A DNA stretch of 64,000 bases from an uncultured Bacteroidales bacterium (GTDB lineage Bacteria; Bacteroidota; Bacteroidia; Bacteroidales; Paludibacteraceae). Shown piece by piece: positions 1-64,000 of the stretch; position 1 is the first letter of the stretch; every line of letters starts with the position of its first letter. The notes below the pieces were generated by a model that ran no database searches, had not been told where the DNA came from, and saw nothing but the letters and a program-made list of their open reading frames with translations. The stretch covers positions 62,001-126,000 of the forward strand of contig CACZOA010000009.1 in the NCBI GenBank assembly GCA_902782665.1, in the 5' to 3' direction. The position numbers and the translations under genes were made by a program.

Positions 1-281
1 AGACAGGATCCAACAACTCATGGTCACTTGACGGTCGTTCCATCCGTGGAGAATTGGCGAAGCCAACGTATGGAGAACAAGAAGAGGGAACGATTGTGGT
101 CAGAATCATGGTCAATGAGAACGGCGACGTTATAAACGCTGATATAGCACCAGGTACAGACATCACGTCAAAACGTCTTCATAATGCTGCACTCGCTGCG
201 GCGAAGAAGACTAAATTCAATGCGATACCGACTAAGAAAAACCAGAGCGGTACCATTACTTACAAATTTGAATTAAGATAA
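1..281 (+). CDS. TonB-family protein, C-terminal domain (5' partial)
   Basis: The reading frame is open from the left edge (first full codon at 3), so the N-terminus lies outside the window. A TTG at 54 is not the start, because conserved sequence (WSLDGRSIRG) lies before it. The roughly 92 visible residues look like the periplasmic C-terminal domain of Bacteroidota TonB-like proteins: an SLDGRS stretch, GTIVVRIMVNENGDV, a helix, then the closing strand GTITYKFEL. In TonB this domain contacts outer-membrane receptors and delivers energy from ExbB/ExbD. The stop codon is 1 nt before the ATG of the next gene, so the two are probably co-transcribed. It could instead be the TonB-C domain of a larger fusion, since the upstream part is unseen. 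Confidence 0.85.
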   Translation, partial: TGSNNSWSLDGRSIRGELAKPTYGEQEEGTIVVRIMVNENGDVINADIAPGTDITSKRLHNAALAAAKKTKFNAIPTKKNQSGTITYKFELR

Positions 282-282
282 A

Positions 283-825
283 ATGAAGAAAGTATATGTT
301 TTTTTGGCAGACGGTTTCGAAGAGACTGAAGCCATATTCCCAATCGATCTCCTAATCAGAGCTGGAGCGACGGTGGAGAAAGTTAGCGTGACGGGGAAGA
401 AAGAGGTCACAGGATCACACAACATCACGGTGATTGCAGACAGTCTGTTTGACGACAACAATTACAACGATGCAGACATGTTGTTCCTGCCTGGAGGCCC
501 AGGCCACAAGACATTGTTGGCACATTCAGAGTTGATCGAGTTGGTGAAGAAAGCCAATGATGAGAAGAAATGGTTGGCTGCCATCTGTGCGGCACCTATG
601 ATCTACGGATCTCTTGGTCTGCTTGACGGCAAAGCTGCAACTTGTTTTCCAGGCTATGAGCAGTTTCTGAAGGGAGCTGTGACAACTGGAGCACCATACG
701 AGATTTCCGGCAATTTTGTCACAGGAAGAAGCGCTGGTACAGCAAAAGTATTCGCTTTGGCAATGGTAGAAGCATTGTTTGGCAAGGATGCTTCTAAAGA
801 GGTGGCAAAGGCAATTGTGTCTTGA
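283..825 (+). CDS. DJ-1/PfpI family protein (ThiJ/YajL-like)
   Basis: A 180-residue protein of normal length for the DJ-1 superfamily. The conserved acidic residue is in DGFEETEA near residue 14. The nucleophile-elbow cysteine is at about residue 102 in AICAAP, and GRSAGTA follows near the C-terminus. Family members are cytoplasmic proteins tied to oxidative or carbonyl stress (chaperone or deglycase activity is debated), and some are amidotransferase-like. The sequence supports the family but not a particular activity. It starts 1 nt after the TonB-like gene stops, an arrangement that suggests one mRNA. The protein-level match to the DJ-1/YajL subgroup is strong because both the Glu and the Cys are present. 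Confidence 0.92.
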   Translation: MKKVYVFLADGFEETEAIFPIDLLIRAGATVEKVSVTGKKEVTGSHNITVIADSLFDDNNYNDADMLFLPGGPGHKTLLAHSELIELVKKANDEKKWLAAICAAPMIYGSLGLLDGKAATCFPGYEQFLKGAVTTGAPYEISGNFVTGRSAGTAKVFALAMVEALFGKDASKEVAKAIVS

Positions 826-951
826 TATTGCAAGTAAGTCGTGGTGAATATCAAAGAATTATTAACTTTTATGAAGTTTTTTGACAACACAAGACCTGTT
901 AGTCTTAAAATATTCATATATTTAGCTGAGATTTATTAAAAAATATTAATT

Positions 952-1812
952 ATGAAGATCTGTGCATATATTTTTGCTTTCGCACTTTCAACATTGATGT
1001 GCTGTTGTGCTGGTTCAAGTAAAGAGGGAGCTGCTCCTGTAGAGGCTGTTGATTCGACAAATACAACACCTGCTGAATTTGTGCCAGTAGAGAATCTTAA
1101 CGCAGAGTGCTATGTAGACAAGTTGTCGTACGCAGTTTGTATTGATTGTGATGTACTTGACAAATTCCGTACAATGTCGATCTATGGACCTGAAAAGAAA
1201 GAACAAGAGAAGATGCCAGTTGTCTTGTTCATCGAAGGAGATGTAAAAGAGATGCCTTCATTCGAGTGGCCTCGTCTCTTCATCGATTTGGGTTACAAGG
1301 TTTGTATACCTAAATGTTCGAATATCAAGGCAGACAGAAACAACGATAAGACAATCAAGACATTCCGTACTGCATTGAACGACGTGAATGACGCCCTCAC
1401 TACATTGAAAACGAAAGCTGACAAATATGGCATTGACACAACAAGAATATTCTTGGCAGGAAATGCATCTGGTGCAGTTGTCGTTGCATCTTACATTTAT
1501 ACTTATGTGTCTGGAACAGAGCCTCTTTCTAAAGAGGGAATCAGAGGTGTGATCTCGATTTCCACTAATTCGGCTTTGAACCTGAACGAGTTTGAGAAGA
1601 ACTTTGACAACGAGATCAAAAGTTTGATTTTCCACGGAACATCAAACGAACAGAGTACAGAGCTTATAAATTCAAAACAGTTGGCATCTCAGCTCGGAGA
1701 GTTGGCTGAATTCATCGAGGTGGAGGGAGCAAACGAATTCCCTACTCCAGAATACACTAAGGTTGTAAAAGACAAGTGTAGAGAATTTTTGAAAGAGCAC
1801 TCGGCGAACTAA
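952..1812 (+). CDS. Alpha/beta-hydrolase-fold exported protein lacking the catalytic triad
   Basis: 286 residues with an N-terminal signal (MKICAYIFAFALSTLMCCC); the cysteines at 17-19 suggest a lipoprotein, although the lipobox is not canonical. The body follows the esterase/lipase layout: VVLFIEGD strand, YGIDTTRIFLAGNASGA, GVISIS, IFHGTSNEQS. Each triad position seems altered. The nucleophile elbow normally reads GxSAG and here reads GNASG (about residues 169-173), putting Ala where Ser should be. The HGTxD motif is HGTSNE (Asp to Asn). The final GHGF-type histidine region reads GANEF. The fold is inferred; function is unknown, perhaps a non-catalytic binding protein. It is followed 9 nt later by the S1-domain gene. 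Confidence 0.7.
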   Translation: MKICAYIFAFALSTLMCCCAGSSKEGAAPVEAVDSTNTTPAEFVPVENLNAECYVDKLSYAVCIDCDVLDKFRTMSIYGPEKKEQEKMPVVLFIEGDVKEMPSFEWPRLFIDLGYKVCIPKCSNIKADRNNDKTIKTFRTALNDVNDALTTLKTKADKYGIDTTRIFLAGNASGAVVVASYIYTYVSGTEPLSKEGIRGVISISTNSALNLNEFEKNFDNEIKSLIFHGTSNEQSTELINSKQLASQLGELAEFIEVEGANEFPTPEYTKVVKDKCREFLKEHSAN

Positions 1813-1820
1813 TCGCAAAT

Positions 1821-2654
1821 ATGTTAGAAGTAGGTAAAAAAAACATACTAGAAATATCAGAGGTCAGAACCGACGGCTATATCCTTAAGGATACAGTCGA
1901 CGGTGATACTCTTTTTATGCGCAAGCTGGAATTGCCAGACGGTGCGGAAGTCGGTCAACAGGTTGAAGTATTCATATTCATGAATGCCAAACGAGAAATG
2001 GTACCGACCACAATGATGCCGTATGTGATGCCAGGTGAGTTCGGTTATCTTTATGTAGATGAGGTTTCTAAAGCAGGAGCATTGCTCGACTGGGGACTAT
2101 CACGTCCACTATTCCTGCCATCACGAGAGATGACCATGCGAATGCAGATAGACAGACGTTATCTGGTATATGTCTACTACGATTTGGTGACTCGCCAGAT
2201 CATAGCTACAAGCAGAATAGACCAGTATCTCAACGTCTCTCCTGCAAAATACGAGTTCAACGATGAGGTGGATATTATGATCGCATCTCGTCACGAACGA
2301 GGATATAAAGTGATTGTCAACAACGCTCACTGGGGAATGATTTACCAAAGTGAAATATTCCAGGAGATTGAGATAGGTGCACTTTATACAGGTTATGTAA
2401 AGAATGTCCGTGAAGACGGCAAAATAGACATCTCCCTACAGCCACTTGGTTTCAAAGTGACTGATGAGTTATCGGAGATAATTATGGATGAATTACATAA
2501 GAACAATGGAATCTTGAGAGTGTCAGACAGATCGGACGCAGGATTAATCGCCGATATGTTCGGATGCAGCAAGAAGAGTTTCAAGAAATCCATCGGAGTA
2601 TTGTTCAAACAACGTTTGATCGAGATACACGAGGATTATATTTGTCTTGTGTAA
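1821..2654 (+). CDS. S1-domain RNA-binding protein, CvfB-like
   Basis: 277 residues organised like CvfB/YitL proteins. Tandem S1-like OB folds occupy roughly residues 1-210 (for example GEFGYLYVDEVSKAGALLDWGLSRPLFLP and GALYTGYVKNVREDGKIDISLQP), and a C-terminal winged helix lies at about 215-277 (GLIADMFGCSKKSFKKSIGVLFKQRLI). CvfB was characterised in Staphylococcus as an RNA-binding regulator of virulence genes. In Bacteroidota the role is unknown but presumably post-transcriptional. No membrane segment or signal peptide is visible, so the protein is cytoplasmic. It lies between the hydrolase-fold gene (8 nt) and the deaminase gene (22 nt), all on the plus strand, consistent with an operon. 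Confidence 0.85.
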   Translation: MLEVGKKNILEISEVRTDGYILKDTVDGDTLFMRKLELPDGAEVGQQVEVFIFMNAKREMVPTTMMPYVMPGEFGYLYVDEVSKAGALLDWGLSRPLFLPSREMTMRMQIDRRYLVYVYYDLVTRQIIATSRIDQYLNVSPAKYEFNDEVDIMIASRHERGYKVIVNNAHWGMIYQSEIFQEIEIGALYTGYVKNVREDGKIDISLQPLGFKVTDELSEIIMDELHKNNGILRVSDRSDAGLIADMFGCSKKSFKKSIGVLFKQRLIEIHEDYICLV

Positions 2655-2676
2655 ACAAAATTAGGAGGGAAAGAGT

Positions 2677-3921
2677 ATGAGTAGTATACTGATAAAAGGT
2701 GTGTCGCTTAATGGCAAAACCACCGATGTATTGATAAAAGGCAATCGTTTCAGCAGAATTGCCCCAAATATCACAGAGAACGCCGATCAGGAGATTGACG
2801 GCAAAGGTTTTGCTATAATTCCTCCGTTCTACAATGGACATTGCCACGCCGCAATGACATTGTTGCGCAGTTACGCAGATGATTTACCTCTGTTCACATG
2901 GCTCAACGACCATATCTGGCCAGTGGAAGACCAAATGGTGGAGGAAGACATCTACGTCGGCACAAAACTTGCATTGCTGGAGATGATCAAATCCGGCACC
3001 GTCTTCTTCAACGACATGTACGGCATGGTAGAAGAGAGCATCAAAGCTTGTGAAGAGATGGGAGTACGCGCACAGATCGGAATCTCTTTGATGGACAGAA
3101 TGGGAGAAGAGTCGATTAATGGACGATTCGGACTCCTACATTCGTTTAAAAGTACAGAATTGGTGAGACTTGCTGTCGCCCCACACGCTCCTTACACTGT
3201 ATCGAAAGAGTTGTTTGAGAGATGTGTGAAAGAGGCAGACAAAGCAGGCGTGATGATTCATACACATTTGTCTGAGACAGCGAAAGAGGTGGAAGATTGC
3301 AAAGCTGAGCATGGAATGTCGCCAGTGGAATGGCTAGACAGCCTTGGTGTATTGACAGAAAAGACAGCCTTGGCTCACGTTGTCCACACTTCAGACAGTG
3401 ATGCGGATATACTTGCAAAACGCCAGTGTGTGATCGTGTCGAATCCGACATCTAACATGAAACTAGCAAGTGGAGCATTCCACACTACTCAGCACCGTTC
3501 ACGCGGTTCAAGAGTGGTGCTTGGCACAGACGGTGTATCGTCGAACAACAATCTTGACATGATGCAGGAGATGAAATTCTTCGCATTGCTTGCAAAACTT
3601 ACTGAAGATGCTGAATCTGCACCAGCAGACTATGTTTTCGACATGGCGACAAGAGCAGGAGCGGAAGCATTCGGTATCGACGCGGGAGTTATAGCAGAAG
3701 GCAAATTGGCAGATGCCGTGCTTGTAGACATGAGCAACGAAAGACTTGTGCCAGACTACAATTTGATTTCCAACCTTGTCTATTCGGCAGACAGCAGATG
3801 TATAGACACAGTGATCTGCAACGGACGCGTCGTGATGCGTTCAGGCGTTGTGCCAGGAGAAGACAAGATAATTGAAGATGCACACAGAGTTTGTGCAAGA
3901 TTCAAAGCGATGAAGAAATAA
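2677..3921 (+). CDS. mtaD: 5-methylthioadenosine / S-adenosylhomocysteine deaminase
   Basis: A 414-residue amidohydrolase of the MTA/SAH (or chlorohydrolase-like) deaminase group. Zn ligands are visible: HCH in NGHCHAAMTLLR (about residue 55), His in HTHLSET, a second histidine stretch AHVVH, and Asp in GTDGVSSNNN. The ADDLPLFTWLNDHIWP stretch is typical of MtaD/DadD. These enzymes deaminate S-adenosylhomocysteine, methylthioadenosine or 5'-deoxyadenosine to inosine forms in the cytoplasm, recycling products of SAM-dependent reactions. AGGAGGG at 2663-2669 is a strong Shine-Dalgarno, unusual for this phylum, and fixes the start 7 nt downstream. purL follows after 22 nt, so a purine-related transcription unit is likely. 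Substrate preference cannot be read from the sequence. Confidence 0.9.
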   Translation: MSSILIKGVSLNGKTTDVLIKGNRFSRIAPNITENADQEIDGKGFAIIPPFYNGHCHAAMTLLRSYADDLPLFTWLNDHIWPVEDQMVEEDIYVGTKLALLEMIKSGTVFFNDMYGMVEESIKACEEMGVRAQIGISLMDRMGEESINGRFGLLHSFKSTELVRLAVAPHAPYTVSKELFERCVKEADKAGVMIHTHLSETAKEVEDCKAEHGMSPVEWLDSLGVLTEKTALAHVVHTSDSDADILAKRQCVIVSNPTSNMKLASGAFHTTQHRSRGSRVVLGTDGVSSNNNLDMMQEMKFFALLAKLTEDAESAPADYVFDMATRAGAEAFGIDAGVIAEGKLADAVLVDMSNERLVPDYNLISNLVYSADSRCIDTVICNGRVVMRSGVVPGEDKIIEDAHRVCARFKAMKK

Positions 3922-3943
3922 GACAAAAATATTTCAACACAAT

Positions 3944-6900
3944 ATGATATTATTTTTCAAAAAAGAGGATGCCGGCATAATTGCAGTCGGTGTTTCGTCG
4001 AAATTGGGTGAGGAAGACATTAAGAAACTCACTTGGGCATTCAGTGGTGCTAAGTACATGGAGTGTGATAGCATCAACGGTTGGTTCGTTGGCCCACGTC
4101 GCGAGATGATTACTCCTTGGAGTACGAACGCAGTGGAAATAACTCAGAACATGGGTATTTCTGGTATTGAGAGAATCGAGGAATATTTTGTGGCTTCAGG
4201 CGAGAACGCAGAGCATGACCCAATGCTACAGCGTATCTACAATGGCTTGAACCAAGATATCTTCACAATCTCAAAGACTCCTGATCCAATTGTCTACATT
4301 GACGATATTGAAGAATACAACAAGCAAGAGGGTCTTGCACTTAACCCACAGGAAATCGAGTACTTGAAGAGCGTAAGTGCAAAAATCGGAAGAAAACTTA
4401 CAGACAGTGAGGTGTTCGGATTCTCACAGGTGAACTCTGAGCACTGCCGTCATAAGATATTCGGCGGAAAGTTCATCATCGATGGCAAAGAGATGGAGAG
4501 CTCACTTTTCGCTATGATCAAGAAAACATCTGAGACTAACCCTAACAAGTTGGTTTCAGCTTATAAAGATAACGTTGCTTTCAACGCTGGTCCCGAGATC
4601 GAGCAGTTCGCTCCAAAATCAGGAGACAAACCAGACTATTTTGAGGTGAAGAAGATACAGTCTGTCATCTCATTGAAAGCCGAGACTCACAACTTCCCAA
4701 CTACAGTTGAGCCATTCAACGGTGCAGCTACTGGTTCAGGTGGTGAGATCCGTGACCGTCTTGGTGGAGGTAAGGCAAGTTTGCCTATCGCCGGAACTGC
4801 AGTCTACATGACTTCATATCCACGTACAGAGAACGGAAGATCATGGGAGCAGGCGATGAAGGAGAGAAACTGGCTTTACCAGACTCCAGAGCAGATTTTG
4901 ATCAAGGCATCCAACGGAGCCAGCGATTTCGGTAACAAGTTCGGACAGCCTCTAATCTGTGGTTCGTTGTTGACATTCGAGCATCAGGAGAACGACAAGA
5001 AGTTCGCTTTCGACAAGGTTATCATGCTTGCAGGAGGTGTCGGTTTCGCCAAGATGAAAGATGCGCAGAAGGGTCATGCAGAGCCAGGTGAGAAGGTTGT
5101 AGTGATGGGTGGTGACAACTACCGCATCGGTATGGGTGGTGGAGCCGTTTCATCAGTTGAGACAGGCCAGTACTCAAACGCAATCGAGCTAAACGCAGTG
5201 CAGCGTGCAAACGCAGAGATGCAGAAGCGTGTTTCTAACGTGATCAGAACACTTGCGGAAAGCGATTCTAACCCTATCGTCTCTATCCACGACCACGGTG
5301 CAGGTGGACACTTGAACTGTTTGTCGGAGCTTGTTGAGGAGACAGGAGGTAAGATAGATATGGATGCTCTTCCAATCGGCGACGTTACTCTTTCAGCGAA
5401 AGAGATTATCGGAAACGAGAGTCAGGAGCGTATGGGTCTTCTTGTTCACGAGAAAGATATTGATCTAATCAAGAAGATCGCTGATCGTGAGCGTGCTCCA
5501 ATGTATGTTGTCGGAGAGACTACAGGAGACAACAAGTTCGTATTCGAAAAGAAGAATGGTGAAAAGCCAATCGACTTGGAGATGAAGGATATGATCGGTA
5601 ACCCTCCACGTACTGTCATCACAGACAATTCTGTAGAGGAGCACTATACTGACGCCACTATCAATGTAAGCAAGGTAGACGAATACATCAACAATGTTCT
5701 TCAGCTTGAGAGCGTTGCATGTAAGGATTGGTTGACTAACAAGGTTGACCGTTCGGTAACAGGAAAGGTAGCACGCCAGCAGACAGTTGGAGAGGTGCAG
5801 TTGCCATTGGCAGACCTTGGTGCTGTAGCGTTGGATTACCGTGGAAAGGCTGGTATCGCAACGTCTATCGGACACGCTCCTATCGCAGCTCTTGCTGATC
5901 CAGAGGCTGGTTCAGTACTTGCAATCGCAGAGGCATTGACAAATATCGTGTTCGCTCCTCTAGCAGAGGGATTGGATAGCGTATCGTTGAGTGCAAACTG
6001 GATGTGGCCATGTAAGAATCCTGGTGAGGATGCAAGATTGTATAAGGCAGTCAACGCAGCCAGCGATTTCGCATGTTCACTTGGCATCAATATTCCAACA
6101 GGAAAAGACTCATTGTCTATGACACAGAAGTATGGCAATGAGAAAGTATATTCTCCAGGCACAGTGATCATTTCAGCCGGAGCTGAGGTTTCTGACGTAA
6201 GAGGCATCGTGACTCCAGTTATCGCTAACGTACCTGGTTCAGCCGTTTACTATATTGATTTCTCATTCGACAGCTTGAAGCTTGGTGGTTCCGCATTGTT
6301 CGCATCATTGAACAAGGTAGGAAGCGAAGTTCCTTGTGTGACTGACACAGAATACTTCATGGATGCATTCAACACTGTTCAAGAGATGATCAAAGAAGGC
6401 ATCGTACTTGCAGGACACGATATTTCAGAAGGTGGTATGTTGACTGCTCTTCTTGAGATGTGTTTCGCAAATTCAGAAGGCGGTTTGAACGTAGATTTGA
6501 ATGGCGTAGGTGATGATGTATTGAAGGTATTGTTCGCTGAGAATCCAGGCGTTTTGGTACAGGTTTCAGACTGTGCATTGGCAGAGAAGATGATGAGAGA
6601 GGCAGGTGTTGGTTTCGCCAAGATCGCAACTCCAATGGAAGACAGAGTCGTAAGAGTAGCTAAAGATAAGTTCAAGCACGACTTCCAGATCGATCAGCTT
6701 CGTGACGTATGGTTCAAGTCATCTTACTTGCTTGACAGAAAGCAGAGCGGTGAGATTTGTGCAAAGAAGCGTTACGAGAACTATAAGAACCAGCCATTGA
6801 GATTCAAGTTCAACTCTGAATTCTCTGGCAAACTATCAAAACTTGGAATCACAGCCGACCGTACAGCTCCATCAGGAATCAAAGCGGCAATCATCCGTGA

Positions 6901-7633
6901 GAAGGGAACAAACGGAGACCGTGAGATGGCATACTCAATGTATTTGGCTGGTTTCGACGTGAAGGATGTCCACATGACAGACTTGGCATCAGGTCGTGAG
7001 ACATTGGATGATGTCAACTTGATTGTATTCTGTGGTGGATTCTCCAACTCAGACGTCCTTGGTTCAGCTAAAGGTTGGGCAGGAGGATTCCTATACAATG
7101 AGAAGGCAAAGGCTGCACTTGATCGCTACTACGCACGTCCTGACACACTTTCTCTTGGAGTCTGCAACGGATGTCAGCTAATGGTTGAGCTTGGACTTGT
7201 ATATCCTAACCATGAGCAGAAGCCACGTATGCTACACAACGATTCTCACAAGTTTGAGTCTTCATTCGTGGCATTGACAATTCCACAGAATGATTCAGTG
7301 ATGTTCAAGTCGCTATCAGGCTCTAACCTTGGTATTTGGGTGGCTCACGGAGAAGGAAAGTTCGATCTTCCTTACGCAGAGAGCGAGTACAAGATCGTAG
7401 GTAAATATGTATACGACGGTTACCCAGCCAACCCTAACGGTTCTAAGTATGCTACAGCAGCCATCTGTTCGGCAGACGGTCGTCACTTGGCTATGATGCC
7501 ACATTTGGAGCGTGCTATCTTCCCATGGCAGTGGGCATACTACCCATTGAACAGAAAAGCCACAGATGAGGTGACTCCATGGATCGAGGCATTTGTAAAT
7601 GCAAGAAAGTGGGTTGAGCAGAATAAGAAGTAA
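3944..7633 (+). CDS. purL: Phosphoribosylformylglycinamidine synthase (large single-chain PurL)
   Basis: The 1229-residue length matches the one-chain PurL (FGAR amidotransferase) of Bacteroidota and Proteobacteria. The order is an N-terminal PurS-like region, FGAM synthase with SEHCRH (about residue 165), the ATP-binding GGEIRDRLGGG, a second synthase half (PTGKDSLSM), then a C-terminal glutaminase with the Cys nucleophile in LGVCNGCQLM and the partner His in PHLERA. It catalyses the ATP- and glutamine-dependent conversion of FGAR to FGAM in purine synthesis. Codon usage is strongly biased (GAG, AAG, GGT, CGT), like other highly expressed genes here (GH94, metY). It lies 22 nt after mtaD and ends before a strong terminator at 7661-7690. 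Confidence 0.97.
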   Translation: MILFFKKEDAGIIAVGVSSKLGEEDIKKLTWAFSGAKYMECDSINGWFVGPRREMITPWSTNAVEITQNMGISGIERIEEYFVASGENAEHDPMLQRIYNGLNQDIFTISKTPDPIVYIDDIEEYNKQEGLALNPQEIEYLKSVSAKIGRKLTDSEVFGFSQVNSEHCRHKIFGGKFIIDGKEMESSLFAMIKKTSETNPNKLVSAYKDNVAFNAGPEIEQFAPKSGDKPDYFEVKKIQSVISLKAETHNFPTTVEPFNGAATGSGGEIRDRLGGGKASLPIAGTAVYMTSYPRTENGRSWEQAMKERNWLYQTPEQILIKASNGASDFGNKFGQPLICGSLLTFEHQENDKKFAFDKVIMLAGGVGFAKMKDAQKGHAEPGEKVVVMGGDNYRIGMGGGAVSSVETGQYSNAIELNAVQRANAEMQKRVSNVIRTLAESDSNPIVSIHDHGAGGHLNCLSELVEETGGKIDMDALPIGDVTLSAKEIIGNESQERMGLLVHEKDIDLIKKIADRERAPMYVVGETTGDNKFVFEKKNGEKPIDLEMKDMIGNPPRTVITDNSVEEHYTDATINVSKVDEYINNVLQLESVACKDWLTNKVDRSVTGKVARQQTVGEVQLPLADLGAVALDYRGKAGIATSIGHAPIAALADPEAGSVLAIAEALTNIVFAPLAEGLDSVSLSANWMWPCKNPGEDARLYKAVNAASDFACSLGINIPTGKDSLSMTQKYGNEKVYSPGTVIISAGAEVSDVRGIVTPVIANVPGSAVYYIDFSFDSLKLGGSALFASLNKVGSEVPCVTDTEYFMDAFNTVQEMIKEGIVLAGHDISEGGMLTALLEMCFANSEGGLNVDLNGVGDDVLKVLFAENPGVLVQVSDCALAEKMMREAGVGFAKIATPMEDRVVRVAKDKFKHDFQIDQLRDVWFKSSYLLDRKQSGEICAKKRYENYKNQPLRFKFNSEFSGKLSKLGITADRTAPSGIKAAIIREKGTNGDREMAYSMYLAGFDVKDVHMTDLASGRETLDDVNLIVFCGGFSNSDVLGSAKGWAGGFLYNEKAKAALDRYYARPDTLSLGVCNGCQLMVELGLVYPNHEQKPRMLHNDSHKFESSFVALTIPQNDSVMFKSLSGSNLGIWVAHGEGKFDLPYAESEYKIVGKYVYDGYPANPNGSKYATAAICSADGRHLAMMPHLERAIFPWQWAYYPLNRKATDEVTPWIEAFVNARKWVEQNKK

Positions 7634-7660
7634 GAATGACCCTTGTGGTTTAACTATAAG

Positions 7661-7690
7661 AAAAGGAAGGTGAACAACCTTCCTTTTTTT
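7661..7690 (+). terminator. Rho-independent terminator after purL
   Basis: An 11-bp perfect stem (AAAAGGAAGGT paired with ACCTTCCTTTT, loop GAACA) is followed by a T run, 28 nt after the purL stop codon. It closes the mtaD-purL transcription unit. Confidence 0.9.
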
Positions 7691-7779
7691 GTTTTATTCT
7701 TCATCAGACAATAAACCATGACATGAAAATTTGCATCAAAATCCATGTACAACGAATAACAACGAAAAAAAATATGATT

Positions 7780-7787
7780 TAATTTTG
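7780..7787 (+). promoter_or_regulatory. Bacteroidota -7 promoter element of the carbonic anhydrase gene
   Basis: TAATTTTG fits the TAnnTTTG -7 consensus and lies 36 nt before the ATG at 7823, after the purL terminator. No good TTTG -33 box is visible. Confidence 0.5.
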
Positions 7788-7822
7788 CACCGTTTTTCGA
7801 TATTAAATACTTAAATAAAAAA

Positions 7823-8542
7823 ATGAAAAAATTATTCTTGCCTATCGCCATCGTTGCTATGGGCATTTTCGCAAGCTGCTCACAGAAGGAGACAGTAAAG
7901 AATGAGTCTAACGATTCTTGCAAAGCAGCCATTGATTCAGTAATGGCAACATTGGACAAAACAGTTGAGACTCCAGAAGAGGCTATCGCACGTTTGAAGG
8001 ATGGAAACGCTCGCTACGTAGCAGAGACTCCCGTATTCCCTCACCACGACCACAAACGTCTTGCTGAGACAGCGCCTCACCAGGCTCCATTTGCAGCTGT
8101 AGTTGCTTGCTCAGACTCTCGTGTTCCAGTAGAGTTGATTTTTGACCAGGGTATCGGTGACATCTTCGTAATCCGTACTGCAGGTAACAACGTTAACAAC
8201 GATGCCGTTATGGGTAGTGTAGACTACGCTATCGAGCACCTTGGAGTCAAGACTGTTGTTGTGCTAGGTCACGAGTCTTGCGGCGGTGTGACAGGTGCTA
8301 TCGGTGATGTTAAGGCTGACGATGAGAGCAAGATCGATGAGTTGCTTTCTATGATCCAGGCAGACGTTAAACCATATGTAGGCAAGGCAGATTCTCTTGA
8401 CGCAGCTATCAAACTAAATGCTGCCACTCAGGTGAAGAGAATCAACGATCGTGAGTTGGTTAAGAAATTCGTAGAGGCAGGTAAAACTCAGGTTGTTGGT
8501 GCATACTACAATGTACACGATGGTAGCGTAGTATTCGAATAA
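7823..8542 (+). CDS. Exported lipoprotein beta-carbonic anhydrase
   Basis: 239 residues beginning with a lipoprotein signal peptide (MKKLFLPIAIVAMGIFASC; lipobox FASC, Cys19), so the mature enzyme is probably anchored in the periplasm or outer membrane. The beta-class zinc site is complete: Cys at about 96 in ACSDSRVP with its Asp/Arg dyad, His about 150 and Cys about 153 in GHESCGG. The catalysed reaction is reversible hydration of CO2 to bicarbonate. An extracytoplasmic beta-carbonic anhydrase could help trap fermentation CO2 or supply bicarbonate for fumarate-forming carboxylation; that role is inferred. The gene is monocistronic, between a promoter-like TAATTTTG and a two-way terminator. 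Confidence 0.92.
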   Translation: MKKLFLPIAIVAMGIFASCSQKETVKNESNDSCKAAIDSVMATLDKTVETPEEAIARLKDGNARYVAETPVFPHHDHKRLAETAPHQAPFAAVVACSDSRVPVELIFDQGIGDIFVIRTAGNNVNNDAVMGSVDYAIEHLGVKTVVVLGHESCGGVTGAIGDVKADDESKIDELLSMIQADVKPYVGKADSLDAAIKLNAATQVKRINDRELVKKFVEAGKTQVVGAYYNVHDGSVVFE

Positions 8543-8561
8543 TCACCTTTTTATTCATAAA

Positions 8562-8595
8562 AAAATAGCCCGGCATAATGTCGGGCTATTTTTGT
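8562..8595. terminator. Bidirectional terminator between carbonic anhydrase and glycosyltransferase genes
   Basis: ATAGCCCG pairs with CGGGCTAT, extended inward by GCA/TGT around a TAA loop and flanked by A5 and T5 runs. It lies between two convergent genes and can stop transcription from both sides. Confidence 0.9.
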
Positions 8596-8608
8596 TTATG
8601 TCTTAAAA

Positions 8609-9733
8609 CTAAATGATTTCCCTGTATATCTCAAAAATCTCTTTTGCACATTGTTCTTCAGAGAATCGTTTGGCATATTCTTTTCCGTCGACAATCATTT
8701 TCGCTCTCAAATCAGGATCTGTCAAGACGCGATTGATGGCATCCGACATCTCTTTGTCGTTAGTCGGGTCGACATAGATAGACGATGCTCCCCCAGCCTC
8801 TTCCAAACAAGAGCCAGTAGCCGCAATGACAGGCACACCAACATTCAAAGCCTCAACAATCGGGATTCCAAAACCTTCGTAGAAAGATGGATAAACGAAT
8901 ACTTCCGCTTGGGCATACACCGCTGGCAAATCCTTGAAATCAATGCCTGAGATGATTTTTATCCTCGCGTCTAAACCATTTTTCTTCACATATTCATCGA
9001 TCTTTTCTGCATACTTAGTGCGTCTGCCAACAATCACAAGCGACACAGATGCGTCTACATCCTTCAATGCTCTGACGATCTGCAATGCATTCTTACGTGT
9101 CTCAATACTTCCCACATTCAGTATATATCTTTCGGGAAGATCATATTTTTGTGCGACGCGGATTTTCTCGTCTTCACTTATCTCTTTTGCAAACTGGGCA
9201 TCGCAACCCTGATAAACCACCCTGATTTTTTCTGCATCAATATGATACAGCTCCACGATATCCTTTTTTGTGCGTTCACTCACAGCAATCACAACATCTG
9301 AATTCTCTGCTGCTTTACGGAATTTATAATCGTAAATTTTACGGTCGATGAAATTATAGCATTCCGGCATTCTGCGGAAGATAAGGTCGTGAATCGTCAC
9401 CACACTTTTCATCTTGCTCTTGGCGATATTGAGAGGCAATTCATTGCTGAGACCATGGAAGATTACCGCACCATCTTTTTCCGCATCCTGAGTCATCCCA
9501 AACGTACGCCACACACTTGCGAAAATGGAACAGTTGATCACAAGAGAGATCTGTGGAGCAAAAGTGTCTATGATTCTCTGCATCCACGCATTCATCCTAC
9601 CTTTGGGAGAATAAACAATGAATTTGTCGTTGGCATCTGCATGTTTGCACAATGATTCCAACACATATCGGCTATAATTGCCGAGTCCTGTTCCATTTTT
9701 TACGGCTCTTTTGCCATCGAACGCAATTTTCAT
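8609..9733 (-). CDS. Glycosyltransferase family 4 (GT-B fold)
   Basis: 374 residues from the ATG complement at 9733 (MKIAFDGKRAVKNGTGLGNYSR). The frame stays open to 9928, but that extension runs antisense through tRNA-Leu and begins with a low-quality peptide, so it is rejected. The N-terminal half shows the glycine-rich acceptor-side motif GTGLGNYSR. The C-terminal half shows the GT4 donor-binding signature EGFGIPIVEALNVGVPVIA preceded by YILNVGSIETRKN. GT4 enzymes are retaining transferases that use a nucleotide-sugar donor, commonly in surface polysaccharide or LPS assembly at the cytoplasmic membrane. No glycan cluster surrounds it, so donor and acceptor are unknown. Confidence 0.88.
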   Translation of the reverse strand: MKIAFDGKRAVKNGTGLGNYSRYVLESLCKHADANDKFIVYSPKGRMNAWMQRIIDTFAPQISLVINCSIFASVWRTFGMTQDAEKDGAVIFHGLSNELPLNIAKSKMKSVVTIHDLIFRRMPECYNFIDRKIYDYKFRKAAENSDVVIAVSERTKKDIVELYHIDAEKIRVVYQGCDAQFAKEISEDEKIRVAQKYDLPERYILNVGSIETRKNALQIVRALKDVDASVSLVIVGRRTKYAEKIDEYVKKNGLDARIKIISGIDFKDLPAVYAQAEVFVYPSFYEGFGIPIVEALNVGVPVIAATGSCLEEAGGASSIYVDPTNDKEMSDAINRVLTDPDLRAKMIVDGKEYAKRFSEEQCAKEIFEIYREII

Positions 9734-9816
9734 TCTAAAAGAGTTGCTTTTTTTATTAAAACTTGCGAAATTCGCATCGTTTTTGGTTAGGGCAATTTTA
9801 ACTCCTACCCCAAAAT

Positions 9817-9899
9817 GCCCAAGTGGCGAAATGGTAGACGCGCTGCTTTCAGGTGGCAGTGGTCGCAAGGCTGTGCAGGTTCGAGTCCTGTCTTGGGCA
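9817..9899 (+). tRNA. tRNA-Leu (anticodon CAG)
   Basis: An 83-nt class II tRNA. The acceptor stem GCCCAAG (9817-9823) pairs with CTTGGGC (9892-9898), followed by discriminator A and no encoded CCA. The D-arm contains TGGCGAAATGGTAGACGC. The anticodon loop TTCAGGT gives CAG for CUG codons. A long variable arm follows, then the T-loop TTCGAGT. A terminator at 9925-9951 lies just downstream. Confidence 0.95.
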
Positions 9900-9924
9900 C
9901 AGCAAAAGTATAAAAACAAAACGA

Positions 9925-9951
9925 GCATCGGAGATTTCCGATGCTTTTTTT
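9925..9951 (+). terminator. Terminator after tRNA-Leu
   Basis: A perfect 8-bp stem (GCATCGGA/TCCGATGC, loop GATT) is followed by seven T residues, 25 nt after the tRNA. Confidence 0.9.
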
Positions 9952-9990
9952 ATGATTTATGCCACGATTATACAATGTTGATTCATGAAA

Positions 9991-10016
9991 AAGAGACGCA
10001 CGACCGTGCGTCTCTT
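9991..10016 (-). terminator. GAGACG-family hairpin, terminator of the thioredoxin-fold lipoprotein gene
   Basis: A perfect 12-bp inverted repeat (AAGAGACGCACG / CGTGCGTCTCTT, loop AC) starts 12 nt after the minus-strand gene ends, and its 3' arm runs into a T tract on the minus strand. It belongs to a family of GAGACG/CGTCTC hairpins that recurs through the window. Confidence 0.75.
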
Positions 10017-10027
10017 ACATATAATTA

Positions 10028-11149
10028 TTAAAATTTGTATCCGATAAATGGAACGTTTTTGCCAACGATGTTTCCTCGTTTATTGAAAAGGAATACTGAT
10101 GGTGTGACTTCAAGATCGTATGTCAACGCACTTTTACCATCCACATCATTCACACATATCCATGGATAGTGTGCTGCCATTTTATCGAATTCCTTGACAT
10201 CTTGATCAAAACTGACATGATAAATCTCAATATCCGGATTCGATATATAATACGACTTTATTCTTTCCAAAACTTCATGATCCATCTTCCTTAGATTCCA
10301 GAAAAGCAAGATCACGTTCTTATTTTTGATACTGTTAAGACTGACTCTGTTATGCTTGGCATTAGGAAGATTCAAATCCACAAATGTGGCTTTCTCAGAA
10401 AACAACATATCGTCGCCAACTTTTTTATTGATTTTATTAACCTGTTCTCTTGCTAATTTTTCAAGCAAAGAATTGGAATATACATTGCCATGACGAACAA
10501 TATCCCATCTGTTTGCCACAACAGCAAGCATAAGAAGATCATCTTCGTCCTTAAAATCGTATGGCTCGATTCCGTAAATCAATTTGGAAGTGATTGCATA
10601 ATATGCCGCTGGAGAAACGGGATTTTCTTTTACTATAGAATCTGCGATCTTTCTGTATCGCATCACACGGTTGTAGATCAAATTTTTAATCAATTCTTTC
10701 TTCTCCGGAGATCTGTCGAACGCCAACATAAGCGTATTTATATAGTCATTTGTCGCTCTTAATTGCTGGCTTAATTTACATACTTCGATTGCATAATCGT
10801 CACCAGTAAGAGTCAATTCTCCATGTGTGCCTTCCATGAAATCTATCTTTTCCGTAGAATCAGCACAAAAAGCTCCATACATAGAATCTACTCTCACCTG
10901 GAAGAATGCCATTCTCTTCACCGGCTTAAGAGATATATTAAAACTTCCATCATTCGCCACAACAGCGGAATCTAAACAAATAGGGACAGAAGATGTTATA
11001 CTATCAACATATACCATCTTACCTGCAGCATCTGGTAATACGCCGCATACCGTTAGCGTTTTTTCTTTCTGACACGAAACATAAATCAACGTCAAGAAAA
11101 CAAAGGTAAATAATTTAAAAATTCTAGCAGCAATTTTCATAGGTTTCAT
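10028..11149 (-). CDS. Thioredoxin-fold lipoprotein (TlpA/DUF4369-like) without CXXC
   Basis: 373 residues with a lipoprotein signal ending in YVSC (Cys26); translation may begin at Met1 or Met4. The N-terminal half resembles the DUF4369-type beta domain common before TlpA modules (GKMVYVDSITSS...CLDSAVVANDGSFNISL). The C-terminal half is an AhpC/TlpA thioredoxin fold: LPNAKHNRVSLNSIKNKNVILLFWNLRKMDHEVL, then YHVSFDQD and VTPSVFLFNKRGNIVGKN. Where redox-active relatives have WCxxC after the FW strand, this one has NLRKMD, so it cannot do dithiol chemistry. The cis-Pro loop (TPSVF) is kept. A binding or structural role in the periplasm is possible; the function is unknown. Confidence 0.8.
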   Translation of the reverse strand: MKPMKIAARIFKLFTFVFLTLIYVSCQKEKTLTVCGVLPDAAGKMVYVDSITSSVPICLDSAVVANDGSFNISLKPVKRMAFFQVRVDSMYGAFCADSTEKIDFMEGTHGELTLTGDDYAIEVCKLSQQLRATNDYINTLMLAFDRSPEKKELIKNLIYNRVMRYRKIADSIVKENPVSPAAYYAITSKLIYGIEPYDFKDEDDLLMLAVVANRWDIVRHGNVYSNSLLEKLAREQVNKINKKVGDDMLFSEKATFVDLNLPNAKHNRVSLNSIKNKNVILLFWNLRKMDHEVLERIKSYYISNPDIEIYHVSFDQDVKEFDKMAAHYPWICVNDVDGKSALTYDLEVTPSVFLFNKRGNIVGKNVPFIGYKF

Positions 11150-11250
11150 TTTTATGGGACTCTCATAAATCGCCTTAAATCTTAAGATCCTCCTAAAATC
11201 TCAAAACCAGAATTGATAATAAGTCCCTTTTAATCCTTTTAACTTGTCTC

Positions 11251-11281
11251 CAAAAATAAAAAACATTTGTATTATATCAAA
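11251..11281 (-). promoter_or_regulatory. Bacteroidota promoter of the thioredoxin-fold lipoprotein gene
   Basis: On the minus strand, TTTG (11278-11281) and TATTTTTG (11251-11258) are separated by 19 bp, an exact match to the TTTG-N19/21-TAnnTTTG consensus. This predicts a leader of about 95 nt. Confidence 0.65.
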
Positions 11282-11315
11282 ATAAAACATTATTTTTTTA
11301 TAGAAACAAAAGCAT

Positions 11316-11323
11316 TATTTTTG
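11316..11323 (+). promoter_or_regulatory. -7 promoter element of the NSS symporter gene
   Basis: TATTTTTG matches TAnnTTTG, 43 nt before the ATG at 11367. The -33 box is not clear. Confidence 0.45.
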
Positions 11324-11366
11324 TAGCGAACTACATTTATACTGAAAAATCAAAGAAAAGACAGAA

Positions 11367-13178
11367 ATGGATCAACAGACTCAAGCGTGGGGTTCTCGAA
11401 TCGGACTGATTCTTGCCATGGCTGGCAATGCTGTCGGGTTAGGCAATTTTTTACGTTTTCCTATTCAGGCTGTTCAGAATGGCGGTGGTGCTTTCATCAT
11501 CCCATATCTTATATCATTCTTCCTTCTTGGTCTGCCACTCCTCTTTATTGAGTGGAGTACAGGAAAGCTAGGAGGAATGTCGGGGCATCACTCCCCTCCT
11601 ATGATTCTCCAATCAGCGCACCGTCATCCTATATGGAAATATTTCGGATCAATGGGTATTTTCTGTAGCACTCTCATCTGCGCTTATTACGTTTACATTG
11701 AGAGTTGGACATTGTCGTATGCCATCCATTCTGTATGCGGCACATTCATGGGAATGTCGGAAACAGAGGTGGCTAGTTTCTTCGGCAAATACCTCGATCT
11801 TGGAGTTTCCACTTCATTCCTTCCCCACGACACTATGATATGCTTCCTGGTGTGCATCATATTCAATGTATGGATTCTTGCCAAAGGTATCAAGGATGGA
11901 ATTGAGAAGGTAGCGAAGATAGCGATGCCTATGCTGTTGCTTTTCGGAATATTCCTTGTTGTAAGAGCGTACACTCTTGATAAAGGCGACGCGGGTGCGA
12001 CTTTCGGAAGCATGGATGGATTCAACTATCTGTGGAATCCACAATTTGACTCTCTGACCAACCCTAAGGTTTGGCTTGCTGCCGGCGGACAGGTATTCTT
12101 CACTATGTCGCTCGGAATGGGTTGTATACAGTGTTATGCTTCATATATCAAAAAGCATGATGATATAGTGTTGAACTCGCTCACTGCCGGATTCACAAAT
12201 GAGTTCACAGAGGTAGTCCTCGGTAGTGCGATCATTTTCCCGATTGCAGTAGGATATTTTGGCGTGCCAGCTGTGCTTGAGATGACCCAGTCTGGAGGAT
12301 TCAGTCTCGGATTCAAAACGCTTCCATACCTGTTTTCTCAGTGGGGACCAGTGCTTTCCGCATTGGCTGGACTTGCGTTCTTCGGATTACTTTTCTTCTC
12401 TGCTGTGACATCGTCACTCGCTATTTCCACCCCTTTGGTAACTTTCTTTACAGATAGCTACAAATGGAGTCAGAAGAAAGCATCATGGATATATGGAGTG
12501 ATCTTGTTCTTCCTTGCTTTGCCGACAGTATTGTTTTTCGACAAAGGAGTCTTCGATCAGTACGACTTCTGGGCTGGCACTTTCGCTCTCTTCTTCTTCG
12601 GTATGATCGAGACAATCATGTTCTCTTGGGTGATGGGATTGGATAAAGGTTGGCGTATAATCCACTACGGAGCAGAAATGCAGTTGCCAATAATCTTCAA
12701 ATATATCCTAAGATATGTCACACCGGTAATGATGATCCTCATCTTTGTCACTGCGCTTATCAAGCCTAAGAATGACGACTGGAGTCAGATATCATTGTCT
12801 GGTTGGGAGGTCGACAATTCGTCGATTATCGGAGAGTTGACACATAAAGGAATAGGAGCAAACTCATCATGGGTGTCAAACTTCTACTATTCCGACTATA
12901 CAGGTCAAGTGACAGGAGTGACTGACAATGCTGTGGAGATCAATTGTGGAGAGGCAGTCAAAACAGTGTCATTGCCGGAAGGAACAATACCTGTGGTAAA
13001 AGTCGGAGATAATGTGGAACCGGGTTCCGCACTCAGCGAAGGCACCGTCTACAACGACGTGATGTATGTCGACATAACACGAATATCATTATTGCTTTGT
13101 CTTGTGGCACTTTGCGTTATGATATACTTCGTGGACAAGAAAAACAAACAACAACAAATAAGGATAGAGGAGGATTAA
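11367..13178 (+). CDS. Sodium:neurotransmitter symporter family (NSS/SNF) transporter
   Basis: 603 residues; the N-terminus has the hallmark NSS motif WGSRIGLILAMAGNAVGLGNFLRFP with the Na+/substrate-site glycines and the unwound TM1. About 12 membrane segments follow (GGAFIIPYLISFFLLGLPLLFIEW, the Na+-site region TAGFTNEFTEVVLG). NSS proteins co-import amino acids with Na+. An extra stretch of about 105 residues (about 465-570) sits before the last TM helix. It is hydrophilic and contains VKVGDNVEPGSALSEG, reminiscent of lipoyl-like or hybrid beta folds. The stop codon is embedded in the Shine-Dalgarno region of a 35-codon gene, suggesting a two-component transporter. The substrate is unknown. 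Confidence 0.92.
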   Translation: MDQQTQAWGSRIGLILAMAGNAVGLGNFLRFPIQAVQNGGGAFIIPYLISFFLLGLPLLFIEWSTGKLGGMSGHHSPPMILQSAHRHPIWKYFGSMGIFCSTLICAYYVYIESWTLSYAIHSVCGTFMGMSETEVASFFGKYLDLGVSTSFLPHDTMICFLVCIIFNVWILAKGIKDGIEKVAKIAMPMLLLFGIFLVVRAYTLDKGDAGATFGSMDGFNYLWNPQFDSLTNPKVWLAAGGQVFFTMSLGMGCIQCYASYIKKHDDIVLNSLTAGFTNEFTEVVLGSAIIFPIAVGYFGVPAVLEMTQSGGFSLGFKTLPYLFSQWGPVLSALAGLAFFGLLFFSAVTSSLAISTPLVTFFTDSYKWSQKKASWIYGVILFFLALPTVLFFDKGVFDQYDFWAGTFALFFFGMIETIMFSWVMGLDKGWRIIHYGAEMQLPIIFKYILRYVTPVMMILIFVTALIKPKNDDWSQISLSGWEVDNSSIIGELTHKGIGANSSWVSNFYYSDYTGQVTGVTDNAVEINCGEAVKTVSLPEGTIPVVKVGDNVEPGSALSEGTVYNDVMYVDITRISLLLCLVALCVMIYFVDKKNKQQQIRIEED

Positions 13179-13182
13179 AATT

Positions 13183-13290
13183 ATGAGTGGAGACGCATTA
13201 GCAATGTTGCTTTTGGTACAGGTGCCAATCGCTGCAATCACGATATATTTATATGTCAAGGTTTTGAAGAGCAAGAAACCGGGAGCATAA
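13183..13290 (+). CDS. Small single-pass membrane protein partnering the NSS symporter (MetS-like)
   Basis: 35 codons from ATG 13183, starting 4 nt after the symporter stop. The Shine-Dalgarno AGGAGGA lies just before that stop, so translation is probably coupled. The peptide starts MSGDALAMLLLVQVPIA, has one hydrophobic helix (about residues 5-25) and ends in a basic tail (KVLKSKKPG), predicting N-out/C-in topology. In actinobacteria the NSS carrier MetP needs a comparable small subunit, MetS. The position, size and topology here suggest the same relationship, but no close sequence similarity is claimed. A terminator follows at 13307-13338. Confidence 0.75.
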   Translation: MSGDALAMLLLVQVPIAAITIYLYVKVLKSKKPGA

Positions 13291-13306
13291 CAAATCACAA
13301 AAAACA

Positions 13307-13338
13307 AAGGGATGTGTTTCTTTACAAACACATCCCTT
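13307..13338. terminator. Bidirectional terminator between symporter unit and DUF1893 operon
   Basis: AAGGGATGTGTTT pairs perfectly with AAACACATCCCTT (13 bp, loop CTTTAC or shorter). It lies between convergent units with A/T-rich flanks on both sides. Confidence 0.85.
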
Positions 13339-13364
13339 AAATATAAAACGTGGTCAATTAGTTC

Positions 13365-13751
13365 CTACACTGAGTATTCGTCGTTGAAGAAAGAGCTTAT
13401 TTTCTTGATACCTTCCTCAGCATCAAATGTCTCTCTAAGAAGATTTTCAATCGGACATTGCCCGTCGTTTTTGCGGTTGATTATCATTGGCACAATCTGT
13501 TTTGGGCAGACGGGAATGCCTGCCTTCTGCAACATGTCAAGCCCGGATCTACTGATCACATCCACATTCAAATGCTTAATTCCACCACAAATCAGGAAAC
13601 AAGCAGCACCTTTGCCGATGATGATGTCTGTCACCGTCGCACCACGCAACACCTCACGTCGCTCTTTATATATGCGACGAAGAGCCTTGATGCCCATCTC
13701 GTTGGCTGTGATGGTTTCTCCTGAAGCTGTTACGATTGTCAGTTTATCCAT
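13365..13751 (-). CDS. DUF1893 domain protein
   Basis: 128 residues matching the DUF1893 pattern: DKLTIVTASGETI, RGATVTDIIIGKGAACFLICGGIKHLNVDVISRSGLDML, then VPMIINRKNDGQCPIENLL. The fold is related to nucleic-acid-deaminase or Fe-S-linked small domains in some analyses, but the biochemical role is not established. The conserved Cys residues (CFLICGG, PVCPKQ, GQCPIE) fit a metal or Fe-S association. It is the last gene of a three-gene minus-strand operon with an Fe-S aldo/keto reductase (10 nt upstream) and a polyferredoxin membrane protein. The context suggests a redox function. Confidence 0.82.
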   Translation of the reverse strand: MDKLTIVTASGETITANEMGIKALRRIYKERREVLRGATVTDIIIGKGAACFLICGGIKHLNVDVISRSGLDMLQKAGIPVCPKQIVPMIINRKNDGQCPIENLLRETFDAEEGIKKISSFFNDEYSV

Positions 13752-13761
13752 GCGTCGACTT

Positions 13762-15156
13762 TTAATCCATAGATTGTTTCAAACTCTCCACATATTTGTC
13801 TATTCTCTGCATCTCTGCAGGAATCTTGATTCCCTGCGGACAATGACTCACACAGGCTCCACATCCTATACAGTGGTCTGCCTGGCGTAGCTTAGACACA
13901 GCACGGTCGTAACCCATAAGGAATGCACGACGAGCTTTCACATAGTTCTCATCCTGATTGCTGACAGAGACGTTACCCTCATTGATACATTTGTTATAGT
14001 GCTGGAAGATACCAGGAATATTCACACCATAAGGACATGGCATACAGTACTGGCATCCCGTACATGGCACACTTGGGTATCTCAGCATCGCCTGAGCCAC
14101 CTCTTCAAGCAAAGCAAGTTCCTCCTCGGTGCATGGCTCCACAGAAGAATATGTGTCAATATTTTCCTTGACATTCTCCATATAAGTCATTCCGCTCAAC
14201 ACAGTAAGTACATTAGGGAATGATCCTAGATAACGCAACGCCCATTTAGCGATTGAGTCTTCTGGACGGTGTGCTTTCAGTTTGGCTGCAATAAAACTCA
14301 ATGTGCTTGCCAAACGTCCGCCAAGTAATGGCTCCATGATGATGGCAGGAATATTACGTTTCTCCAGCTCAGCGTAGAGGTATTCTGCGTTTGTATTGTT
14401 TGGATTGACCTCCTTGGCATGCAACCAGTCGACATAATTCATCTGAATCTGCACGAAATCCCACTTGCATTTGTCGTGCATGGCAAGAGCACGGTCGAAG
14501 ATAGCGATGTCACCATGGTAAGAGAATCCAAGATGACGGATTTTGCCTTTCGCTCTCTCTTCAAGAAGAAAGTCAAGAATGCCATTTTCAATGTATCTCT
14601 TCTCAAAAGTCTGAGTCGAATTATACTCTCCAGACGTACCTCCAATTGAATGGAGAAGCATATAATCGATAGTGTCCACCTGAAGTTCCTTGAAGGAGTT
14701 GCGATACATCTCTATCGATTTTTCCCTGCTCCAATATTCCTGTGCAAAATTCGAGAGCTTAGTGGCGATAAGGAATTTCTCTCTCGGAATACGTTTCAAA
14801 GCTATACCCATGTGGTGTTCACTTCTTCCCTGGCAATAAACTGGAGATGTGTCAAAGTAATTGATTCCATGCTCTATCGCATAATCCACATGAGCGTTCA
14901 ACTCTTCCTGATCTATCTCGATATCTTTCTGCTCTCTTGCACTTCCATGTTGCACGGTAGGAAGACGCATACAGCCATAGCCCAGCAACGACACTTTGTC
15001 GCCAGATGTCGGCACAGTACGGTATGTCATCTCACCTGTAGGTTTCTTGCTTTCCGTTCCGATTATCTCCTTCGTCTTTTCAGCAGGAGTACACGCAGCC
15101 AATCCCATAGTGGCAGTGGCAGCCGACAAACGTTTAAGAAAATCTCTGCGATCCAT
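13762..15156 (-). CDS. Fe-S aldo/keto reductase with Tat-like/lipoprotein signal
   Basis: 464 residues from ATG 15156 (MDRRDFLKRLSAATATMGLAACT). This start gives a twin-arginine signal (RRDFLKR) and a lipobox (LAAC), whereas the in-frame ATG at 15201 adds an unlikely 15-residue leader. Residues about 45-330 form an AKR barrel (DTSPVYCQGRSEHHMGIAL, FLIATKLSNF, DYMLLHSIGG, GFSYHGD). The C-terminal region carries two 4Fe-4S motifs, CTGCQYCMPCPYG and CIGCGACVSHCPQG. Fe-S AKRs are abundant in anaerobes, with mostly unknown substrates. Tat export would carry a folded Fe-S protein to the periplasmic face, next to the membrane ferredoxin encoded 48 nt upstream. Confidence 0.87.
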   Translation of the reverse strand: MDRRDFLKRLSAATATMGLAACTPAEKTKEIIGTESKKPTGEMTYRTVPTSGDKVSLLGYGCMRLPTVQHGSAREQKDIEIDQEELNAHVDYAIEHGINYFDTSPVYCQGRSEHHMGIALKRIPREKFLIATKLSNFAQEYWSREKSIEMYRNSFKELQVDTIDYMLLHSIGGTSGEYNSTQTFEKRYIENGILDFLLEERAKGKIRHLGFSYHGDIAIFDRALAMHDKCKWDFVQIQMNYVDWLHAKEVNPNNTNAEYLYAELEKRNIPAIIMEPLLGGRLASTLSFIAAKLKAHRPEDSIAKWALRYLGSFPNVLTVLSGMTYMENVKENIDTYSSVEPCTEEELALLEEVAQAMLRYPSVPCTGCQYCMPCPYGVNIPGIFQHYNKCINEGNVSVSNQDENYVKARRAFLMGYDRAVSKLRQADHCIGCGACVSHCPQGIKIPAEMQRIDKYVESLKQSMD

Positions 15157-15204
15157 ATATTGTGTTGTCTTTTTCAAATTACAAATAGGGAAAGATCCCA
15201 ATAC

Positions 15205-16758
15205 TTAATCTATTCTGTGTACACGGTGACCCTCCACGTAGATAGCGCTGTATGGCGATGAAGGACACAGATTTTCACATGCGCCACATCCGATGCATCT
15301 TTGTGAATCTATCACCGGCATTTTTGGAGACGTCTCGTCGCCAATGACAGATGGTGCCATCGTGATTGCTCCAACCGGACAGTGGCGGGCACAGTTGCCG
15401 CACGACACGCCTTTCTTCAAAGAGATACAATTGTCGGCGATAAACACTGCATGGCCGACATGTGTAGCACTCTTCTCTGCAAGATCTGCAAGAGAGATAG
15501 CTCCTGTCGGACAAACGTCGCTGCAACGCTTACATTCAGGTCGGCAATAGCCTTTTTCAAAACTCATCACTGGGGTCAGCAAGGAATCAAGTTCCTCACT
15601 TGGACGAAGCACTTCATTAGGACATGCCGTGATACAAAGTCCGCAAGAAGTACATACATCTTTAATATGTCTATACGATTTACTTCCAGGAGGTGTGATT
15701 CTATCCGTACGTACTGGTTCCTTCTTTTCTGTGATTTCAGCCAAACCACCGTCGAATGTCTTTGCCATACTCTTAGTCATGGCACTTCCAACAACAAGTG
15801 CTCCGACTGTCAGGAATGCTCGTTTTGATTCATCCGTTGCGACGGTAGCATTCACGTCTTCCTTAGCCTTCTTCGCAAATCTATCCTTGATTCTCTTTAT
15901 AATATTAGGAGTCTTGTCTTTGTCTGATGATGTTGAGAAAGAAATAGCCCCCTTGCTACATGCGGAGATGCAATTCATACAGTCGACACATCTTGAAGAA
16001 TCGACTTTTCCATTTTTAGAGTCGATACATGAAGCCTTACATTTTCTTGCACAAAGACCACATTTCACACATTTGTCATGGTCGATGACTGGTTTAACCA
16101 CTGAGTTTTCAGCAAAGATGGAAAGAATTGTGCCGACAGGACAGATAGTATTACAATATGTACGACCACCACGGAATGCTAAAATAGCGATAAGCACAAG
16201 TGAGAATAGAGCGACTCCTAACATCACATATGAATAGTTTAACGCGGCAGGCATCGCAAATGTATAATCGCCGGCAGCCTCAGACGATGCGGCAAGATAC
16301 TCTGCAATGAGTCTGCCCACTGGAGCGAGAAGAGTGGTCGCCATACGTCCGAAGATACTGTATGGTTCAAGCAAACCTACTATCGGATATGCACAGATCA
16401 AATAAGATGCGATAAACAACACAGCTATTATCAATCGCATCCAAAGTTTCTCCTCACTATAAGAATACTTGATTTTCTGTTTTTTTGTCAATCTGCCAAG
16501 TCGTGCGACGATATCCTGAAAAATACCAAGCGGACAAATCACCGAGCAGTATATTCTTCCGAACAGTTTAGTCACAACCAACGTCGACACAAACGCCGCA
16601 ATCAGACCTGCGGAAATAGAAGGAAAGAATTGGATGTCGACAGTCCAACCCAAATAATGCCTGGCTATACCAGTGGTGTCGCAGAAGAGAGTGATAATAG
16701 AAAGCATCATCACCACTGCACAAACCACACGTGCATATTTCAAAAATTTGCTTTTCAT
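15205..16758 (-). CDS. Membrane polyferredoxin (NapH/NosR-like 4Fe-4S protein)
   Basis: 517 residues. The N-terminal membrane region has several TM helices and the NapH/NosR-type CxxxCP motifs YCSVICPLG and YCNTICPVG. Ferredoxin-type clusters follow: CVKCGLCARKC, CVDCMNCISAC, CTSCGLCITAC, CRPECKRCSDVCP, CGNCARHCP and CIGCGACENLCP. There is a further hydrophobic segment in the middle (AFLTVGALVVGSAM, preceded by charged residues). Such proteins carry electrons across or along the cytoplasmic membrane. As the first gene of the operon it probably delivers electrons to the exported Fe-S aldo/keto reductase; that pairing is inferred from gene order only. The donor, such as quinol or a flavoprotein, is not encoded nearby. 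Confidence 0.88.
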   Translation of the reverse strand: MKSKFLKYARVVCAVVMMLSIITLFCDTTGIARHYLGWTVDIQFFPSISAGLIAAFVSTLVVTKLFGRIYCSVICPLGIFQDIVARLGRLTKKQKIKYSYSEEKLWMRLIIAVLFIASYLICAYPIVGLLEPYSIFGRMATTLLAPVGRLIAEYLAASSEAAGDYTFAMPAALNYSYVMLGVALFSLVLIAILAFRGGRTYCNTICPVGTILSIFAENSVVKPVIDHDKCVKCGLCARKCKASCIDSKNGKVDSSRCVDCMNCISACSKGAISFSTSSDKDKTPNIIKRIKDRFAKKAKEDVNATVATDESKRAFLTVGALVVGSAMTKSMAKTFDGGLAEITEKKEPVRTDRITPPGSKSYRHIKDVCTSCGLCITACPNEVLRPSEELDSLLTPVMSFEKGYCRPECKRCSDVCPTGAISLADLAEKSATHVGHAVFIADNCISLKKGVSCGNCARHCPVGAITMAPSVIGDETSPKMPVIDSQRCIGCGACENLCPSSPYSAIYVEGHRVHRID

Positions 16759-16780
16759 CTTAATTTTTTAGTTATATGGG

Positions 16781-16788
16781 CAAATTTA
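16781..16788 (-). promoter_or_regulatory. -7 promoter element of the polyferredoxin operon
   Basis: The minus strand reads TAAATTTG, matching TAnnTTTG, 23 nt upstream of the start codon at 16758. A -33 TTTG at proper spacing is not evident. Confidence 0.45.
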
Positions 16789-17082
16789 ATTATTTTCGAA
16801 AAACAATACCCATTAGTCGGTAAAAAACTTTGTTTTATCGGCAAAATATCGGACATTTATTTTAATATCCATTTCCCAAAAGGAATAATTTATATTTTGC
16901 CATAAAATTTTAAGTGTCAATTTAAATGTTTGTCAAATATATAAAATGCCATTCTAAATATCTGACATGACGATGGAAAGTTTTTGCAAAACTTATAAAC
17001 TGATTTCATTGTTTTTTTATTTCTCATTTACTTTTTTCCTTAAAATGGTACTTTTGAACACGTTGATTTTGTTTAAAGTAAA

Positions 17083-17090
17083 TATATTTG
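17083..17090 (+). promoter_or_regulatory. -7 promoter element of the GH43-GH30 gene
   Basis: TATATTTG matches the Bacteroidota -7 consensus, 60 nt before the preferred ATG at 17150. A TTG-containing stretch about 17 bp upstream may act as a -33 box. Confidence 0.5.
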
Positions 17091-17149
17091 TGGCATACTA
17101 ATAACACAAGACGGGAATGTTTTCCGTCTTTACTGAAAAATTACTTTCT

Positions 17150-20100
17150 ATGACACGACGATTTTTAGCATCACTTCTCTTGGTGATGACATATGCAATT
17201 TCGTTTGCAGCAGAAAAAGACTTTACCGCCTACTTGTTTGCCTACTTCAAAGGTGAAGGTCTGGCACAAGGGGAACAGATATATTTCGCTGTCAGCCGAG
17301 ATGGTCTGAATTGGAAGGATATCAATGGAGGTAACCCTGTGCTCACATCCACATTGGGAGAGAAAGGATTGCGTGATCCATTTATCATGCGTTCTGCCGA
17401 CGGATCCAAATTCTTCGTGATTGCCACAGACCTGAAAATCAATGGCAATGGAGACTGGACTGCGGCTCAGACAACAGGCAGCAAATCCATAATGGTGTGG
17501 GAATCGTCCGACCTCATCAACTGGTCTGAACAACGTATGTGCAGAGTCGCTCCCGACGGTGCCGGTTGCACTTGGGCTCCCGAAGCTGTATATAATGAGG
17601 AATCTGGAGAATATTTAGTGTTTTGGTCTTCAAAGATACCAGCGTCACAATATGTCCAGAACAATGACAATACTCATCGCGTCTACTACTCCACCACGAA
17701 AGATTTCAAGACATTTTCCGACGCTAAAGTATGGATCGAGTTGAAAAACTCTCAAAACCGTACAATCAGTGTGATCGACGCTACTGTCATCAAAGTAGGA
17801 AACACTTACTACCGCTTCAAGAAGAACGAAGCCACTGAAGCTCACAAGTCTGGAATGCCATCGTCTGGAAAATATATAATCATGGAGAAGGCGACGTCGC
17901 TTCTTGGCCAATGGACGGAAGTCAACACTCAAATGAGTCAGATCGCTTACGTGGAAGGTCCTACTTGCTTCAAATTTAACGGAGAAAACAAATGGTGCCT
18001 GTTCATCGATGATTTTGGAGGCAAAGGCTATTATCCTCTTATCTCCACTGATTTATCTTCAGGCGTATTCACACAACTCGAATCTTCACAATACTCTTTG
18101 CCATCGGTGATGAGACATGGATCAGTGGTCAATATCACAGAAACGGAGTATAACAACCTCATGAGCAAATATGAACCATCGTCAACAAGCATCATCCGCA
18201 TCAACCCAGCCGCACGACAGCAGACAATTGAAGGTTGGGGAGTCTCTCTTTGCTGGTGGGCAAACATGTGCGGTAAGTGGAGTGAGAATAAAATCGACGA
18301 TCTGGTGGACATGCTCACGTCGGAAGACAAACTGAATTACAATATCTTCCGTTACAACATAGGTGGAGGAGACCATCCGTCGCACTACAACGGACACATG
18401 TGCAACGGCAAAGGCAAACGTGCGGAAATGGAGGGATTCAAGACAAGCGAGTATTCCGATTATGATTGGAATGCCGACGCTGCACAACGCAAAGTGATGC
18501 TGAAACTGAATGAGGCGCGTAAGGATGCCATTTTTGAAGCATTCTCCAACTCTGCTCCATATTGGATGACATACAGTGGCTGTGCTTCCGGAAACAAAGA
18601 TGCAGGCAAAGACAATTTGAAACCAGAATACTACGGAAAATTCTCAGATTATCTGATCGACGTCTGCAAACATTATAAGGATGAATATGGAATAGAGTTC
18701 AAGACTTTGGATCCGTTCAACGAACCTAACACAAACTACTGGGGAGAGAACGGAGGACAGGAGGGATGTCATTTCGACCCTTCATCACAAGTGGACCTTA
18801 TCCGCGTGATCTATCCGAAATTGAAAAATTCAGGGTTGAAGACGGTGCTATCCGCTTCCGACGAGACGAGTGTTTCTACAGCCATCGGAGAATTGCAACT
18901 ATTTGTGAAAGAGGGAGATATTGTTCCGATGTTAGGTCAGTTCAACGTGCATACATACGGAGGTGATATAAGAGACAAAGCAAATCTGAAAGATTTGGTG
19001 ACAGAGACTCGTCTGCCATTCTGGATGTCTGAGACAGGAGCCGGAGGAAATGGACTGGCAGGCAATCTCTCTTTGGCACAACGTATGTTCGACGACCTCA
19101 ACTATCTTCAGCCACAAGCATGGATCGATTGGCAGTTTGTGGAGGAGAACAACGACCAATGGTGTATGGTGAAAGGTAATTTCAGCAACCAGACATACAA
19201 TATCGTAAAGAATTTCTACGTCCGTATGCAGGTCACTCGCTTTATCCGTCAAGGCTATACAATGTTAGGAACAGGACGTAATGATATCCTGGCTGCGATC
19301 AGTCCATCAGGCGACAAGGTTGTTGTAGTGATGCTCAACACCGCTACTGAGGAGAAAAACATCAGCATAGATCTTTCATTGCTGAAAAAAGTTGATGGTC
19401 TAGCTGAACTGTATGTCACAAATTCCCGTTTGGATTGCAAGCGTATGGCAGATGTTGAGGTTGTCGACGGAAGAGTCGACTACACTATGGGAGGAGAGGA
19501 AATTTCCACATTAGTGTTTGCAACGGAAGCAGGCAATGGAATGGAAAACTTTACTGAAGGATTCCCATATTTGATTGTACCAAGAGCCAGCACAGCACCG
19601 TTGACACTGAACGGAGGAGCATTGCAACTAAGTTCATTATGTGTGGCAGACTCTATGCAACGCTGGTATTTCAACAAATTAGATAACGGCAACTACAATA
19701 TTTACACAATGTTGGAAGGCAAGAAATATGCGTTGACAGACGATGGATCATACTATTTGACCACTTCACAACTTGATGAATCAAACAAAGGCCAGCAGTT
19801 TAAGGTGGAGCATATTGGCGACAACAGTTACAAAGTGATATCCGTATCCAACGACAAACTGCTAGATCTGGAAGGAGAGCATCTTGAGATCGGCACAAAA
19901 GTAGGATTATGGCAGACAGGAGCGACCGGAGCCAATGTCCATCGTGAATGGCGAATTCTGTCGGTTCCATTCACTGCCGTTCCAATGTCAAGTGAGACAA
20001 CTGTCAAAAACACAACATCCAGAACGACACTTGTCTACACACAAAATGAGCAGGTGATAATAATATCATTAGACGAGAATGTCAAAGAAGACTATTCCGT

Positions 20101-20227
20101 CTACAACATCAATGGACAGATGCTCGCCAACGGCACCGTCAACTCAGCAATCACAAAAATCCATCTCGGCAGAGGAATCTATATCGTCAAATGTGGAAAA
20201 GAAGCACAGACGGTAATAGTGAAATGA
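17150..20227 (+). CDS. Secreted GH43-GH30 two-enzyme fusion with CBM13-like and T9SS sorting domains
   Basis: 1025 residues from ATG 17150, chosen because MTRRFLASLLLVMTYAISFA is a compact signal peptide; an ATG at 17117 adds 11 residues. Residues about 20-330 form a GH43 five-blade propeller (FAVSRDGLNW, RDPFI with the putative catalytic Asp, WAPEAVY, and VEGP with the probable general-acid Glu). Residues about 345-790 form GH30 (QTIEGWGVSLCWW; acid/base Glu about 525 in FNEPNTN; nucleophile Glu about 628 in MSETGAGG). A ricin/CBM13-like domain follows (about 800-935), then a T9SS type A tail (VYNINGQML, GRGIYIVKCG). The likely role is debranching plus backbone cleavage of hemicellulose or pectin side chains at the cell surface. 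Exact linkages are not predictable. Confidence 0.88.
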   Translation: MTRRFLASLLLVMTYAISFAAEKDFTAYLFAYFKGEGLAQGEQIYFAVSRDGLNWKDINGGNPVLTSTLGEKGLRDPFIMRSADGSKFFVIATDLKINGNGDWTAAQTTGSKSIMVWESSDLINWSEQRMCRVAPDGAGCTWAPEAVYNEESGEYLVFWSSKIPASQYVQNNDNTHRVYYSTTKDFKTFSDAKVWIELKNSQNRTISVIDATVIKVGNTYYRFKKNEATEAHKSGMPSSGKYIIMEKATSLLGQWTEVNTQMSQIAYVEGPTCFKFNGENKWCLFIDDFGGKGYYPLISTDLSSGVFTQLESSQYSLPSVMRHGSVVNITETEYNNLMSKYEPSSTSIIRINPAARQQTIEGWGVSLCWWANMCGKWSENKIDDLVDMLTSEDKLNYNIFRYNIGGGDHPSHYNGHMCNGKGKRAEMEGFKTSEYSDYDWNADAAQRKVMLKLNEARKDAIFEAFSNSAPYWMTYSGCASGNKDAGKDNLKPEYYGKFSDYLIDVCKHYKDEYGIEFKTLDPFNEPNTNYWGENGGQEGCHFDPSSQVDLIRVIYPKLKNSGLKTVLSASDETSVSTAIGELQLFVKEGDIVPMLGQFNVHTYGGDIRDKANLKDLVTETRLPFWMSETGAGGNGLAGNLSLAQRMFDDLNYLQPQAWIDWQFVEENNDQWCMVKGNFSNQTYNIVKNFYVRMQVTRFIRQGYTMLGTGRNDILAAISPSGDKVVVVMLNTATEEKNISIDLSLLKKVDGLAELYVTNSRLDCKRMADVEVVDGRVDYTMGGEEISTLVFATEAGNGMENFTEGFPYLIVPRASTAPLTLNGGALQLSSLCVADSMQRWYFNKLDNGNYNIYTMLEGKKYALTDDGSYYLTTSQLDESNKGQQFKVEHIGDNSYKVISVSNDKLLDLEGEHLEIGTKVGLWQTGATGANVHREWRILSVPFTAVPMSSETTVKNTTSRTTLVYTQNEQVIIISLDENVKEDYSVYNINGQMLANGTVNSAITKIHLGRGIYIVKCGKEAQTVIVK

Positions 20228-20260
20228 AAAATTAAAAATGCTGAATGCAGAATTAAATAC

Positions 20261-20300
20261 AATCCCGTGGATGCATCACATTGTATCTGCGGGATTTTGA
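20261..20300 (+). terminator. Terminator after the GH43-GH30 gene
   Basis: A 15-bp stem with three G-T wobbles (outer AATCCCG / CGGGATT, loop TCACAT) is followed by a short T-rich tail, 33 nt after the stop codon. Confidence 0.7.
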
Positions 20301-20337
20301 TTCATAGTCCTATAAGTCAAACAAAAAATCTCATACT

Positions 20338-20369
20338 GTTGTCGCAAATAAAAATTAGATTTATCTTTG
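20338..20369 (+). promoter_or_regulatory. Promoter of the Rpn-type nuclease gene
   Basis: GTTG (20338-20341) and TATCTTTG (20362-20369) are separated by 20 bp, close to the Bacteroidota TTTG-N19/21-TAnnTTTG consensus. The start codon is 85 nt downstream of the -7 element. Confidence 0.55.
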
Positions 20370-20454
20370 TCACAAATAAAGACGATTATAAAAACTTTGC
20401 CTAAGTTGTGGCAAAATATAATTTTCAAAACCTATATTAGTAACGGTTCAAAAA

Positions 20455-21300
20455 ATGGAGAAAGAAGAAAAAGCAGTAATGCTGAATCCGTTTTGTGACG
20501 AAGGATTCAAGAGAATTTTTGGTGACAAAATCCTATTGATGGATTTTCTTAACTCTTTTGTAGACACAGAGGCACCTATTGTTGATCTGACGTATGAGAA
20601 CAAGGAACTCGTGTCGGAAGAAAATGACAGAAGATCAATAATCTTCGACTTGTTCTGCAAGTTAGACAATGGCAAACATGTCATCATTGAGATGCAGAAT
20701 AAAAGACAAGATTACTTTGTGGAGAGAGCTTTGTTTTATCTTTCAAGGGCGATCACCATGCAAGGAGAAAAAGGTGAGGAGTGGGAGTACGGAATCAACG
20801 CAGTCATTGGCGTGTTCATCACACATTTCAATTTGTTCGGCAACAAAGACAACAAGGACGTGCTTTGTGAAATGAGATTGATGGACCCCAAAACAAACAA
20901 AACAATCAGCGATAAAATACGTGGCTATTTCATACAATTGCCAAAGTTCAAAAAGTCAAACAATGGATGTGCAGACCACTTTGAGGAATGGATCTACAAT
21001 CTGAAAAATATGGAGCGTATGGGAAATATAGAATTCAAAGACAAAGAGGTATTCAAGAGGTTATGGGATCTCTCTAATTGTTCTATGCTTTCTTTTGAAG
21101 AACGCAATAAATATGAACGTAGTCTAAAAGCGTACCGTGACTATGTCAATCAAATAAACTATGCAAAGAAAGAGGGCATAGCAGAAGGAAGAGCAGAAGA
21201 ACGCTCAAAAACCATTACACTGTTAAGGAAGGGTGGAATGAGCGATGAAGAAATCTCATCTCTCTTAAAAATAGATATTGAAGAGGTAAAATCTCTGTGA
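20455..21300 (+). CDS. Rpn/PD-(D/E)XK nuclease-family protein (PF12784-like)
   Basis: 281 residues. It opens LNPFCDEGFKRIFG, the usual start of this family (the target-site K/R-IFG motif). The nuclease core is IIFDLFCKLDNGKHVIIEMQNKRQDYF, giving the D...ExQ active-site pattern, followed by the paired-helix region ERALFYLSRAI. The C-terminus is a charged helix that repeats AEGRAEERS and ends in a short helix-turn-helix-like GGMSDEEISSLLKIDIEEVKSL. Relatives (Rpn/YhgA) promote RecA-independent recombination in E. coli, and they are abundant multi-copy genes in Bacteroidales. It stands alone with its own promoter. No terminal repeats mark it as a transposon. Confidence 0.85.
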   Translation: MEKEEKAVMLNPFCDEGFKRIFGDKILLMDFLNSFVDTEAPIVDLTYENKELVSEENDRRSIIFDLFCKLDNGKHVIIEMQNKRQDYFVERALFYLSRAITMQGEKGEEWEYGINAVIGVFITHFNLFGNKDNKDVLCEMRLMDPKTNKTISDKIRGYFIQLPKFKKSNNGCADHFEEWIYNLKNMERMGNIEFKDKEVFKRLWDLSNCSMLSFEERNKYERSLKAYRDYVNQINYAKKEGIAEGRAEERSKTITLLRKGGMSDEEISSLLKIDIEEVKSL

Positions 21301-21461
21301 AATTTTTACTAAAAGTTCGCGATATGAGCATGTGGTTTAGGAGTGTCGTATGGCAATCCTAATCTGTATGCTCTTGCTTTATAAAAAGGATTTTGATTTG
21401 ACAATTAACCATCCACATTTTTATTTAGCATTTTTTATGAATGATTGTCCCAAAAAATGAA

Positions 21462-21469
21462 TATATTTG
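21462..21469 (+). promoter_or_regulatory. -7 promoter element of dapB
   Basis: TATATTTG matches TAnnTTTG, 32 nt before the dapB ATG at 21501. It lies inside the longer frame that begins at 21441, which supports the downstream start. Confidence 0.5.
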
Positions 21470-21500
21470 CCGAAATATTGTAAAGGTAAAAGTAGAGAAA

Positions 21501-22217
21501 ATGAAAATAGCGCTTATCGGCTACGGTAAAATGGGCCACATGATTGAAAAAATTGCGAGAGAAAGAGGTCATGAAATCGTATCTATCATTGATATAGACA
21601 ACCGTGAAGATTTGAAGAGTGACGCATTCAAGAGTGCCGACGTTGCAATCGAGTTTACTGTTCCAACAACTGCGATCGACAACATCAACGCTTGTTTCGA
21701 CGCTGGAGTTCCTGTCGTTTGCGGCACTACTGGTTGGACAAAGCAGATTGAGGATGTCAAGGCAACAATGACAAAGAAAAACGGTACTCTTTTCTGGAGT
21801 TCAAACTATTCTGTAGGCGTGAATATTTTCATGGCAGTCAACAAATATTTGGCAAAGATTATGAACGGATTCACTCAATATAATGTTGAGATGACAGAAG
21901 TTCACCACATACACAAACTTGACGCTCCAAGTGGAACTGCAATCACACTTGCTGAAGGTATTCTTGAAAACCTTGACAGAAAGAGCAACTGGTCAAAAGA
22001 GGTAGAAGGATCTTCATCAGATATTGCAATCAAGTCTATTCGTGAAGGTGAGGTTCCAGGAATCCACACTATCCGCTACGAGTCTGGAGTTGATTCAATA
22101 GAGATCACTCACGATGCAAAAAGCCGTGAGGGATTCGCGTTAGGAGCTGTGCTTGCCGCTGAGTTTACTGCCGGAAAGAAAGGCTTTTACACTACTGCAG
22201 ACATGTTTAAATTCTGA
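21501..22217 (+). CDS. dapB: 4-hydroxy-tetrahydrodipicolinate reductase
   Basis: 238 residues from ATG 21501 (MKIALIGYGKMGHMIE). An in-frame ATG at 21441 would add 20 residues that do not belong to the Rossmann fold and would overlap the promoter element. Residues 7-12 give the nucleotide-binding GYGKMG loop. The CGTTGW stretch and the catalytic/substrate segment EVHHIHKLDAPSGTA (about residues 132-147) are intact. It reduces the cyclised product of DapA with NAD(P)H in lysine and diaminopimelate synthesis, in the cytoplasm. lepB starts 5 nt after the stop, so the two share an mRNA and link cell-wall precursor supply with protein export. Confidence 0.95.
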   Translation: MKIALIGYGKMGHMIEKIARERGHEIVSIIDIDNREDLKSDAFKSADVAIEFTVPTTAIDNINACFDAGVPVVCGTTGWTKQIEDVKATMTKKNGTLFWSSNYSVGVNIFMAVNKYLAKIMNGFTQYNVEMTEVHHIHKLDAPSGTAITLAEGILENLDRKSNWSKEVEGSSSDIAIKSIREGEVPGIHTIRYESGVDSIEITHDAKSREGFALGAVLAAEFTAGKKGFYTTADMFKF

Positions 22218-22222
22218 TTGAA

Positions 22223-23710
22223 ATGTTTGGAATAGGATCTGGATCATCAAATAAAGTTTTGGCGTCTTCAAAAAAGAAAGACGATTATATTGGAAAGAAA
22301 TCTGGCTCATTGGCAGAACGTTTCAAGGATACCGATAAGGTAGACTATATCAAGTTTGGTATTCTTGCTGTGATTGTGATATTGTTCACAATATGGACAA
22401 GAAATCCATTGTCGCTACTTTTCTTGCTGTTCTTCCTTGATGTCTATATCACACGTTATGTGGCATGGGACTGGTGGAAGAAATCGACAAATCCGATTGT
22501 GAAGACGGTAGGAAGCTGGGTAGACGCAATTATTTTCGCTTTGATTGTCGTCTACTACATCAACCTCTACTTGTTCCAAAACTATGTGATTCCATCTTCA
22601 TCATTGGAAAAATCGCTATTGGTTGGCGACTACCTATTCGTCAGCAAATGCAATTATGGTCCACGATCTCCTATGACTCCTCTTTCATTCCCGTTGGCCC
22701 AACATACGTTGCCGATTCTCAACTGCAAATCATATATTGAGAATCCACAATGGGAATACAAACGTTTGGCCGGATTCGAAGATGTAAAACTATACGACAT
22801 CGTGGTTTTCAACTTCCCTGCTGGCGACACAGTGGCGATGAAAGTACAGAATCCTGATTATTATACACTTATATCAACCTACGGACGTGATAAAGTGAGG
22901 AATGACAAGGAAACTTTCGGAGAGATTGTTTGGAGACCTGTCGACAGACGTGAGAATTATGTGAAAAGATGTGTCGGTCTGCCAGGCGACGACCTGTTGA
23001 TCTCAGACAGAAACCTGTATATCAACGGACACTTGGTTGAGGCTCCTGAGCATATCCAGTTCAACTACTTCATCGAGACAACAAAAGCGTTTACAGAAAA
23101 GACATTCCAGTCGCTCGGAGTAAGCAAGTCTGACTACGAATATTCAATGGTGTCGACAGACTGGAAACGAATGTTGCAGTACCAGCCAAACGAGGATGGT
23201 TCTTACAACTTCGTCTACAAATTGCCGTTGACAGCAGCTATGAAAGCTCAACTTGAAAAACGCAACGAAGTGGTGAGCATCAAACTAGAAGACGAAAGAT
23301 TCGGTGGACGCACATTTCCACAGACAAAAGCAGACAACAAGTGGACTCGCGACAACTATGGACCGATCCATATTCCAGCTAAGGGAGAGACTATCGACCT
23401 TAACGCTGATAATATTGATTTGTATGCCCAGATTATCCGCAACTATGAGGGCAATAAACTAGAGTATTCAGGCGACAACATAAAAATAAATGGGGAAGTC
23501 GCCAACAAATACACATTTAAAATGGACTACTATTGGATGATGGGAGACAACAGACACAACTCCGCTGACTCCAGATACTGGGGATTTGTACCCGAGGATC
23601 ATATTGTAGGAAAACCTATCTTCATCTGGCTTTCTCTTGATGATGACAAACAAGGTTTCTTCAATAGACTTCGTACAGAACGAATCTTCAAACGTATCCA
23701 CAACAATTGA
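22223..23710 (+). CDS. lepB: Signal peptidase I
   Basis: 495 residues, typical of the large Bacteroidota LepB. Two hydrophobic stretches near residues 45-75 and a TM helix near 100-118 precede the catalytic segment. The Ser nucleophile lies in IPSSSLEKSLLVGDYL (about residues 122-138), and the Lys general base in VKRCVGLPGDD (about residue 247). Box E, MGDNRHNSADSRYWGFVP, is near the C-terminus. Between boxes D and E there is a long insertion (about 185 residues), usual in this phylum. The enzyme cleaves signal peptides on the periplasmic face of the inner membrane. It is co-transcribed with dapB. Confidence 0.94.
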   Translation: MFGIGSGSSNKVLASSKKKDDYIGKKSGSLAERFKDTDKVDYIKFGILAVIVILFTIWTRNPLSLLFLLFFLDVYITRYVAWDWWKKSTNPIVKTVGSWVDAIIFALIVVYYINLYLFQNYVIPSSSLEKSLLVGDYLFVSKCNYGPRSPMTPLSFPLAQHTLPILNCKSYIENPQWEYKRLAGFEDVKLYDIVVFNFPAGDTVAMKVQNPDYYTLISTYGRDKVRNDKETFGEIVWRPVDRRENYVKRCVGLPGDDLLISDRNLYINGHLVEAPEHIQFNYFIETTKAFTEKTFQSLGVSKSDYEYSMVSTDWKRMLQYQPNEDGSYNFVYKLPLTAAMKAQLEKRNEVVSIKLEDERFGGRTFPQTKADNKWTRDNYGPIHIPAKGETIDLNADNIDLYAQIIRNYEGNKLEYSGDNIKINGEVANKYTFKMDYYWMMGDNRHNSADSRYWGFVPEDHIVGKPIFIWLSLDDDKQGFFNRLRTERIFKRIHNN

Positions 23711-23713
23711 TAC

Positions 23714-23845
23714 GTAGAGACGCGATAATTCGCTAATTGCAAGTTGATACATCAGAAATGCAAGTTGAACCGTATAACAACATGCATACAAATTAATGGC
23801 GAATAATTGACACGCACAGCGAATAATTGACACGCACGTCTCTAC
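23714..23845. repeat. 132-bp REP/MITE-like element with 9-bp inverted ends and an internal tandem repeat
   Basis: GTAGAGACG (23714-23722) is repeated inverted as CGTCTCTAC (23837-23845). Inside, GCGAATAATTGACACGCAC occurs twice in tandem (23799-23817 and 23819-23837), and GCAAGTTGA occurs twice (around 23739 and 23760). The end motif is the same GAGACG core found in the hairpins at other intergenic sites of this window. It fills the lepB to DUF3108 gap and has no coding capacity. Confidence 0.7.
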
Positions 23846-23877
23846 ATGATTTGTTTAATTATTAAAACACTAAGGCC

Positions 23878-24708
23878 ATGAACATGAAACACATTATGTC
23901 ATTGATTATAGCGATGATGTTGTCGGTAGGAAACATCTTTTCGCAGGCTTCATATGTAGACACTCCTGTGTTCAAGGTTGGAGAAAAAGCGACTTACGGT
24001 ATCTATTTCAATCTTGGATTCATTTCGATGAAGGCAGGAAAGATTCATTTTGAGGTGGGTGAGGCTGTTGTCAGAGGAGAAGATTGCTATAAGCTTTCTG
24101 TCAACGGATATACACAAGGAATGTTTGAAAGATTCTATGTGGTGAGAGACACATTCACATCATACATCAGCAAGAAGACACTTCAACCAGTGTACTATCA
24201 CGATGGCAAACATGAGGACAGCTATTGGAGCTATTCCACATATCTATACACAGACAATGGAAATGCCGACAGCCTACATGTGAATTTCGAATACATCAAG
24301 AGAAAAGGCACTTCCAGAACTGAATTCAACATCAGCAAGAAGGCATGTGATTTGGTAGCCACATGCTATAAAGTCCGTAATTTAGACGTGGCATCATTGT
24401 CGAGAGGAGACGTTGCCGCATTCTCTCTTCTGTTTGAAGACATCGTCTACGAATTGGGATTGAAGTTTACTGGAAAAGAGACCGTCAAACTAAAGGACGG
24501 AAGCAAATATAAAACATCAGTATTTGTCCCTACCCTTATCAAGGGTGACTTGTTCAAGAACGACGAGGACTTGAAAATCTACGTGGCTGACGACGACAAC
24601 CACTACCCAGTGTATGTCGAGGCAAGCTTGAAGATGGGTAAAGCAGTAGCGTCTCTGGAAAGTATCTCAGGAACAAAATACGAATTGTCGGGCAAAAAGA
24701 AAAAATAA
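23878..24708 (+). CDS. DUF3108 domain exported protein
   Basis: 276 residues with a signal peptide (MNMKHIMSLIIAMMLSVGNIFSQA; start could be Met1 or Met3). The body matches DUF3108: VFKVGEKATYGIYFNLGFISMKAGKIHFEV, then YVVRDTFTSYISKKTLQPVYYH, ending with a conserved YVADDDNHYPVYVEASLKMGKAVASL. DUF3108 proteins are beta-rich periplasmic proteins of unknown function in Bacteroidota and Proteobacteria; LolA-like lipid-binding folds have been suggested. It follows the repeat element and precedes the sigma-54 activator gene by 53 nt. No Cys suggests lipidation. Confidence 0.8.
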   Translation: MNMKHIMSLIIAMMLSVGNIFSQASYVDTPVFKVGEKATYGIYFNLGFISMKAGKIHFEVGEAVVRGEDCYKLSVNGYTQGMFERFYVVRDTFTSYISKKTLQPVYYHDGKHEDSYWSYSTYLYTDNGNADSLHVNFEYIKRKGTSRTEFNISKKACDLVATCYKVRNLDVASLSRGDVAAFSLLFEDIVYELGLKFTGKETVKLKDGSKYKTSVFVPTLIKGDLFKNDEDLKIYVADDDNHYPVYVEASLKMGKAVASLESISGTKYELSGKKKK

Positions 24709-24761
24709 GCCAATCATGGAAAACAACACTAGACTAACAACACACAAGGATTTAATTTAGG

Positions 24762-25952
24762 ATGGCAAAAATATTAGTAGTTGACGACGAGAGAAGTATC
24801 CGAAATTCAATGAAAGAGGTTCTTGAATTTGAAGGACACGTAGTGACTCTCGCAGAAGACGGAGAAAACGGATTGAAGGAGGCAGAAAAAGAGCAGTTCG
24901 ACCTTGTATTTTCGGACATCAAGATGCCGAAGATGGATGGCATTGAACTTCTTGCCAAGATGCGTCAGTTGCAACCGTCTACAAAAATGATATTGATATC
25001 AGGTCACGGCACAATTGAGACTGCCGTACAATGTATGCGAAACGGAGCCTTCGACTTCATTGAGAAGCCGATGAACCTCAACCGTCTGCTTCAAGCGGTA
25101 AAAGAGGCGATGTCGAGCAACAGCCCTGAAAGTAGCAATCTTCGTGCCGCCATCTCAAACGGTGTGAAAAAAGCGACAGGAGGTGTGGCGGACGACCGTG
25201 AAATGGTTGGTCAAAGCGAACAGATCAATCATCTTCGTGCTTTGATAGAAAGAGTCGCGCCTACAGATGCCAGAATTCTCATCACAGGTGAGAATGGAAC
25301 AGGAAAAGAGGTAGTGGCTCACCAGATATACGCAAGGAGTGCCAGAGCAAACAAACCATTCATTGAGGTGAACTGCGCAGCCATTCCGTCGGAACTGATT
25401 GAAAGCGAACTTTTCGGACACGAGAAGGGAGCCTTCACGTCGGCATTGAAACAAAGAATAGGAAAATTCGAACAGGCAGACGGAGGCACACTATTCCTTG
25501 ACGAGATAGGAGATATGAGCCTTGCCGCACAGACTAAAGTGTTGCGAGTGCTTCAGGAAGGCGTGTTAACAAGAGTCGGCGGAGACAAAGCGATCAAAGT
25601 AGACGTGAGAGTGATCGCAGCCACCAACAAAAACCTGAAGCAGGAGATTGAGAAAGGCAACTTCCGAGAAGACCTTTATCACCGTCTGAGCGTCATTCCT
25701 TTGTGTGTGCCGCCATTGAGAGAAAGAAAAGACGACATACCATTGCTTGTGGAGCACTTCATAAACAAATATGATTCGGCTACAGGTCAGAAGCATAAAT
25801 TTGAGAAAGGAGCGATGGCACATTTGCAGTCATTCGAATGGAACGGAAACATCCGTGAGTTGAAGAATGTTGTCGAGCGACTTGCGATCCTATGTAACGA
25901 CGCGATTACAGAGGATGACGTGAAGAACTACGCAAGGCCAATCTTTTTGTAG
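24762..25952 (+). CDS. Sigma-54-type response regulator (NtrC family) without a DNA-binding domain
   Basis: 396 residues. The receiver domain (about 1-120) has the acidic pair DDE, the phospho-acceptor Asp in DLVFSDIKMP (about residue 54) and the conserved Lys in FIEKPMN. The AAA+ domain (about 145-390) has Walker A GENGTGKE, Walker B GGTLFLDEIGDM, and LFGHEKGAFTSA where the sigma-54 contact loop normally reads GAFTGA. It ends at DDVKNYARPIFL. The usual C-terminal Fis-type helix-turn-helix of about 50 residues is missing, and only 164 bp separate its stop from the next gene. It may activate sigma-54 without fixed DNA sites, as FlgR-type proteins do. No sensor kinase is adjacent. Confidence 0.88.
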   Translation: MAKILVVDDERSIRNSMKEVLEFEGHVVTLAEDGENGLKEAEKEQFDLVFSDIKMPKMDGIELLAKMRQLQPSTKMILISGHGTIETAVQCMRNGAFDFIEKPMNLNRLLQAVKEAMSSNSPESSNLRAAISNGVKKATGGVADDREMVGQSEQINHLRALIERVAPTDARILITGENGTGKEVVAHQIYARSARANKPFIEVNCAAIPSELIESELFGHEKGAFTSALKQRIGKFEQADGGTLFLDEIGDMSLAAQTKVLRVLQEGVLTRVGGDKAIKVDVRVIAATNKNLKQEIEKGNFREDLYHRLSVIPLCVPPLRERKDDIPLLVEHFINKYDSATGQKHKFEKGAMAHLQSFEWNGNIRELKNVVERLAILCNDAITEDDVKNYARPIFL

Positions 25953-26035
25953 TATAAAACAACGGTAAATAGTGTTATTTGACACTTTCACGTAGTTTTT
26001 ATGTCTATTTCTAATGCTAATGGACATAAAGTTTT

Positions 26036-26043
26036 TATATTTG
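26036..26043 (+). promoter_or_regulatory. -7 promoter element of the cellobiose phosphorylase gene
   Basis: TATATTTG matches TAnnTTTG, 73 nt before the ATG at 26117. No sigma-54 type GG-N10-GC element was noticed in this short intergenic region. Confidence 0.5.
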
Positions 26044-26116
26044 TATGCCCGAAATTGGATATGTTATCTTGAAATTGGGTTTAATATTGGAAATTTAAAA
26101 ATTAATATAATTAAAC

Positions 26117-28603
26117 ATGGATTTTGGACATTTTGACGATGCGAACCGTGAGTTCGTCATCACCAATCCCGCAACCCCATTTCCTTGGATCAACTACCTT
26201 GGAAATGAGGATTTTTTTGGTTTGATCTCAAACACAGGTGGAGGTTATGATTTCTACAAGGACGCTAAGTTCCGTCGTATCACTCGTTACCGTTACAATG
26301 GAGTTCCTATGGACAACGGTGGTCGTTACTTCTATATCAACGACAATGGTACAGTTTGGAACCCAGGATGGAAGCCTTGCAAGACTCCGCTAGATTCTTA
26401 CGAGTGCCGCCACGGTATGAACTACACTCGCATCACTGGTTCAAAGAACGGTATCGAGGCATCTGTTTTGTTCTTCGTTCCATTGAAGACTTGGGCAGAG
26501 GTTCAGAAAGTCACTTTAAAGAACACAACTACTTACACAAAGAAGATCAAGTTGTTCTCTTTCGCTGAGTGGTGTTTGTGGAATGCAGCTACAGATATGG
26601 AGAACTTCCAGCGTAACTGGTCTACAGGAGAGGTTGAGATCGACGGTAGCGTAATCTACCACAAGACAGAGTATAAGGAGCGTCGTGATCACTACGCATA
26701 CTACGCAGTGACAAATGCAAAGATCGACGGTTACGATACAGACCGTGAGTCATTCATCGGTCTATACAATGAGTTCGCTGATCCTCAGTGTGTAATGGCA
26801 GGTAAGCCAGGTAACTCATTGGCACACGGTTGGTCACCAATCGCATCTCACTATATCGAGGTTGAGCTTAAGCCAGGTGAGAGCAAAGACTACATCTTCG
26901 TTCTAGGTTATGTTGAGAACAAGCTAGAGGAGAAGTTCAGCAAGGAAGACATCGCACGCAAGAAGAGCGGAGAGTTGATCTCTTCACAGGATTCAGACGT
27001 TACTCTTGTCAACAAGACTAAAGCAAAAGAGCTTATCAAGCGTTTCTCTACAGTAGCTGCTGTTGACGCTGCATTTGCAGAGTTGGCTAACTTGTGGGAT
27101 ATCTTGCTTGACAAGTATGCAGTTAAGTCGGATGACGAGAAACTTAACCGTATGGTTAACATCTGGAGCCAGTACCAGTGTATGATCACATTCAACTTCT
27201 CTCGTTCTGCATCATTCTTCGAGAGTGGAGTTGGTCGTGGTATGGGATTCCGTGACTCTAACCAGGACTTGGTTGGATTCGTTCACCAGATTCCATCTCG
27301 TGCTCGCGAGCGTATAATTGATATCGCATCTACACAGTTCCCAGACGGAGGATGCTACCACCAGTACCAGCCACTTACAAAGCATGGTAACAACGATATC
27401 GGTGGTGGATTCAACGATGACCCATGCTGGTTGATCTTCGGTACTGTAGCTTACGTTAAGGAGTCTGGAGACTTCTCTATCCTTAAGGAGCCAGTTCCAT
27501 TCGACAACAAGCCAGGTACAGAGGTTTCATTGTTTGAGCACTTGAAGATCTCTTTCAACCACGTTGTAAACAACCTAGGGCCTCACATGTTGCCACTTAT
27601 CGGCCGTGCTGACTGGAACGACTGCTTGAACTTGAACTGTTTCTCTTGGGATCCAAATGAGTCATTCCAGACAACAGAGAACAATTCAGTAGGTTCAAAG
27701 GCAGAGTCTCTAATGATCGCAGGTTTGTTCGTTGTAACAGGTAAGGATTATGTAGAGCTATGTAGAGAGATCGGTGAGACAGCAGAGGCTGAGCGTGCAC
27801 AGAAGTGCATCGACTCAATGATCGAGGCTGTCAAGAAGCACGGTTGGGACGGAGAATGGTACCTACGTGCATACGACTTCTACGGAAACAAGATCGGATC
27901 TAAGGAGTGTGAGGAAGGAAAGATCTTCATCGAGTCACAGGGATTCTGTACAATGGCAGGTATCGGACTTGAGGAAGGTATGGTTGACAAGGCTATCGAC
28001 TCATGTAAGAAATATCTTGACTGTGAGCACGGTATGGTACTTAACAACCCAGCATTCACATCATATCACGTTGAGATGGGTGAGATTTCTTCTTATCCTG
28101 CAGGATACAAGGAGAACGCAGGTATCTTCTGTCACAACAACCCATGGGTTATCATCGGTGAGACAGTAGCCGGACGTGGTAACGACGCTTGGGAGTTGTT
28201 CCGCAAGATCAGCCCAATGTATTTGAAGGATCAGGCACTTCACAAGGTAGAGCCATACGTAAACTGCCAGATGGTTGCAGGTAAGGATGCTGCTAAGCCA
28301 GGTGAGGGTAAGAACTCATGGTTGACAGGTACAGCTGCATGGATGTGGTTGACAGTTAGCCAGTACTTGCTAGGTGTTAAGCCTTCTTACAAAGGTTTGG
28401 AGATCAATCCATGTCTTCCATCAGACATGAAGGGTTACACAGTTAACCGTAAGTTCCGTGATGCAGATTACGTCATCAAGGTAACTAACTCTGGAGCTCA
28501 GAAGGGAGTTAAGAAGTTGATCGTTAACGGTAAGGAAATTGCCGGCAACATCGTTCCTATGCAGCCAGCTGGTTCTAAGACTGTTGTTGAGGTTGAGATG
28601 TAA
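26117..28603 (+). CDS. Cellobiose phosphorylase (GH94)
   Basis: 828 residues, the usual length for GH94 cellobiose phosphorylase. The N-terminal beta-sandwich region opens [21 protein letters not shown] (typical), followed by [24 protein letters not shown]. The (alpha/alpha)6 barrel contains the catalytic Asp in [11 protein letters not shown] (about residue 499), with GFRDSNQDL and [10 protein letters not shown] around the active site. It splits cellobiose with phosphate into glucose 1-phosphate and glucose in the cytoplasm, saving ATP. No signal peptide is present, as expected. Codon use is strongly biased, indicating high expression. GH5 and two GPH symporters follow, making a cellodextrin route. 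Close GH94 relatives act on other beta-glucobioses, but the N-terminus favours cellobiose. Confidence 0.93.
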
Positions 28604-28622
28604 TTCATCTTCATAAGACAAG

Positions 28623-28656
28623 AGGGGAGTCTTTTTAAAGACTCTCCCCTTTTTTC
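28623..28656 (+). terminator. Terminator after the GH94 gene
   Basis: AGGGGAGTCTTT pairs with AAAGACTCTCCCCT (two-base bulge) and is followed by six T residues, 20 nt after the stop codon. Confidence 0.88.
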
Positions 28657-28686
28657 CTATTCTAGTCATTCATAAAAGGGAATAAT

Positions 28687-29862
28687 ATGAGAAGACTGAT
28701 ATTCGCTTTAGCGATATTAACTGCCACATTGATGTCATGTAGCGTGGAGACGGCAGATAAAAAAGCATCCGCAGTAGCGGTCGATACCACACCTCCATTG
28801 AAAAGATATGGTGCGTTGCAGGTAAAGGGATTGCAACTATGTGACAAAGAAGGAAATCCTGTACAGTTGGCAGGATTAAGTACTATGGGCTATCAATGGT
28901 ATGGCCAGTGTTATACAAAAGAGTCTATCACTAAAATGGTGAAAGACTGGCATATTAGTGTACTTCGCTTAGCGATGTACGTAGAAGAGGGAGGATACAA
29001 TTACAAACCCGAGATCAGAGAAGAGATGTGTAATCTTATAGACATCTGTGAGGAACTTGGTATTTATTGTATTATGGACTGGCATATCCTAACTCCAGGC
29101 AACCCTCTAGATCCAAGATATTCGAAAGCAGAGGATTTCTTCAGATATATGGCAAAGCGTAATGCGAATAAGCAGAACGTGTTGTATGAGATATGTAATG
29201 AGCCAAACGGTTCGTCTGTAACATGGGACACAATCGCTATTTATGCCAACAAGGTTATTCCAATCATCCACGCCGCATACGATAGCGTCGGAGCACCTCA
29301 TCCTATTATTGTCGTAGGTACACCTCAGTGGTGCCAGCTAGTGGATGCACCAATCAAAGAAGGCAGATTTCAAGGCAACGGAAAAGATTTGGACGCATAC
29401 TTGCCAGATCGTGATGCCCGTTTGAAGTACGACAATATAATGTACGCTTTCCATTTTTACGCTGCGTCTCACAACGAAGGATTTGAGAAAGACGGAAAGC
29501 CACACTATTATGACATGTACACATATCTGTACGACGTGCTTGGCCGTCTACCAGTGTTCTGTACAGAATTCGGATGTGTGGAAGCATGGGGTGGCGGAGA
29601 CGAGGATTTCGACCGTACCGACAAATGGTTGCACATGTTGTCTGGAAACAATGCAGGAAAACAAAGAGTTAGTTTCTGCAACTGGAGTTTCTGCGACAAA
29701 GAGGAAACCGCTTCTATTCTTCAACCAGGTTCATGCAAAGCAAACGAATGGGACAGACGAACTCCAGCAGGAGAATACCTGAAGAGAGTGTTGGGTGTCA
29801 TCAATTGGGGAGCTCAAGACACAACCGTATTAAAGAAAGCAAATATTTACATTAAGAAGTAA
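28687..29862 (+). CDS. GH5 endoglucanase lipoprotein
   Basis: 391 residues with a lipoprotein signal (MRRLIFALAILTATLMSC, Cys18). It resembles GH5 subfamily 2 cellulases: LCDKEGNPVQLAGLSTMGYQW, ISVLRLAMYVEEGGY, MDWHILTPGNP, acid/base Glu about 172 in EICNEPNG, His/Tyr in YAFHFYAASH, and nucleophile Glu about 294 in CTEFGC. An NWSFCDKEETAS tail region is also typical. It probably hydrolyses internal beta-1,4-glucan bonds while tethered to the outer membrane or periplasm, feeding cellodextrins to the transporter encoded 28 nt downstream. A terminator separates it from GH94, so it heads its own unit. Confidence 0.9.
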   Translation: MRRLIFALAILTATLMSCSVETADKKASAVAVDTTPPLKRYGALQVKGLQLCDKEGNPVQLAGLSTMGYQWYGQCYTKESITKMVKDWHISVLRLAMYVEEGGYNYKPEIREEMCNLIDICEELGIYCIMDWHILTPGNPLDPRYSKAEDFFRYMAKRNANKQNVLYEICNEPNGSSVTWDTIAIYANKVIPIIHAAYDSVGAPHPIIVVGTPQWCQLVDAPIKEGRFQGNGKDLDAYLPDRDARLKYDNIMYAFHFYAASHNEGFEKDGKPHYYDMYTYLYDVLGRLPVFCTEFGCVEAWGGGDEDFDRTDKWLHMLSGNNAGKQRVSFCNWSFCDKEETASILQPGSCKANEWDRRTPAGEYLKRVLGVINWGAQDTTVLKKANIYIKK

Positions 29863-29890
29863 AATAAAATACCTAAAACACAATTTTATC

Positions 29891-31345
29891 ATGGCTTTAA
29901 TTGACCAAAACAATCACAAGCTATCCATACTAGAAAAATGCGCGTATGGAGCAGGAGATATGGCGTGCAATCTATTCTGGGGATTGATTTGTATCGCTTC
30001 TGCATTTTACACTGAGTACTTCGGTTTGGAGGCTGGAGTAGTAGCAACAATGATGTTGGTAGTAGCATGTATTGATATCGCGTTCGACGTTGTTATCGGT
30101 GCGGTTGCCGACAGACACAAAACAAAATGGGGACGTTTCCGTCCTTGGATCCTTTTTGGTGTCGTTCCATTCTGTATCATCGGAATTGTAACATTCACAA
30201 CACCAGAGTTCGACACAACAGCAAAGACAGTGTACGCATACATAACATTCCTAATCATGCGTTTGATGTATTCAGTCGTAAATGTGCCATACGGTGCATT
30301 GATGGGTGTGATGAGTGCAGATTCAGACGAGCGTGACAAGGTTTCAGCATTCCGTAACATCGGAGCTCAGATCGGTTGTATGGTCAGCTATGGTTTCGTT
30401 TTCACTATCGTACGTTTCATCATGGATACCATGAATGTTAACGGACAGAAAGCGTTCTCTACAACAGCTCTTATCTACGCTACAGCAGCGTTCATCCTTT
30501 TGATGATCACATTCTTGTTCACAAGAGAGCGTGTAGAGCCAGCAGCTCAGGAGCAGTCTAATTTGTCACAGGACCTAAAGGATTTGGGTGCAAACAAGCC
30601 TTGGATCATGTTGACAATTGCAAATATCGCTATGTTGTTCTTTGTATTCGTACACAACGGTTTGATCGCATACTATGCAAAATATTATCTTGCTGACAGC
30701 TACGATACAGTAAACGACGTTGCTGTGTTCAACGCAACATTGTTCGGATTCCAGCTTAACTGGGAGACAATCTCAACTATCCTATTGAGTATGGGTTCTA
30801 TCCTTACTATCATCGGTACAATGCTTATCCGTCCAATCGCATCTAAGTTTGGTAAGAAGCCAACATGGATCGGATGTTTCGTTTTGGCATCAGTATGCTC
30901 GATCATGTTGTTGTTCATCGACCGCACAAACATCGGTTTGGTTTTGTTGTTCAACCTATTGTTCTCTTTGACTATCGGACCTTCAGGTTACATGGTATGG
31001 AGTATGTATGCTGACGTTGCTGACAACGCTGAAGTAGAGACTGGACGCCGTGCTACTGGATTGATCTACTCTTCTGCTACAATGGCTCAGAAGCTTGGTC
31101 AGGCAGTTGCCAACTCACTTCCAATCTATTGTTTGGCTGCAGTAGGTTTTGTAGCAAACACTCAGCTTTCAGCAGAAACAATCGACTCTATCAAGACTAT
31201 CTATACTCTTGCTCCAGTAGTAGGAGGTGTGATCGGTATCATTGCATTGTGCTTCTATACAATCGATGAAGATAAGGTTAAAGCAAATTCTGAGAAGCTT
31301 GCTCAGATGAAAGCAAATGGTGGTTCTGATGTTGTAGCACAGTAA
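29891..31345 (+). CDS. GPH-family sugar:cation symporter (copy 1)
   Basis: 484 residues with about 12 TM helices, of the glycoside-pentoside-hexuronide family (MelB/XylP/YicJ-like). Landmarks are EKCAYGAGDMACNLFW, the loop GAVADRHKTKWGRFRPWILFG, VNVPYGALMG, and the C-terminal half GPSGYMVWSMYADVADNAEVETGRRATGLIYS. It imports oligosaccharides or glycosides with H+ or Na+ across the inner membrane. Position after the GH5 lipoprotein and near GH94 suggests cellobiose or cellodextrin uptake; this is inferred. Codon use is highly biased, like GH94. A second copy follows, with the same 3' flanking sequence. Confidence 0.93.
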   Translation: MALIDQNNHKLSILEKCAYGAGDMACNLFWGLICIASAFYTEYFGLEAGVVATMMLVVACIDIAFDVVIGAVADRHKTKWGRFRPWILFGVVPFCIIGIVTFTTPEFDTTAKTVYAYITFLIMRLMYSVVNVPYGALMGVMSADSDERDKVSAFRNIGAQIGCMVSYGFVFTIVRFIMDTMNVNGQKAFSTTALIYATAAFILLMITFLFTRERVEPAAQEQSNLSQDLKDLGANKPWIMLTIANIAMLFFVFVHNGLIAYYAKYYLADSYDTVNDVAVFNATLFGFQLNWETISTILLSMGSILTIIGTMLIRPIASKFGKKPTWIGCFVLASVCSIMLLFIDRTNIGLVLLFNLLFSLTIGPSGYMVWSMYADVADNAEVETGRRATGLIYSSATMAQKLGQAVANSLPIYCLAAVGFVANTQLSAETIDSIKTIYTLAPVVGGVIGIIALCFYTIDEDKVKANSEKLAQMKANGGSDVVAQ

Positions 31346-31663
31346 TATCACTACTTTATAGATATAATTTGGAGACGCAAGTAATTGCGTCTCCTTTTTT
31401 ATCCTTAAAAATCATTTTTTTGCACTTTTAGAGATACCATATTGTTTTTTAAGTACATTTGCAAACAAGAGAATTTCATCGATAATGTTGTTGCTTAGCA
31501 AATTGTATATCAGTCCTTACCAATAGACTTAATTATATAATTTAGGAATGTTTAGGGATTGTAAGATCAATATGTCAAGTGAATTTTTACGACATGAAAT
31601 GTTCTCTCCTTGTTCCATGATAGGAAATTATTGTATGTAAGATATAAAACAAAAACACATTTT
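31346..31663. other. Intergenic region between the two GPH genes
   Basis: After the terminator at 31371-31400, about 260 bp of A/T-rich DNA contain a TACATTTG at 31454-31461 that matches the -7 consensus but lies 203 nt from the next start codon. No ORF or RNA gene is recognised. Confidence 0.5.
31371..31400 (+). terminator. GAGACG-family terminator after GPH copy 1
   Basis: A perfect 10-bp stem (GGAGACGCAA / TTGCGTCTCC, loop GTAA) is followed by TTTTTT. It starts 25 nt after the stop codon. Confidence 0.9.
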
Positions 31664-33133
31664 ATGGAAGTAATTGATCGTAACAATCACAAAGTATCCG
31701 TACTTGAAAAGTGCGCATACGGAGCAGGAGATTTGGCTTGCAACCTATTCTGGGGAATTTCTGTTGTTGCAGCAATGTTTTACACCGACTATTTTGGAAT
31801 CTCCGCAGCGGCGGCCGGTACAATGATGATGATAGTGTCGTACATTGATTTGATTTTCGACGTGTTCATCGGAGCAGCGGCAGACCGATCCAACAGTAAA
31901 TGGGGAAAATTCCGTCCATGGATCCTCTATGGATTTGTTCCGTTCGTAGTCATCGGTTTTTTCACTTTTTATTCACCTGATTTTGCAGACACTTACAAAA
32001 TCATCTATGCATACATCACATACCTGCTTTTCAGAATCATGTATTCTGTGGTTAATGTTCCTTATGGAGCTCTGTTAGGTGTGATTTCAGATGATCCCAA
32101 AGTGCGTGATGAGGTATCAGCTTACAGAAATGTAGGAGCTCAGATAGGCAACTTGGTAAGTTATTCTATGGTATTTAAGTTTGCAGGCATGTGTAAAGAT
32201 CACTTTGAAGTGTCCGCTTCAACTGGATTTTCATACGTGGTGTTTATTTATGCCATCATCGCAGCTATACTGTTATTTTCATGTTTCTATTTCACAAGAG
32301 AACGTGTGACACCAGTCAAAGAAGAGAACAACAACTTGATGCAAGATATTAAGGACATCGTGACAAACAAGCAGTGGATCTGTTTGGCAATTGCAGGAAT
32401 CTCCTTGATTCTCTTTACAAGCTGCCACAACACCATGGTCGCCTACTATGCAAAATATTATATTGCTCAAATGGTGGTAAACCCAGAGTCTGTGGATGCG
32501 GTTGATTTTGTCATTTCTGGAAGATTTCTTGGAATAGAGTTGGATTGGGAATTGTTCTACTTATTGATTAGTGGAATGGGAACCATTCTGACAATTTTAG
32601 GTACAATGATGATCCAGCCTGTAGTAAGGATATATGGAAAAAAAGAGACTTGGATCGCATGTTTTGCGCTATCATCAATAATCACAATCTCATTGGCATT
32701 CATTCCTAAAGAAAATCTGACAACAATCATCCTTCTAAACTGGTTTTTCTCATTGATTATTGGTCCTACAGGTTACATTATGTGGAGTATGTATGCAGAC
32801 GTTGCTGACGATGCAGAGGTCGCTACAGGACGTCGTGCAACAGGATTGATTTACTCATCTGCAACAATCTCACAAAAGTTCGGATATGCTAACGCCAATT
32901 CATTACCTTTGTTTGCCTTAGCTTCAATAGGATTCGTTGCTAACGATATCAACATGACAGCAGAGACACAAGAAACAGTCAAGAATATTTTTGCATTGGT
33001 TCCTTTGGCAGGTTCAATATTGGGTATAGTAGCATTGTTGTTCTACAACATCAATGAAAAGAAGATTGCTGAAAACTCAAAAAAACTTGCTGAGATGAAA
33101 GCAAACGGAGAATCTAATGTTGTTGCTAAATAA
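31664..33133 (+). CDS. GPH-family sugar:cation symporter (copy 2)
   Basis: 489 residues from ATG 31664 (MEVIDRNNHKVSVLEKCAYGAGD), chosen by alignment with the N-terminus of the neighbouring paralogue. An upstream in-frame ATG at 31610 adds 18 unrelated residues. All GPH landmarks of copy 1 are present (DRSNSKWGKFRPWILYG, VNVPYGALLG, MWSMYADVADDAEVATGRRATGLIYS), but the region 155-200 and the central loop differ. Codon use is less biased and more A/T-rich, so expression is probably lower. The two genes and their 3' flanks (TAATATCACTA then a GAGACG hairpin) look like a tandem duplication followed by divergence, perhaps to a different oligosaccharide. Confidence 0.92.
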   Translation: MEVIDRNNHKVSVLEKCAYGAGDLACNLFWGISVVAAMFYTDYFGISAAAAGTMMMIVSYIDLIFDVFIGAAADRSNSKWGKFRPWILYGFVPFVVIGFFTFYSPDFADTYKIIYAYITYLLFRIMYSVVNVPYGALLGVISDDPKVRDEVSAYRNVGAQIGNLVSYSMVFKFAGMCKDHFEVSASTGFSYVVFIYAIIAAILLFSCFYFTRERVTPVKEENNNLMQDIKDIVTNKQWICLAIAGISLILFTSCHNTMVAYYAKYYIAQMVVNPESVDAVDFVISGRFLGIELDWELFYLLISGMGTILTILGTMMIQPVVRIYGKKETWIACFALSSIITISLAFIPKENLTTIILLNWFFSLIIGPTGYIMWSMYADVADDAEVATGRRATGLIYSSATISQKFGYANANSLPLFALASIGFVANDINMTAETQETVKNIFALVPLAGSILGIVALLFYNINEKKIAENSKKLAEMKANGESNVVAK

Positions 33134-33155
33134 TATCACTATTCTATGATTTAAA

Positions 33156-33183
33156 ATGGAGACGCAGGGATTTGCGTCTCCAT
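33156..33183 (+). terminator. GAGACG-family hairpin after GPH copy 2
   Basis: A perfect 11-bp stem (ATGGAGACGCA / TGCGTCTCCAT) with loop GGGATT; the 3' side is only moderately T-rich (TTATAG). It occupies the same relative place as the terminator of copy 1. Confidence 0.75.
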
Positions 33184-33327
33184 TTATAGATCATTTCACA
33201 ATAGATAATTGTTTAAAATAAGTTTCAACATGTGATTTTTAGTGTTTTTTTTCATATTTAGACTACTTTTTAAGATTATTTAGCATTTTTTTGCAATAAC
33301 ATAAATCTTTATATTGTTGCTTTTATG

Positions 33328-33335
33328 TATTTTTG
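33328..33335 (+). promoter_or_regulatory. -7 promoter element of the lipoprotein gene at 33355
   Basis: TATTTTTG matches TAnnTTTG and lies 20 nt before the ATG, giving a very short leader. Confidence 0.45.
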
Positions 33336-33354
33336 TGATGCAAAATAAAAATAT

Positions 33355-33966
33355 ATGAGGAAAATTTATGGCATACTATTTTTTTTCCTTACGTGCTTGT
33401 TATTTAGCAGTTGTTTGGAATCAACTTTGGAAGCAAATGCTTTCAAAGCGCTGCGACCTACCATTAAAGATCCTTCCAGTTATAAACTAATCTCAATAGA
33501 AGCTGTTGATTCACTTACAGAATTCGAAAACATCAACAATGCTATAATGCAGCATGTGCACATGCAAGAAATTACACTATCATTGATTGATGATGAGTTT
33601 AAAAGTGCAGAAGGCAAGACAGACAAGTCGGAAGAATTAAAAAAAATTGACCAATATTTTATTGATGTCAGGACAGACAGTGCGTTAATCTCATTCTTGG
33701 ATAGGAAATTGGGCATGGCAAGTAGAGCACGTGTTTGTGCCATCAAATACGTATATCGATTTCGTTATCTAAACGATGCCGGTTTAATGTCCCCTGGAAT
33801 GTTTTATTTTTGGGCAAAACCAGACGACACTGTAATTCAATTGGCAGAAAAAGAAGAGAGTTTAGACCCAGCACCAGTATCTATTCCAGGTTATGAGGAA
33901 TTGATGGAGGAAGCTATAGAAATGGCTATATTGAAGAAAGATTCAATCGAAGCTTGCTTCGAATAA
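33355..33966 (+). CDS. Lipoprotein of unknown function
   Basis: 203 residues with a clear lipoprotein signal (MRKIYGILFFFLTCLLFSSC; lipobox FSSC, Cys20). The mature part contains ALRPTIKDPSSYKLISIEAVDSLTEFENIN, a pattern (L-DPSSYK-ISIE) seen in uncharacterised Bacteroidales lipoproteins. A predicted helical stretch rich in acidic residues follows, then YRFRYLNDAGLMSPGMFYFWAKPDDTV. No enzyme motif is recognised. It is an isolated gene with its own promoter, sitting between the GPH transporter and the GH8 enzyme. A link to carbohydrate use is possible only by location. Confidence 0.75.
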   Translation: MRKIYGILFFFLTCLLFSSCLESTLEANAFKALRPTIKDPSSYKLISIEAVDSLTEFENINNAIMQHVHMQEITLSLIDDEFKSAEGKTDKSEELKKIDQYFIDVRTDSALISFLDRKLGMASRARVCAIKYVYRFRYLNDAGLMSPGMFYFWAKPDDTVIQLAEKEESLDPAPVSIPGYEELMEEAIEMAILKKDSIEACFE

Positions 33967-34141
33967 ATGGATTTGTGTTATTGATTTTACACAGCTTGAT
34001 AAAAAACTACCCCACTTTGAAATCACCAGATGCTTGTTTATTCTGGAATGCACTTGTTTTTTGTTCAAAACAATTAAGTTTCTTTAACAAATAATCGATT
34101 ATAAAAGGGTTAAGGAACAAGTTTGTATAGATAAAAAGGAC

Positions 34142-34149
34142 TATCTTTG
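34142..34149 (+). promoter_or_regulatory. -7 promoter element of the GH8 gene
   Basis: TATCTTTG fits TAnnTTTG, with TTTG 16 bp upstream (closer than the usual 19-21). The leader to the ATG at 34221 is about 65 nt. Confidence 0.45.
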
Positions 34150-34220
34150 TAGCTGTACAAATTATGATGAGATCTATCGGTTTTGTTAATTTGAATCAAT
34201 AACACAACACCATAAAAGCT

Positions 34221-37200
34221 ATGAATTTTCAAAAAGTAAAAGGATTAATCACAACCCTGACACTTATGGCTCTTACTCCTGTTCTATCAGGACTGAATGC
34301 AGCCAACTGCTACGACACAACCGCTTATATAAAAACCGACATCAACTCGGGCAATCCTTCGTATCCATTCCCTCAATTCTTGGAATACAAAGGAGGAGGC
34401 AAAACATTAGCGAAATATAACGCAGAAGGTGTGACTCATGCAGATATGGAAAAGACAATGCGTGAAGCGTATCAGATAATGAGCCACCGTTGTAGATATG
34501 AAGATACCCTTTGCGGAGTGCCTTACATTACATTTAACAATTTTGAAAAGCATGAAGGTTTGGATTATGGATTTAAATTCTGTACTGAAGGTGATGGCTA
34601 TATGCTATTAGCCTCTGCCATTTTTGCCGACCAACCCACATTTAATGGTTTATGGATGTGGATTCACGATAACAGAATTCCTAAAGTTAAAAGATATTCA
34701 GACGGAGAAATTCTTTTCCCTAATTTTGAATATAACCCTGGTTTAGCCTCTTGGGATGCTAATGGTGAAAATGGTACAAATTTTTTGGATGGTTCCGCTA
34801 CTGATGGAGATGAAGATATAGCATTGGCATTGTTGATCGCATACAAGCAGTGGGGAGATACCATGATGCAAAATGGCAAACCTGTGACTGATTTTAATGG
34901 CAACCCTATTTCTTACAGACAAATGGCGAAGGATTATCTTTCAGCCTTTGTTGATACATTTATGTATACTTCAACTAATGGTGATGGCTCGATCTATAAA
35001 GGAGGTCACTCCAGTGGGGATATTGGTATTGATGGATATGTAACAATGGGAAACAAAGGAGGTGAAATAACTACATGGAGATCTACACAAAAAGATTATC
35101 CTGACATTACGCCTAACTCTATTTTGGGCAATCATAACGGATACTTTGACTATATGGCTCCAGCCTATTATCATGAGTTTGCCAAGTGGCTTGAAGAGGA
35201 GGGTGAAGGAACAGACTGGCAAATCAATCAGTATAGGCGAGGAGAAGCCTCTTCTGACTGGCTCATGGGTGAGGCTTACAAGCAAAATTTGATTCCTTCA
35301 ATCGGCAAATTTGACATTGATGAAGAAGATGACACAAAAGTGATTTTTGAAAATTTTAGTGAAGGCGAAGATTTCCGAGGTGCATGGCGTACTATTCTGA
35401 ATTATTTATGGCATGGCAATCCAAAAACGACTTGGAATCCAAAGACACATCAAATTGATACCGCTGCCAACTCATTCGAATATGACATGGCTGTCCGTTA
35501 TGCGGAATTTTTGAAAAGACCAACAATAGAAAGGTATGAGAATGGATGTGGAAAACTTGGAGCAAGTCCAGAACCTAATAGTCTAAACTGGTTTGGTCCT
35601 GCACAAATTCTACAATGTTATAATATGGACGGCACTGCTGATCTTAATGTTCGTTCAAATTATGCCTTAGGGTGCTCTGCTCCGTCAGTAGTGGCTTTAG
35701 GTGATGAAGAATTATTGGCTGACATTTATCGTGAATGCGAACTAAGATGGGATGCAAATTGTTTTGAAGATGATATTACAGATGATGAACGAAATACCAA
35801 TGCCACTGCAAAGTATTTCCATGGTTGGTTCCGCACCCTAGGCATGTTGGTGACATCAGGTAACCTTGCCGCACCAGCAGACATGAAAGCAAATGCCAAT
35901 GTCAAGGTTTATATGTCTGTCGACAAGACTTTCGCCTATAAAGGTGAAAATGTCTCTTATGATGTTCAAGTCCGTAATTATGGTTCTGCCGACGCAAAAG
36001 ATGCCATCATCACCACCAAACTTGATGCTGATTACGAATTTGTAAGTGCAACTAAGGAAGGAACATATAATGCAGCAAACCACTCTATAACATGGAATAT
36101 TGCCAACATTCCTGGTTTTAAGACTGGCAATCTTTCTGCCACTATGGATACCGTAAGTTTCACAGTAAATGTGAAGAATACAGAAAACAAACTTGTTGGT
36201 CTGACCAGTACAATAAGTGGTTCTAACTTTGACACATGGGAGAGCAACGCTTATCCAAATAATGCGACATACACTATGGAGCGCAACTTGGTGGATATTC
36301 TCGATAATCCGTTTGCTCTTGAAAAGAATGTTGACACAACGGACGTTTCTGTGAACGACACAATAGAATTCACATTGAAGATAGCAGGAAACAATGTCGA
36401 TTGGCTAAACGGTGGCCGTGATAATGTGCGTCTATCATACGGGAACTATCTCCTTGAAAATGGATTTAATCTTTTTCAATTCTTCAAATTCTGGCATGAC
36501 GCTCCTGAAGCCTATATCAATATGGGCAACTACCGTGTGTCTTACTATCTCAACGATACATGCGGGTTAGTTTCTGATAAAAATCAAGAAGGACTTATCT
36601 GCAGATTGGACAATGAAAATGATGCCTTAAAATATGGTTATCTCGAAGATGGAAATGGAATGGAATTTACGATGGAAGATATCCCTACTGGAGCTGATGA
36701 AGATGGAATATGTAACAAACGTATTATTATGAAATTTCCAAATATTCTTTCTGCTACCACATCCCACTTGGAAACGGCATCTAATTCAAAATATTTGATA
36801 CACAAAGGAGTATGGGTTCCTGGCTTATATAGAACTTCAATGAAAAAGAATCCTTTTCCAATACAAGATAATGCCATGGCTGAAATGTTAGCAGACGACT
36901 GGTCTTTCTCAGATAGTGTTGCAACAAAGTATCTTGATGGTATAGATGATAATTTCACACCAATCACCCCAGGATGGTATAATGAGGAGACTTTGGGAGA
37001 TGAAATCACTAATTATGTTCGCCATACTTGTGACGACGACGTTACTGGATTCAGCCGTATTGTAGTAGAAGAGTGGGATGGCTATACATGGCGAAGAATC
37101 CAAGGTAGAGGCCCAGTCAGTGGAATAAACTATCAGAATGTTGTTTTGACTGACAGTCTGCCAAAGGAACTTGAATTCATCAACCAGACTGATGAGAGTG

Positions 37201-37559
37201 GTATGGTTATCAAGGAAGAAAACGGAAAACTTAGCGTAGAGATTCCAGAAATCCAAACAGGAAAAGACATCGTTCTGAAATACCGTTGTAAGGTTGTGGA
37301 GAATAATGGATCCAACGTCATTGAGACAGGTGTCGCTAACCTATCGACAAGCAATAATACGATTGAATCTAACGCTCCTACATTGACAGTTAAGACTCTA
37401 ACAAATGTGAACAATGTAGAAGTCAGTCTAAACGAATTGGTCGATGTATATAATACCAACGGAGCTCTTTTGAAAAAGCAAGTTGAATACAAAAATGCTT
37501 TGAATGGACTTCTGCCTGGTGTTTATATGGTAAACGGCGTTAAAACTATCGTGAAATAA
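34221..37559 (+). CDS. Secreted GH8 glucanase/xylanase with DUF11-like repeats and T9SS sorting domain
   Basis: 1112 residues with a signal peptide (about 1-28, ending LSGLNAA). The GH8 (alpha/alpha)6 barrel spans about 40-560. FCTEGDGYMLLASAIF carries the general-acid Glu (about 123), FNGLWMWIHDN follows, and ATDGDEDIALALLIA is the GH8 signature with its conserved Asp. Residues about 575-690 resemble a DUF11-type beta domain (VYMSVDKTFAYKGENVSYDVQVRNYGSADA), and a related module precedes the C-terminus. The tail VDVYNTNGALLKKQ...LPGVYMVNGVKTIVK is a T9SS type A sorting domain. GH8 enzymes cut cellulose, licheninan, xylan or chitosan endo-wise. Codon use is more A/T-rich (GAT, AAT, GAA) than in GH94, hinting at a different history. 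Confidence 0.9.
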   Translation: MNFQKVKGLITTLTLMALTPVLSGLNAANCYDTTAYIKTDINSGNPSYPFPQFLEYKGGGKTLAKYNAEGVTHADMEKTMREAYQIMSHRCRYEDTLCGVPYITFNNFEKHEGLDYGFKFCTEGDGYMLLASAIFADQPTFNGLWMWIHDNRIPKVKRYSDGEILFPNFEYNPGLASWDANGENGTNFLDGSATDGDEDIALALLIAYKQWGDTMMQNGKPVTDFNGNPISYRQMAKDYLSAFVDTFMYTSTNGDGSIYKGGHSSGDIGIDGYVTMGNKGGEITTWRSTQKDYPDITPNSILGNHNGYFDYMAPAYYHEFAKWLEEEGEGTDWQINQYRRGEASSDWLMGEAYKQNLIPSIGKFDIDEEDDTKVIFENFSEGEDFRGAWRTILNYLWHGNPKTTWNPKTHQIDTAANSFEYDMAVRYAEFLKRPTIERYENGCGKLGASPEPNSLNWFGPAQILQCYNMDGTADLNVRSNYALGCSAPSVVALGDEELLADIYRECELRWDANCFEDDITDDERNTNATAKYFHGWFRTLGMLVTSGNLAAPADMKANANVKVYMSVDKTFAYKGENVSYDVQVRNYGSADAKDAIITTKLDADYEFVSATKEGTYNAANHSITWNIANIPGFKTGNLSATMDTVSFTVNVKNTENKLVGLTSTISGSNFDTWESNAYPNNATYTMERNLVDILDNPFALEKNVDTTDVSVNDTIEFTLKIAGNNVDWLNGGRDNVRLSYGNYLLENGFNLFQFFKFWHDAPEAYINMGNYRVSYYLNDTCGLVSDKNQEGLICRLDNENDALKYGYLEDGNGMEFTMEDIPTGADEDGICNKRIIMKFPNILSATTSHLETASNSKYLIHKGVWVPGLYRTSMKKNPFPIQDNAMAEMLADDWSFSDSVATKYLDGIDDNFTPITPGWYNEETLGDEITNYVRHTCDDDVTGFSRIVVEEWDGYTWRRIQGRGPVSGINYQNVVLTDSLPKELEFINQTDESGMVIKEENGKLSVEIPEIQTGKDIVLKYRCKVVENNGSNVIETGVANLSTSNNTIESNAPTLTVKTLTNVNNVEVSLNELVDVYNTNGALLKKQVEYKNALNGLLPGVYMVNGVKTIVK

Positions 37560-37588
37560 AACAAACTCCACAAGCAAAAACAAACAAC

Positions 37589-37618
37589 AAAGGCATGCTT
37601 TATCGGCATGCCTTTTAT
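37589..37618. terminator. Bidirectional terminator between GH8 and acyl-CoA synthetase genes
   Basis: A perfect 10-bp stem (AAAGGCATGC / GCATGCCTTT, loop TTTATCG) lies between convergent genes, with A-rich and T-rich flanks. Confidence 0.88.
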
Positions 37619-37673
37619 TATATTCAATACGCTGGTTTACGATGCGAAATCCAGCATTTATTATTATCAGTAG

Positions 37674-39332
37674 TTAGATCACCTCAATGCCTTGTTGTTT
37701 GCAAAGTTCTAGACCAATACCTCCAAGCTTAAACTTCTGGATCTTGCCAGAACCTGTCAATGGGAACTGATCAATGAAGAATACATATTTAGGTATCTTG
37801 AATCTAGCAATCTTACCTTTGCAATAATCTACCACATCCTCCTCTTTGATGTCAGCACCGTCGTGCTTGATGATGAAAGCACCCACCTGCTCACCATACT
37901 TCTTGCTTGGAATACCAGCCACCTGCACATCTCTGATGCCCGGCATACTCAACAAGTATTCCTCTATCTCACGTGGATAGATGTTCTCTCCACCACGAAT
38001 GATCATATCTTTTATACGGCCTGTGATGCGATAGTAACCGTCTTCATCCTTGATTCCCAAGTCACCCGAATGAAGGAATCCGTTAGCGTCAATTGTCTCT
38101 CTCGTCGCCTCTTCATTTTTATAATATCCCTTCATCAAATTGTAACCTTTGCAGCACATCTCACCCTGCTCTCCTACTCCACACTCTTTTCCAGTTTCAG
38201 GGTTGACCACCTTGACCTCCACTTCAGGATAGTCGACACCTACAGTTGTGCAACGTTTCTCAAATGTATCGTGAATGTTTGTATGAGTCATTCCTGGAGA
38301 CGTCTCAGTAAGTCCATATACAGATGTCATCTTCATGAACATCTCCTTCTCAACACGCTTCATCAACTCCACAGGACATAAAGCACCTGCCATGATACCA
38401 GTACGCAGACAAGTAAGGTCGAACATACTGAACATTGGATGGTTGAGCTCTGCGATGAACATTGTAGGCACGCCATAAAGCACCGTACAGCGCTCTTTAT
38501 GCACAGACGCGAGTACAATCAACGGATCAAATTTCTCCACCATCACCATTGTGGCTCCGTGAGTAAGACATGCCATTGTGGCAAGCACCACACCAAAGCA
38601 ATGGAACAAAGGCACACAAGTACAAAGTTTATCGTTCTGAGTAAACTCCATCTGCTCTCCCGTCGCATAACCATTATTGGTGATATTATGATGAGTAAGC
38701 ATAACACCCTTAGGAAAACCTGTCGTGCCAGAAGTATACTGCATATTTACAACATCGTGACACTTCACATTCGCACGCGCAGCTTTAAGTTCATCGTCTG
38801 CTGTCATCTCACCCAAAAGCAGCAACTCATGTGTGTTGTACATTCCACGATGTTTCTCAGAGCCTATATACACCACCGTCTTCAACAAAGGCAATTTATC
38901 GCTGCTCAGATGTCCTCTCTGCGACGTTTTTAGTTCCGGCAGCATCGTATAGGTCATATCCACGAAATCGGATTCCCACGTACCGTCGATGATAAACAGT
39001 GCATTTAGATCCGCATTCTTACAAAGATATTCTAGTTCGTTCTGCTTGTAATTAGTATTGACAGTAACCGCAATAGCACCGATTTTCGCGCATGCATAAA
39101 GCACAATCAGCCAGTCTGGAACATTTGTCGCCCATATACCGACGTGGTATCCAGGTTTGATTCCGACCGCCAACATTCCTTTTGCCATATTATTGACACG
39201 AGTGTCCGTCTCTTTCCATGTCAGGCGGAAATCTCTGTCGGAGTAGACGATGCATTCCCTATCAGGAGTTTCACTCGCCCATTTCTCCAACCAGTCAGCG
39301 ATCGTGTTGTCAGAAAGTATAGATGATGCCAT
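37674..39332 (-). CDS. Acyl-CoA synthetase (AMP-binding, FadD-like)
   Basis: 552 residues of the ANL superfamily. The P-loop-like A3 motif is [11 protein letters not shown] (about residue 198); the A5 region is [14 protein letters not shown]; the A7/A8 hinge is [36 protein letters not shown]; the A10 lysine is in [13 protein letters not shown] at the end. It activates a carboxylic acid with ATP and CoA, and the sequence is nearest to medium/long-chain acyl-CoA ligases. It is the second gene of an operon whose first gene encodes a cupin-type regulator ending 4 nt upstream. That pairing is common in gut Bacteroidales and suggests regulation by a fatty acid or other acid ligand. Confidence 0.9.
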
Positions 39333-39336
39333 AATA

Positions 39337-39897
39337 TTAATCGATTGGAGAGTATAACACCGCTAATAATTTCACTGAGCCACCATTCTTAGCCTTAACG
39401 CAGTGTGACACAACAGAATCAAAATATAGGCTGTCTCCTTTTTCCAAAGAGTAGGTTTGGTTGCCGTATACAACTTCCGCACTTCCCTCCAACACATATA
39501 TGAATTCTTCACCTTCGTGGCTCGACATTGTTTGGTTATTGTCGTTGATATCAACAATGAATGGATTTATTCTACAGTCGCTTCTGCCTTGTGTAAGAGA
39601 ACTGTAGTTGACATAATCATGCTTTGAAGTCTTTCCATTGCTGAAGTTAGTAGAATTGTGAACCTCTCCAGCTTTTGTAAACACAGGGCCTAATACGCTA
39701 TCAACCTCCAATAATGTGTCAACACGCAAACCTAATGCTCTCGACACTTTTATAATGACTGCAGATGATGGAGTTTCGTTGCCTTTCTCTATCGCAGAAA
39801 GTACGTCCACAGAGACACCACTTCGTTCAGCCACTTCTTCTATGCTCAGATTTTTCTGTTCTCTGAACTGTTTGATTTTATCGTTTATTAAACCCAT
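39337..39897 (-). CDS. XRE-cupin transcriptional regulator
   Basis: 186 residues. The N-terminal Cro/C1-type helix-turn-helix spans residues about 8-62 ([33 protein letters not shown]). A cupin_2 barrel occupies about 105-182 ([40 protein letters not shown]), where small ligands or metals bind. Proteins of this layout are one-component sensors, often repressors of the adjacent metabolic gene. The acyl-CoA synthetase gene follows after 4 nt, so the regulator probably controls its own operon. A perfect palindrome CATCATATGATG at 39991-40002, 94 bp upstream of the start, is a possible operator. Confidence 0.88.
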
Positions 39898-39990
39898 AAT
39901 ATAATGTATCTTGTCTCAAAAACGAATTGATTGTTCAAATTTTCGCTTTTTTGACATTGTTCTGTTTTTCTTTTCAGTTCATCATTTTTT

Positions 39991-40002
39991 CATCATATGA
40001 TG
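39991..40002. promoter_or_regulatory. Candidate operator of the XRE-cupin operon
   Basis: CATCATATGATG is a perfect 12-bp palindrome upstream of the regulator gene. Dimeric XRE proteins bind such sites; the assignment rests on position and symmetry only. Confidence 0.3.
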
Positions 40003-40260
40003 ACATTACAAACTTACCTTTTCGAAATTAGAAAAAAAGCATTTGGAAGATTTTTTTTAGTCGCAAAGTGATCATTTTTTAATTTTTTTTGTCGCGTTGC
40101 ACACATCATTTTTCTTTGTGCAAGAAATCAATGCACACTTAATTGCCGTTTGTGCTATTTTCATTTTTTCGCCTTTTTTGTTCAAATTTTCTCCGTTGCA
40201 CATTTCAAACAAAAATGAGCGAAACCGTTGATTAATTGTCGGCTTCTCATTAAACAGAAA

Positions 40261-40290
40261 AAAGGAGACGACACGATTGCCGTCTCCTTT
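40261..40290 (-). terminator. GAGACG-family terminator of the rubrerythrin gene
   Basis: A perfect 10-bp inverted repeat (AAAGGAGACG / CGTCTCCTTT, 10-nt loop), located 23 nt past the minus-strand stop and ending in a T run on that strand. Confidence 0.85.
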
Positions 40291-40312
40291 CTTCTGTATT
40301 TAATCAACAAAA

Positions 40313-40861
40313 TTACTTTCCAAAGTATCTGTTGTATAGGCCACGGAAGCCCTGTCCATGACGTGCCTCATCCTTAGCCATCTCATGTACTGTGTCGTGG
40401 ATAGCGTCTAGATTCTGAGCCTTTGCGTTCTTTGCGATACGGAACTTGTCTTCACAAGCACCAGCCTCAGCGTTCATTCTCTTCTCAAGGTTTGTCTTTG
40501 TATCCCAAACAACATCACCTAGAAGCTCTGCAAACTTAGCTGCGTGCTCAGCCTCCTCAAATGCGTAACGCTTGAATGCCTCAGCAATTTCTGGATAACC
40601 CTCACGATCAGCCTGACGGCTCATTGCCAAATACATACCTACCTCTGAACACTCTCCTGTGAAATGTGCGTTAAGATCCTTGATCATCTCTGGATCACAA
40701 CCCTTTGCCACTCCTAACTCATGCTCTGTCGCATAGTTGACTTCTGCATTCTCATCTAGCTCCTTAAACTTGCTTGCAGGGACTTTACACTGTGGACATC
40801 TCTCTGGTGCGCTGTCGCCTTCGTGGACATATCCACATACTGTACAAATGAACTTTGCCAT
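40313..40861 (-). CDS. rbr: Reverse-type rubrerythrin
   Basis: 182 residues with the domain order reversed compared with classical rubrerythrin. A rubredoxin-like Fe(SCys)4 domain comes first (FICTVCGY and ERCPQCKVP, residues 5-28). A ferritin-like di-iron domain follows ([54 protein letters not shown]) with its Glu/His ligands. It reduces H2O2 to water in the cytoplasm of anaerobes using electrons from NADH via rubredoxin-like carriers. It is the third gene of a Fur-like regulator, flavodiiron protein, rubrerythrin series on the minus strand, a coherent oxygen and peroxide defence set. The gap to the flavodiiron gene is 137 bp, so it may also have its own promoter. Confidence 0.93.
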
Positions 40862-40998
40862 AATAATTTAGTTTTAGTTTTTGAATTGTTTTGTTTTATT
40901 GCGGAGGTTGGTTCACCAATCCTGCATTCCGCACTTTTTTGCAGAAATCATCATGCCAATTTTTGCAATTCAGCATTCTGCATTTATAAATTCTAATT

Positions 40999-42159
40999 TT
41001 AAGCCAACACCTCTTTTGCCAACGCAACAAGGCTATCCTCCTGATTCTCCTTCAATGCCGACTTGATTGTCACCACCGTCTCACAGATCTTGATATCTTT
41101 CATCGCCTCGAGTGCAGCCTTCATAAATTTACCCGACATTGGAGCCCAAGTACCGTTTTCTATGATTCCTACAGTACGTTTCTGATAGTTCTTGCTCTTC
41201 AAATGAGACAGGAAGCTCTCCATTGGAGGGAATAGACCTCCGTCGTAAGTAGGAGCGGCTATAATCATTCTGCCATAACGGAACGCATCTTCGATCACTT
41301 CCGCTTCATCGTCACGGCTAAGATCGCTCACTACGACCTTCTTCGCACCCTGTTTTTCAAGGATCGACGCGATTTTTTCAGCCGCCTTTCTTGTATTTCC
41401 ATGGATCGACGCGAATGCTACCAACACTCCCTCACTTTCAACACCGTATGAACTCCATGTATTGTAAAGATCGATATAATATCCAAGATTCTCCTTCAAC
41501 ACTGGACCGTGAAGTGGAGCTATAGTCTTGATATCAAGAGCACCAGCCTTCTTCAACAACGACTGCACCTGCACTCCATATTTACCGCAGATGTTGAAAT
41601 AGTAGCGTCTCGCCTCACATGCCCAATCTCCATCATCTTTTGAGATCGCTCCAAACTTTCCAAATGCGTCGGCAGCAAACAACACTTTCTCGCTGCTCTC
41701 GTATGCCACCATCACCTCTGGCCAATGCACCATAGGAGCACACACAAATGTCAGGTTATGATTTCCGAGGCTTAACGACTCACCGTCTTTCACCTCTACT
41801 TTTTTACCTTCAAGATTGACATCGAAGAACTGAGCCATATAAGTGAATGTCTTCGCATTGCCAACCACTTTTGCAGTTGGGAATGTCTCCAAAGCCTTCA
41901 TCATCGAACCTGCATGATCTGGCTCCATGTGTAAACACACAATATAATCAAGGTTTCTGCCACCTAATGCTGCTTTCACATTGTTGATCCACTCGTCTGT
42001 CTTTCTTGCGTCGACTGTATCCATCACAACAGTCTTTTCATCAAGGATGACATATGAATTATACGACATGCCTTCTGGCACTACATATTGGCTCTCGAAC
42101 AAATCGATATCCAAATCGTCGACACCAACATACTTGATGTTATCTGAAACATTCATCAT
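40999..42159 (-). CDS. Flavodiiron protein (FprA-like oxygen reductase)
   Basis: 386 residues. An N-terminal metallo-beta-lactamase-like domain (about 1-250) carries the di-iron motif HMEPDH (HxExDH), then His in PMVHWPEVM, Asp in FAADAFG and His in APLHGPVL. A C-terminal flavodoxin domain (about 255-386) starts GVLVAFASIHGNTRKAAEKIA and binds FMN; APTYDGGLFP is the second FMN loop. It reduces O2 to water or NO to N2O in the cytoplasm of anaerobes, usually supplied by rubredoxin or an NADH:rubredoxin reductase. It lies 17 bp after the Fur-like regulator gene and upstream of rubrerythrin. Confidence 0.93.
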   Translation of the reverse strand: MMNVSDNIKYVGVDDLDIDLFESQYVVPEGMSYNSYVILDEKTVVMDTVDARKTDEWINNVKAALGGRNLDYIVCLHMEPDHAGSMMKALETFPTAKVVGNAKTFTYMAQFFDVNLEGKKVEVKDGESLSLGNHNLTFVCAPMVHWPEVMVAYESSEKVLFAADAFGKFGAISKDDGDWACEARRYYFNICGKYGVQVQSLLKKAGALDIKTIAPLHGPVLKENLGYYIDLYNTWSSYGVESEGVLVAFASIHGNTRKAAEKIASILEKQGAKKVVVSDLSRDDEAEVIEDAFRYGRMIIAAPTYDGGLFPPMESFLSHLKSKNYQKRTVGIIENGTWAPMSGKFMKAALEAMKDIKICETVVTIKSALKENQEDSLVALAKEVLA

Positions 42160-42176
42160 AGTCTATATAATTAGAT

Positions 42177-42614
42177 TTATTTCTGTTTTGATTCTTTATT
42201 TTTGTTTTTCATACACCTTTCACAAATGCCAATAAGATTAAGCTGTACGTTCTGCACGTTATGCGCACCAAACTGTAATGAAGCGAAATCCTCAATAATC
42301 GGCATTTTTGAAGGGAATATATCGTAAATAGTTCCGCAACGCTGACACATGAAATGAGCATGAGTAGAAATGTCTCCGTCGAAATGCACACACTTGTCCT
42401 CAATGTTAAGCTGAGCTGCCGCACCCTTCTCCACAAATAGTTTCAAAGTGTTGTAGATTGTGGTTTTGGAGAGCGTGGCTATCTCATCATGAAGGGCATC
42501 GTAGATTTCTTCCACTGTTGGATGCGTCTTATGCGTCAACAGATATTTCATCACCGCCACTCTCTGAACTGACGGTTTAATTCCAAATTTCGATATGTAA
42601 TCTTCAGCTCTCAC
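42177..42614 (-). CDS. Fur-family regulator, PerR-like
   Basis: 145 residues. The N-terminal winged helix is KPSVQRVAVMKYLLTHKTHPTVEEIYDALHDEIATLSKTTIYNTLKLFVEKG. The dimer domain includes HFDGDISTHAHFMCQRCG and the second structural-zinc pair CERC (two CxxC motifs). The regulatory-site residues H and D of PerR (HFDGD..HAH) are kept. The downstream genes, a flavodiiron protein and rubrerythrin, are classic PerR targets in anaerobes, so peroxide sensing is more likely than iron sensing. The promoter at 42638-42668 contains two direct TTGTAA elements overlapping the -7 box, fitting autoregulation. Confidence 0.88.
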   Translation of the reverse strand: MRAEDYISKFGIKPSVQRVAVMKYLLTHKTHPTVEEIYDALHDEIATLSKTTIYNTLKLFVEKGAAAQLNIEDKCVHFDGDISTHAHFMCQRCGTIYDIFPSKMPIIEDFASLQFGAHNVQNVQLNLIGICERCMKNKNKESKQK

Positions 42615-42637
42615 GCGAATACGATTTGATATGATTA

Positions 42638-42668
42638 CAAATTTACAATGATTTTAAACAAATCCAAA
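42638..42668 (-). promoter_or_regulatory. Promoter of the PerR-like / flavodiiron unit, with possible autoregulatory site
   Basis: The minus strand reads TTTG (42665-42668), 19 bp, then TAAATTTG (42638-42645), an exact Bacteroidota promoter. The start codon is 24 nt further on. TTGTAAATTTGTAA overlaps the -7 element and could be the regulator's own binding site. Confidence 0.7.
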
Positions 42669-42734
42669 TTATTTTTGAGATTTTTCATAAAGATACAACA
42701 TTATTTTTTACACAAACATTATTCTTCAAAAAAA

Positions 42735-42769
42735 ATGTAGGGGCAAGTCGCTAAAACCTGCCCCTACAT
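42735..42769. repeat. Hairpin repeat (GTAGGGGC type)
   Basis: A perfect 11-bp inverted repeat (ATGTAGGGGCA / TGCCCCTACAT) with a 13-nt loop, located between ilvE and the PerR-like gene's upstream region. It may be a REP-type repeat. Confidence 0.6.
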
Positions 42770-42806
42770 AATATATCTTTTTGAATTTACGTATAACCTT
42801 AATATT

Positions 42807-42826
42807 AGACGCACGTCCATGCGTCT
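42807..42826 (-). terminator. GAGACG-family hairpin downstream of ilvE
   Basis: AGACGCA pairs with TGCGTCT around a CGTCCA loop, 18 nt past the ilvE stop codon. The stem is shorter than in the other family members and the T tract is weak. Confidence 0.5.
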
Positions 42827-42843
42827 CTATGCGGGTATCGTAA

Positions 42844-43866
42844 TTAATCAAGGATCATCACCCAACCGTGCTTGTCCTCAATCTCACCATACTGGATTCC
42901 ACGAATTGTCTTGTACAATTTCTCGCTGATAGGACCAGGAGTTCCATTCTTAGCGATGACGTAGCTCTTACCAGCATCTGGATCATCGATACGTGAGATA
43001 GGGCTGATAACGGCAGCCGTACCACATGCACCAGCCTCCTCCATTGTCTCAAGCTCCTCGATAGGAACTGGTCTCTGCTCAACGTTCAAACCAAGATCAC
43101 GTGCGATCTGCATCAAACTGTTGTTAGTGATTGATGGAAGGATTGATGTTGATTTTGGAGTGATGTAAGTATTGTTCTTGATACCGAAGAAGTTTGCGGC
43201 ACCAGCCTCATCAATATACTTCTTTTCCTTAGCGTCAAGATAGAACTCACATGAGTAACCAAGATCGTGAGCATTCTTGTTAGCCAAAAGGCTAGCTGCA
43301 TAGTTACCACCTACTTTATATATACCTGTTCCAAGAGGAGCAGAACGGTCGTACTTACGAGTAACAACGTAAGGAGTAGTTGCAAATCCACCCTTGAAGT
43401 ATGGACCTACTGGTGTAACGAACATCATACATAGGTACTCTGTTGCAGGACGTACACCTACCTGTGCGCCGATACCGATGAACAACGGACGAATATACAA
43501 AGATGCACCGCTCTCATATGGTGGAATGAAACGCTCGTTAAGCTTGACAACCTTCTTAACCATCTCAAGGAATGTTTCTGTAGGAAGTTCAGGCATCAAG
43601 ATTCCTCTACAAGTATGCTGAAGACGCTCTGCGTTTGCCTGTGGGCGAAAGACTCGGATCTTTCCATCTTTGCATCTGTAAGCCTTCAAACCTTCAAATG
43701 CTTCCTGTCCATAGTGAAGACATGTAGCAGCCATATGGATGTTCAATGTCTCCTCTGAACTAACTTCGATTTCGCCCCATTTGCCATCTCTCCAATAGCA
43801 ACGAACGTTGTAATCCGTCTTTCTATAGCCAAATCCCAAATTTGACCAATCAAGTGTATCAGCCAT
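42844..43866 (-). CDS. ilvE: Branched-chain amino acid aminotransferase
   Basis: 340 residues from ATG 43866 (MADTLDWSNLGFGYRKTDYN). An in-frame ATG at 43899 is rejected because a promoter-like element overlaps it. It is a fold-type IV PLP enzyme. HYGQEAFEGLKAYR is near the N-terminus, the PLP lysine is in YKVGGNYAASL, EAGAANFF follows, and GACGTAAVISPI is near the end. It interconverts Leu/Ile/Val and their 2-oxo acids with glutamate, in the cytoplasm. It resembles the approx. 340-residue BCAT group common in Bacteroidota. It is monocistronic with a GAGACG-type hairpin downstream. Codon bias is high. Confidence 0.94.
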   Translation of the reverse strand: MADTLDWSNLGFGYRKTDYNVRCYWRDGKWGEIEVSSEETLNIHMAATCLHYGQEAFEGLKAYRCKDGKIRVFRPQANAERLQHTCRGILMPELPTETFLEMVKKVVKLNERFIPPYESGASLYIRPLFIGIGAQVGVRPATEYLCMMFVTPVGPYFKGGFATTPYVVTRKYDRSAPLGTGIYKVGGNYAASLLANKNAHDLGYSCEFYLDAKEKKYIDEAGAANFFGIKNNTYITPKSTSILPSITNNSLMQIARDLGLNVEQRPVPIEELETMEEAGACGTAAVISPISRIDDPDAGKSYVIAKNGTPGPISEKLYKTIRGIQYGEIEDKHGWVMILD

Positions 43867-43898
43867 AATAACTAATTTTATGATTTCTTTACTTAGCA

Positions 43899-43906
43899 CA
43901 AAAGTA
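43899..43906 (-). promoter_or_regulatory. -7 promoter element of ilvE
   Basis: The minus strand reads TACTTTTG (fits TAnnTTTG), 33 nt before the ATG at 43866. A TTTG lies 24 bp upstream, slightly too far. Confidence 0.4.
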
Positions 43907-44017
43907 ACGACTTTTTCAGTATGTTATTTTCAAAACGGGGATTTTTTTAATTTTATATTAAAATCGACACTGGAAAAAATTCACTAAAGAGACGCAAACA
44001 AGATATAGAATATCAGT

Positions 44018-45109
44018 CTACTTTTTGTTGACCCATTCTCCTATGGCATATAATGGAATGATATCGATGTCTCCTAGTGAACCAAAATTTTCAAGCGAGG
44101 TCCTGATTCCTTTGGAAATTTTTTTAGATCCATAAAATAACGCATACTCTGCATCGAACCTTTTGTGCCTGATTTCACTTCTATTGGGACTATCTGTCCC
44201 TTTTTCTCTACAACAAAGTCGATTTCTGAATTTCCTTGCTTGTCTTCTCTATGCCAACAATGTAATTCAGTTTGAGTGTACGGAGACATCGATTTTATTA
44301 ATTCTTCTGCCACATATACCTCTGCCATAGCACCCTTATTGATTGTGTTTGTATCAGAATCCATTAGGTATGGAGTAAGGTCAAGATTCAAAAGGCGTTG
44401 CACAATACCAGTATCAAGCATGACTATTCTGCAGTATTTTCGGTCAACTTCTGCTCCAAGAGGTATCCCATTGGCAGAAGTATGCACAACACTATTGGCT
44501 AATCCTGCCATCATCAACGTTTGAACCGCCTGTTTGATAACGTCGGTCCTTAGATCTCCGTTTACACGAGAATAGACAAATTTTCCTACACCTTGTTCGG
44601 CTATTGACATCCATGCGTCGTTAATGAGAATTGGATCGACTTTTTTTTCTGTATTTTTTGAAATCAGCACGAAATGAGTTGACCAAAGAGTCAAGTAAAA
44701 CCTGACACCGTGAGATACTTTCTGTTTTAATGTATTCAGAGACAATCTCTGGCATTCCTCCTATAGCCATAAATACCTTAAGCAATGACACCGCCTTTGC
44801 ATGAACTGCATCATGTAAAGGTTGAAGGGGAGGTCCTAATTTTATGATAGTCAACAAAGAAGTGTTGCCCGTTGCGTTAAGGAACTCAGAGAATGAAAAC
44901 GGATACATGAATATAGAGTCTATTCGTCCAACTCCAAATGAAGGCAATTCCTCCAATGCAAACTCTAAAAGAGAACCCGTGGCTATGACATGTAATTGTG
45001 GATATCGTTCATAGAAATATCTAAGTTTGTTGATGGCTTCTGGACAAGCTTGAATTTCGTCAAACATTAAAAGAGTCTCTCCAGGAATTATTTCACAACC
45101 AAGTATCAC
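44018..45109 (-). pseudogene. Decayed DUF4143 AAA ATPase gene (5' truncated, two frameshifts)
   Basis: Three reading frames together spell one DUF4143-type ATPase. From 45109: IPGETLLMFDEIQACPEAINKLRYFYE (Walker B DEIQ), MYPFSFSEFLNATG and AIGGMPEIVSEY. The frame then breaks in an A8 run near 44644, where an A7 run would continue KKVDPILINDAW. The second part carries DUF4143 and nuclease-like SEIDFVVEKKGQIVPIEVKSG. Near 44108 one A seems lost, and a third frame supplies the normal ending RTSLENFGSLGDIDIIPLYAIGEW to a stop at 44018. The first 75 or so residues with Walker A are missing, with a stop codon directly upstream of 45109. An intact relative is present at 56439. Confidence 0.85.
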
Positions 45110-45187
45110 ACTTAGAGTCTATTCATCTTAGAAAAGTTTAATTCTTTATTTGTATTTGCAAAGTAGTTTATTAACAATTTAATTTTT

Positions 45188-45616
45188 ATGAGTGTTTGGA
45201 GGATAGGTTCTCGTTGGAGTAAAAAAGGAGACGAAACCAAGAGCCTTATTCAAGTCTTTATCAAGAATAAGGTAGTTTTTTGTGGATCTGATGTTGCAGA
45301 CGAAGACGGTATAAAGTCTGGCGATATCGTTGCTATTGCAGATGGGCACAAGATTATTGCTGTATGCAGAGCTATTACTGATCAAGCTAAAGTATCTGGT
45401 AATTTAGGATTTACTTCTACAGATATTGAGAATCTTGGAAATGATGTTTTTGAGATTATCAAACATGCTGTCGGAGTTAAAGTTGACAATATAATTAAAC
45501 TATCAGAACCAATTACGTATAATTATCCTGCTACAATGACATTAATCCAAGATGCAGAGGTAAGGAATAAGGTACAGGAAGTGTATGATAAATGTACATG
45601 GAGCGAATTAGATTAG
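45188..45616 (+). CDS. Hypothetical protein (142 aa), beta-barrel-like N-terminal domain
   Basis: 142 residues beginning MSVWRIGSRWSKKGDETKSLIQVFIKNKVVFCG. The segment SGDIVAIADGHKIIAVCRAITDQ resembles small beta-barrel domains (EVE/PUA-like) that occur alone or fused to restriction ATPases, but I cannot assign a family with confidence. It has no signal peptide and no membrane segment. It lies divergently from the decayed ATPase gene and is followed by a clear terminator, so it is probably a real, separately transcribed gene. The surrounding small orphan genes and pseudogene suggest an accessory region. Confidence 0.6.
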   Translation: MSVWRIGSRWSKKGDETKSLIQVFIKNKVVFCGSDVADEDGIKSGDIVAIADGHKIIAVCRAITDQAKVSGNLGFTSTDIENLGNDVFEIIKHAVGVKVDNIIKLSEPITYNYPATMTLIQDAEVRNKVQEVYDKCTWSELD

Positions 45617-45681
45617 TTCTGTCATTGTGTATCAGAATGTGAAAAATGCTTAAATGTAGCTGTCACATTTTTGACATATTT

Positions 45682-45726
45682 AAAGCCGTTTTAGAGATTT
45701 GATTTAATCTCTGAAACGGTTTTTTA
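45682..45726 (+). terminator. Terminator after the 142-aa hypothetical gene
   Basis: A long stem (GCCGTTTTAGAGATT with AATCTCTGAAACGGT, one mismatch or wobble) around a TGATTT loop is followed by a T6 tract. Confidence 0.85.
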
Positions 45727-45793
45727 AATCGCCCCCCTCAAACCTTAATCATAAAATCAATTAAAATTAGGTGTTATTTGGAACAAAGTAGAT

Positions 45794-46105
45794 ATGGTGG
45801 GGAAAAACCTTGTCGATAATGGATTCTATAAAGCAGTTGGGAATCATTATGGATTTATCAATGGAGCAACCGCATGGGTGGCAGTACCAATGTCGATTAA
45901 ACAATGGAATGATGTTTGTCTTTGCTTGGTGTCAAGACCACATGAACTTTATTCGAGGATTAACTGGAAAACAAGAACTATCACGGTTAGATACTTAGAC
46001 GATGACGAGATTTACATTGTGTTTAAGGTTCATCGTCATTACATATATGTGATGTCATTCTCCGAATTGTATGGATTATATCCTTCACTTATAGATTCGA
46101 AATAA
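45794..46105 (+). CDS. Small hypothetical protein (103 aa)
   Basis: 103 residues (MVGKNLVDNGFYKAVGNHYGFINGATAWVAVP...). The composition is protein-like, with regular beta-rich segments (TRTITVRYLDDDEIYIVFKVHRHYIYVMSFSEL), but no family is recognised. A shorter overlapping ORF in another frame (45810-45998) looks less natural. The gene follows a terminator and precedes a pair of long hairpins. No -7 consensus is obvious within 40 nt. It may be a short orphan gene or a degraded one. Confidence 0.4.
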   Translation: MVGKNLVDNGFYKAVGNHYGFINGATAWVAVPMSIKQWNDVCLCLVSRPHELYSRINWKTRTITVRYLDDDEIYIVFKVHRHYIYVMSFSELYGLYPSLIDSK

Positions 46106-46150
46106 GGCAATTATATACAAGTCGTCCAAACAAACACGCTTCTTTTAATT

Positions 46151-46244
46151 CGCTATGAACAATAAAAATATGGTTTCATAGCGTAATAAATAACCGTATA
46201 TTCCGCTACGAATATCTAAAAATTTACTTTCGTAGCGGAATATA
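46151..46244. repeat. Two adjacent hairpins with related arms
   Basis: First hairpin: CGCTATGAA (46151-46159) pairs with TTCATAGCG (46175-46183). Second: TATATTCCGCTACGAA (46197-46212) pairs perfectly with TTCGTAGCGGAATATA (46229-46244), loop 16 nt. Both arms share a CGCTAyGAA core. They lie between convergent genes and may act as terminators or be a duplicated repeat. Confidence 0.65.
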
Positions 46245-46266
46245 ATATATCTATCCTATTTCTAAC

Positions 46267-47454
46267 TTAACGGATCTTTCCAAAATCCACGACGACCGAC
46301 GTCCCTCTGCCCAATTCAGATACGAATGATATATCTACATTGAACCTGCTGAGAATTTCTCTCGACAATGCTAAACCTATGCCTGCCCCTTTGGCATCGG
46401 ATGTGTTTGATGCCCTATAAAATGGTTGTGTGATATTTTTCAATTCATCCTTTGGTATACCTATCCCATTGTCGTTGATGATTATCTTACGATTGTTCAC
46501 GCTGACTTTGACAGGTTCATGTTTTGAATATTTATGGGCATTGCTGATGATGTTTCGTATCGCAATACGCAATAGGTCTTCTTTGATTTTTATGGAAAAA
46601 TTGTTTACGACTTCTATGTTAGTCTTATCGTCTGCAAACGACTGCATAAAATTGCCAACATTCACTTCATTCAATGAGTCTGGATCAAAATGTTCCGAAC
46701 GAGTATGAGAGAAGAGCAACAGATTTTTCATGATGCTTATTACTCGCTCAGCCTCGAGACTGATTTTCTGAAGCGATTGTTTGTATTCGTCGACGGTACG
46801 TGTTTTGATCAAAGCCACCTCACACTCTCCTTGAATAGCAGTCAGAGGGTTGTTGATTTCATGGGATGCATTATTGACGAAGAGCTTTTCCGTCTGATAA
46901 TTGTGGTCAATCTTTTTATAAACTTTTATGGCATAAAGTCTGCTAATTAAGAACAGGACAATGCCTGTGGCAAAAACCAACAACACTAGTGAGTAACCGA
47001 ATGTTTTGCTTATTTCAGAGATATATGGATTACGGCTCAACACAACTACCGCAAACACTCCTTCATTATCGTCGTAGACAAGGGTCAATCCGATCTCTCC
47101 GTCTTTATGGAATCTTACAATACTATCGTTAGTGAGTTCTTCAATTTCATTTTTTGTGAGAAATTCTCCAAGATGGGATTCTGCCTCCGCTCTATTCTGC
47201 ATATTGATGAATAATTCGCGCGACGTGGGAATGCTTTGTTCTCGATTGTACACTATCCGTCGGTATTTTTCCGCGCTCAACTCGTCTTTTTCAAAACGCT
47301 CCATGGCTACGGCTATTGCCTTCTCTTCCAAATAACGGAAATAGATCTTCTCTGCATAGTGCGACTGCAACACAAAGAATATCACACCTGCAACGACAAC
47401 CAGTGAAATGGTGATTGCAGAATAGATTAAAGAAACTTGTTGACCTTTATTCAT
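46267..47454 (-). CDS. Sensor histidine kinase of the metal-efflux operon
   Basis: 395 residues. TM1 at about 8-30, a periplasmic sensor region of about 110 residues and TM2 at about 145-168. The dimerisation domain contains the phospho-acceptor in NASHEINNPLTAIQGE (about residue 193), then N-box RIAIRNIISNAHKYS, G1 IIINDNGIGIP and G2 GAGIGLALSREIL. It autophosphorylates and passes phosphate to the response regulator. Its ATG overlaps the stop of the response regulator gene by 4 nt, giving coupled translation. It lies downstream of czcCBA, so metal sensing in the periplasm (as in CzcS/CusS) is the natural inference. No obvious His/Cys-rich metal motif is seen in the sensor loop. Confidence 0.92.
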   Translation of the reverse strand: MNKGQQVSLIYSAITISLVVVAGVIFFVLQSHYAEKIYFRYLEEKAIAVAMERFEKDELSAEKYRRIVYNREQSIPTSRELFINMQNRAEAESHLGEFLTKNEIEELTNDSIVRFHKDGEIGLTLVYDDNEGVFAVVVLSRNPYISEISKTFGYSLVLLVFATGIVLFLISRLYAIKVYKKIDHNYQTEKLFVNNASHEINNPLTAIQGECEVALIKTRTVDEYKQSLQKISLEAERVISIMKNLLLFSHTRSEHFDPDSLNEVNVGNFMQSFADDKTNIEVVNNFSIKIKEDLLRIAIRNIISNAHKYSKHEPVKVSVNNRKIIINDNGIGIPKDELKNITQPFYRASNTSDAKGAGIGLALSREILSRFNVDISFVSELGRGTSVVVDFGKIR

Positions 47455-48143
47455 TGTTTTTTCATCATATATCCCATTCCGACAACAGTATGGATTAGTT
47501 TGTCGGGAAATGGATCATCAATCTTGTTTCTAATGTAGCGGACATACACGTCGACTATATTAGTGTTGGTGTCAAAGTCTTTATCCCACACGTCACGCAA
47601 CAATTGGCTGCGCGAGAGCACTTCGTCGTGATGCAATACGAAATATTCAAGCAGACGGTACTCTCTGACGCTTAGCTCCACATCCAGACTGCCTCTTGAT
47701 GCTTTATGTGTCGATGGATCACATTTCAAGTCGGCATATTGGACCAGATTATTATTAGCTGCGAATGAAGATCGTCGCAACAATGCTTCTATGCGCGCAA
47801 GAAGCTCCACAAACTTGAATGGTTTGACCAAGTAATCATCCGCACCCGCGTGAAGCCCCATCACAACGTCGTCCGTAGTGCCTAATGCCGTCAGCATCAA
47901 CACTGGCACAGAGTAGGAATAGTTGGCTCGGATGAGTTTGCATACGTCTAATCCGCTCTTTCCTGGCATGCGTATGTCAAGAATGACAAGATCAAAAAGA
48001 CATTCTTCGCTTAAAATATTCCAAGCCTCATCCCCGTTGTTAGCTACGGTGACGGAATATCCATAATCCTCCAATCCACGTTTTACAAAATCGCAGATGT
48101 TTAGTTCATCTTCAGCAATGAATATTTTCTTCTTTTCTGCCAT
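47451..48143 (-). CDS. OmpR-family response regulator of the metal-efflux operon
   Basis: 230 residues. The receiver domain (1-120) has EDE near residue 11, phospho-acceptor Asp in DLVILDIRMPGKSG (about residue 55), Thr/Ser in LMLTALG and Lys in YLVKPF. The C-terminal winged-helix Trans_reg_C domain (about 130-228) has LSVREYRLLEYFVLHHDEVLSRSQLLRDVW and the recognition helix NIVDVYVRYIRNKID. It is CopR/CusR-like. Encoded between czcA (90 nt upstream) and the kinase gene (4-nt overlap), it most likely activates the czcCBA promoter region at about 53.7 kb. Confidence 0.93.
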   Translation of the reverse strand: MAEKKKIFIAEDELNICDFVKRGLEDYGYSVTVANNGDEAWNILSEECLFDLVILDIRMPGKSGLDVCKLIRANYSYSVPVLMLTALGTTDDVVMGLHAGADDYLVKPFKFVELLARIEALLRRSSFAANNNLVQYADLKCDPSTHKASRGSLDVELSVREYRLLEYFVLHHDEVLSRSQLLRDVWDKDFDTNTNIVDVYVRYIRNKIDDPFPDKLIHTVVGMGYMMKKQ

Positions 48144-48232
48144 AGAATTTTCACGTAAAGAAAGTTCCGTTTTGATGGAACTCCCTTCTAAATAAACTTA
48201 ACTAACACAAAGAAAATAAATATCTTGCATGG

Positions 48233-51200
48233 TTACAACTTTCGACGTTGCAATATGCCTGTTTTGTCGTAGATTCTCCAACTGTATATCTTCTCCACGA
48301 AAAGAGGGAATATAAGAAGTGTGAAAATCGTAGCGAATATCAGTCCGCCAATGATGACGATTGCCAATGGCCGTTGGCTCTCACTACCGATTCCATGACT
48401 TAAGGCTGCTGGAATCAAACCGAATATTGCCATCATTGCGGTCATCAGCACAGCGCGTGTGCGGCTATGAACACTCATGTCGATTGAATCTTGCAACGTC
48501 TCGCCATGACGTATGAAATGCTTGATATCCATAATCATTATCACTCCGTTCTGGATGCAGATACCAAACAGACAGATGAATCCGATTCCTGCGGAAATGG
48601 AGAAATTGAAGCCTGTAATGAGTAAGATCAGGATTCCTCCGACAGCGGCGAATGGGACATTGAGCAACACAAGTGAGGCGTCTCTGGCGTTCCCGAACAG
48701 TATGTATAAAATGGCGAATATAATCAGAATACTGATTGGCACCACTTGTGCCAGACGCGATGATGCTCGTTGTTGATTCTCAAAATCACCTTTCCATTCT
48801 ATCCTGTATCCTTCGGACAGTGGCACATTCATACTCACTTTCTTCTGCGACTCCGCCACCGCACTTCCCATATCTCTGTCGCGCACGGAGAACTTCACCG
48901 CACAGTAGCGTTCTTGTCCATCACGATAGATAATCAGCGGACCGGTGATTAGACGGATGTCTGCCAGTTCACCAATAGGAATCATTGCTCCTTCACAATT
49001 CTCTACTTTGATCTTTGCAATTTCATTCTCGTCTTTACGAAAAGGTTTGTCGTAACGGACAACAAGATCAAATTTTCGCTCTTCTTCATATACTTGCGAC
49101 GCAACTTTGCCACCAATAGCCATCTCGATAGTAGACTGCACATCATCTTTGCTTACGCCATAACGAGCCAATCGACTTTCGTCCAAGTTAATCTGAATCT
49201 CTGGTTGACCAATATTACGCAACACACCAAGGTCGGCAATTCCAGGGATAGGCTGCATTGTCTTTGCCACCTTCTCCGCTATACGTTCTGATTCATACAG
49301 ATCTTTTCCATAAATCTTAGCGACGATTGCTCCTTTCACTCCGCTCACAGCCTCTTCAACATTATCACTGATCGGTTGTGAGAAATTGAAATCTATGCCT
49401 TTATGTTGGCTCAATTTCTGATTCATCTTCTCCATAAGCTCCTCCTTTGTCATTCCAGATTTCCACTCGTTTTCTGGATGAATCTTGACGAACAACTCGA
49501 TATTATAGAATCCGGTAGCGTCGGTGCCATCGTTCGGGCGGCCAGTCTGGGTGATAACCTCCTTCACTTCCGCAAACTCTCCGACTTCTGATCTTAGCTG
49601 TTTGGCCATTTTCGTGCTTTCGGCAAGTGAGATACTTTGTGGCATTGTAGCTCTGATATAGATGCTTCCCTCGTTCATTTCGGGAAGGAATTCAGTTCCC
49701 AACAGGGCGAAAGCAGATAGCCCGGCTATCATCACCACCGTCGCCCCAACGATTACCTTGCAGGCATTCCTATGGCACCATGCAAACGTTTTGTCTGTGA
49801 TATCGTATACAAGTTCAAGGAAACGATTGCGTTTCTCCTTCACATTCTTACCAAGTAGCATTCGGGAGAGGACAGGCACAAGCGTAAGTGTGAAAAGCAG
49901 AGCCCCAAGTAGTGCGAATCCAAGTGTGAAAGCAAGTGGAGAAAACATTTTGCCCTCCACTTTCTGGAACGAGAAAATCGGAATCAGAGCTGTGATTATG
50001 ATAAGTTTGGAGAAAAACACCGACTTGGCTTTTGTCCTTGCTGTAGTACGGATGACTCCTCCCTTGCTAAGTTTGCCAAAAGCCTCCATTCCTATTGCCC
50101 TTGCTTTTTCATCCAGTGCGACGAAGAGTGCCTCCACCATCACCACAGCACCGTCTATTATGATTCCGAAATCGATCGATCCCATAGATAATAGGTTGGC
50201 ACTCATTCCTTTCAAATGCAGACAGATGAATGCGAAAAGTAGAGCAAGGGGTATAACAATGGCCACAATGAATGTCGTTCTCCAATCCTTCATAAATAGG
50301 AATACAATGAGTGTGACGAGAAAAATCCCTTCCAACACATTGTGGAAAACAGTCCCGACGGCAAGATCCACCAGGTCTTCACGGTCGTAGAATGGTTTTA
50401 TTTCAACACCGTCAGGAAGGAGTTCCTTCTGGATATAGCTGATCTTTTCTTTAAGAGCGGTGATGACTTCCTGTGCATTTTCGCCTTTTCGCATCACAAC
50501 AATTCCTTCCACCACATCGTCCTCTTCTCCACGTCCTACTTGTCCGAGTCGTGGCTGGCACGATTCATTCACTTTGGCTAAGTTTTTCACGAGGATTGGC
50601 GTGCCACCGATATTCTTCACGACAATATTGCCTATCTCCTCTATGTTGTTGATCAACCCAATTCCTCTGACGACGTATGATTGTTGACATTTCTCAATGA
50701 CGTCGCCACCAACGTTGGTATTGCTTTTTGATATCGCTTCAAAGAGTTCAAGTGAACTTATTCCGTATGTGGCAAGTTTATTAGGATTGACACTCACTTC
50801 AAATGTCTTTACCTCTCCACCAAAACTGACGACATCAGCCACTCCCGACACTGCGCGGATATTCCTTTCTACAACCCAGTCCTGAATAGTCTTAAGTTCA
50901 CGGACAGAATGAGTTTCGCTGCTTAATGTATATCTGAACACCTCGCCCGTAGGCCCTTGCAAAGGCTGGACTTCCGGTTCGACATCATTAGGCAAATCAG
51001 CATCTTTAAGCAGGTTATACACCTGTTGTCGAGCAAACTCGTCGTCGACATCATCTTCAAACATTATCGTCACCACTGACAAGCCAAACAATGTCACGCT
51101 GCGGATATCCGTCTTCTTCTGAGTAGCGTTCATTGCTATCTCAATCGGGATGGTCACGAATTTCTCAATCTCCTCCGCACTTCTTCCCGACCATTGTGTT

Positions 51201-51358
51201 ATAACAGTGACTTTTGTGTTAGTGACGTCGGGGAACGCATCCACTGGAGTATGCTTAAAGCAGAACACTCCTGTGATTATCATTAGCAAAGTGATACAGA
51301 GTATCAGATATTTCCTGTTGAGAGAAAAGGAAATAATAAAATCGATCAGTTTATTCAT
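48233..51358 (-). CDS. czcA: Heavy-metal RND efflux pump, CzcA type
   Basis: 1041 residues, the standard HME-RND size, with 12 TM helices and two large periplasmic loops. The TM4 signature reads GSIDFGIIIDGAVVMVEALF, retaining the two Asp and one Glu of CzcA-like (HME1/HME3) pumps. Cu/Ag pumps such as CusA have a different pattern (AIGAMVDAAIVMIEN). This points to divalent ions such as Zn, Co, Cd or Ni rather than copper. It is the inner-membrane, proton-driven pump of a tripartite complex. Its start overlaps the adaptor gene stop by 1 nt (51358), so the subunits are translationally coupled. Confidence 0.94.
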   Translation of the reverse strand: MNKLIDFIISFSLNRKYLILCITLLMIITGVFCFKHTPVDAFPDVTNTKVTVITQWSGRSAEEIEKFVTIPIEIAMNATQKKTDIRSVTLFGLSVVTIMFEDDVDDEFARQQVYNLLKDADLPNDVEPEVQPLQGPTGEVFRYTLSSETHSVRELKTIQDWVVERNIRAVSGVADVVSFGGEVKTFEVSVNPNKLATYGISSLELFEAISKSNTNVGGDVIEKCQQSYVVRGIGLINNIEEIGNIVVKNIGGTPILVKNLAKVNESCQPRLGQVGRGEEDDVVEGIVVMRKGENAQEVITALKEKISYIQKELLPDGVEIKPFYDREDLVDLAVGTVFHNVLEGIFLVTLIVFLFMKDWRTTFIVAIVIPLALLFAFICLHLKGMSANLLSMGSIDFGIIIDGAVVMVEALFVALDEKARAIGMEAFGKLSKGGVIRTTARTKAKSVFFSKLIIITALIPIFSFQKVEGKMFSPLAFTLGFALLGALLFTLTLVPVLSRMLLGKNVKEKRNRFLELVYDITDKTFAWCHRNACKVIVGATVVMIAGLSAFALLGTEFLPEMNEGSIYIRATMPQSISLAESTKMAKQLRSEVGEFAEVKEVITQTGRPNDGTDATGFYNIELFVKIHPENEWKSGMTKEELMEKMNQKLSQHKGIDFNFSQPISDNVEEAVSGVKGAIVAKIYGKDLYESERIAEKVAKTMQPIPGIADLGVLRNIGQPEIQINLDESRLARYGVSKDDVQSTIEMAIGGKVASQVYEEERKFDLVVRYDKPFRKDENEIAKIKVENCEGAMIPIGELADIRLITGPLIIYRDGQERYCAVKFSVRDRDMGSAVAESQKKVSMNVPLSEGYRIEWKGDFENQQRASSRLAQVVPISILIIFAILYILFGNARDASLVLLNVPFAAVGGILILLITGFNFSISAGIGFICLFGICIQNGVIMIMDIKHFIRHGETLQDSIDMSVHSRTRAVLMTAMMAIFGLIPAALSHGIGSESQRPLAIVIIGGLIFATIFTLLIFPLFVEKIYSWRIYDKTGILQRRKL

Positions 51359-52419
51359 TATCTTAATGCTTCAAACTCCAACAATGCGTTTTCACTTACT
51401 ACCATTTCACCTTTGCTGAGGCCAGACGATACAAATGCACACATATCGCCATATCCTTCTATTTTTATCAGCTGTCGACGCAGATGCTTTTCGTCGTCGC
51501 ATACCACAACATAGTCATGGCCGTTTTCAAAGATTATGCTTTTCGTCGGCACTTGTAGCATCGGACGGATATCATCGGAGATGGAAATATGGACTGTGGC
51601 AAACATACCCGGCTTGAGCAAGCCTTGTTTGTTGTCTAAGCAAACCCTTACTTTCATTGTTTTGCTCACATTGTCAAGGATATTGTAGACTTTATTGATG
51701 ACTCCGTGAAATTTCACATTAGGATATGCCACTACTTCCACAGTCACACTATCTCCCGATTTGACTTTCCAGATGTCGCTTTCGTAGACATCCGCTATCA
51801 CCCATACCGTACTGAGGTCTGCTATCTCAAAAGCAGGAGCATCATTGTTGGTCGCATCTATATATGAGTCGTTAAAGACAGATTTGCCGACAACAAAACC
51901 ATTGATTGGAGAAACGAGAGAGGCCGTTGACATTTTACTATATCCGTTTACTTTCGCCACATTTTCTAATCTTGCCATCTCGGCTCGCAAAATTGTCAGC
52001 CCCTCTCTTGCTTCCTGGACGTCCTTGGCTGTTGCCATTTTGTCTGCATACATCTCCTCCAATTGGTTGAGATTTCTTTCCGCCATACGGATTTGTGCAT
52101 TAGTCTCACTTATCTGCTTCACATGTTCTGCCGCATCTGTGCTGAACACCGTCGCTAACGTCTGTTCTTTCACAACTGGGTCTCCAATCTCCACCTGAAT
52201 GTTTTGGATTTTACCGGTGCATGGCACAAATATCTTTGCAAGTTTGCGTTCATCACAAGCGATATCTCCATTCAGAACCAATTTCCCACGCATTTCTCCA
52301 GCAATGACCTCGGTTGTCACAAGATCAACACGACTTTCCGTCTCTTTAACATCTTCTTTTGACTCTCCTGAGCATGAAGACAGAACTAAAAGTGCAGTTG
52401 CAATATATAAGTTTTTCAT
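51358..52419 (-). CDS. czcB: RND periplasmic adaptor (membrane fusion protein), CzcB type
   Basis: 353 residues with a lipoprotein signal (MKNLYIATALLVLSSC, lipobox LSSC). The barrel-sandwich hybrid halves are LVLNGDIACDERKLAKIFVPCTGKIQNIQVEIGDPVVKEQTLATV and STASLVSPINGFVVGKSVFNDSYI, flanking an alpha-hairpin (about 95-145). A beta-barrel and membrane-proximal domain follow (LKPGMFATVHI, VPTKSIIFENGHDYVVV). It joins the CzcA pump to the outer-membrane channel. The CzcB-type N-terminal metal-binding extension is absent. It is encoded 2 nt after the outer-membrane gene and overlaps czcA. Confidence 0.92.
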   Translation of the reverse strand: MKNLYIATALLVLSSCSGESKEDVKETESRVDLVTTEVIAGEMRGKLVLNGDIACDERKLAKIFVPCTGKIQNIQVEIGDPVVKEQTLATVFSTDAAEHVKQISETNAQIRMAERNLNQLEEMYADKMATAKDVQEAREGLTILRAEMARLENVAKVNGYSKMSTASLVSPINGFVVGKSVFNDSYIDATNNDAPAFEIADLSTVWVIADVYESDIWKVKSGDSVTVEVVAYPNVKFHGVINKVYNILDNVSKTMKVRVCLDNKQGLLKPGMFATVHISISDDIRPMLQVPTKSIIFENGHDYVVVCDDEKHLRRQLIKIEGYGDMCAFVSSGLSKGEMVVSENALLEFEALR

Positions 52420-52421
52420 TT

Positions 52422-53681
52422 TTAGTTGTTTTGTATATCAAGTGAAACAAATGCTTTGATTAATTCAAGTTTATTCTCGGTGTGTGTGAACTGAACCTCT
52501 TTGTAAGTATCAAGGATATCAATCAGTTCAATCAATGAAATATTATGATTCATATATTGACGTTGTACATTCAATATGATCTGTTGCGACATCTCCTCCG
52601 CCACCTTGCTCGTTTCATCAACCATCTCTTGAAGTTTCAACAGTCTATTCCAATTTTGATCTTTTTCGATAGCTATCACGTCATGTAGATGTTCCTTTTC
52701 CAACATTTGAGCTTCAAGATTGTGTTGCGCTGCTTTCACTGTCCCCTGATTACGGTTGAATATCGGGATCGTAAAAGTGACTCCTGCACCAAAATAGTTA
52801 TGCCCGATGTTTCCGTTCTTATCCCACTCTCCATTTACAGACAATTCTGGCAACCCATTGGCTTTCTGCAGTTTTACATTGTGCTCTGCCATCTCAACCT
52901 TTTGTTTAGCCATCTCCAAGTCTGGACGACGTTCAATACCCTCTATGATTTCATCTTTTGTAAGATTTTTTATTTGCCCAAGGATTTCTTTTTCATTGAT
53001 TTGTGGGACGATATGTGTATTCACATCAAATCTAAGCATTGTCCGCAACTCATTTGTCTTTGACATCATGTCTATCTCAAGACCTCTAACCTCCTTTTGC
53101 AGTTGAACCATTTGACTTTTAAGTCTCACGACCTCCACCGCCGAGATATTCCCTTTATTATATTGAGAGTCATAAGACAACAGAATCTTATCAATCACAT
53201 CTGTTTCCTTTTGCATGATTGAAATTTTCTGCTTACAATAAAAAATGTCCGCCATTGTGGAATAAAGATCTCTACGCAATAATCTTTTTGTGTCAGCCAA
53301 TGTCGATTTTGAAAGACGCACATTAGCTTCTGCAATTTTGATTCTGTTTGAGCGTTGTCCACCAATGTATATTCTTTGAGATATTTGAATATCGCTCTGT
53401 CCCTCTTTCCCACATTCAAAATAACGTCCAGTGACAGGATTATTGATGTTATGCTGGATACTGATCTCTGGATTTTCAAACAATTTTTCCTGACGTAGTT
53501 CAGCCTCCGACATTTTCATTTCAACATTTTGCTGATTTATATTGACATTCTTATCACTCAATATCTTTTCTGCATCATCAAAAGATAGATACAATGTGTC
53601 TTGCTTCGGATATGAATGTGTGGCATATACAACAAAACAATTAAATGTCAGTATGCAACATAAAGATTTCAGTAAATTCAT
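52422..53681 (-). CDS. czcC: TolC-family outer-membrane efflux channel, CzcC type
   Basis: 419 residues with a signal peptide (MNLLKSLCCILTFNCFVVYATHS). It shows two tandem OEP repeats with long coiled-coil helices (LYSTMADIFYCKQKISIMQKE, EVVRLKSQMVQLQKEVRGLEIDMM) and the conserved RPDLEMAKQKVEMAEHNVKLQKA of the second repeat, then GAGVTFTIPIFNRNQGTVKAAQHN. It trimerises in the outer membrane as the exit duct of the CzcCBA pump. It is the first gene of the czcC-czcB-czcA-regulator-kinase operon. The promoter lies at 53704-53735. Confidence 0.9.
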   Translation of the reverse strand: MNLLKSLCCILTFNCFVVYATHSYPKQDTLYLSFDDAEKILSDKNVNINQQNVEMKMSEAELRQEKLFENPEISIQHNINNPVTGRYFECGKEGQSDIQISQRIYIGGQRSNRIKIAEANVRLSKSTLADTKRLLRRDLYSTMADIFYCKQKISIMQKETDVIDKILLSYDSQYNKGNISAVEVVRLKSQMVQLQKEVRGLEIDMMSKTNELRTMLRFDVNTHIVPQINEKEILGQIKNLTKDEIIEGIERRPDLEMAKQKVEMAEHNVKLQKANGLPELSVNGEWDKNGNIGHNYFGAGVTFTIPIFNRNQGTVKAAQHNLEAQMLEKEHLHDVIAIEKDQNWNRLLKLQEMVDETSKVAEEMSQQIILNVQRQYMNHNISLIELIDILDTYKEVQFTHTENKLELIKAFVSLDIQNN

Positions 53682-53703
53682 AATACCTGTTTTAATTATG
53701 CTG

Positions 53704-53735
53704 CAAAGTTATTTGATATGCCTTTTATATTGAAA
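53704..53735 (-). promoter_or_regulatory. Promoter of the czcCBA operon
   Basis: The minus strand reads TTTC (53732-53735), 20 bp, then TAACTTTG (53704-53711), close to TTTG-N19/21-TAnnTTTG; the start codon is 23 nt further. Confidence 0.6.
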
Positions 53736-53762
53736 AATAATAAGTTAGAAGACTATAATATC

Positions 53763-53782
53763 AAATTAGAAAATTCTAATTT
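53763..53782. promoter_or_regulatory. Candidate response-regulator site upstream of czcC
   Basis: AAATTAGAA and TTCTAATTT form a perfect inverted repeat around AA, 28 bp upstream of the -33 box of the efflux promoter. Another TTAGAA lies at about 53745 in direct orientation, as OmpR-type regulators often require. Assignment by position. Confidence 0.35.
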
Positions 53783-53865
53783 CCCTCTCGCAACCAAGTT
53801 GCATTTCCTATTCCATACTTTTGCATCGTAATCAAAAACAAAAAGGGTAATCAAAATTTTGGATT

Positions 53866-54474
53866 ATGATTTGGGATGTTCTTTCTCCTCTTTACGACTT
53901 TTTTGAAACAGTCTACAACGGCAAGTGCTTCAAGGGCATTGCGGAGGAAATAAAAAAGTATGTCAATAAAGACGACGTGGTGCTTGAATGCGCTTGCGGC
54001 ACTGGTCTGCTCACTCTGCCAATGGCTCAGATATGCAAAGAGATCGTAGCTACTGACTATTCCGATGGGATGCTGAGACAGACTCAGAAGAAGGTCAGCG
54101 GATACAATAATGTCAGGATTCAAAAAGCAAGTATTCTGGAAATTCCATTCGACGACAACAAATTCGACGTGGTTGTGGCAGCCAATGTGATCCATTTGTT
54201 GGAAGACCCGGGCAAAGCTCTCGCTGAAATGAAACGGGTATGCAAACCTGGTGGCAAACTGATTATTCCTACTTATATTAATAAGGAAAGCAAGAATTCA
54301 ATGGTGGCAGCCAAACTGCTTTCTATGTTTGGCGTGGATTTCAAACGCCAATTCAGTTTAGCGTCGTACAAGGAGTTTTTCGTTGATCATCACGTCGACG
54401 TGAAGGAATACCGCATCGTCGACGGAAGGATGCCATGTGCGTTTGCGATAAGCCCAAGCCCCCTAACCCCCTAA
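53866..54474 (+). CDS. SAM-dependent class I methyltransferase
   Basis: 202 residues. Motif I is VVLECACGTGLLTLPMAQ (about residues 38-55), the acidic residue of motif II is IVATDYSDGML, then FDVVVAANVIHLLEDPGKALAEMKRVCKPGGKLIIPTY, typical of Methyltransf_11. A small-molecule or quinone-type substrate is likely but unknown. The C-terminal residues SPSPLTP are encoded by the first G/C-block repeat at 54458-54516, which supplies the stop codon. The natural C-terminus of this family usually ends soon after the GRMPCAFAI strand, so the repeat probably replaced the last residues. The gene diverges from the metal-efflux operon. Confidence 0.88.
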   Translation: MIWDVLSPLYDFFETVYNGKCFKGIAEEIKKYVNKDDVVLECACGTGLLTLPMAQICKEIVATDYSDGMLRQTQKKVSGYNNVRIQKASILEIPFDDNKFDVVVAANVIHLLEDPGKALAEMKRVCKPGGKLIIPTYINKESKNSMVAAKLLSMFGVDFKRQFSLASYKEFFVDHHVDVKEYRIVDGRMPCAFAISPSPLTP

Positions 54475-54516
54475 AGGGGGAAATGCGGCCCCCTAACCCC
54501 CTAAAGGGGGAAATTG
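54458..54516. repeat. Left pair of G/C-block repeats flanking the DUF559 gene
   Basis: Two tandem units, each GCCCCCT-AA-CCCCCT-AA-AGGGGG-AA (54458 onward and 54488 onward; 30-bp period). The CCCCCT and AGGGGG blocks can fold back. The pair overlaps the 3' end of the methyltransferase gene. Reverse-complemented, it matches the pair at 54979-55037. Confidence 0.85.
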
Positions 54517-54535
54517 TAACCTAAAATATATTTTA

Positions 54536-54543
54536 TAAATTTG
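54536..54543 (+). promoter_or_regulatory. -7 promoter element of the DUF559 gene
   Basis: TAAATTTG matches the consensus and ends only 4 nt before the ATG at 54548, so a transcript would be leaderless or nearly so. It lies inside the repeat-bounded segment. Confidence 0.5.
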
Positions 54544-54547
54544 CGAT

Positions 54548-54913
54548 ATGAATAGTGCAGATCCTGTATATTACGAAGAATTGAAATTGCGAGCAAGACA
54601 TAATCGCAATAATCCAACAGAAGCAGAATCTTATTTATGGGAGATGCTTCGTGATAAAAAAATGGACGGATACAAATTCCGTCGTCAGCATATTATCGGC
54701 AAATATATTGTCGATTTCATTTGCTTAAGTAAATCTCTTATTGTTGAGGTCGACGGTGGGTATCATGATTCACCAGACCAACAATATGATGATTCAGTCC
54801 GTACCGCTTTCCTTGAAGGACATGGTTATAAAGTCATAAGATTTAGAAATGAGGATGTTATTGCAAACACAGATTTTGTCCTCCAATCAATAAAGACAAA
54901 TCTCTTCAAATAA
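54548..54913 (+). CDS. DUF559 endonuclease-like protein (VSR/PD-(D/E)XK fold)
   Basis: 121 residues with the full DUF559 pattern. It reads ARHNRNNPTEAESYLWEMLRDKKMDGYKFRRQHIIGKYIVDFICLSKSLIVEVDGGYH in order (catalytic-type Glu in EAE, Asp in VDF, Glu in EVDG), then YDDSVRTAFLEGHGYKVIRFRNEDV. This is the very-short-patch-repair nuclease fold. DUF559 proteins are common in Bacteroidota and often multi-copy, without a proven function. The gene has its own promoter and is bracketed by inverted pairs of G/C-block repeats that also extend into the genes on both sides. This is why I suspect it is part of a mobile or formerly mobile unit. Confidence 0.9.
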   Translation: MNSADPVYYEELKLRARHNRNNPTEAESYLWEMLRDKKMDGYKFRRQHIIGKYIVDFICLSKSLIVEVDGGYHDSPDQQYDDSVRTAFLEGHGYKVIRFRNEDVIANTDFVLQSIKTNLFK

Positions 54914-54920
54914 ATTTTTA

Positions 54921-54928
54921 TAATTTTG
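54921..54928 (+). promoter_or_regulatory. -7 promoter element of the NhaC gene
   Basis: TAATTTTG matches TAnnTTTG, 20 nt before the ATG at 54949. Its position supports the ATG upstream of the repeat array as the true start. Confidence 0.5.
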
Positions 54929-54948
54929 CACAAATAATATCCTACAAA

Positions 54949-56292
54949 ATGGAAGAAACAAAAAATAATAATAGATCACAACTCCCCCTTCAGGGGGCTG
55001 GGGGGCTACAACTTCCCCCTTCAGGGGGCAAGGGGGCTGCTTTGGCTCTTTCTCCCCTACTCCTCTTTTTTATATGTTATGTCGGAGGCAGTATCGCGCT
55101 GCATGATTTCTACGCCATCCCAATTATCGTGGCATTCGTGGTGACATGTCTTTACGCCCTCTTTATTTTCCGCAACGACACTTTCAACAACCGTGTGATG
55201 GCATTCGGACGTGGGGCCGGCAACGAGAATATCATGTATATGGTGTTGATATTCATTCTTGCCGGTGGTTTCGCTTCCCTTGCCAAAAGTATAGGTGCAG
55301 TCGACGCTACTGTCAACATGTGTCTTCATTTTCTCCCCACTGCACTTTTGCTTCCTGGTCTGTTCCTCGCAACATGTCTGGTGTCGATGAGTATCGGAAC
55401 ATCAGTAGGTTCGATCGCAGCATTGGTGCCTCTGGCAGCTGGACTTGCAGCACAGACAGGAAACAGTGTGGCACTCTACACTGCCTGCATCGTCGGCGGA
55501 GCATTCTTCGGAGATAATCTTTCCTTCATCAGCGACACAACCATCGTCGCCACTCGCACACAAGGGATTGCCATGCATGAGAAATTCAAGGCCAATATAA
55601 GGATTGTCCTTCCCGCCGCATTGATTGCGATGATGGTATACGTGGTGATAGGATTCGGTTCGAATGCCAACCACACAGTTGAAGCCCCTGATTTCATACG
55701 TGTTCTGCCATACATAGTAGTGTTGGTGACCGCCATTTGCGGAATCAATGTCATTATCGTGCTGACAATAGGAATCATCCTTTGCACTATCCTTGCCCTT
55801 TGCCTAGACGGTGCAGCATTCACCTCTATCCTGCAATCTATCGACGGTGGTGTGAAAGGAATGAGTGAACTGATTATTGTGACATTGCTTGCAGGCGGAC
55901 TGATGGAACTGATCCGCATCAACGGAGGTATAGACATTCTGATGAATGCCATAAAGAGCAAAGTCACCAAACGTCGTGGTGCGGAATTGAGCATCGGAGC
56001 ACTCGTGACAGCAGCCGATTTCTGTACTGCCAACAACACAATCGCAATCCTTACTGTAAGCAGTCTGGCGAAAGAGATTGCCGAGCGATTCAACATTCCC
56101 CCTCGTCGAGTGGCAAGTCTGCTCGATACATGGAGCTGCATCGCACAATCGATCATTCCGTATGGAGCGCAACTCCTCATCGCCTCCGGGCTTGCGGCTA
56201 TCGCGCCGACCGAGATCATAAGCCATCTCGTCTACCCATATATATTAGCAGTCATTACGCTTGGTGTAAGTGTGGTGAAGGGGAAAGATTAA
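54949..56292 (+). CDS. nhaC: Na+/H+ antiporter, NhaC family, with repeat-encoded N-terminus
   Basis: 447 residues with about 11 TM helices. Signature segments are GTSVGSIAALVPLA, GGAFFGDNLSFISDTTIVATRTQG and ADFCTANNTIAILTVSSLAKEI. It exchanges Na+ for H+ at the inner membrane to hold cytoplasmic pH and sodium. Codons about 10-30 (QLPLQGAGGLQLPPSGGKGA) are exactly the right-hand G/C-block repeat pair read in frame; there is no other ATG before the first TM helices. The repeat therefore lengthens the cytosolic N-terminus. A TTG at about 55041, after the repeats, is a poor alternative start. Confidence 0.9.
   Translation: MEETKNNNRSQLPLQGAGGLQLPPSGGKGAALALSPLLLFFICYVGGSIALHDFYAIPIIVAFVVTCLYALFIFRNDTFNNRVMAFGRGAGNENIMYMVLIFILAGGFASLAKSIGAVDATVNMCLHFLPTALLLPGLFLATCLVSMSIGTSVGSIAALVPLAAGLAAQTGNSVALYTACIVGGAFFGDNLSFISDTTIVATRTQGIAMHEKFKANIRIVLPAALIAMMVYVVIGFGSNANHTVEAPDFIRVLPYIVVLVTAICGINVIIVLTIGIILCTILALCLDGAAFTSILQSIDGGVKGMSELIIVTLLAGGLMELIRINGGIDILMNAIKSKVTKRRGAELSIGALVTAADFCTANNTIAILTVSSLAKEIAERFNIPPRRVASLLDTWSCIAQSIIPYGAQLLIASGLAAIAPTEIISHLVYPYILAVITLGVSVVKGKD
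54979..55037. repeat. Right pair of G/C-block repeats, inside nhaC
   Basis: Two tandem units (54979-55006 and 55009-55037), each with CCCCCTTCAGGGGG followed by a second G5 block. It is the inverted counterpart of the pair at 54458-54516, with block order and spacing kept and G/A versus T/C changes between blocks. It is translated as part of NhaC. Confidence 0.85.
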
Positions 56293-56298
56293 AGGCCA

Positions 56299-56413
56299 AT
56301 CTCCAAAAAAGTGTCGAGTAACTGCATTTCTATCTCCAAAAAAGTGTAATATCTGCATGAATTTATCTCCAAAAAAGTGTAGTGTTATTGTGTTTTTATC
56401 TCCAAAAAAGTGT
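56299..56413. repeat. Four 16-bp direct repeats at exact 33-bp spacing
   Basis: ATCTCCAAAAAAGTGT occurs without mismatch at 56299, 56332, 56365 and 56398, each 33 bp from the last, separated by unrelated 17-bp spacers. The last copy runs into the promoter element of the DUF4143 ATPase gene (56413-56420). Copies 2-4 are also followed by TA. Confidence 0.95.
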
Positions 56414-56420
56414 AATTTTG
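56413..56420 (+). promoter_or_regulatory. -7 promoter element of the DUF4143 ATPase gene
   Basis: TAATTTTG matches TAnnTTTG, begins on the last base of the fourth 33-bp-spaced repeat, and lies 18 nt before the ATG. Whatever binds the repeats would sit at the -33 region and upstream. Confidence 0.55.
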
Positions 56421-56438
56421 CCTAAAATTCAATAATTT

Positions 56439-57743
56439 ATGAAACGAGAGATATATAACGATTTATTACATTGGAAAAACAATGAAGATAGAAAGCCTTT
56501 GATAATTCAAGGAGCTCGACAGGTTGGCAAAACATGGATGATGAAAGAATTTGGAGCACAGGAATACAAACATACTATTTATATCAACTGTGACGACGAA
56601 CCTTTAATGCAAAATGTATTTGAAAAGGATTATGATATGGAACGCATCCTTTTTGAAATACAAGTCATAAGTGGAATCAAGCCCGAACCTGAAAAAACGC
56701 TTATTATTTTAGACGAAATACAAGAAGTACCAAGAGGAATACATGCCTTAAAATATTTTTGTGAAAAGGCTCGTGAATACCACATAATGGTGGCAGGTTC
56801 TTTTTTAGGAATTGCACTACAAGACGGGACGTCTTTCCCTGTTGGGAAAGTAGATTTACTATATATGTATCCGATGAATTTTTCCGAATTCATCAATGAA
56901 ATCAATCCAACTCTTGGTGATTTATTAAAAAGCCAGAGATGGGACAGTATTGCTACTTTTCATGATAAATTAGTCGAGATTCTACGACTCTATTATTTTT
57001 TAGGAGGAATGCCAGAAGTAGTGCAATCATATATAAATAATAAAGATTTGAGTAAAGTTCGACAAAAACAGAAAAATATTCTTGCCACATACAGAAACGA
57101 TTTTTCCAAACATAGCGGCAACAACGTAGCTATCAAGATAAGGCAAACATTTGACTCAATTCCATCACAATTGGCTAAAGAAAACAAAAAGTTTATCTTT
57201 AACGTCATAAAGAAAGGTGCTAGGGCAGCAGAGTATGAATTAGCCATACAATGGTTGATAGATTGTGGAATTGTATACAAAGTCAACAGAATCAGAGAAT
57301 TCCGTCAGCCCTTGAAATTCTATGAAGATCTTTCAGCATTCAAGTTATTTCTTTTGGATTGCGGATTATTCGGATGTATGAACGAAACGGCTCCTGAAGA
57401 CGTATTATTAAGCAATAACGCATTTGTAGAATACAAAGGTGCTTTTACCGAAATCTTTGTGATGCAACAATTAGTGTCTGAAGGTTACACACCATACTAT
57501 TGGAGTAAAGAACAATCTGATGGAGAATTGGATTTTATAATACAAATGGATGGGGGAATAGTCCCAATTGAAGTGAAAGCCGAAGAAAATGTCAGAGCAA
57601 AATCACTACATCAATTTATTAAAGAACATCCAGAATTTAAAGGTCTTAGATTTTCCATGAAAGGATTCCAAGAACAAGATTGGATGACAAACATTCCTTT
57701 GTACGCCATCAACCAATATATCAGAAGAAAGAACAAGAATTGA
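56439..57743 (+). CDS. DUF4143 AAA ATPase (AAA_14 type)
   Basis: 434 residues. Walker A GARQVGKT (about residues 25-32) and Walker B LIILDEIQEVP belong to an AAA_14 domain (about 18-150). MYPMNFSEFI and YFLGGMPEVVQSYI follow, and a DUF4143 domain occupies about 205-380. The C-terminus contains SDGELDFIIQMDGGIVPIEVKAEE, a PD-(D/E)XK-like core with D...ExK. These ATPases are very common and variable in number in Bacteroidales; the role is unknown, although links to mobile elements or defence have been suggested. It sits directly behind the phased 33-bp repeats. A decayed relative is at 44018-45109. Confidence 0.9.
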   Translation: MKREIYNDLLHWKNNEDRKPLIIQGARQVGKTWMMKEFGAQEYKHTIYINCDDEPLMQNVFEKDYDMERILFEIQVISGIKPEPEKTLIILDEIQEVPRGIHALKYFCEKAREYHIMVAGSFLGIALQDGTSFPVGKVDLLYMYPMNFSEFINEINPTLGDLLKSQRWDSIATFHDKLVEILRLYYFLGGMPEVVQSYINNKDLSKVRQKQKNILATYRNDFSKHSGNNVAIKIRQTFDSIPSQLAKENKKFIFNVIKKGARAAEYELAIQWLIDCGIVYKVNRIREFRQPLKFYEDLSAFKLFLLDCGLFGCMNETAPEDVLLSNNAFVEYKGAFTEIFVMQQLVSEGYTPYYWSKEQSDGELDFIIQMDGGIVPIEVKAEENVRAKSLHQFIKEHPEFKGLRFSMKGFQEQDWMTNIPLYAINQYIRRKNKN

Positions 57744-57803
57744 CGCGCTAGATAAGAAATCAAGTTCTTTCTGCAAAAATAAGATCGAACTGTCATAATA
57801 TCT

Positions 57804-57832
57804 GTTGAGACGTCACATTATGGCGTCTCAAC
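57804..57832 (+). terminator. GAGACG-family hairpin downstream of the DUF4143 gene
   Basis: A perfect 9-bp inverted repeat (GTTGAGACG / CGTCTCAAC, 11-nt loop), 60 nt past the stop codon, with a weak T tract. Confidence 0.55.
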
Positions 57833-57952
57833 CCCATTCTTCAAACCGTACAAAAAAGTTCATTTTATAGAATATACTTCCATAGATTTAACCTATTTCT
57901 AAAATCATATTCTAATTTTTCAAATCTTCATAGTCAATATATCAAGTCGCCA

Positions 57953-57960
57953 TACCTTTG
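57953..57960 (+). promoter_or_regulatory. -7 promoter element of metY
   Basis: TACCTTTG matches TAnnTTTG, 58 nt before the metY start codon. No clear -33 TTTG. The leader shows no recognisable SAM riboswitch. Confidence 0.5.
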
Positions 57961-58018
57961 CAATGTCAAAAGACAAGAAGAAATAACAAATTGGTTTAAC
58001 TAAAAAAAGATAAAGATT

Positions 58019-59308
58019 ATGGCACAGAAAAAACTTCATTTCGAGACACTACAACTTCATGTAGGACAGGAGAATCCAGATCCAGCAACAGGTTCACGCG
58101 CAGTACCTATTTACCAGACTGCTTCTTACGTATTCAACAATGCACAGCACGCTGCCGATCGTTTCGGTCTTCGTGACGCAGGTAATATATACGGTCGTTT
58201 GACTAACACTACTCAGAGTGTTTTCGAAGAAAGAGTAGCAGCACTTGAAGGTGGAGTTGCAGGACTTGCAGTAGCATCAGGAGCAGCGTCGATCACATAC
58301 GCATTACAGAACATTCTTCAGAACGGTGATCACCTAGTTGCAGCAGACAACCTTTACGGTGGATCTTACAACCTTATCACACATACACTTTCAACTCAGG
58401 GAATCAGCAATACAATCGTAGACTTCTCAGATTTCGATGCAATTGAGAAGGCAATCAAGCCAAACACAAAAGCCCTATACGCTGAGACACTTGGTAATCC
58501 TAACAGTGATGTGCTTGACATCGACAAGGTAGCGGCTATCGCACACAAGCATAACATTCCATTGATCGTCGACAACACATTCGGAACTCCATTCCTAATC
58601 CGTCCAATCGAGCACGGTGCAGATATCGTTGTTCACTCAGCGACTAAGTTTATCGGTGGACACGGAACATCTCTTGGAGGAGTTATTGTAGACGGTGGAA
58701 CATTCAACTGGAAGGCAAACGCAGACAAGTTCCCTACTCTAGCAAAACCAGATCCATCATACCATGGAGCTGTATTCGCAGACGTTGCTGGAGCCGCAGC
58801 ATTCGTGACACGTATCCGTGCGGTGATCCTTCGTGACACAGGAGCTACACTTTCTCCATTCAACGCGTTCATCCTTCTTCAGGGTCTTGAGACTCTATCA
58901 TTGAGAGTAGAGCGTCACGTTGAGAACACATTGAAGGTTGTAGACTTCCTTAACAACCATCCAAAAGTATCTAAAGTCAACCATCCAGCTCTTTCAAGCC
59001 ACAGAGACAATGCTCTTTACAAGAAGTATTTCCCTAACGGAGGAGCATCTATCTTCACATTCGAGATCAAGGGCGGACAAAACGAGGCATGGAAGTTTAT
59101 CGACTCATTGAAGATCTTCTCTCTTCTTGCAAACGTTGCAGACGTGAAGAGCCTTGTGATCCATCCATACACAACAACTCACTCACAGTTGTCACCAGAA
59201 GAGTTGGCTCAGCAGCACATCACACCTTCTACAGTCAGATTGAGTATCGGAACAGAGCACATCGACGATATTCTTGATGACTTGAAGCAGGCTTTGGATC
59301 AGATTTAA
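58019..59308 (+). CDS. metY: O-acetylhomoserine sulfhydrylase (aminocarboxypropyltransferase)
   Basis: 429 residues, the length of MetY rather than MetB/MetC (about 380-390). It is a fold-type I PLP enzyme of the Cys/Met-metabolism family: LHVGQENPDPATGSRAVPIYQTASYVF at the start, YGRLTNTTQSVFEERVAALEGG, NLYGGSYNL, VDNTFGTPFLIRP, and the PLP lysine at about 210 in VHSATKFIGGHGTSLGG. It makes homocysteine from O-acetylhomoserine and sulfide in the cytoplasm. Codon use is highly biased, so strong expression is likely. It is a single-gene unit with its own promoter. Confidence 0.94.
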   Translation: MAQKKLHFETLQLHVGQENPDPATGSRAVPIYQTASYVFNNAQHAADRFGLRDAGNIYGRLTNTTQSVFEERVAALEGGVAGLAVASGAASITYALQNILQNGDHLVAADNLYGGSYNLITHTLSTQGISNTIVDFSDFDAIEKAIKPNTKALYAETLGNPNSDVLDIDKVAAIAHKHNIPLIVDNTFGTPFLIRPIEHGADIVVHSATKFIGGHGTSLGGVIVDGGTFNWKANADKFPTLAKPDPSYHGAVFADVAGAAAFVTRIRAVILRDTGATLSPFNAFILLQGLETLSLRVERHVENTLKVVDFLNNHPKVSKVNHPALSSHRDNALYKKYFPNGGASIFTFEIKGGQNEAWKFIDSLKIFSLLANVADVKSLVIHPYTTTHSQLSPEELAQQHITPSTVRLSIGTEHIDDILDDLKQALDQI

Positions 59309-59613
59309 TATTGTCACACTAAAAGGAGGATTGTTAAGGGCCTTGTTTGATAAATTTGGGGCCCTAACTCCCTTCTCCATTTGCTTTATGCAATGAATTC
59401 AATCGTATAGTATTTTGAGCATAAAATTAAAACAGTTCTTAAATTATAACAGAAAATGCGTCTATCTTTTTTAAGGAATCGGTTGTGGGCACTATGGAAT
59501 GTGTCATGACATGACACAAAATATTTGTGGGTTTTCCAAGCGTCTCTTTGCACAAAGGAATTGAATTAAAATCGGGCGTCATTTTCTGTTTCATGACTTA
59601 AAAATTAATTGAT
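59309..59613. other. 305-bp intergenic region with a perfect palindrome
   Basis: Contains an AGGGCC/GGCCCT pair around 59336-59366 that may form a weak stem, and TGTGTCATGACATGACACA at 59500-59518. The rest is A/T-rich with no ORF or RNA gene recognised. Confidence 0.55.
59500..59518. promoter_or_regulatory. Palindromic candidate operator upstream of the GNAT gene
   Basis: TGTGTCATGACATGACACA is a perfect 9-bp inverted repeat with a 1-base centre, typical of a site for a dimeric regulator. It lies 95 nt upstream of the GNAT start codon. Confidence 0.45.
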
Positions 59614-60081
59614 ATGGCACAGATTGAAACTTGGAAACCCCAATACACGAAATATTTTGAAGCTCTCAACCGTGGTTGGATTGTTCGCTTCTTTGACGAA
59701 AACACAATCGAGCCATTTGAAGTGGAACTTCTAACCAATCCTAAAAAAGAGATTCTCGATAAAGGAGGGCATCTGTTTTTTGCGACTGAAAGCGGAAATG
59801 TTCTTGGATGCGTCGCTCTTCTGAAGCATGGTGAGACGGAATATGAAATCTCCAAACTGGCAGTGGATCCGTCGGCACAAGGCAAAGGTGTAGCCAAACA
59901 ATTGTTTGACGCGATATTCAACTACGCAAAAAACAACAACATCAGTAAATTAATCCTAGAAACCAACACCAAGTTGAAAGCGGCAATGGGTCTCTACAAC
60001 AAGTATGGTTTCAGCGAAGTGAAAGATTTTACACCTCACTACACAAGAGTTAACATCAAATTCGAGAAACTACTAAGCTGA
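59614..60081 (+). CDS. GNAT-family N-acetyltransferase
   Basis: 155 residues. The acetyl-CoA-binding region is YEISKLAVDPSAQGKGVAKQLFDAIFNYAKNNNISKLILETNTKLKAAMGLYNKYGFSEVKDF, including the Q-x-x-G-x-A loop (QGKGVA). The N-terminal part FEALNRGWIVRFF...EILDKGGHLFFATESGNVLGCVALLKHG resembles the MarR-associated or yjcF-type GNAT proteins of Bacteroidota. The acetyl acceptor is unknown. It has a terminator downstream and a palindromic candidate operator in its leader region. Confidence 0.9.
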   Translation: MAQIETWKPQYTKYFEALNRGWIVRFFDENTIEPFEVELLTNPKKEILDKGGHLFFATESGNVLGCVALLKHGETEYEISKLAVDPSAQGKGVAKQLFDAIFNYAKNNNISKLILETNTKLKAAMGLYNKYGFSEVKDFTPHYTRVNIKFEKLLS

Positions 60082-60116
60082 CATAAAAAGTCATAATGCC
60101 ATAATGTTAACCAGGG

Positions 60117-60144
60117 AGGGCATGTCATTACGACATGCCCTTTC
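60117..60144 (+). terminator. Terminator after the GNAT gene
   Basis: A perfect 10-bp stem (AGGGCATGTC / GACATGCCCT, loop ATTAC) is followed by TTTCCTT, 35 nt after the stop codon. Confidence 0.85.
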
Positions 60145-60169
60145 CTTATTATAGTTCATACCACATTCA

Positions 60170-60244
60170 TCAAATCAAAATACATAGCGATGGCAGAATA
60201 TTATGTTCCGAAGTCAGTCGAATGATTCCAGATTTCTGTTCCAT
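60170..60244 (-). pseudogene. Remnant of a GNAT-type toxin gene
   Basis: A 24-codon frame begins 3 nt after the antitoxin-like gene and reads MEQKSGIIRLTSEHNILPSL before ending. The start (RLT.EHNILPS) resembles the opening of GNAT toxins whose next residues would be FDCG.DDLN. Here it stops at once, and no continuation of the acetyltransferase domain is found before the terminator at 60117. I read it as a toxin that was deleted, leaving only its first codons. Confidence 0.35.
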
Positions 60245-60247
60245 AGA

Positions 60248-60415
60248 TTATTTGGGCAGTTTAGCCAACATTGTCTTAAATCTGTTCACACTATTTTCTA
60301 AACGTATACGCTCTGTCCTACGGATTGTCTCTGATGGAATTGTAGACGCTGCTTGAATAAAAGCTGTTGCATCTTTACCTGTAATAATAGGTGTGTTACG
60401 TATTGGTCTTGCCAT
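60248..60415 (-). CDS. Small antitoxin-like protein of a GNAT-type toxin-antitoxin pair
   Basis: 55 residues on the minus strand, starting MARPIRNTPIITGKDATAFIQ. The RPI-TP-I-GKDA-F pattern is shared by short Bacteroidota proteins (typically RPIxETPVLxGKDAxxF) encoded just before GNAT toxins such as the AtaT/TacT type. The second half (ETIRRTERIRLENSVNRFKTML) is helical and basic. The partner gene is reduced to a 24-codon stub directly downstream (60170-60244), so this may be an orphan antitoxin. The opposite-strand ORF covering the same DNA is a shadow. Family assignment is by pattern memory, so confidence is moderate. Confidence 0.5.
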   Translation of the reverse strand: MARPIRNTPIITGKDATAFIQAASTIPSETIRRTERIRLENSVNRFKTMLAKLPK

Positions 60416-60522
60416 AATAAAATTTTACTGTCCGTTTAAAAAAACGTCCCTCACATCAACTGCAAAAGTTAACTAACAAGACAAAAGTATGAATTTTTTT
60501 CATTAGCAAACAAGAATCAAAT

Positions 60523-60557
60523 AAAAAAGCAGCAGAAGCACTGCCTCTACTGCTTTC
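60523..60557 (-). terminator. Terminator of the frameshifted lipoprotein gene
   Basis: On the minus strand, AAAGCAGTAGAG pairs with CTTCTGCTGCTTT (imperfect) and is followed by a T6 run. It starts 6 nt after the restored stop codon at 60563, supporting that gene end. Confidence 0.7.
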
Positions 60558-60562
60558 CTTAT

Positions 60563-61116
60563 TTACTTTGGATCTAGCAAATGTCCATCATCATAACGTT
60601 CATCAAAAAAATTTCCTTTCTTTGCATATAAGCATACGATAACACGTATGTACTTGTCGTTTATGTTATATGCCTTGACAAGCCAACTCTGATTATCTTT
60701 ACAAAAAAGAACGCCTTATCTTTTCCTACTGTCCTTGGACCATCTAAAACTGTCTTAGATGAACTCATTCCTCCAATATTCAACCAATACAGACGCATCC
60801 CAGTATTCGTACTCACATTTTTTGCCTGTGCCGCATAATCATTGGTTATCTGATTGATGTCTTCCTGAACGTTTGTTGATGCATACCACATTTCAAAACC
60901 ATATCTATTGTCAATCACTGTGTCCTGTGGTCTCTCTATAGGAGTCATTGATGCTGTCCTACACTCACTGATACCAATGGAATCTTGCATAGACTTACTC
61001 ATTGATGCATATAAGTCCTTTACTTCATCGTCATCATCCTTATCACATGAGGATGCTAAAATAGACATACTGATAACCGAAATTATCAATAAAATAGTCT
61101 TAAAACTTTTTTTCAT
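60563..61116 (-). pseudogene. Lipoprotein of unknown function, frameshifted in a T6 run
   Basis: The 5' frame (61116 to 60661) encodes 151 residues with a lipoprotein signal (MKKSFKTILLIISVISMSILASSC, Cys24), followed by an acidic DKDDDDE linker and TGMRLYWLNIGGMSSSKTVLDGP. In the minus strand, the run TTCTTTTTTGT breaks the frame. Adding one T continues the protein as CKDNQSWLVKAYNINDKYIRVIVCLYAKKGNFFDERYDD and more, with a coherent stop at 60563 and a terminator just beyond. The complete form would be about 184 residues. The family is unknown. It could be a true mutation, a phase-variable tract, slippage, or a sequencing error. Confidence 0.75.
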
Positions 61117-61246
61117 ATTTTTGCTTTTTGTTGATTGGTTTTCGGCAAAAATAATGTTTTCAATGGCTCGCCAACTATTCGCTATATACTATATACTATA
61201 TTTTAATATTTTTGTAACAACTATATCTCTCTTCCTCTGCCGACGT

Positions 61247-61714
61247 CTACTCCCCCCTCAACTCCTTCAGTTTCTCGACCCAAATTCTTGCGGCACACTC
61301 CACCATACGTGGACATGGACGTTTGGCGTAGTATTCAGCAGTGCGAGCTTCTGGCACATGCGTCGTCTTCTTTTCTTTCAACTGCCCTAACAGGTCAGCA
61401 CACCTGATCGATCCGTTCTGCTCCTTAAACTTTGCAGCCAGCTCCTGCACCACCTTATAATTAAACGACTTTGACGCAGCATCTTCCGGCTCTGTCTGTC
61501 CACACTCCAATCCAGCGAGGAGGAACATTCCGCTCGCGGCTCCACACGTCTCCCTCATTCTGCCTATTCCAGCGCCAAACGACGCCGACATCCTCAACGC
61601 CTGCTCTTCCGTGAAACCATACATGTCGGCAAACGCCGCCACCACCGACTGCGAACAATTGAAGCCACTATTGAAAAGTGCTACCGCCTTCTCTATTCTT
61701 TCTTCGTAATCCAT
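61247..61714 (-). CDS. C_GCAxxG_C_C family protein
   Basis: 155 residues with the motif set that names the family: FNCSQSVVAAF (first Cys, about residue 20), GAGIGRMRETCGAASGMFLLAGL (C-G-A-A-x-G), then SIRCADLLG and the C-terminal RPCPRMVECAARI. The spacing of Cys residues suggests a redox-active or metal-binding protein, found mainly in anaerobes. The biochemical role is unknown. No signal peptide. It is a single gene on the minus strand, divergent from the restriction-like gene at 61950. Confidence 0.88.
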   Translation of the reverse strand: MDYEERIEKAVALFNSGFNCSQSVVAAFADMYGFTEEQALRMSASFGAGIGRMRETCGAASGMFLLAGLECGQTEPEDAASKSFNYKVVQELAAKFKEQNGSIRCADLLGQLKEKKTTHVPEARTAEYYAKRPCPRMVECAARIWVEKLKELRGE

Positions 61715-61949
61715 GACAATAAATGATTATTCTTATGCAAAGATAATGGATTTTTGTATAAGCTTCGATCCAATGCTTCTAATCGACTTGTCAAAAAGTT
61801 TATAGATACCGTCAGTCAAACAAAAAAAATCGATAATTTTGGGCTCTGTAATTATGGCGTTGTTGTTTTTATTTTCTCTAGAGACAACACTTTAAACAAA
61901 ATAATCAATCTGTAAATTCGTCGAATTGACGTTAATACTATCATAGCTT

Positions 61950-64000
61950 ATGAAAGGAGAAGCACAACCACTTATAAAATATTTTGATGGATCGGATAAA
62001 AGATTCATTATTCCTCTATATCAGCGTAACTATGACTGGAAAGAGGAAAACTGCGAGCAATTGTTTCAAGACCTGATTAAGCTCCATAATAGTGATCGTA
62101 AAAGCCATTTCTTTGGCAGTATAGTATCAAGTATTCAGTCTGGCACAGAAGATCGTTATATCATTGATGGACAACAACGAATAACTACCGTGTCACTAAT
62201 CCTTATTGCAATGGTTAATGCAATGAAGGAAGGCATTATTGAAGCGGATGACTCAAAACTTGTTGAAAAGATATTTAAGCGTTATTTGGTAGATGAATAT
62301 CAGGAAGATGAACGTAAGGTTAAATTGAAACCGATAAAGAAGGATATGCAGGCATTTGATGCCTTATTATATAAACCCAAAGATCAATATATTAAGGAAT
62401 CAAATGTAACTCGCAACTATGATTTCTTCTATGATAAGATTACAAAGTGCGAACTTAACATTGACGAATTATTTGAGAGTATCAAGAAACTTGAGGTAAT
62501 TAATATTCGTTTGGATGAAGATGATGATCCTCAATTGATATTTGAAAGTTTGAACTCAACAGGACTTGATCTTAGTGAAGCTGATAAGATTCGCAACTAT
62601 CTGTTGATGTCTTTGTCTCCATCAGAACAAGATGACTTATACACCAGATTCTGGAATCCAATAGAAGAAAATACTAAGTATGATCCATCTTCATTTGTTC
62701 GTGATTACTTGACTATGAAGCAAGGAAAGATTGGTCGTATTGATAAAATATATTTCATTTTTAAGGAGTATGCAGAAAGCGTAGGTTTAAGCAGAGCAGA
62801 ATTACTTGAAGATATGCATCACTACGCTCGTATATATAATCAGGTAGATAATGCAAAGGTAGGTTCTGAAAAACTAAACCGAAAGTTGAATCAGCTTCGT
62901 ACATTAGATTCTACTATTGCATATCCTTTCTTTATGGCATTCTTTGATTATACTAAAAAATCAAATATGCCAGAAGATGAAATATACAAGGTTATTGATC
63001 TAGTTGAAGCATATTGGGCTCGCAGAATTATTTGCAACCTCCCTTCAAATGCTCTTAATAAAGTATTTGCCACATTACATCGAGATATATTAAATCACAT
63101 CAATAAAGCAGGAAACGATAATGTACCAACATATGTTTCTGTATTAACGTATGTCCTTCTTAAGAAAGGACGATCTTCTGTATTTCCATGTGATGAAGAG
63201 GTGATTGGAGATTTCGTTTCACGACAGGTATATAAGATGCCAACAAACCTACGTGTGTTCATTATTGAACGTATGGAAAATCGTGATAATAACGAGCGTC
63301 ATGATGTTGTGAAAGAATTGAGTGAAAAGGAAATCACAATAGAACACATCATGCCTCAAACATTATCAGATAAATGGAAAAAGTCATTAGGTGAAGATTG
63401 GGAACGAGTTCACCGCCAGTATCTGCATACAATAGCTAACATTACATTGACTGGATATAATTCTCAGTATAGTAATCTTACGTTTGCTGAAAAAAGAGAC
63501 ATGGATAAAGGATTCAAAGACAGTTCCTTTCGCCTAAATAACTATGTAAAGAGTTGTGATCAATGGACGGAAAAGGAACTGAAAGAACGTCAGCAAGATC
63601 TGCTTAATGTATTTATGAACCTTTGGCCTATGCCATCAACAACCTTTGAACCAGTAAAACAAGAAGTTGAGTCAGCATCTCTTGATGATGAGGATTTTGA
63701 ATTTACAGGAAAGAAAATTCAAGCATATATTTTTCATGGAGTAAGGTATAGTGTAAATAACTGGAAAGAGATGCTGGTACAAGTGTGTGGGCATATCTTA
63801 TTAGAAAAACGTTCGACTATAGAATGGCTTTGTGCAAATGAAAAAAGTGGGTTCAATACACTTCCTGAATCCACGAGAAAAAAAATTGGACCTAATATGT
63901 ATGTTTGGACAGACAACAGCACATCTTCAAAAATCAACATTTTAAATGGAATGTTCGCAGAATGTAACATTCCAACATCAGAGTTGGTGTTTGAATTTAG
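61950..64000 (+). CDS. GmrSD-like type IV restriction protein (DUF262-DUF1524; 3' partial)
   Basis: Open from ATG 61950 to the right edge (683 codons). DUF262 (about 10-230) opens MKGEAQPLIKYFDGSDKRFIIPLYQRNYDWKEENCEQLF and contains the nucleotide-binding IIDGQQRITTVSLIL (residues about 72-86) and NSTGLDLSEADKIRNYLL. DUF1524 (about 440-540) carries the HNH-type nuclease motif IEHIMPQTLSDKW (His about 466) and HTIANITLTGYNSQYSN. A C-terminal module (about 590 to the end) reads GVRYSVNNWKEMLVQV and IYVWTDN-like YVWTDNSTSSKINI. Fused GmrS-GmrD proteins cut modified (glucosyl-hydroxymethylcytosine) phage DNA. Target modification here is unknown. The end is cut by the window edge. Confidence 0.9.
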   Translation, partial: MKGEAQPLIKYFDGSDKRFIIPLYQRNYDWKEENCEQLFQDLIKLHNSDRKSHFFGSIVSSIQSGTEDRYIIDGQQRITTVSLILIAMVNAMKEGIIEADDSKLVEKIFKRYLVDEYQEDERKVKLKPIKKDMQAFDALLYKPKDQYIKESNVTRNYDFFYDKITKCELNIDELFESIKKLEVINIRLDEDDDPQLIFESLNSTGLDLSEADKIRNYLLMSLSPSEQDDLYTRFWNPIEENTKYDPSSFVRDYLTMKQGKIGRIDKIYFIFKEYAESVGLSRAELLEDMHHYARIYNQVDNAKVGSEKLNRKLNQLRTLDSTIAYPFFMAFFDYTKKSNMPEDEIYKVIDLVEAYWARRIICNLPSNALNKVFATLHRDILNHINKAGNDNVPTYVSVLTYVLLKKGRSSVFPCDEEVIGDFVSRQVYKMPTNLRVFIIERMENRDNNERHDVVKELSEKEITIEHIMPQTLSDKWKKSLGEDWERVHRQYLHTIANITLTGYNSQYSNLTFAEKRDMDKGFKDSSFRLNNYVKSCDQWTEKELKERQQDLLNVFMNLWPMPSTTFEPVKQEVESASLDDEDFEFTGKKIQAYIFHGVRYSVNNWKEMLVQVCGHILLEKRSTIEWLCANEKSGFNTLPESTRKKIGPNMYVWTDNSTSSKINILNGMFAECNIPTSELVFEF

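Follow-up and report, generated by a model that had tools for sequence, protein, structure and literature searches.

The question raised by this locus is why a small DUF559 nuclease gene should be bracketed by inverted pairs of G/C-block repeats that are read into both neighbouring proteins, and whether gene and repeats together form a mobile element. The window, that is, the whole stretch of 64,000 nucleotides that was analysed, belongs to a 3.33-Mb assembly (87.7% complete) with one DUF559 gene, and its relevant features are the following:

53866 to 54474, + strand: class I methyltransferase gene, its final residues and stop codon encoded by the left repeat
54458 to 54516, + strand: left terminal repeats, two units GCCCCC-TAA-CCCCC-TAAA-GGGGG at a spacing of 30
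54488 to 54961, no strand: low-divergence stretch, putative exchanged core, each of five genus-mates differing from it by 1 to 6 substitutions over about 474 nt
54536 to 54543, + strand: candidate –7 element of the DUF559 gene, TAAATTTG, a match to TAnnTTTG
54548 to 54913, + strand: DUF559 (PF04480) nuclease gene, 121 aa, a relative of the homing endonuclease I-Bth0305I as judged by sequence and model
54921 to 54928, + strand: candidate –7 element of nhaC, TAATTTTG, a match to TAnnTTTG within the element
54949 to 56292, + strand: NhaC-like Na+/H+ antiporter gene, start codon and first ~30 codons apparently derived from the element
54979 to 55037, – strand: right terminal repeats, two units at a spacing of 31, block order the reverse complement of the left pair

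Anatomy of the Locus

The sequence-only reading had described paired units on both sides of the nuclease gene, inverted with respect to each other, and these were confirmed, with units traced at 54458–54514 and 54983–55038 and arms at 54482–54521 and 55004–55043 that are 83% complementary. The palindrome CCCCCTNNAGGGGG, with at most one mismatch, occurs four times in the window against 0.01 expected (none of 100 shuffles reaches four), and its exact form is found in the whole assembly at four places, all flanking the DUF559 gene. The enclosed gene was correctly named, matching PF04480 with an E-value of 5.9e-38 and 129.5 bits (Pfam cut-off 20.6) and having DUF559 and REase_MTES_1575 as its only Pfam matches, and it is preceded by a candidate –7 element of its own at 54536, TAnnTTTG being a –7 motif of Bacteroidota. 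The first left unit contains, as had been read, the stop codon of the methyltransferase (54472–54474); the units on the right are translated in frame as about codons 11 to 30 of NhaC. The DUF559 gene alone had been placed between the repeats, but the interval also contains a second TAnnTTTG (54921), the start of nhaC (54949) and the first ten nhaC codons. The start codon of nhaC thus seems to be supplied by the element, and perhaps its promoter as well; among ten NhaC homologues of other genera (about 37–56% identical), the N-terminal extension is absent in all nine with a visible N-terminus.

The Nuclease

Near-invariant residues of DUF559 are D56, E67, D69, H73 and W31. A profile of 40 DUF559 domains matched PDB entry 3r3p (I-Bth0305I) with an E-value of 1.1e-5, and an AlphaFold2 model (pLDDT 90) retrieved the same entry with Foldseek (E 4.4e-5, TM 0.62/0.75), so that DUF559 is, by profile and modelled fold, a relative of this homing endonuclease; the fold match to Vsr (1cw0) has an E-value of 0.21. 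One DUF559 gene has already been assigned to the EDxHD/Vsr-like homing endonucleases in the literature (PMC9403480). A defence-system library gave one weak match, to DpdF (25 bits), and 2 of 50,697 phage records matched at E<=1e-6.

Repeats at Other DUF559 Loci

Enrichment of repeats at DUF559 loci of relatives, on which the sequence-only reading had made its proposal depend, was sought in 135 DUF559 rows of the GTDB family, which include one cut-off duplicate (the second domain of L016 is L183) and a broken gene represented by two pieces (L128); four rows had too little flank for repeat tests, leaving 131. The association survived: three-block G/C repeats lie within 250 nt on both sides at 80 of the 131 loci, as against 0–1 of 82–120 shifted controls, and triplets on both sides were found in 44 of the 68 rows in which the domain is embedded in a longer protein and in 36 of the other 63. 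A motif-free inverted match score of at least 16 was reached at 77/131 family loci (controls 0/117, 0/110 and 0/93) and at 21/39 loci of a wider set (controls 0/34, 0/30 and 0/25), and in other families of the phylum flanking inverted repeats were present at 10 of 28 loci (controls 0 of 25–28). Within the genus, eight of nine genomes have DUF559, seven at the methyltransferase–nhaC site and the eighth (L012) elsewhere, all eight loci with inverted G/C-block repeats. The association of DUF559 with the repeats is real, and the same anatomy recurs in other phyla; comparable inverted repeats were absent at an E. coli locus (L268, score 8) and a Neisseria locus (L270, score 10). At the latter, however, a long direct repeat (score 74) is present on either side.

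It could be argued that the palindromic repeats are themselves the mobile part and owe their movement to recombination or to an unrelated transposase acting in trans (Y1/RAYT-like or other), with DUF559 as cargo trapped between two copies or kept for acting on repeat hairpins. Repeat-bearing genomes more often have DUF559, in a comparison that partly counts the same signal twice; 11 of 70 genomes with a strong DUF559 match have no triplets. Movement in trans would account for the triplets present in 34 of 130 genomes without a strong match (at least ten triplets in 11 of these 34), and also for the genome G031, where the 39 strict triplets all lie away from the three DUF559 genes, which have looser repeats, and 27 of 30 triplet rows read are not enclosed by a frame that stays open for 60 codons in each direction. 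We nevertheless regard this explanation as rather unlikely, given that the exact palindrome in the window's genome is confined to the DUF559 gene, that a single gene family is bracketed again and again across phyla, and that catalytic-type residues are near-invariant even within host proteins, all five being kept in 81 of 85 rows in longer frames and in 86 of 89 standalone rows.

Copies in Frame Inside Host Proteins

A location between genes, as proposed from the sequence, applies to the window copy but is not the general rule, since roughly one in two of the family copies sampled is embedded in frame in a protein. The DUF559 domain is part of a longer protein in 68/135 family rows, 10/39 rows of the wider set and 11/29 later rows, the hosts being IleS, ValS, LeuS, UvrA, PurL, MetH and others, with the repeats translated as linkers. 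In four g2 genomes with the element in the catalytic half of IleS, the interrupted protein is the sole near-full-length IleS among the matches listed. No sign of an intron or intein was seen at the tested copies, with no Rfam match at seven loci and no intein family or Hint domain in a Pfam scan of nine host proteins.

A homing signal by protein identity was negative in 235 of 244 pairs at embedded sites: DUF559 identity was above both flanks in just 9, with site medians of 0.53–0.75 for DUF559 and 0.69–0.90 for the host, and this lower conservation is compatible with a long stay at the site and vertical inheritance. Identity at the codon level goes in the opposite direction, being above both flanks in 143 of 245 pairs, below both in 47, and above the flanks in 14 of 15 close pairs, in counts whose pairs are non-independent and whose figures are uncorrected for codon usage.

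Evidence for Mobility

The mobilisation system envisaged in the sequence-only reading was supported as regards mobility, with copies at different sites, a near-identical pair, occupied, empty and solo alleles and a low-divergence tract, but not in its restriction to Bacteroidota, given the copies in other phyla. In one genome, two ileS sites carry elements that share 96% identity over 433 nt, with similarity stopping at the repeats; in the other genome of that genus, one of these sites is without the element and the second has a solo repeat. At one ileS site the presence of the element is patchy, with 6 changes along the host tree. Visual inspection of the compared ileS sites, whose empty alleles are diverged, revealed no target-site duplication.

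At the window locus, synonymous divergence among six genomes of the genus is 0–0.04 in DUF559, 0.06–0.57 in the methyltransferase and 0.10–0.46 in NhaC, the difference between DUF559 and neighbour having p<=1.6e-4 in 14 of 15 (non-independent) pairs. Against G002 there are 2 substitutions within 54488–54961; against both G001 and G002 the right edge of the tract is 54962 and the left edge about 54266, some 190–220 nt beyond the left repeat; against G003 low divergence extends through most of NhaC, and G007 shows no sweep. On a recount only some edges coincide with the repeats, others lying further out, and a clean repeat-bounded tract was thus rejected. Genus-mates share exchanged DNA near the locus regardless, so that the tract could be due to ordinary recombination. 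No empty methyltransferase–nhaC allele was found in the nine genomes of the genus: G006 (91% complete) is without DUF559, the repeat triplet and nhaC, in G005 nhaC is broken off at a contig end, and other genera offer just distant NhaC homologues for the comparison.

Mosaic flanks and variable tract edges are also what might be seen if DUF559 were a Vsr-like repair nuclease kept for the benefit of the host and the repeats were hotspots for interspecies homologous recombination, the nuclease being passive. The Vsr-type fold agrees with this, as do VsrA of Caulobacter, a DUF559 protein for which a role as mismatch-repair nuclease has been predicted (PMC12907096), and the DUF559 segments described as recombination hotspots in Legionella (PMC12308824). 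This account is distinctly improbable, leaving unexplained why the domain is embedded in frame, with linkers encoded by the repeats, in many unrelated conserved genes and why its presence at the ileS site is patchy. Shuffled sequences and shifted controls, with counts close to zero, rule out chance, and an assembly artefact is hardly conceivable, even though many relatives are metagenome-assembled genomes and the G049 assembly breaks at the element, because embedded copies also stand on the single contig of G031 (L143, L172) and, in LeuS (assigned by motif), in NZ_ Muricauda records whose titles lack a MAG mark (L056, L065).

A Proposed Homing-Like Element With Palindromic Ends

We consider it somewhat more probable than not that 54458–55037 is one copy of a homing-like mobile element with palindromic ends and a gene for a Vsr-fold nuclease of the DUF559/EDxHD type. 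At both ends stand three-block G/C palindromes in inverted orientation, made up of a terminal block and a subterminal hairpin, and the gene for this small nuclease is the only one between them. Spread would most likely occur by homing or a homing-like process, driven by the nuclease, which would presumably cut either the element-free allele or the DNA where the repeats lie, after which repair would copy the element in with a variable length of flank. Insertions within genes would persist where the repeats stay open in the host frame and are read as linkers, so that host and nuclease would be made as one polypeptide, and we infer that these fusion proteins are functional and unprocessed. In intergenic insertions such as that of the window, the repeats would contribute the end of one adjoining gene and the beginning of the other, and solo repeats may be non-autonomous copies or leftovers.

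A broader formulation is offered only tentatively: these may be pan-bacterial, splicing-free homing elements, combining an EDxHD-type nuclease with palindromic G/C-block ends that also serve as protein linkers and tolerated as a domain in essential genes as inteins are, with solo palindromes as non-autonomous progeny and DUF559 standing to its repeats as RAYT to REP. If this is true, a function would be found for the widespread, little-characterised DUF559 family and a driver named for a class of G/C-block palindromic repeats, a homing-type nuclease could enter conserved genes without an intron or intein, and the tRNA synthetases, PurL, MetH and UvrA of many sampled genomes would contain an extra nuclease domain annotated as part of the enzyme. 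No description of DUF559 with flanking repeats was found in the open literature, as covered by titles and abstract beginnings naming DUF559 or its synonyms, nor, in the open literature searched, of the unit in frame inside essential genes; searches extended to palindromes, in-frame insertion and homing brought up nothing beyond analogues.

Comparison With Known Systems

Inteins are in-frame insertions in conserved genes that carry a homing-type nuclease, and the DUF559 domain is likewise in frame in conserved genes, although its nine scanned hosts are devoid of a Hint/splicing domain. Insertion sequences and MITEs resemble the element in their terminal inverted repeats. The EDxHD/Vsr-like homing endonucleases, such as I-Bth0305I, share a nuclease domain homologous by sequence and fold; unlike them, the DUF559 element is bounded on either side by inverted G/C-block repeats, the tested copies showed no sign of a surrounding self-splicing intron or intein (they may be of a free-standing type), and the 121-aa protein is too short for the long DNA-binding region of I-Bth0305I (PMC3943268). 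Rickettsia palindromic elements (RPEs) are reported to be units of ~150 bp found in frame in unrelated protein genes (PMC10969869), as are the palindromes here (68/135 family rows, the window copy being intergenic), but, compared by description, the DUF559 element holds a nuclease gene between its inverted repeats. The GC clusters of yeast mitochondria are also mobile G/C-rich palindromes, found in frame in var1, and differ in being mitochondrial and in that the accessible text mentions no nuclease gene inside a cluster (PMC8811140). Finally, the REP/BIME elements with their RAYT differ in that the gene is a Y1 (HUH) transposase rather than DUF559, and about half of the sampled family DUF559 copies are in frame inside proteins; yet solo copies of the DUF559-type repeats lie, as in REP/BIME, mostly outside long frames, and in both systems (for REP/RAYT see PMC3733652) inverted palindromes, accompanied by a flanking block, enclose just one nuclease gene.

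Anatomy of the element and its setting in the genus

The gene under study encodes a DUF559 (PF04480) nuclease and is here called, together with the palindromic G/C-block repeats at both its ends, the element:

Features of the element at the methyltransferase-nhaC junction (window positions)
54458-54516, left repeat pair, two units GCCCCC-TAA-CCCCC-TNAA-GGGGG, inverted relative to the right pair
54548-54913, DUF559 gene, 121 aa, between both repeat pairs
54979-55037, right repeat pair, two units GCCCCC-TAA-CCCCC-TNAA-GGGGG, inverted relative to the left pair

The methyltransferase stop codon falls inside the first left unit, and the right pair corresponds to approximately codons 11-30 of NhaC, as translated. 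The element also contains the nhaC start codon and, at 54921, a second TAnnTTTG; such an N-terminal extension is absent in all nine NhaC homologues of other genera with a visible N-terminus. The CCCCCTNNAGGGGG palindrome occurs four times in the window versus 0.01 expected; the whole assembly (3.33 Mb, 87.7% complete) has it at four places, all at this locus, and contains one DUF559 match. Near-identical copies are found in named records of Bacteroidales or Paludibacteraceae metagenome-assembled genomes. DUF559 is present in eight of the nine genomes of the genus. Seven of these have it at the methyltransferase-nhaC site, each side carrying one or two repeat units; in the eighth (L012) it lies between cupin-like and glycan-transferase-like genes (names by reading), again flanked on either side by inverted G/C-block repeats. 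Between nhaC and the AAA_14/DUF4143 gene (56299-56430), ATCTCCAAAAAAGTGT is repeated four times with 33-nt spacing. Upstream, two efflux-type genes (by eye; 51358-53681) have a 100% match in two genomes of the genus, G003 and G008, and none in the other six of the nine; they are perhaps a recent horizontal acquisition.

Association of the repeats with DUF559 genes

A DUF559 match was found in 92 of 200 genomes sampled from the GTDB family. Loci were taken from most of the stronger matches, the weaker ones being mostly left out, which gave 135 distinct rows; L016 among them is a truncated duplicate, and two rows are fragments of a single broken gene (L128). Of the 131 family rows with enough flank, 80 have three-block G/C repeats (triplets) on each side at a distance of no more than 250 nt, versus 0 or 1 of 82-120 when both windows were shifted outward by 250-3000 nt; with a strict triplet pattern the counts are 46/131 for at least one side and 26/131 for both. 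Block order is mostly C-C-G on the left (82) and C-G-G on the right (88), as expected of inverted ends. In a motif-free test, in which the left flank was compared with the reverse complement of the right flank by best local match, a score of at least 16 was reached by 77/131 family rows and by none in three controls, and by 21/39 rows of a wider set versus 0 in controls. Eight of these 39 are titled Bacteroidota and 19 of the other 31 pass, with matches that are not all G/C blocks (that of L070 is not). Direct-orientation matches are raised too (36/131), because the repeats are palindromic. A later set of 29 loci from other families of the phylum, which played no part in the threshold choice, gave 10/28 versus 0 in four controls in the motif-free test and only 5/28 versus 1, 0, 0 and 0 in the triplet test.

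Per genome, a strong DUF559 match (E≤1e-20) coincides with one or more strict triplets in 59 of the 200 genomes; 11 have the match only, 34 have triplets only and 96 have neither (odds ratio 15, rank correlation 0.67, the genomes being related and the triplets at the DUF559 genes themselves counted in); at a minimum of four triplets the same cells hold 54, 16, 18 and 112.

Some individual loci deserve mention. On a Picosynechococcus plasmid (L271) the cyanobacterial DUF559 gene has ends near the Bacteroidota form (AGCCCCTAAATCCCC...GGGGACTTT) and adjoins DUF499, DUF1156 and DUF433 genes. On a Synechocystis plasmid (L269, 1831-4355) the DUF559 gene stands between a short DUF1156 gene and a long hypothetical one; the element may have divided a single gene here. 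A Neisseria gonorrhoeae record (L270) has a long repeat in direct orientation (local score 74), containing a CCTCTCCCTG-type block, on both sides of the DUF559 gene.

In-frame embedding in host proteins

DUF559 counts as embedded where the open frame extends 70 residues or more beyond it in each direction; this holds for 68/135 family rows, 10/39 of the wider set (six titled Bacteroidota) and 11/29 of the later set. The hosts, recognized by motif and by eye and in nine cases checked with Pfam, include LeuS, ValS, IleS, MetH, PurL, UvrA, DegT-like aminotransferases, SpoIID, PrmC and restriction-type proteins. One site is common to LeuS, ValS and IleS, just before the motif of what we take to be the editing domain, and a further IleS site lies in what is presumably the catalytic half. 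The repeats code for linkers such as PPKSPKGDLGG and LSPNPSPEERG, and triplets stand on both sides of 44/68 embedded versus 36/63 other rows. No Rfam intron was found at the seven loci scanned, of which six are embedded copies. All five residues D56, E67, D69, H73 and W31 are retained by 81/85 longer-frame and 86/89 standalone rows. Four g2 genomes carry the element in the IleS catalytic half; in them the interrupted gene is the only near-full-length IleS among the matches listed, and its product should therefore be functional, whether as a fusion or once processed. One IleS gene (L183, G155 contig 52) carries two DUF559 elements at two sites. In L128 (G014 contig 38) a stop codon breaks the DUF559 gene, which is a decaying copy.

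Signs of movement

At the window locus, synonymous divergence among six genomes (15 pairs) is 0-0.04 for DUF559, versus 0.06-0.57 for the methyltransferase and 0.10-0.46 for NhaC (p≤1.6e-4 in 14/15 pairs, which are not independent; p 0.099 for G001-G002); in a seventh genome, G007, it is 0.6 alike in all three genes. Positions 54488-54961 differ by 1-6 substitutions from each of five genus-mates. Relative to G001 and G002, differences restart on the right at 54962, near the repeats, and on the left only beyond ~54265; relative to G003, they restart at the repeat on the left but not until far into NhaC on the right. Edges that vary in this way resemble those of conversion tracts with a core in common, but do not establish the repeats as the exchange boundary.

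At ileS, the two copies of G049 (L123 and L102, at two sites) share 96% identity over 433 nt and the likeness ends at the repeats; they appear to belong to a single ileS gene, the assembly being broken across two contigs at the element. The other genome of that genus, G019, has one of these sites without the element and the other with a solo repeat, i.e. a repeat without DUF559. At the catalytic-half site, the motif-to-motif length is 37 residues in 24 of the 26 distinct rows without an element (33 and 36 in the other two), and the eight occupied rows have at least three kinds of element ends, replacing about eight variable-loop codons (by eye). Two unoccupied rows, L212 and L226, look like scars. 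Occupancy of this site is scattered on the host tree (33 rows, 25 empty and 8 occupied), with 6 changes versus a shuffled mean of 7.3, and as low a value in 83/500 shuffles.

Vertical inheritance and repeats apart from DUF559

Against mobility, most embedded copies look old and vertically kept, because the DUF559 domains cluster by site in their tree (30 changes versus a shuffled mean of 82) and exceed both host flanks in protein identity in only 9/244 pairs. Codon identity would favour transfer, with 143/245 pairs above both flanks and 47 below both, codon usage not being factored out. A further point against is that recombination is common near the window locus.

Against DUF559 as the driver, 34 of the 130 genomes with no strong DUF559 match have strict triplets, 11 of them at least 10, and three of these 11 carry a weak match. 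Genome G031 has 39 triplet matches (some overlapping) versus three DUF559 genes, and none of the 39 is at those genes; the triplets there are looser, two-sided at one gene and one-sided at the other two. Of 30 G031 repeat rows read, 27 lie outside any frame open for 60 codons both ways. Two solo repeats of this genome, L315 and L308, fall within long open reading frames: an IleS, where the repeat follows the frame of the host, and a primase-like gene (both named by eye).

Identity of the nuclease and comparison with known systems

At the sequence level, a profile of 40 DUF559 domains matched the PDB entries 3hrl (NGO0050 per entry; E 2.6e-34) and 3r3p (I-Bth0305I; E 1.1e-5), which are also the top two structure matches of the AlphaFold2 model (pLDDT 90). 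The available extracts of published work assign a DUF559 gene to the EDxHD homing family (PMC9403480), report that a methylase mutant of Caulobacter needs a DUF559 protein for a DNA-damage response (PMC12907096) and describe DUF559 segments with a transposase as recombination hotspots in a Legionella evolution experiment (PMC12308824). Given the likeness to I-Bth0305I in sequence and fold, and the published EDxHD placement, the most likely mode of action of the window protein is that of a homing endonuclease, carried by an element whose ends are palindromic. The sequence-only reading had likened the system to REP elements mobilized by RAYT transposases; identity with RAYT was rejected, the family match of the gene being DUF559.

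The literature searched, most subscription journals being outside it, gave no description of an element that combines the nuclease with repeat ends and in-frame embedding. No intein domain was seen with Pfam in nine host proteins. For in-frame palindromes the nearest precedents, as far as the available extracts describe them, are the Rickettsia palindromic elements (RPE; PMC10969869) and the yeast GC clusters (PMC8811140).
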